10,000 nucleotides of DNA, taken from Magnetospirillum sp. GTDB lineage: Bacteria > Pseudomonadota > Alphaproteobacteria > Rhodospirillales > Magnetospirillaceae. The stretch spans positions 1 to 10,000 of the forward strand of contig JAIWOG010000206.1 in the NCBI GenBank assembly GCA_020217035.1. Direction: 5' to 3'. Below the pieces are notes generated by a model that was given only the letters and a program-made list of their open reading frames with translations, did not search any database and was not told the origin of the DNA. Shown here piece after piece: positions 1-10,000 of the stretch; the first letter of the stretch is position 1, and each line of letters begins with the position of its first letter. The translations under genes and the position numbers were made by a program.

Positions 1-2
1 GC

Positions 3-134
3 GATCCCTTCGACGACGACGTGGAAGTGGTGCGCAAGGTGATGGTCATCGACAAGGCCGGCGCCTGTATCGGCTGTTCGTCGTGCGAAACCGTCTGCGG
101 CACCAATGCCCAGAAGCATTCGGCGGCGGCCTGA
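3..134 (+). CDS. fdxB: Nif-specific ferredoxin III, C-terminal part (5' end outside window)
   Basis: Reading frame 3 is open from the window edge to the TGA at 132-134 and gives the last 43 residues of a small ferredoxin. They include an acidic stretch (DPFDDDVEVV), the bridge KVMVIDKAGA, and a cluster motif C-x2-C-x2-C-x3-C (CIGCSSCETVC) followed by GTNAQKH. An acidic linker followed by a closing Cys cluster near the C-terminus is the pattern of nif-specific ferredoxin III (FdxB), a low-potential electron carrier in nitrogen fixation. In many proteobacteria it is encoded just upstream of nifQ, as here. The final Cys is followed by Gly rather than the Pro common in bacterial ferredoxins. The N-terminal cluster-binding half cannot be seen, so another small nif ferredoxin is not excluded. 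Confidence 0.75.
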   Translation, partial: DPFDDDVEVVRKVMVIDKAGACIGCSSCETVCGTNAQKHSAAA

Positions 135-138
135 AGCC

Positions 139-744
139 ATGTTGGCCGGCGAACTCTATCGCCTGCTGATGGCGGGTGGCGACCGGGACGGCGACTTCAC
201 CCGTCACGTCCTGGCCTGCGCCCTGGCCCTGGCCCATGGCGAGCGCGGGCGCACGCTCGACGCCGCCCTGGGCCTGTCGGCCGCCGACGTCACCGCCTTG
301 CTGCTGACCCATTTCCCCCATGCCGCCGGCTTCGTCGCCGCCCGCCTGACCTATGACGGCCAAGGCGACCGGCCGGCCAGCCTGGAAGAACCCGACCTGC
401 GGCGGTTGCTGTTGGACAATCGCGGCACCCATGGCCCGGAAGGCGCGTGGCTGGCCCACATCATCGCCCGGCGGTCGCTGGAATCCAACCATCTGTGGCA
501 GGATCTGGGTCTGCGCGACCGCGCCGACCTGTCGCGGCTGATGCGTGATTTCTTCACACCGCTGGCCCTGGCCAACATGCGCGACATGAAGTGGAAGAAG
601 TTCTTTTACCGCACGCTGTGCCAAAACGAAGGCGTGCTGATCTGCAAAAGCCCCATCTGCGACAATTGCGACGACTTCGCCCATTGCTTCGGCGCCGAGG
701 ACGGCCATTCGCTGCTGGCACAGAACGCCCGCGCCAGGGCGTGA
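139..744 (+). CDS. nifQ: NifQ, molybdenum donor for FeMo-cofactor synthesis
   Basis: This 201-residue protein carries the NifQ signature near its C-terminus: MKWKKFFYRTLC followed by C169-x4-C174-x2-C177-x5-C183. In studied NifQ proteins these cysteines hold a Mo-Fe-S cluster that supplies molybdenum to the NifEN/NifH assembly machinery in the cytoplasm. An extra Cys (C161) precedes the motif. Length and architecture (helical N-terminal two thirds, Cys cluster at the end) fit the family. I chose the ATG at 139, four bases after the ferredoxin stop. An in-frame ATG at 106 would overlap the ferredoxin gene and add an atypical Arg-rich leader. The Shine-Dalgarno sequence is weak, so translation is probably coupled to fdxB. 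The stop codon lies in the loop of a possible terminator hairpin. Confidence 0.92.
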   Translation: MLAGELYRLLMAGGDRDGDFTRHVLACALALAHGERGRTLDAALGLSAADVTALLLTHFPHAAGFVAARLTYDGQGDRPASLEEPDLRRLLLDNRGTHGPEGAWLAHIIARRSLESNHLWQDLGLRDRADLSRLMRDFFTPLALANMRDMKWKKFFYRTLCQNEGVLICKSPICDNCDDFAHCFGAEDGHSLLAQNARARA

Positions 745-760
745 CGCCCCTGCCCTTTTT
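735..760 (+). terminator. Possible rho-independent terminator after nifQ
   Basis: GGGCG (737-741) pairs with CGCCC (745-749) around the loop TGA, which is the nifQ stop codon. Flanking CAG and CTG could add pairs around a one-base bulge. A run of five T follows at 756-760, though a short C-rich gap separates it from the stem. The short stem and the gap make this a moderate candidate. It would separate the fdxB-nifQ transcript from the sigma-54 unit downstream. Confidence 0.4.
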
Positions 761-775
761 GTCGGCATCCCGACA
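760..775 (+). promoter_or_regulatory. NifA upstream activator sequence (TGT-N10-ACA)
   Basis: TGT at 760-762 and ACA at 773-775 are separated by exactly ten bases (CGGCATCCCG), the classical NifA binding site. Its centre is about 84 bases upstream of the GC of the -12 element at 851-852, roughly -96 relative to the expected start, within the usual range for NifA acting on sigma-54 holoenzyme by looping. Further GACA half-site-like repeats follow at 782-785 and 791-794. Confidence 0.75.
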
Positions 776-837
776 ATCCCCGACAATTGCGACATTGCCC
801 ATTTTGACGGCACCAGCTTTTCCGCCATTCCGGTGTT

Positions 838-853
838 TGGCATCGGCCTTGCA
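838..853 (+). promoter_or_regulatory. Sigma-54 (RpoN) -24/-12 promoter for iscA-nifV
   Basis: TGGCAT-CGGCC-TTGCA matches the sigma-54 consensus TGGCAC-N5-TTGCA with a single deviation. The invariant GG (839-840) and GC (851-852) are ten bases apart, as required. Transcription should begin near 864, leaving a leader of about 33 bases before the start codon at 897. Together with the NifA site this predicts nitrogen-fixation-dependent expression of the downstream pair. Confidence 0.85.
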
Positions 854-896
854 ACTTGTCGGTCAGACTGTTTCGTTTCCGTGAAGGAGACCCGCC

Positions 897-1208
897 ATGC
901 TGACCATGACCGACCGTGCCGTTTCCGTGTTGAGCACGCTGTGCGCCGAAGAAGCGTTGGGTTTGCGCATCTCCGTCAACAACAGCGGCTGTTCCGGCAT
1001 CCAATACGGCATGAGCCTGGAAGAACAACCGACACAGGGTGACGAAGTGCTGACCTTCGGTGACTTGAAGGTCTATGTGGACGCCCCTTCCGCCATGTGG
1101 CTGACCGGCGTCAACGTCGATTACGTGGAAGGCGAGGAAGGGGCCGGCTTCCAGTTCGACAACCCGGCCGCCGCCGGCAAGTGCTCGTGCTCGGGCAAAT
1201 GCGGTTGA
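897..1208 (+). CDS. IscA/HesB-type Fe-S cluster carrier, nif-associated
   Basis: This 103-residue A-type iron-sulfur carrier has the three family cysteines: C32 in [12 protein letters not shown] and C96 and C98 in the C-terminal [10 protein letters not shown] further cysteine, C102, sits four residues later. A-type carriers receive Fe-S clusters or iron from scaffolds and pass them to apo-proteins in the cytoplasm. Nif-linked copies (often called IscA-nif or HesB) are thought to serve nitrogenase maturation. The ATG at 897 has a good Shine-Dalgarno sequence (AAGGAG, 884-889), better placed than for the alternative ATG at 906. The gene is first behind a NifA/sigma-54 promoter and is followed after five bases by nifV, so the two form one unit. 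The family is clear; the exact target protein is inferred from context. Confidence 0.9.
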
Positions 1209-1213
1209 TCGCC

Positions 1214-2341
1214 ATGAGCGGACTGGTGATCAACGACACCACGCTCCGCGACGGCGAGCAGACCGCAGGCGTCGCCTTTCGCCTGGACGAAAAGCTGGCC
1301 ATCGCCCGCGCCCTGGATGCGGCCCATGTGCAGGAAATCGAAGTCGGCATCCCGGCCATGGGTGAAGACGAAGTCGCCAGCATCAACGCGGTGGCCGCCC
1401 TGGGACTGAAGGCCCGGCTGATCGCCTGGTGCCGCATGCATGACGACGACCTGGCCGCCGCCAAGGCGTGCCGGGTCGACACCGTCAACCTGTCCATCCC
1501 GGTTTCCGATTTGCAACTGGCGGCCAAGCTGGGCAAGGGCCGCGACTGGGCGCTGGATCACATCGTCACCATGGTGGCCAAGGCCCGCGACCTGGGATAC
1601 GACGTGCTGATCGGCGGCGAGGATTCGTCGCGTGCCGACCTGGACTTCCTGCTGCGTGTGGTGGAAACCTGCCAAAAGGCCGGCGCCCAGCGGTTCCGCT
1701 TCGCCGACACGCTGGGGATCATGGACCCCTTCGCCACCCACGCCGCTTTCACCCGCTTACGGGCCGCCTGCGATCTGGAACTGGAAATCCACGCCCATGA
1801 CGATTTGGGCCTGGCCACCGCCAATTCCCTGGCGGCGCTGAAAGGCGGCGCCAGCCATGTCAGCACCACGGTGAACGGCCTGGGCGAACGGGCCGGCAAC
1901 GCCCCGCTGGAAGAGGTGGTGGTGGCAGCCGAACATCTGTATGGCCTGGATTCGGGCGTGGTGAAAACCCAGTTGGCCGCCGTGTCGCACTTGGTGGCCG
2001 AAGCCTCGGGCCGGCCGGTGCCTGTGAACAAAAGCATCGTCGGAGATGCCATCTTCACCCATGAATCGGGCATCCATGTCAGTGGCCTGTTGCGCGACCG
2101 CCGGACCTACGAAGCCCTGGACCCGCGCGAGCTGGGCCGCGCCCACCGGGTGGTTCTGGGCAAGCATTCCGGCCTGACCTCGGTCCTGCATGCCTTCCGC
2201 GAGATCGGAATCGAACTGGACCCCATCCAGGGGCGTGCGATCCTGAGCCAGGTCCGCCGCTTCGCCGGCGAGACCAAGCGCCCCCCCACCATCGACGAGC
2301 TTCGCCGCATCCAGGCGCTCACGGCGGCCACCTTCAACTAG
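1214..2341 (+). CDS. nifV: Homocitrate synthase NifV
   Basis: This 375-residue enzyme of the HMGL/isopropylmalate synthase superfamily condenses acetyl-CoA with 2-oxoglutarate to give R-homocitrate, the organic ligand of FeMo-co. Visible motifs are DTTLRDGEQ (8-16) at the start of the TIM barrel, the divalent-metal ligands H193 and H195 in HAHDDLG, the loop [14 protein letters not shown] from about 221, and [11 protein letters not shown] in the C-terminal part. The length is that of NifV rather than of the longer LeuA, which carries a regulatory domain. Its place after an IscA-like gene, under a sigma-54 promoter and beside nifQ, supports NifV over lysine-pathway homocitrate synthase. The ATG at 1214 was chosen because the product then begins directly with the conserved barrel strand; an upstream start would overlap the preceding gene. 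No clear Shine-Dalgarno is seen, which suggests coupling. Confidence 0.95.
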
Positions 2342-2363
2342 AACGCCAATCAGCCATGCACGA

Positions 2364-2377
2364 TTGACCAGCGTCAA
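2364..2377 (+). promoter_or_regulatory. FNR/FixK-type binding site upstream of feoA
   Basis: TTGAC-CAGC-GTCAA is a perfect inverted repeat that fits the FNR/FixK/Anr consensus TTGAY-N4-RTCAA. One more pair (A2363/T2378) extends it. Its centre (2370.5) lies just upstream of the -35-like TTGACC at 2382, about 41-47 bases before the likely transcription start, the position expected of an activator touching RNA polymerase. It predicts induction of feoABC and the downstream genes at low oxygen, when Fe(II) is available. The regulator is inferred from the site alone. Confidence 0.6.
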
Positions 2378-2381
2378 TTGT

Positions 2382-2410
2382 TTGACCGTAACTTTCTTGT
2401 GGAATACGAT
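2382..2410 (+). promoter_or_regulatory. Sigma-70 promoter candidate for the feo-ATPase operon
   Basis: TTGACC (2382-2387) and TACGAT (2405-2410) are separated by 17 bases. Each matches the sigma-70 consensus at four or more positions. An alternative -10, TGGAAT at 2400-2405, would put the FNR-like box at exactly -41.5. The 122-base gap from 2342 to 2463 holds this promoter and the palindrome, but I see no clear terminator for nifV. Confidence 0.5.
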
Positions 2411-2463
2411 CCGAATTCGCGAGTGGTTATCACCTTCATTCTCAGGGCAGGGGCCGCCATCAC

Positions 2464-2706
2464 ATGTCCAGCATCTTAAACCGCGTGCAAGACCTGAAGC
2501 CGGGCGACACCGCCCGGGTGGTGCGCTTGTCCAAGGGGGACCGGGGTTACCGTCAACGCCTGCTGGCCATGGGGATGACGCCGGGCGTGGTGTTTTCCGT
2601 CACCCGCGTCGCCCCCTTCGGCGACCCCATCGAGATCAACGTCCGCAACTTCACCCTGACGCTGCGCAAGATCGAAGCCGACATCCTGGAAATCGAGAGG
2701 GTCTGA
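2464..2706 (+). CDS. feoA: FeoA, ferrous iron transport accessory protein
   Basis: This 80-residue protein folds as an SH3-like domain that partners FeoB at the cytoplasmic face of the inner membrane. The family hallmarks are present: RLLAMGMTPG (32-41) and PFGDPIEINVRNFTLTLRK (51-69), with a closing strand that ends in EIERV. Length is typical of stand-alone FeoA. The ATG at 2464 follows the weak purine stretch CAGGGGC (2448-2454). It is the first gene after the FNR-like box and promoter, and its stop is two bases before the feoB start, the canonical feoA-feoB arrangement. Confidence 0.95.
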   Translation: MSSILNRVQDLKPGDTARVVRLSKGDRGYRQRLLAMGMTPGVVFSVTRVAPFGDPIEINVRNFTLTLRKIEADILEIERV

Positions 2707-2708
2707 GC

Positions 2709-5084
2709 ATGTCCAACGTCATCGCGGTCGTCGGCAACCCCAATTGCGGCAAAACCACCCTGTTCAATGCCCTGACCGGTTCGACCCAAAAGGTCGGCAA
2801 CTGGCCCGGCGTCACCGTGGAAAAGAAGGTCGGCCAGTTCCGCTATCAGGGTCAGAGCTATGATCTGGTCGATCTGCCCGGCATTTACATGATCGGCGGC
2901 TATTCCGCCGGGTCCCAGGACGAACGGGTGGCGCGTGATTACATCTTGTCGGGTGAGCCCCAGGTGGTGGTCAACATCCTTGACGCCTTCAACCTGGAAC
3001 GCAATCTGTACCTGACCTGCCAATTGCTGGAAATGCGGGTGCCGGTGGTCGTCGCGCTGAACATGGTCGACCTGGCCAAGAAGGTCGGCATCCAGATCGA
3101 TTGCGCCGCGCTTGCCAAGGTGCTTGATTGTCCGGTGGTCCCCATCGTCGCCAACCGCGGCACCGGTGTGGACGCGCTGAAACAGGCCATGGCCTTCGCC
3201 GTGGCCAATCCCCGTGTGCCCGATTCCCAACCCGACCATGCCGCTTCGGTCAAGGCGGCCATCGACATCCTGGCGCCGCGCATGGAACAGATCGCCGGCT
3301 CGGCCCGGGTCGACGCCCGCTGGGCGGCCTTGCGCCTGCTGGAAGGCGATTCCTTCGTCGAAAGCCTGGCCGCCGGCAAGTTGGGTTGCGACTTGCAGAT
3401 CCAGGTGGAAAACATCGAAAAAGAAGGCGGCGACGATCCCGACATCGTCATCGCCGACGGCCGTTACCGTTTTGTCGGCGAAATGATGGCCGCCTGCTTC
3501 CATCAGCCGCGCAAGGTTTCCCTGGCGCTGACCCGGCGCATCGACAAGGTGGTGCTGAACCGCTTTTTGGGCGTGCCGGTGTTCCTGCTGGCCATGTATC
3601 TGATGTTCCTGTTCACCATCAATATCGGCGGCGCCTTCATCGACTTCTTCGACCAGGCGGTGGGCGCCATCATGGTGGACGGCCTGGGCGAGGCGCTGAC
3701 CGCCATCGGCCTGCCGGAAGGATTGGTGGTGATCGCCAAGGGCTTCGGGTCCGGCGTGCAGACGGTGTCCACCTTCATCCCGATCATCGCCTGCCTGTTC
3801 CTGTTCCTGTCCTTCCTGGAGGATTCGGGCTATATGGCGCGCGCTGCCTTCGTCATGGACCGCGCCATGCGGGCCATCGGCCTGCCCGGCAAGTCGTTCG
3901 TGCCGCTGATCGTCGGTTTCGGCTGCAACGTGCCGGCCATCATGGCCACCCGCACCCTGGAAAACCGCCGCGACCGCATCCTGACCGCGCTGATGGCGCC
4001 GTTCATGTCGTGCGGGGCCCGGCTGCCGGTCTTCGCCCTGTTCGCCGCCGCCTTCTTCCCGGTCAACGGCCAGAACATCGTCTTCGGCCTGTATCTGGTG
4101 GGCCTGGGTTTCGCGGTGCTGACCGGCCTGATCCTGAAGCACACGCTGTTGCAGGGCGAAGTGTCGCATTTCGTCATGGAATTGCCGCCCTACCACCTGC
4201 CGACCCTGCGCACCGTGGTGCTGCAAGCCTGGCAGCGCCTGCGCGAATTCATCTTCAAGGCCGGCCAGGTGATCGTTCCCATCGTCATGGTGCTGTCCTT
4301 CTTCAGCGCTTTGGGCACCGACGGCAGCTTCGGCAAGGAAGACAGCCGTGATTCGGTGCTGGCCGCCGCCAGCCAAAGCATCGTCCCGGTGTTCAAGCCC
4401 ATGGGCCTGACCGAGGACAACTGGCCGGCCGCCGTCGGCCTGTTCACCGGCATCTTCGCCAAGGAAGCGGTGGTCGGCACGCTGAACACCCTTTATGCCC
4501 AAGCCGCCGAACAGGACGCCGCCGCTGCGGCCGAAACCGCCCCCCCGGCGGAAGGGGTGGAAGGCGAAGCCGTCGTCGCCGAAGCGGAAGCCACCGAGAC
4601 CCTGGGCGGAAAATTGATGGCCGCCCTGGCCACCATCCCCGAGAACCTGGCCGGAATCGTCGATTCCCTGGGTGACCCCCTGGGCCTGGACGTCAGCTAC
4701 GTGTCCGATTCGGGCGCGGCGGCCGAGGAACTGGAAGTGGGCGACGGCACTTTCGGTGCCATGGTCGCCCGTTTCACCGGGGTGTCGGGCGCCATGGCCT
4801 ACATGGTGCTGATCCTGCTGTACACGCCTTGCGTCGCGGCCCTGGGCGCCATCCGCCACGAGACCAGCATGGGCTGGACCCTGTTCGCCACCGGCTGGAC
4901 CACCATGATCGGCTACACCGCGTCGGTCAGCGTCTATCAGGCGGCCAATTTCGCCACCGATCCGGCGACCGCCACCTTGTGGCTGTCCTTGTGCGGCGGC
5001 ACCCTGGTCATGCTGGTGGCCGCCATGTGGATGGTCGGCCGCGCCCAGGCCCGCCGTCTGGCGGCGACCATGCCGGCGGAATAA
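2709..5084 (+). CDS. feoB: FeoB, GTPase-coupled ferrous iron permease
   Basis: This 791-residue inner-membrane Fe(II) importer has the cytoplasmic G domain first: G1 GNPNCGKT (9-16), G3 DLPG (55-58), G4 NMVD (118-121). A helical guanine-dissociation-inhibitor-like region runs to about 265, followed by the polytopic membrane part with two Gate-like segments (around SGYMARAAFVMDR and KEAVVGTLNTLYA). As in the E. coli-type protein, a long soluble insertion lies before the last membrane helices. Here it begins with an Ala/Glu-rich low-complexity stretch encoded at about 4500-4610. Total length is close to the roughly 770 residues of enterobacterial FeoB. The ATG at 2709 has GAGAGG upstream. The frame stays open upstream as far as a TTG at 2364, but that extension would overlap feoA and carries no FeoB sequence. 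Confidence 0.97.
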   Translation: MSNVIAVVGNPNCGKTTLFNALTGSTQKVGNWPGVTVEKKVGQFRYQGQSYDLVDLPGIYMIGGYSAGSQDERVARDYILSGEPQVVVNILDAFNLERNLYLTCQLLEMRVPVVVALNMVDLAKKVGIQIDCAALAKVLDCPVVPIVANRGTGVDALKQAMAFAVANPRVPDSQPDHAASVKAAIDILAPRMEQIAGSARVDARWAALRLLEGDSFVESLAAGKLGCDLQIQVENIEKEGGDDPDIVIADGRYRFVGEMMAACFHQPRKVSLALTRRIDKVVLNRFLGVPVFLLAMYLMFLFTINIGGAFIDFFDQAVGAIMVDGLGEALTAIGLPEGLVVIAKGFGSGVQTVSTFIPIIACLFLFLSFLEDSGYMARAAFVMDRAMRAIGLPGKSFVPLIVGFGCNVPAIMATRTLENRRDRILTALMAPFMSCGARLPVFALFAAAFFPVNGQNIVFGLYLVGLGFAVLTGLILKHTLLQGEVSHFVMELPPYHLPTLRTVVLQAWQRLREFIFKAGQVIVPIVMVLSFFSALGTDGSFGKEDSRDSVLAAASQSIVPVFKPMGLTEDNWPAAVGLFTGIFAKEAVVGTLNTLYAQAAEQDAAAAAETAPPAEGVEGEAVVAEAEATETLGGKLMAALATIPENLAGIVDSLGDPLGLDVSYVSDSGAAAEELEVGDGTFGAMVARFTGVSGAMAYMVLILLYTPCVAALGAIRHETSMGWTLFATGWTTMIGYTASVSVYQAANFATDPATATLWLSLCGGTLVMLVAAMWMVGRAQARRLAATMPAE

Positions 5085-5094
5085 GGGGGCGGCC

Positions 5095-5322
5095 ATGACC
5101 CTGTCCGAACTGAAAGCCTACATGATCGACCGCAAGCGGGCGTCGATGACCGAGATCACCATGCATTTCGACACCCCGGCCAGCGCCGTGCAACCCATGC
5201 TGGACCAATGGATCGCCAAGGGAAAGCTGCGCAAGCTGGACATCATGGGCGGTTGCGGCAAGGCGGGCGGCGGCTGCGCCTGCAAGGAAAAGCCCTCGGA
5301 CATCTTCGAATGGACCCTGTGA
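5095..5322 (+). CDS. feoC: FeoC-like winged-helix protein with cysteine cluster
   Basis: This 75-residue protein begins with a winged-helix-like fold (TLSELKAYMIDRKRASMTEI, then a hydrophobic recognition-helix region to about residue 50). A Gly/Cys loop follows with C54-x6-C61-x-C63. FeoC proteins bind the FeoB N-domain and carry an oxygen-sensitive Fe-S cluster in such a loop, and may stabilise FeoB at low oxygen. Enterobacterial FeoC usually has four cysteines; only three are present here, so the cluster type may differ. The ATG at 5095 has a strong Shine-Dalgarno sequence (AAGGGGG, 5083-5089) overlapping the feoB stop. The next gene overlaps the 3' end by about 13 bases, which ties it to the downstream block. 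Confidence 0.85.
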   Translation: MTLSELKAYMIDRKRASMTEITMHFDTPASAVQPMLDQWIAKGKLRKLDIMGGCGKAGGGCACKEKPSDIFEWTL

Positions 5323-5768
5323 CCGTCTTCGCCTCGGTGCTGCCGGGCCGCATCCGGCTGCGCCACCCGATCTTGCGCGATGCGGCCGTGCACGCTGACC
5401 TGTCCGCACGCTTGGGCGAAATGGTTCGCGTGCAGGGCAACCCGGCCATCGGTTCGCTACTGCTGACCTTCGATCCCGCTGAAAGCGGCATGGAAGGCCG
5501 TGTCCGCGCCATCGTGGCGGAAGTCCTTCCCGCCGAACCGGCGGCGAGGACGTCTGTCCCCCATGTGGGCAAGCGCATCGCCCTGAAGCGTCCGAAAACC
5601 GCCAAGCAGGAGTTGAACCGGGCCGCCAAGATCGGCGCCGTCGTCAGCATGGCGGTGTCGCTGGCCGCGCTCGGCACCAGCAAGAAACTGCACGCCCAGG
5701 CTGGTTTCGTCTTCGTCGCCATGATGCTGGCCCACATGGCGGTGCATTGGCGCCGCACCTTCAAGTAA
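5310..5768 (+). CDS. HMA-like domain membrane protein (first of three LPGR proteins)
   Basis: This protein of about 152 residues has an HMA-like ferredoxin-fold domain at residues 5-75 that begins with VLPGRIRLRH, a motif standing where classical metallochaperones have their CxxC loop. There is no cysteine in the protein. A basic linker follows (GKRIALKRPKTAKQ), then two probable membrane helices (107-122 and 129-146) and a basic tail. This layout is seen in small proteins encoded beside P1B-6-type ATPases in ferrosome-like clusters; I infer a role in sorting or assembling an iron compartment. The start is uncertain: ATG 5310 overlaps feoC by 13 bases, while an in-frame GTG at 5319 would give the classic GTGA stop-start overlap. 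Function is not established by sequence alone. Confidence 0.8.
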   Translation: MDPVTVFASVLPGRIRLRHPILRDAAVHADLSARLGEMVRVQGNPAIGSLLLTFDPAESGMEGRVRAIVAEVLPAEPAARTSVPHVGKRIALKRPKTAKQELNRAAKIGAVVSMAVSLAALGTSKKLHAQAGFVFVAMMLAHMAVHWRRTFK

Positions 5769-5781
5769 CCGGAGTTGTCCC

Positions 5782-6108
5782 TTGCCCTCCGCCGAGCCCT
5801 CCTTGTTGCGCTTCCTGAACGCATTAAGCGTCGCCCACCACGTTCCTGGGCGCATCCGCCTGAAGCTGTCCGCCCCCGTGGGCGGTGAATTGCTGGCCTT
5901 GGCCGACCAGGCCAAGTCATTCGGGACGGCGTTTTCCGCCATGGCCGGCATTCGTGCCGTCAGCCTGAACCCCTTGGCGAAAAGCTGCACCATCGAATAC
6001 GACACCAAGATCATCCCCGCCACGGCCTGGACCGGCCTGTTGTCGGGCCAAGCCACCCCTGGCAGCGAAGCCTTGCGTCAACGCCTGGTTGCCGCCGTAC
6101 AAAGTTGA
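5782..6108 (+). CDS. Small HMA-like domain protein (second LPGR-type copy)
   Basis: This 108-residue protein starts with TTG at 5782, preceded by GGAG (5771-5774); no better start is seen. It is almost entirely one HMA-like domain. AHHVPGRIRLKL (18-29) parallels the motif of the gene before it, and the second half has GIRAVSLNPLAKSCTIEYD, which matches the end of the HMA-like domain of the downstream ATPase (NAAARSLVIEYD). The single cysteine (C69) is not in a metal-binding CxxC. No convincing membrane helix is present, so it may be a soluble or peripheral partner of the ATPase. It lies 13 bases after the previous gene and 19 before the next, as part of one transcript. The precise function is unknown. 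Confidence 0.8.
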   Translation: MPSAEPSLLRFLNALSVAHHVPGRIRLKLSAPVGGELLALADQAKSFGTAFSAMAGIRAVSLNPLAKSCTIEYDTKIIPATAWTGLLSGQATPGSEALRQRLVAAVQS

Positions 6109-6127
6109 CCCAAGAAAGGAGCCCGTC

Positions 6128-6502
6128 ATGTTGCCGTTTCTCACCTTCGCCGGCGGCATCATCGCCGGTATCGTCGGCGTCAAGCTGCTGAAGCAGGTCA
6201 AGACCCCCGAAAGCCTGGAATCCCTGGGCGACAAGGCCCGCAGCGGCCTGGACAAGGCGGGCGCCGGCCTGCGCGACGCCACCGTCAGCGGTCTGTCGGC
6301 CATCGAGAAGTCGACCGCCAAGATGCGCGGCAAGCTGAGCCCCGAGCCGCAAGCCGAAGTCCCGCCGGCCGCGCCGGCCGCCACCACCACCGCCTTGCCG
6401 GTGGCCAAGAAGGCAGCGCCGCGCCGCAAGGTGGCCGCCAAGAAAAAGGCCGCCCCCGCCGCCGCCACCCCGGTCGATCCCAAGCCCGAGGGCGAATCGT
6501 GA
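6128..6502 (+). CDS. Small membrane-anchored protein with amphipathic helix and basic Lys/Ala tail
   Basis: I do not recognise this 124-residue protein as a named family, although it recalls DUF5132/YtxH-like proteins near P1B ATPases. Visible parts are a Gly-rich N-terminal membrane helix (FLTFAGGIIAGIVGVKLL, 4-21); a helix-forming stretch (26-70) with regularly spaced charged residues, likely amphipathic; a Pro/Ala linker (71-95); and a histone-H1-like basic stretch (AKKAAPRRKVAAKKKAAP, 93-110) before an acidic end. The ATG at 6128 has an excellent Shine-Dalgarno sequence (AAAGGAG, 6115-6121). The stop overlaps the GTG of the next gene. Anchor, amphipathic helix and polybasic tail could suit a membrane-shaping or polyphosphate-binding component of an organelle; this is inference. 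Confidence 0.75.
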   Translation: MLPFLTFAGGIIAGIVGVKLLKQVKTPESLESLGDKARSGLDKAGAGLRDATVSGLSAIEKSTAKMRGKLSPEPQAEVPPAAPAATTTALPVAKKAAPRRKVAAKKKAAPAAATPVDPKPEGES

Positions 6503-6825
6503 AGAAACGCAAGGCCAAGGCGGCGGCGCTGGCCCCGGCCGAACTGGCCGGCAACTTCACCCGCGGCATGGTCGCCACCGGCTTGCTGGCGGCCATCCAG
6601 GACCGCTGGACCGCGGACAAGCCGTCCAACCGCAAGGTGCTGCGTCTGGCCCTGCAAGGTGGTGCCGCCCTGGCGTCCGGCATCGCCACCGCCGAATCCC
6701 TGCGCCGGGCCGATGTCGCCCGCGCCGTGCTGGCCCTGGCCGGCGGCGCCGTGAGTGTCATGGCGGTTGAAATGTTGTTGAACCCATCCCCCCGTCAGCC
6801 GGCCCAGGAGGTAGAAATTGGCTAG
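6499..6825 (+). CDS. Small hydrophobic protein of unknown function
   Basis: This 108-residue protein starts with GTG at 6499, in a four-base GTGA overlap with the previous stop, and so is probably translationally coupled. I do not recognise the family. It has a basic N-terminus ([15 protein letters not shown]), hydrophobic stretches at about 23-33 and 48-64 ([18 protein letters not shown]), and a clearer helix at 73-94 ([22 protein letters not shown]). It ends in a short polar tail. The Gly/Ala-rich helices resemble glycine-zipper membrane segments. Its place between the basic-tail protein and the YtxH-like protein, just ahead of the P1B ATPase, suggests a structural or accessory role in the same membrane system. 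Confidence 0.72.
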
Positions 6826-7150
6826 GAAGAACAAGCAGAAGAAGAACAAGGGCATCAAGCGCCGCGACTTGGAAAAGATGATGGCCATGCAGGCGGGACA
6901 GGCGCAGAACCAGGGCTTCCTGGGCGGTCTGGGAAACCTGCTGCCCGCCGGCCGCACCGAACAGTTCCTGCTGGGTCTGGCCTTGGGTGGCGTCGCCGCC
7001 TATGTGCTCTCGGACGAGGAAATCCGCGGCAAGCTGTTCAAGGGCGCCATCAAGGCCTATGCCGGCCTGGCCGGTTCCCTGGCCGAAATGAAAGAGCAGA
7101 TGGCCGATCTTCAAGCCGAGGTTCAGGCCGAGCAGAACGGCCTGATATGA
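6818..7150 (+). CDS. YtxH-like small membrane protein
   Basis: This 110-residue protein starts with TTG at 6818, inside the end of the previous gene, with a strong Shine-Dalgarno sequence (AGGAGGT, 6805-6811) that fixes the start. The N-terminus is strongly basic ([15 protein letters not shown]), followed by a Met/Gln-rich segment, a Gly-rich turn (GFLGGLGNLLPAGRTEQF), one membrane helix (LLGLALGGVAAYVLS, 51-65), and a C-terminal helix with probable coiled-coil character (86-104, LAEMKEQMADLQAEVQAEQ). A single helix with Gly motifs followed by a charged helical tail is the style of YtxH-domain proteins. The stop overlaps the ATPase start as ATGA, so the two are translated together. The role is inferred as an ATPase or organelle accessory. 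Confidence 0.75.
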   Translation: MARKNKQKKNKGIKRRDLEKMMAMQAGQAQNQGFLGGLGNLLPAGRTEQFLLGLALGGVAAYVLSDEEIRGKLFKGAIKAYAGLAGSLAEMKEQMADLQAEVQAEQNGLI

Positions 7151-9228
7151 GCGCCGAAACCTGGCTGCGTTCGGTCGTGCTGGCACACAGCCTGCCCGGC
7201 CGTCTGCGCCTGCGCTATCGCCCCCATCCCCAGGCCCCGGCCGATGCCGGCGCCCTGGAAGGGGTCGCCAAATTGCTGGACGGCGTGGTCTCGGCCCGCG
7301 CCAACGCCGCCGCGCGGTCGCTGGTGATCGAATACGATGTTGATCGCACCGATGCCGCCACCCTGGTCGCCACCTTGGCCGGCCTGCCCCTGGCCGAGGC
7401 GACGCATGGCAAGCCCGCCGCCGATGACGGCAAGGCCGAGGTCGCCGCCGCCCTGGCGGTGCTGTTGGGCACCAGCGCTTTGCCCCAGGGTTTGAAGCTG
7501 CCGGTCAGCCTGACCGCCGCCTTGCCTTTGTTGCGTCACGCCGTCGACGATTACCGGGAAAACGGCATCACCAGCCACGTGCTGGAAGCCATGGCGGTGT
7601 CCATTTCCCTGGCGCGGTCCGACTATACCGCCGCCAACACCACCACTTTCATGCTGGCGCTGGGCGAGTACATGGAAAATTCCATCGCGCGGCGCTCGGA
7701 CGACCTACTGAAACATTTGCTGCGCCCCACCAGCGACCATGTGTGGGTGGTGAAAGACGGGGTCGAAGTGCAGATCCCCGCCGCCGAGGTCCAGGTGGGC
7801 GACCACGTGGTGGTGGGTGCCGGTGTGGTCATACCGGTGGACGGCACCGTTTTGTCGGGCGAAGGCATCGTCAACGAAGCGGCGATGACCGGCGAAAGCG
7901 TCTCGGTGGCCAAGACGCGCGGCGCCGGCGTGCTGTCGGGCACCCTGATCGAGGAAGGCCGCCTGACCATTTACGCCGAGCAGGTGGGCAACCGCACCGC
8001 CGCCGCCCGCATCGCCGATTACGTCGAACAATCGCTGACCGCCAAGTCCGACGCCCAGATCGAGGCCGCCAGGCTGGCCGACCAGCTGGTGCCCACCGTG
8101 TTGAAGGTGGCCGCCGCCGCCGCCCTGCTGAACGGCCTGCCCGCCGCCGCCTCGGTGCTTCAAGCCGATTATTCCTGTGCGCTCAAGCTGGCCACCCCGG
8201 TGGCCTTCAAGTCGGCCATGTTCGACGCCGGACAGGCCGGCATCCTGGTCAAGGGCGCCACCGCCCTGGAGCGTCTGGCCAGCGCCGACACCTTCATCTT
8301 CGACAAGACCGGCACGCTGACCACCGGCATGCTGGAAGTCACCGATTCCATCGCCTTCGACCAGTCGTTCAGCGCCGACGACCTGATCTGCCTGGCGGCG
8401 TCGGTGGAAGAACATTACTTCCATCCCCTGGCCCTGGCGGTGGTCAACGCCGCCAAGGCCACCCACAACCACCATTTCGACCATTCCGAGGTGCAGTTCA
8501 TCGTCGCCCACGGCGTCGCCAGCATCATCGACGGGCAGCGGGTGGTGGTGGGGTCGCGCCATTTCGTCGCCGAGGACGAAGGCATCGACGTCGCCCCGTA
8601 CCAGGACGTCATCGACCAATTGTACCAGGACGGCAAGACCCTGTTGTTCATCGGCTATGGCGGCAAGCTGCTGGGCATCCTGGGCCTGAAGGACACCATT
8701 CGCCCGACCAGCGCGGCGACCATCGCGCGGCTGCGCCGGGCCGGGGTCAAGCGCATCTGGCTGCTGACCGGCGACCATGCCGACCGCGCCGCCGAACTGG
8801 CCGCGGAACTGGGGCTGGACGGCTTCCACGCCCAGTTGCTGCCCCAGGACAAGGCCCGCATCATCGCCGAATTGAACGAGCAAGGCGCCCGCATCGCCTT
8901 TGTCGGCGACGGCATCAACGACGCCCCCGCCCTGGCCGGCGCCCAGGTGGGCATCGCCATGCAGAAGGGCGCCGACATCGCGCGGCTGACCGCCGACATC
9001 GCGCTGTTGGAAGACAACATCGACCGGGTCGCCGACGCCAAGGAACTGGCCAACGCCGCCATGGCCCGCATCGCCAGCAATTACCGCCTGACCGTGGGAT
9101 TGAATACCGGCATCCTGGGTCTGGCCGCCTTGGGGGCGCTGTCGCCCATCACCACCGCCATCCTGCACAACGGCACCACCATCGGCATCTTGTTGAACGC
9201 GCTGCGTCGGATGGTGCCGAAAGGGTGA
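7147..9228 (+). CDS. P1B-type metal ATPase with HMA-like N-terminus, FezB/P1B-6-like
   Basis: This 693-residue P-type ATPase has the catalytic Asp in DKTGTLT (D386), the actuator TGES (248-251), the HP motif specific to P1B pumps (H426-P427) and the hinge GDGINDAP (587-594). The transmembrane metal-site motif is DYSCALKLATP with S343-C344-A345, not the CPC/CPx of Cu or Zn pumps. The N-terminus holds an HMA-like domain with SLPGRLRLRY (15-24) and no CxxC. Membrane segments fall at about 96-135, 140-180, 315-365 and 640-690. These traits, and the company of feoABC and small HMA-like proteins, fit the P1B-6 group that includes FezB of ferrosomes, which probably moves iron into a membrane compartment. 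Export of iron or manganese from the cell is the alternative. The ATG overlaps the previous stop. I withhold a gene symbol because the identity rests on motifs and context. Confidence 0.9.
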   Translation: MSAETWLRSVVLAHSLPGRLRLRYRPHPQAPADAGALEGVAKLLDGVVSARANAAARSLVIEYDVDRTDAATLVATLAGLPLAEATHGKPAADDGKAEVAAALAVLLGTSALPQGLKLPVSLTAALPLLRHAVDDYRENGITSHVLEAMAVSISLARSDYTAANTTTFMLALGEYMENSIARRSDDLLKHLLRPTSDHVWVVKDGVEVQIPAAEVQVGDHVVVGAGVVIPVDGTVLSGEGIVNEAAMTGESVSVAKTRGAGVLSGTLIEEGRLTIYAEQVGNRTAAARIADYVEQSLTAKSDAQIEAARLADQLVPTVLKVAAAAALLNGLPAAASVLQADYSCALKLATPVAFKSAMFDAGQAGILVKGATALERLASADTFIFDKTGTLTTGMLEVTDSIAFDQSFSADDLICLAASVEEHYFHPLALAVVNAAKATHNHHFDHSEVQFIVAHGVASIIDGQRVVVGSRHFVAEDEGIDVAPYQDVIDQLYQDGKTLLFIGYGGKLLGILGLKDTIRPTSAATIARLRRAGVKRIWLLTGDHADRAAELAAELGLDGFHAQLLPQDKARIIAELNEQGARIAFVGDGINDAPALAGAQVGIAMQKGADIARLTADIALLEDNIDRVADAKELANAAMARIASNYRLTVGLNTGILGLAALGALSPITTAILHNGTTIGILLNALRRMVPKG

Positions 9229-9273
9229 TTTTCAGGCATGATCGCTCCCACAGATGGTTTCATTGGGGGAAAC

Positions 9274-9684
9274 ATGCGCCTTGCCATCATCCTTGCGTCG
9301 TCGTTGCTGTTTTTCAACGCGGCGCTGGCCGCCGACGCCTATCCGACCCGGCCGGTCCTGAAGACGTCGAAGACGGTGGTGGACGAAACCATCGTCTATC
9401 CCACCACCGGCCCGGCCCAGGTCAAGGCCGACATCGTCACCATCGCACCGGGCGCCGAAACCGTGTTCCACCGTCACGGCGTGCCCATGTTCGCCTATAT
9501 CCTGAAAGGCACGGTGGTGGTGGATTACGGCGACAAAGGCAAGAAGACCTTCACCGCCGGCCAGGGCATGGTGGAGGCCATGACCATCACCCATCGCGGC
9601 ACCAATCCCGGCCCGGAACCGGTTGAAATCCTGGCCGTCTACATGGGGGCCGAAGGGTCTGAGAACGTCATTCCCATGAAATAG
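9274..9684 (+). CDS. Exported small cupin-domain protein
   Basis: This 136-residue protein has a clear signal peptide (MRLAIILASSLLFFNAALA, cleavage probably near residue 19-20), so the mature form is likely periplasmic. The rest is a single cupin barrel. Motif 1 is PGAETVFHRHGVPMFAYILKG, with the metal-type HxH present but the usual Glu position occupied by Met. Motif 2 is TAGQGMVEAMTITHRGTNPG, followed by the strand LAVYMGAEG. The substrate is unknown. The ATG at 9274 is preceded by GGGGGA (9265-9270); an in-frame ATG at 9238 would push the signal peptide inward. It lies 45 bases after the ATPase gene with no obvious terminator between, so read-through from the iron operon is possible, but nothing links the function to iron. 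Confidence 0.85.
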   Translation: MRLAIILASSLLFFNAALAADAYPTRPVLKTSKTVVDETIVYPTTGPAQVKADIVTIAPGAETVFHRHGVPMFAYILKGTVVVDYGDKGKKTFTAGQGMVEAMTITHRGTNPGPEPVEILAVYMGAEGSENVIPMK

Positions 9685-9713
9685 GGCGGTGCCCCCCTAC
9701 CCTTGGCGGGTGT

Positions 9714-9731
9714 GGCGCGGCTGGCCGCGCC
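9714..9731 (+). terminator. GC-rich hairpin between cupin and HAD genes
   Basis: GGCGCGG (9714-9720) and CCGCGCC (9725-9731) form a perfect seven-pair stem with the loop CTGG. No T run follows (only TTGCTT), so this is a weak intrinsic terminator or a transcript-end stabiliser for the upstream cupin gene. It ends 17 bases before the next start codon. Confidence 0.4.
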
Positions 9732-9748
9732 TTGCTTAGACTGGGGGC

Positions 9749-10000
9749 ATGAACAAGCAAGCCCTGATCTTCGACGTCGACGGCACCTTGGCGGAAACCG
9801 AGGAAGCCCACCGCTTGGCCTTCAACCAAACCTTCGCCGAATTCGGCCTGGATTGGGTGTGGGACCAGACCCTTTACGGCAAGTTGCTGAAAGTGTCGGG
9901 GGGTAAGGAACGCATCCGCGCCTATGTCCAGGACCAGCATCCGGACATGCTGGTCCCCGGCCTGGATTTGCGCATCGCCACCTTGCATCAGCGCAAGACG
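9749..10000 (+). CDS. HAD-superfamily phosphatase, CbbY-like (3' end outside window)
   Basis: The first 84 residues of a haloacid dehalogenase-type hydrolase are visible. The catalytic motif I is [18 protein letters not shown] with nucleophile D9 and acid/base D11. A cap-domain start follows, with [28 protein letters not shown]. The stretch [10 protein letters not shown]...FN and the GGKERI segment are typical of CbbY-like sugar-phosphate phosphatases, which in autotrophs remove misfire products of Rubisco such as xylulose-1,5-bisphosphate. The rest, including motifs II to IV, is beyond the window, so phosphoglycolate phosphatase or beta-phosphoglucomutase-like members remain possible. The ATG at 9749 is forced by an in-frame TAG at 9737-9739. 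It has no properly spaced Shine-Dalgarno. Confidence 0.85.

Follow-up and report, generated by a model that had tools for sequence, protein, structure and literature searches.

Positions 5310-9228 of the window (the whole 10,000-nucleotide stretch of Magnetospirillum sp. contig JAIWOG010000206.1 that was analysed) very probably constitute, judged from the sequence, a fez (ferrosome) operon. With high confidence, the locus can be read as a complete six-gene fez operon appended to feoABC; under anoxia a single transcript would supply both the importer of Fe(II) and a membrane compartment in which iron is stored. This reading is carried by gene content and order, by the clade of the ATPase, by conserved motifs, by a promoter box and by association with feo. 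As a member of the fez family the locus is ordinary, and what is new is its setting on the + strand: nifV, an FNR-type box, feoABC, the six fez genes and a cupin gene, in this order. Neither a fez-nif link nor a nif-feo-fez layout was found in the literature, a weak negative result since most subscription papers lay outside the search.

Gene content and layout

The window carries the following predicted features.

106-744: nifQ, the most upstream of the nif-type genes named before feoA
897-1208, +: HesB/IscA-type gene, between nifQ and nifV
1196-2341, +: nifV, homocitrate synthase (TIGR02660 517.2 bits, cut-off 462.9)
2364-2377, +: FNR/FixK-type box TTGACCAGCGTCAA, before feoA (1 match, 0.03 expected by chance)
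2382-2410, +: sigma70-like promoter, TTGACC, 17-nt spacer, TACGAT (read by eye)
2464-2706, +: feoA (Pfam FeoA 71.7 bits, above cut-off)
2709-5084, +: feoB, ferrous iron importer (Pfam FeoB_N 224.7 bits, above cut-off; Gate; FeoB_C)
5095-5322, +: feoC (Pfam FeoC 76 bits, above cut-off)
5310-5768, +: g1, FezC-like (HMA_2-like N-terminus, E 1.1e-4, and DUF4405, E 0.0019, both below cut-off)
5782-6108, +: g2, single HMA-type domain, TTG start (HMA_2 30.8 bits, cut-off 30)
6128-6502, +: g3, N-terminal hydrophobic helix and basic Lys/Ala/Pro-rich tail (no Pfam match; conserved in the family)
6499-6825, +: g4, small membrane protein (no Pfam match; conserved in the family)
6818-7150, +: g5, basic N-terminus, one membrane helix and a C-terminal helix (DUF5132/YtxH-like, below cut-off)
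7147-9228, +: fezB, P1B-type ATPase (TIGR01525 473.7 bits, cut-off 346.25)
9238-9684, +: exported cupin (start probably 9274)

The feoC/g1 junction is a 13-nt overlap, gaps of 13 nt (g1/g2) and 19 nt (g2/g3) follow, and the remaining neighbours overlap by 4 nt (g3/g4), 8 nt (g4/g5) and 4 nt (g5/fezB). With overlaps and no gap above 19 nt from feoC to fezB, feoC and the six fez genes very likely form one transcription unit. For g3, the open reading frame as listed begins at TTG 6089, and ATG 6128 is preceded by a ribosome-site-like AAAGGAG. The cupin gene is best counted with the feo unit, not with fez, because it lies directly 3′ of feoC in two congeners (G005 and G008). The original prediction had listed a P1B ATPase with a non-CPx motif, two HMA-like proteins without CxxC and three small membrane or basic proteins, and all are present; the six genes run directly behind feoABC as it had said, abutting or overlapping and all on the + strand. 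Its description of the cluster as fused to feoABC is correct if a single operon with overlapping genes is meant, and incorrect if a protein fusion is meant. The nifQ, HesB/IscA-type and nifV genes before feoA did not figure in that prediction.

The HMA-like parts of g1, g2 and FezB share a PGR(I/L)R motif and lack CxxC; in g2 the motif lies within a conserved HHVPGRIRLK. In g1 it is PGRIR (5343-5357) within an HMA-fold N-terminus, and the predicted model of this protein consists of an HMA-type fold and two helices (95-123 and 125-151). His128 (5691-5693) and His142 (5733-5735) are conserved without exception in the 10 aligned rows. The modelled protein has the architecture of FezC, that is HMA plus a DUF4405-like two-histidine membrane hairpin, with DUF4405 below the Pfam cut-off. 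The same HMA+KxHxxxG...H build was recognized beside FezB in 3 of the 11 loci queried (Hahella L007, a Deltaproteobacteria-titled MAG L024 and Azospirillum L127), and the two-histidine pattern was not found in the other 8; a Foldseek search with g1 found nothing at E<=0.001. Haem binding is reported for a Desulfurispirillum FezC (PMC10979944). The g5 profile also matches open reading frames just 5′ of FezB in loci of Gammaproteobacteria and Campylobacterota.

The FezB ATPase and its clade

FezB carries DKTGT at 8302-8316 and an HMA-like N-terminus with PGRLR (7195-7209), HMA_2 being below the Pfam cut-off. Its membrane metal site is DYSCALK (8167-8187), within DYSCALKLATP, so that YSCALK occupies the position of CPC, and the clade to which it belongs has a membrane motif of the SCA..K/R kind instead of CPC. 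P1B-1, P1B-2 and P1B-4 exporters carry CPC (or CPH, SPC, PCP) in their sixth membrane helix as the metal site (PMC4932525); by its YSCALK and its tree position the window ATPase falls outside this type. The P1B-6 substrate is listed as Fe(II) in a further source (PMC7558416).

Firm grouping with Zn/Cu/Co exporters, which the original prediction had named as the outcome that would count against it, is not what the trees give. The window ATPase belongs to a distinct clade, supported by an SH-aLRT of 98 in an 86-row tree and by UFBoot/SH-aLRT values of 99/97 in a 43-row tree of hand-picked rows; all 200 bootstrap trees of the 43-row set (100%) have a branch that sets the clade apart from the remaining rows. 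Outside it are E. coli CopA, E. coli ZntA, a pMOL30 heavy-metal ATPase and the remaining CPC rows (a total of 15 in the 43-row tree), and within it are named Shewanella species, numerous gut Bacillota and a MAG of the Desulfovibrionaceae. The window sub-clade of the 86-row tree includes Azospirillum, Aromatoleum, Aeromonas and Magnetospirillum, and differs from the sub-clade of the other Shewanella species, which also holds Vibrio. By tree and motif together, a Zn/Cu exporter identity for FezB was rejected.

Two of the 117 ATPase matches were removed for short coverage, and three truncated sequences were removed before the 116-row tree, in which two ATPase open reading frames of S. meliloti pSymA form long branches outside the clade; the later trees are without both. 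For the 86-row tree, 38 of the 116 rows were removed by hand (redundancy, long branches) and 8 protein rows were added. A contig scan that paired LAASVEEH with the near-universal FDKTGTLT listed scattered P1B ATPases rather than the nearest fez loci, and these matches served as background for the trees. In the trees, the characterised FezB proteins of D. magneticus, R. palustris, S. putrefaciens and C. difficile are represented only by other Shewanella (P0214, P0248, P0251, P0260) and Mailhella MAG L034. No Shewanella was among the 120 matches listed for a protein search with the Aeromonas query; the 120 listed for a further protein search included four other Shewanella but lacked both S. putrefaciens and R. 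palustris.

Six-gene fez operons of Rhodopseudomonas palustris and Shewanella putrefaciens were reportedly described by Grant et al. 2022, and the fez ATPases of both are of the non-CPC P1B kind. The window set resembles these systems in its six genes (count and compactness), its non-CPC P1B ATPase, its FezC-like HMA/cytochrome protein and its small membrane proteins; unlike them, it is appended to feoABC, behind nifV and under an FNR-type box. The fez clusters of Desulfovibrio magneticus and Clostridioides difficile are smaller. Their FezB proteins likely share the clade of the window ATPase, because a Desulfovibrionaceae MAG and gut Bacillota fall within the SCA clade; in loci of that sub-clade, counterparts of g2-g4 were mostly not found by small-gene profiles. 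For R. palustris CGA009, six fez genes, RPA2333-2338, are reported (PMC12016538), and the likeness to these is one of gene count and compactness, with order kept in relatives. The separate ATPase clade, the six genes as in RPA2333-2338 and the FezC-like protein thus support the ferrosome-type cluster that had been proposed.

Conservation, genomic setting and regulation

The six-gene order is kept in 15 relatives, in 13 of which all six genes were matched by tblastn; g4 was unmatched in L109 and L110 and was later recovered by profile in L109 (in the g4 alignment, the L112 row is plainly a wrong-frame open reading frame). Order and reading frames persist down to about 32% protein identity, and synonymous changes in FezB codons exceed amino-acid changes, 138 to 47 against G009 and 171 to 118 against G006 (raw counts, not dN/dS), so the cluster is not due to chance. 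The small genes evolve faster than fezB; for g1, for example, the counts against G009 are 33 synonymous and 42 amino-acid changes.

Beyond the window and its family, which were left out of the count, a nearby feoA or feoB was found at 6 of the 24 loci of the clade and at 1 of the 56 loci of other P1B ATPases (Fisher p 0.0025), with groups hand-set from the membrane motif and with flanks of differing length (331.9 versus 787.2 kb). Two of these seven feo-bearing loci are weak matches, namely L014 (feoA alone, E 1e-6) and the control L070 (E 8e-6). An iron ABC importer stands beside the Azospirillum fez copy, and FeoA with TonB receptors beside that of Cereibacter.

The iscA-nifV pair directly precedes feoABC-fez in four genomes (the window, G006, G009 and G012), and G004 has feoABC-fez without an adjoining nifV. 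Two congeners, G005 and G008, possess iscA-nifV, feoABC and cupin without fez, which sits elsewhere in their genomes; fez is therefore a movable module, in the window set into a feo operon. For 11 of the 15 relatives that have fez, no feo or nifV match was obtained near it (the L114 stretch begins at g1). The notion that FeoB of the window type always travels with fez was rejected, as the same FeoB occurs in G018, G029, G044 and G048, where no match was found at E 1e-80.

The predicted site before feoA conforms to the FNR/FixK pattern TTGAY-N4-RTCAA, and the core of the box is present in all six nifV-feoA gaps examined. FnrL of R. sphaeroides binds the sequence TTGACgcggATCAA upstream of feoABC (PMC2908626); the window is similar in its TTGAC-N4-xTCAA box before feoABC and dissimilar in its fez genes, which are absent from the R. 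sphaeroides locus as described there. Among 13 further loci with no nifV ahead of the cluster (L108-L119, L127), a strict FNR box precedes it only in L108, L114 having almost no upstream DNA, and FNR-type control is therefore not a general feature of fez. Part of the promoter spacer, CTTTCTTGTGGAATA, recurs in the promoter of the free-standing fez of G005 and with one change in that of G008; in one of the two congeners the free-standing fez has a matching promoter. The best match to a Fur box is weak (12 of 19) and was equalled in 21 of 300 shuffles.

Proposed function and alternative explanations

In the proposed mechanism, an FNR-type regulator would bind and switch on the promoter before feoA, and Fe2+ would enter the cytosol via FeoB. 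Iron may be handed over or gated with the help of g1, g2 and the N-terminus of FezB, the HMA proteins of PGR type. FezB, with iron as its presumed substrate, would pump it into a membrane vesicle, and g3, g4 and g5 may contribute to the shape or anchoring of this vesicle. At the vesicle membrane, g1 as a FezC-like cytochrome with a putative haem would control the redox state of iron, and the mineral is inferred to be iron-phosphate granules fed by Feo.

It is improbable that the locus serves detoxification only, with the ATPase expelling surplus Fe2+ (or Mn2+/Zn2+) from the cell during Feo activity, the small proteins acting as PacL-like scaffolds and no organelle being formed. Small single-pass PacL proteins scaffold CtpC, and the nearest CPC-bearing rows of the 86-row tree include the actinobacterial ATPases L026, L028 and L036, which we take to be CtpC-like; these keep CPC, however, whereas the window clade is without it, and their flanks gave no feo match. 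Public records label relatives as Zn or Mn/Zn transporters, yet the five small genes, including the cytochrome candidate, agree with operons that reportedly make ferrosomes, and a pump that exports what its own operon imports would presumably be futile unless it served storage. Still further from likelihood is a Zn/Cd/Cu resistance pump that adjoins feoABC by chance: the 'cadmium family' NCBIfam model TIGR01512 is also above its cut-off for FezB (357.2 versus 313.5) and fez neighbourhoods vary in other relatives, but the position and motif of the ATPase point elsewhere, feo linkage recurs in other phyla, and the 13-nt feoC overlap has the same junction in G006, G009 and G012, with a looser one in G004.

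A role as a nitrogenase supply line would be an addition to the ferrosome reading rather than an alternative to it, and is a doubtful one. Here, fez would stay next to nif specifically as an iron buffer for building the nitrogenase cofactors, with co-expression in diazotrophy. The four genomes with iscA-nifV before feoABC-fez, and the two more with it before feoABC alone, are consistent with this, as is the 54- and 12-fold increase of Paenibacillus feoAB under N2 fixation (PMC4774088). Against it stand G004, the 11 relatives in which neither feo nor nifV was matched near fez, and the separate FNR-type promoter before feoA, which makes co-transcription with nif unnecessary.

The nif/feo coupling is the noteworthy part of the locus and suggests an anaerobic import-and-store unit. 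Tentatively, and at somewhat less than even odds, diazotrophic Magnetospirillaceae may use an FNR-type switch to express feoABC and fez as one transcript in the nif region, with ferrosomes as an iron bank for nitrogenase assembly and with fez having entered or left the junction of feoC and cupin within a single genus. With importer and fez in one operon beside nif, both the iron source (Feo) and a possible sink (nitrogenase) become testable, and related genomes with fez inside or outside the feo operon offer matched controls for a natural with/without comparison. The host family is apparently that of the model magnetosome makers, and a ferrosome system in it would allow two iron organelles to be compared in related hosts.

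The probable fez operon and its genes

The cluster at 5310–9228 is very probably a real, well-conserved six-gene ferrosome (fez) operon. Its membership of the fez family rests on the clade and membrane motif of the ATPase, the build of the FezC-like protein, and the number and order of the genes. The features of the window are as follows:

106–744, + strand, nifQ
897–1208, + strand, HesB/IscA-type gene
1196–2341, + strand, nifV
2464–5322, + strand, feoA, feoB and feoC
5310–9228, + strand, six genes: g1 to g5 and the P1B ATPase gene (fezB)
9238–9684, + strand, cupin gene

The original prediction of six genes behind feoABC, with a P1B ATPase, HMA-like proteins and small proteins, is borne out by this annotation; the nif genes ahead of feoA (nifQ and nifV) were absent from its description. 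Both g1 and g2 encode HMA-like proteins, that of g1 having a hairpin at its C-terminal end, and g3, g4 and g5 encode small proteins that are membrane-associated or basic. The junctions among the six genes overlap or almost touch and feoC overlaps g1 by 13 nt, so that a single transcript from feoA onward would be the natural reading.

A signal-peptide-like start, as in two relatives' genomes, G005 and G008, makes 9274 rather than 9238 the probable beginning of the cupin ORF. In G005 the stretch between feoC and the cupin gene holds what reads by eye as a long inverted repeat (about 4630–4675 of locus L132), and a degenerate form of it follows fezB in the window at about 9236–9280; this repeat may act as an attenuator or terminator ahead of the cupin gene.

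Placement of the ATPase

The window ATPase scores 473.7 bits against the NCBIfam model for heavy-metal P-type ATPases (TIGR01525) and also exceeds the cut-off of the 'cadmium' subfamily TIGR01512 (357.2 vs 313.5). Its AlphaFold2 model (mean pLDDT 78.6) has eight long helices positioned as in P1B pumps, and structure comparison ranks Cu and Zn P1B pumps as its top matches. The predicted non-CPx motif is present: the membrane metal site, CPC in exporters, reads DYSCALKLATP here. In the N-terminal HMA-like domain, PGR takes the place of the expected CxxC.

P1B trees of 116 rows (FastTree), 86 rows and 43 rows (the latter two under a mixture model) were labelled by the motif [YF][SAC]C[AP][LIV][KR]; they were built without characterised FezB proteins, clade membership being judged through the ATPases of other species. 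Motif-bearing rows formed one side of a branch in both the 86-row tree (43 rows, SH-aLRT 98) and the 43-row tree (21 rows, UFBoot 99, SH-aLRT 97), and 100% of 200 bootstrap trees recovered the latter split. On the 116-row tree two changes were required for the 46 rows so labelled, owing to a single row inside the group (DFCCALK) that had been given the other label. This SCA clade, which we take to be P1B-6 from literature that ties FezB to that group, includes ATPases named as Shewanella (four species) and one from a Desulfovibrionaceae MAG, as well as those of gut Bacillota, methanogens, Rhodobacter, Rhodomicrobium, Vibrio and Azospirillum. E. coli CopA and ZntA, a pMOL30 heavy-metal ATPase and the remaining CPC rows fall outside it, and the window ATPase stands apart from these, consistent with the original prediction. 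Among the 60 plasmid records listed, identity to the window ATPase shows a break, with 12 records at 40.6–77.3% and none of the remaining 48 above 37.2%. A table in PMC7558416 gives Fe(II) as the P1B-6 substrate, and a passage of the older PMC4932525 describes P1B-6 as lacking biochemical examination at that time.

A sister clade (loci L031, L033, L035 and L124) holds PGR-HMA-like ATPases from cyanobacteria, Chloroflexi and an alphaproteobacterium, with TGIR or SGIR at the SCALK position of FezB; HMA-like partner genes adjoin two of them (L033 and L124). In another family of the same order, a match resembling FezB (43%) contains a single internal TAG (G066:C46:8497-10329).

Iron genes and the upstream box

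Among the matches listed, feoA or feoB lies within the flanks of 6/24 SCA-clade loci vs 1/56 other P1B loci (Fisher p 0.0025, post hoc), a count that includes one weak match on each side and covers fetched flanks of 331.9 kb and 787.2 kb, respectively. In a Ruminococcus MAG (L019) feoB is found just ahead of the FezB region, in a Clostridiales MAG (L020) feoAB comes after it, and other fez copies are adjoined by an iron ABC importer or by FeoA and TonB receptors. Scanning 20 of the 44 flanking ORFs listed for other relatives gave one each of TonB-like, cation-efflux, rubrerythrin, sigma factor and di-haem peroxidase genes, the rest of the 20 having no evident iron tie. Recurring feo and iron neighbours, together with mixed flanks elsewhere, argue that the link between fez and iron genes keeps recurring without being universal.

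In genome G045 the neighbour of fezB is a convergent cation-diffusion-facilitator gene (L112, 13112–14191), and in G013 a rubrerythrin gene comes after fezB (L117, 5859–6419). The window's own genome has three ferritin-fold matches, and its nifH is present as two fragments located at the ends of contigs.

The sole TTGAY-N4-RTCAA palindrome of the window, an FNR-type box, is located ahead of feoA at 2364–2377 (0.03 expected by chance; at least one match in 6/200 shuffles). Its core recurs in all six nifV-feoA gaps examined and the full palindrome in five, the G009 box being without the last base. The core also stands upstream of fez in G005, where fez is free-standing; neither the G008 fez nor feoA of G004 is preceded by the strict pattern. 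Downstream of the box is a sigma70-like promoter, TTGACC-N17-TACGAT, whose spacer in the window is, by eye, closer to the promoters of the free-standing fez in G005 and G008 than to the feo promoters of those two genomes. A Fur site is also a candidate, though a weak one. For R. sphaeroides, a passage of PMC2908626 has FnrL occupying TTGACgcggATCAA upstream of feoABC. The strict box precedes the cluster in only 1 of 13 further loci, which are without nifV before the cluster, so the box belongs to this operon rather than to fez in general.

fez as a module among relatives

FezB of at least 67% identity occurs in 16 of the 80 genomes searched, and among 385 genomes drawn from the class only four pass E 1e-95, the window's own genome being included in both counts. 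All six genes were detected by tblastn in 13 of 15 fetched close relatives; g4 was unmatched by tblastn in L109 and L110 of this set, and that of L109 was recovered by profile. Three further loci (L120–L122) have a distant ATPase only.

In G008 fezB runs in two separate frames, with the break near residue 607 (L115 oriented, 10902–12722 and 12721–12975), and an IS630-type transposase ORF just downstream; this is possibly a decaying copy. An Arcobacter plasmid also holds a fez-like cluster (L128, 6684–10752), and the nearby TonB receptors, ChaN-type lipoprotein and Tn3 transposase hint at horizontal spread.

In six genomes (the window's, G005, G006, G008, G009 and G012) nifV is directly ahead of feoABC. 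The six fez genes lie between feoC and the cupin gene in the window, G006, G009 and G012; in G005 and G008 the cupin gene directly follows feoC, and fez is located elsewhere in the genome. G004 has feoABC-fez, with nifV on a separate contig. This arrangement makes fez a self-contained module, one that was either added to the feo-cupin unit or lost from it within one genus; in the 86-row tree FezB of G005 groups with that of G006 (SH-aLRT 88). The fez operon itself is of a known type, and the instructive part is its setting.
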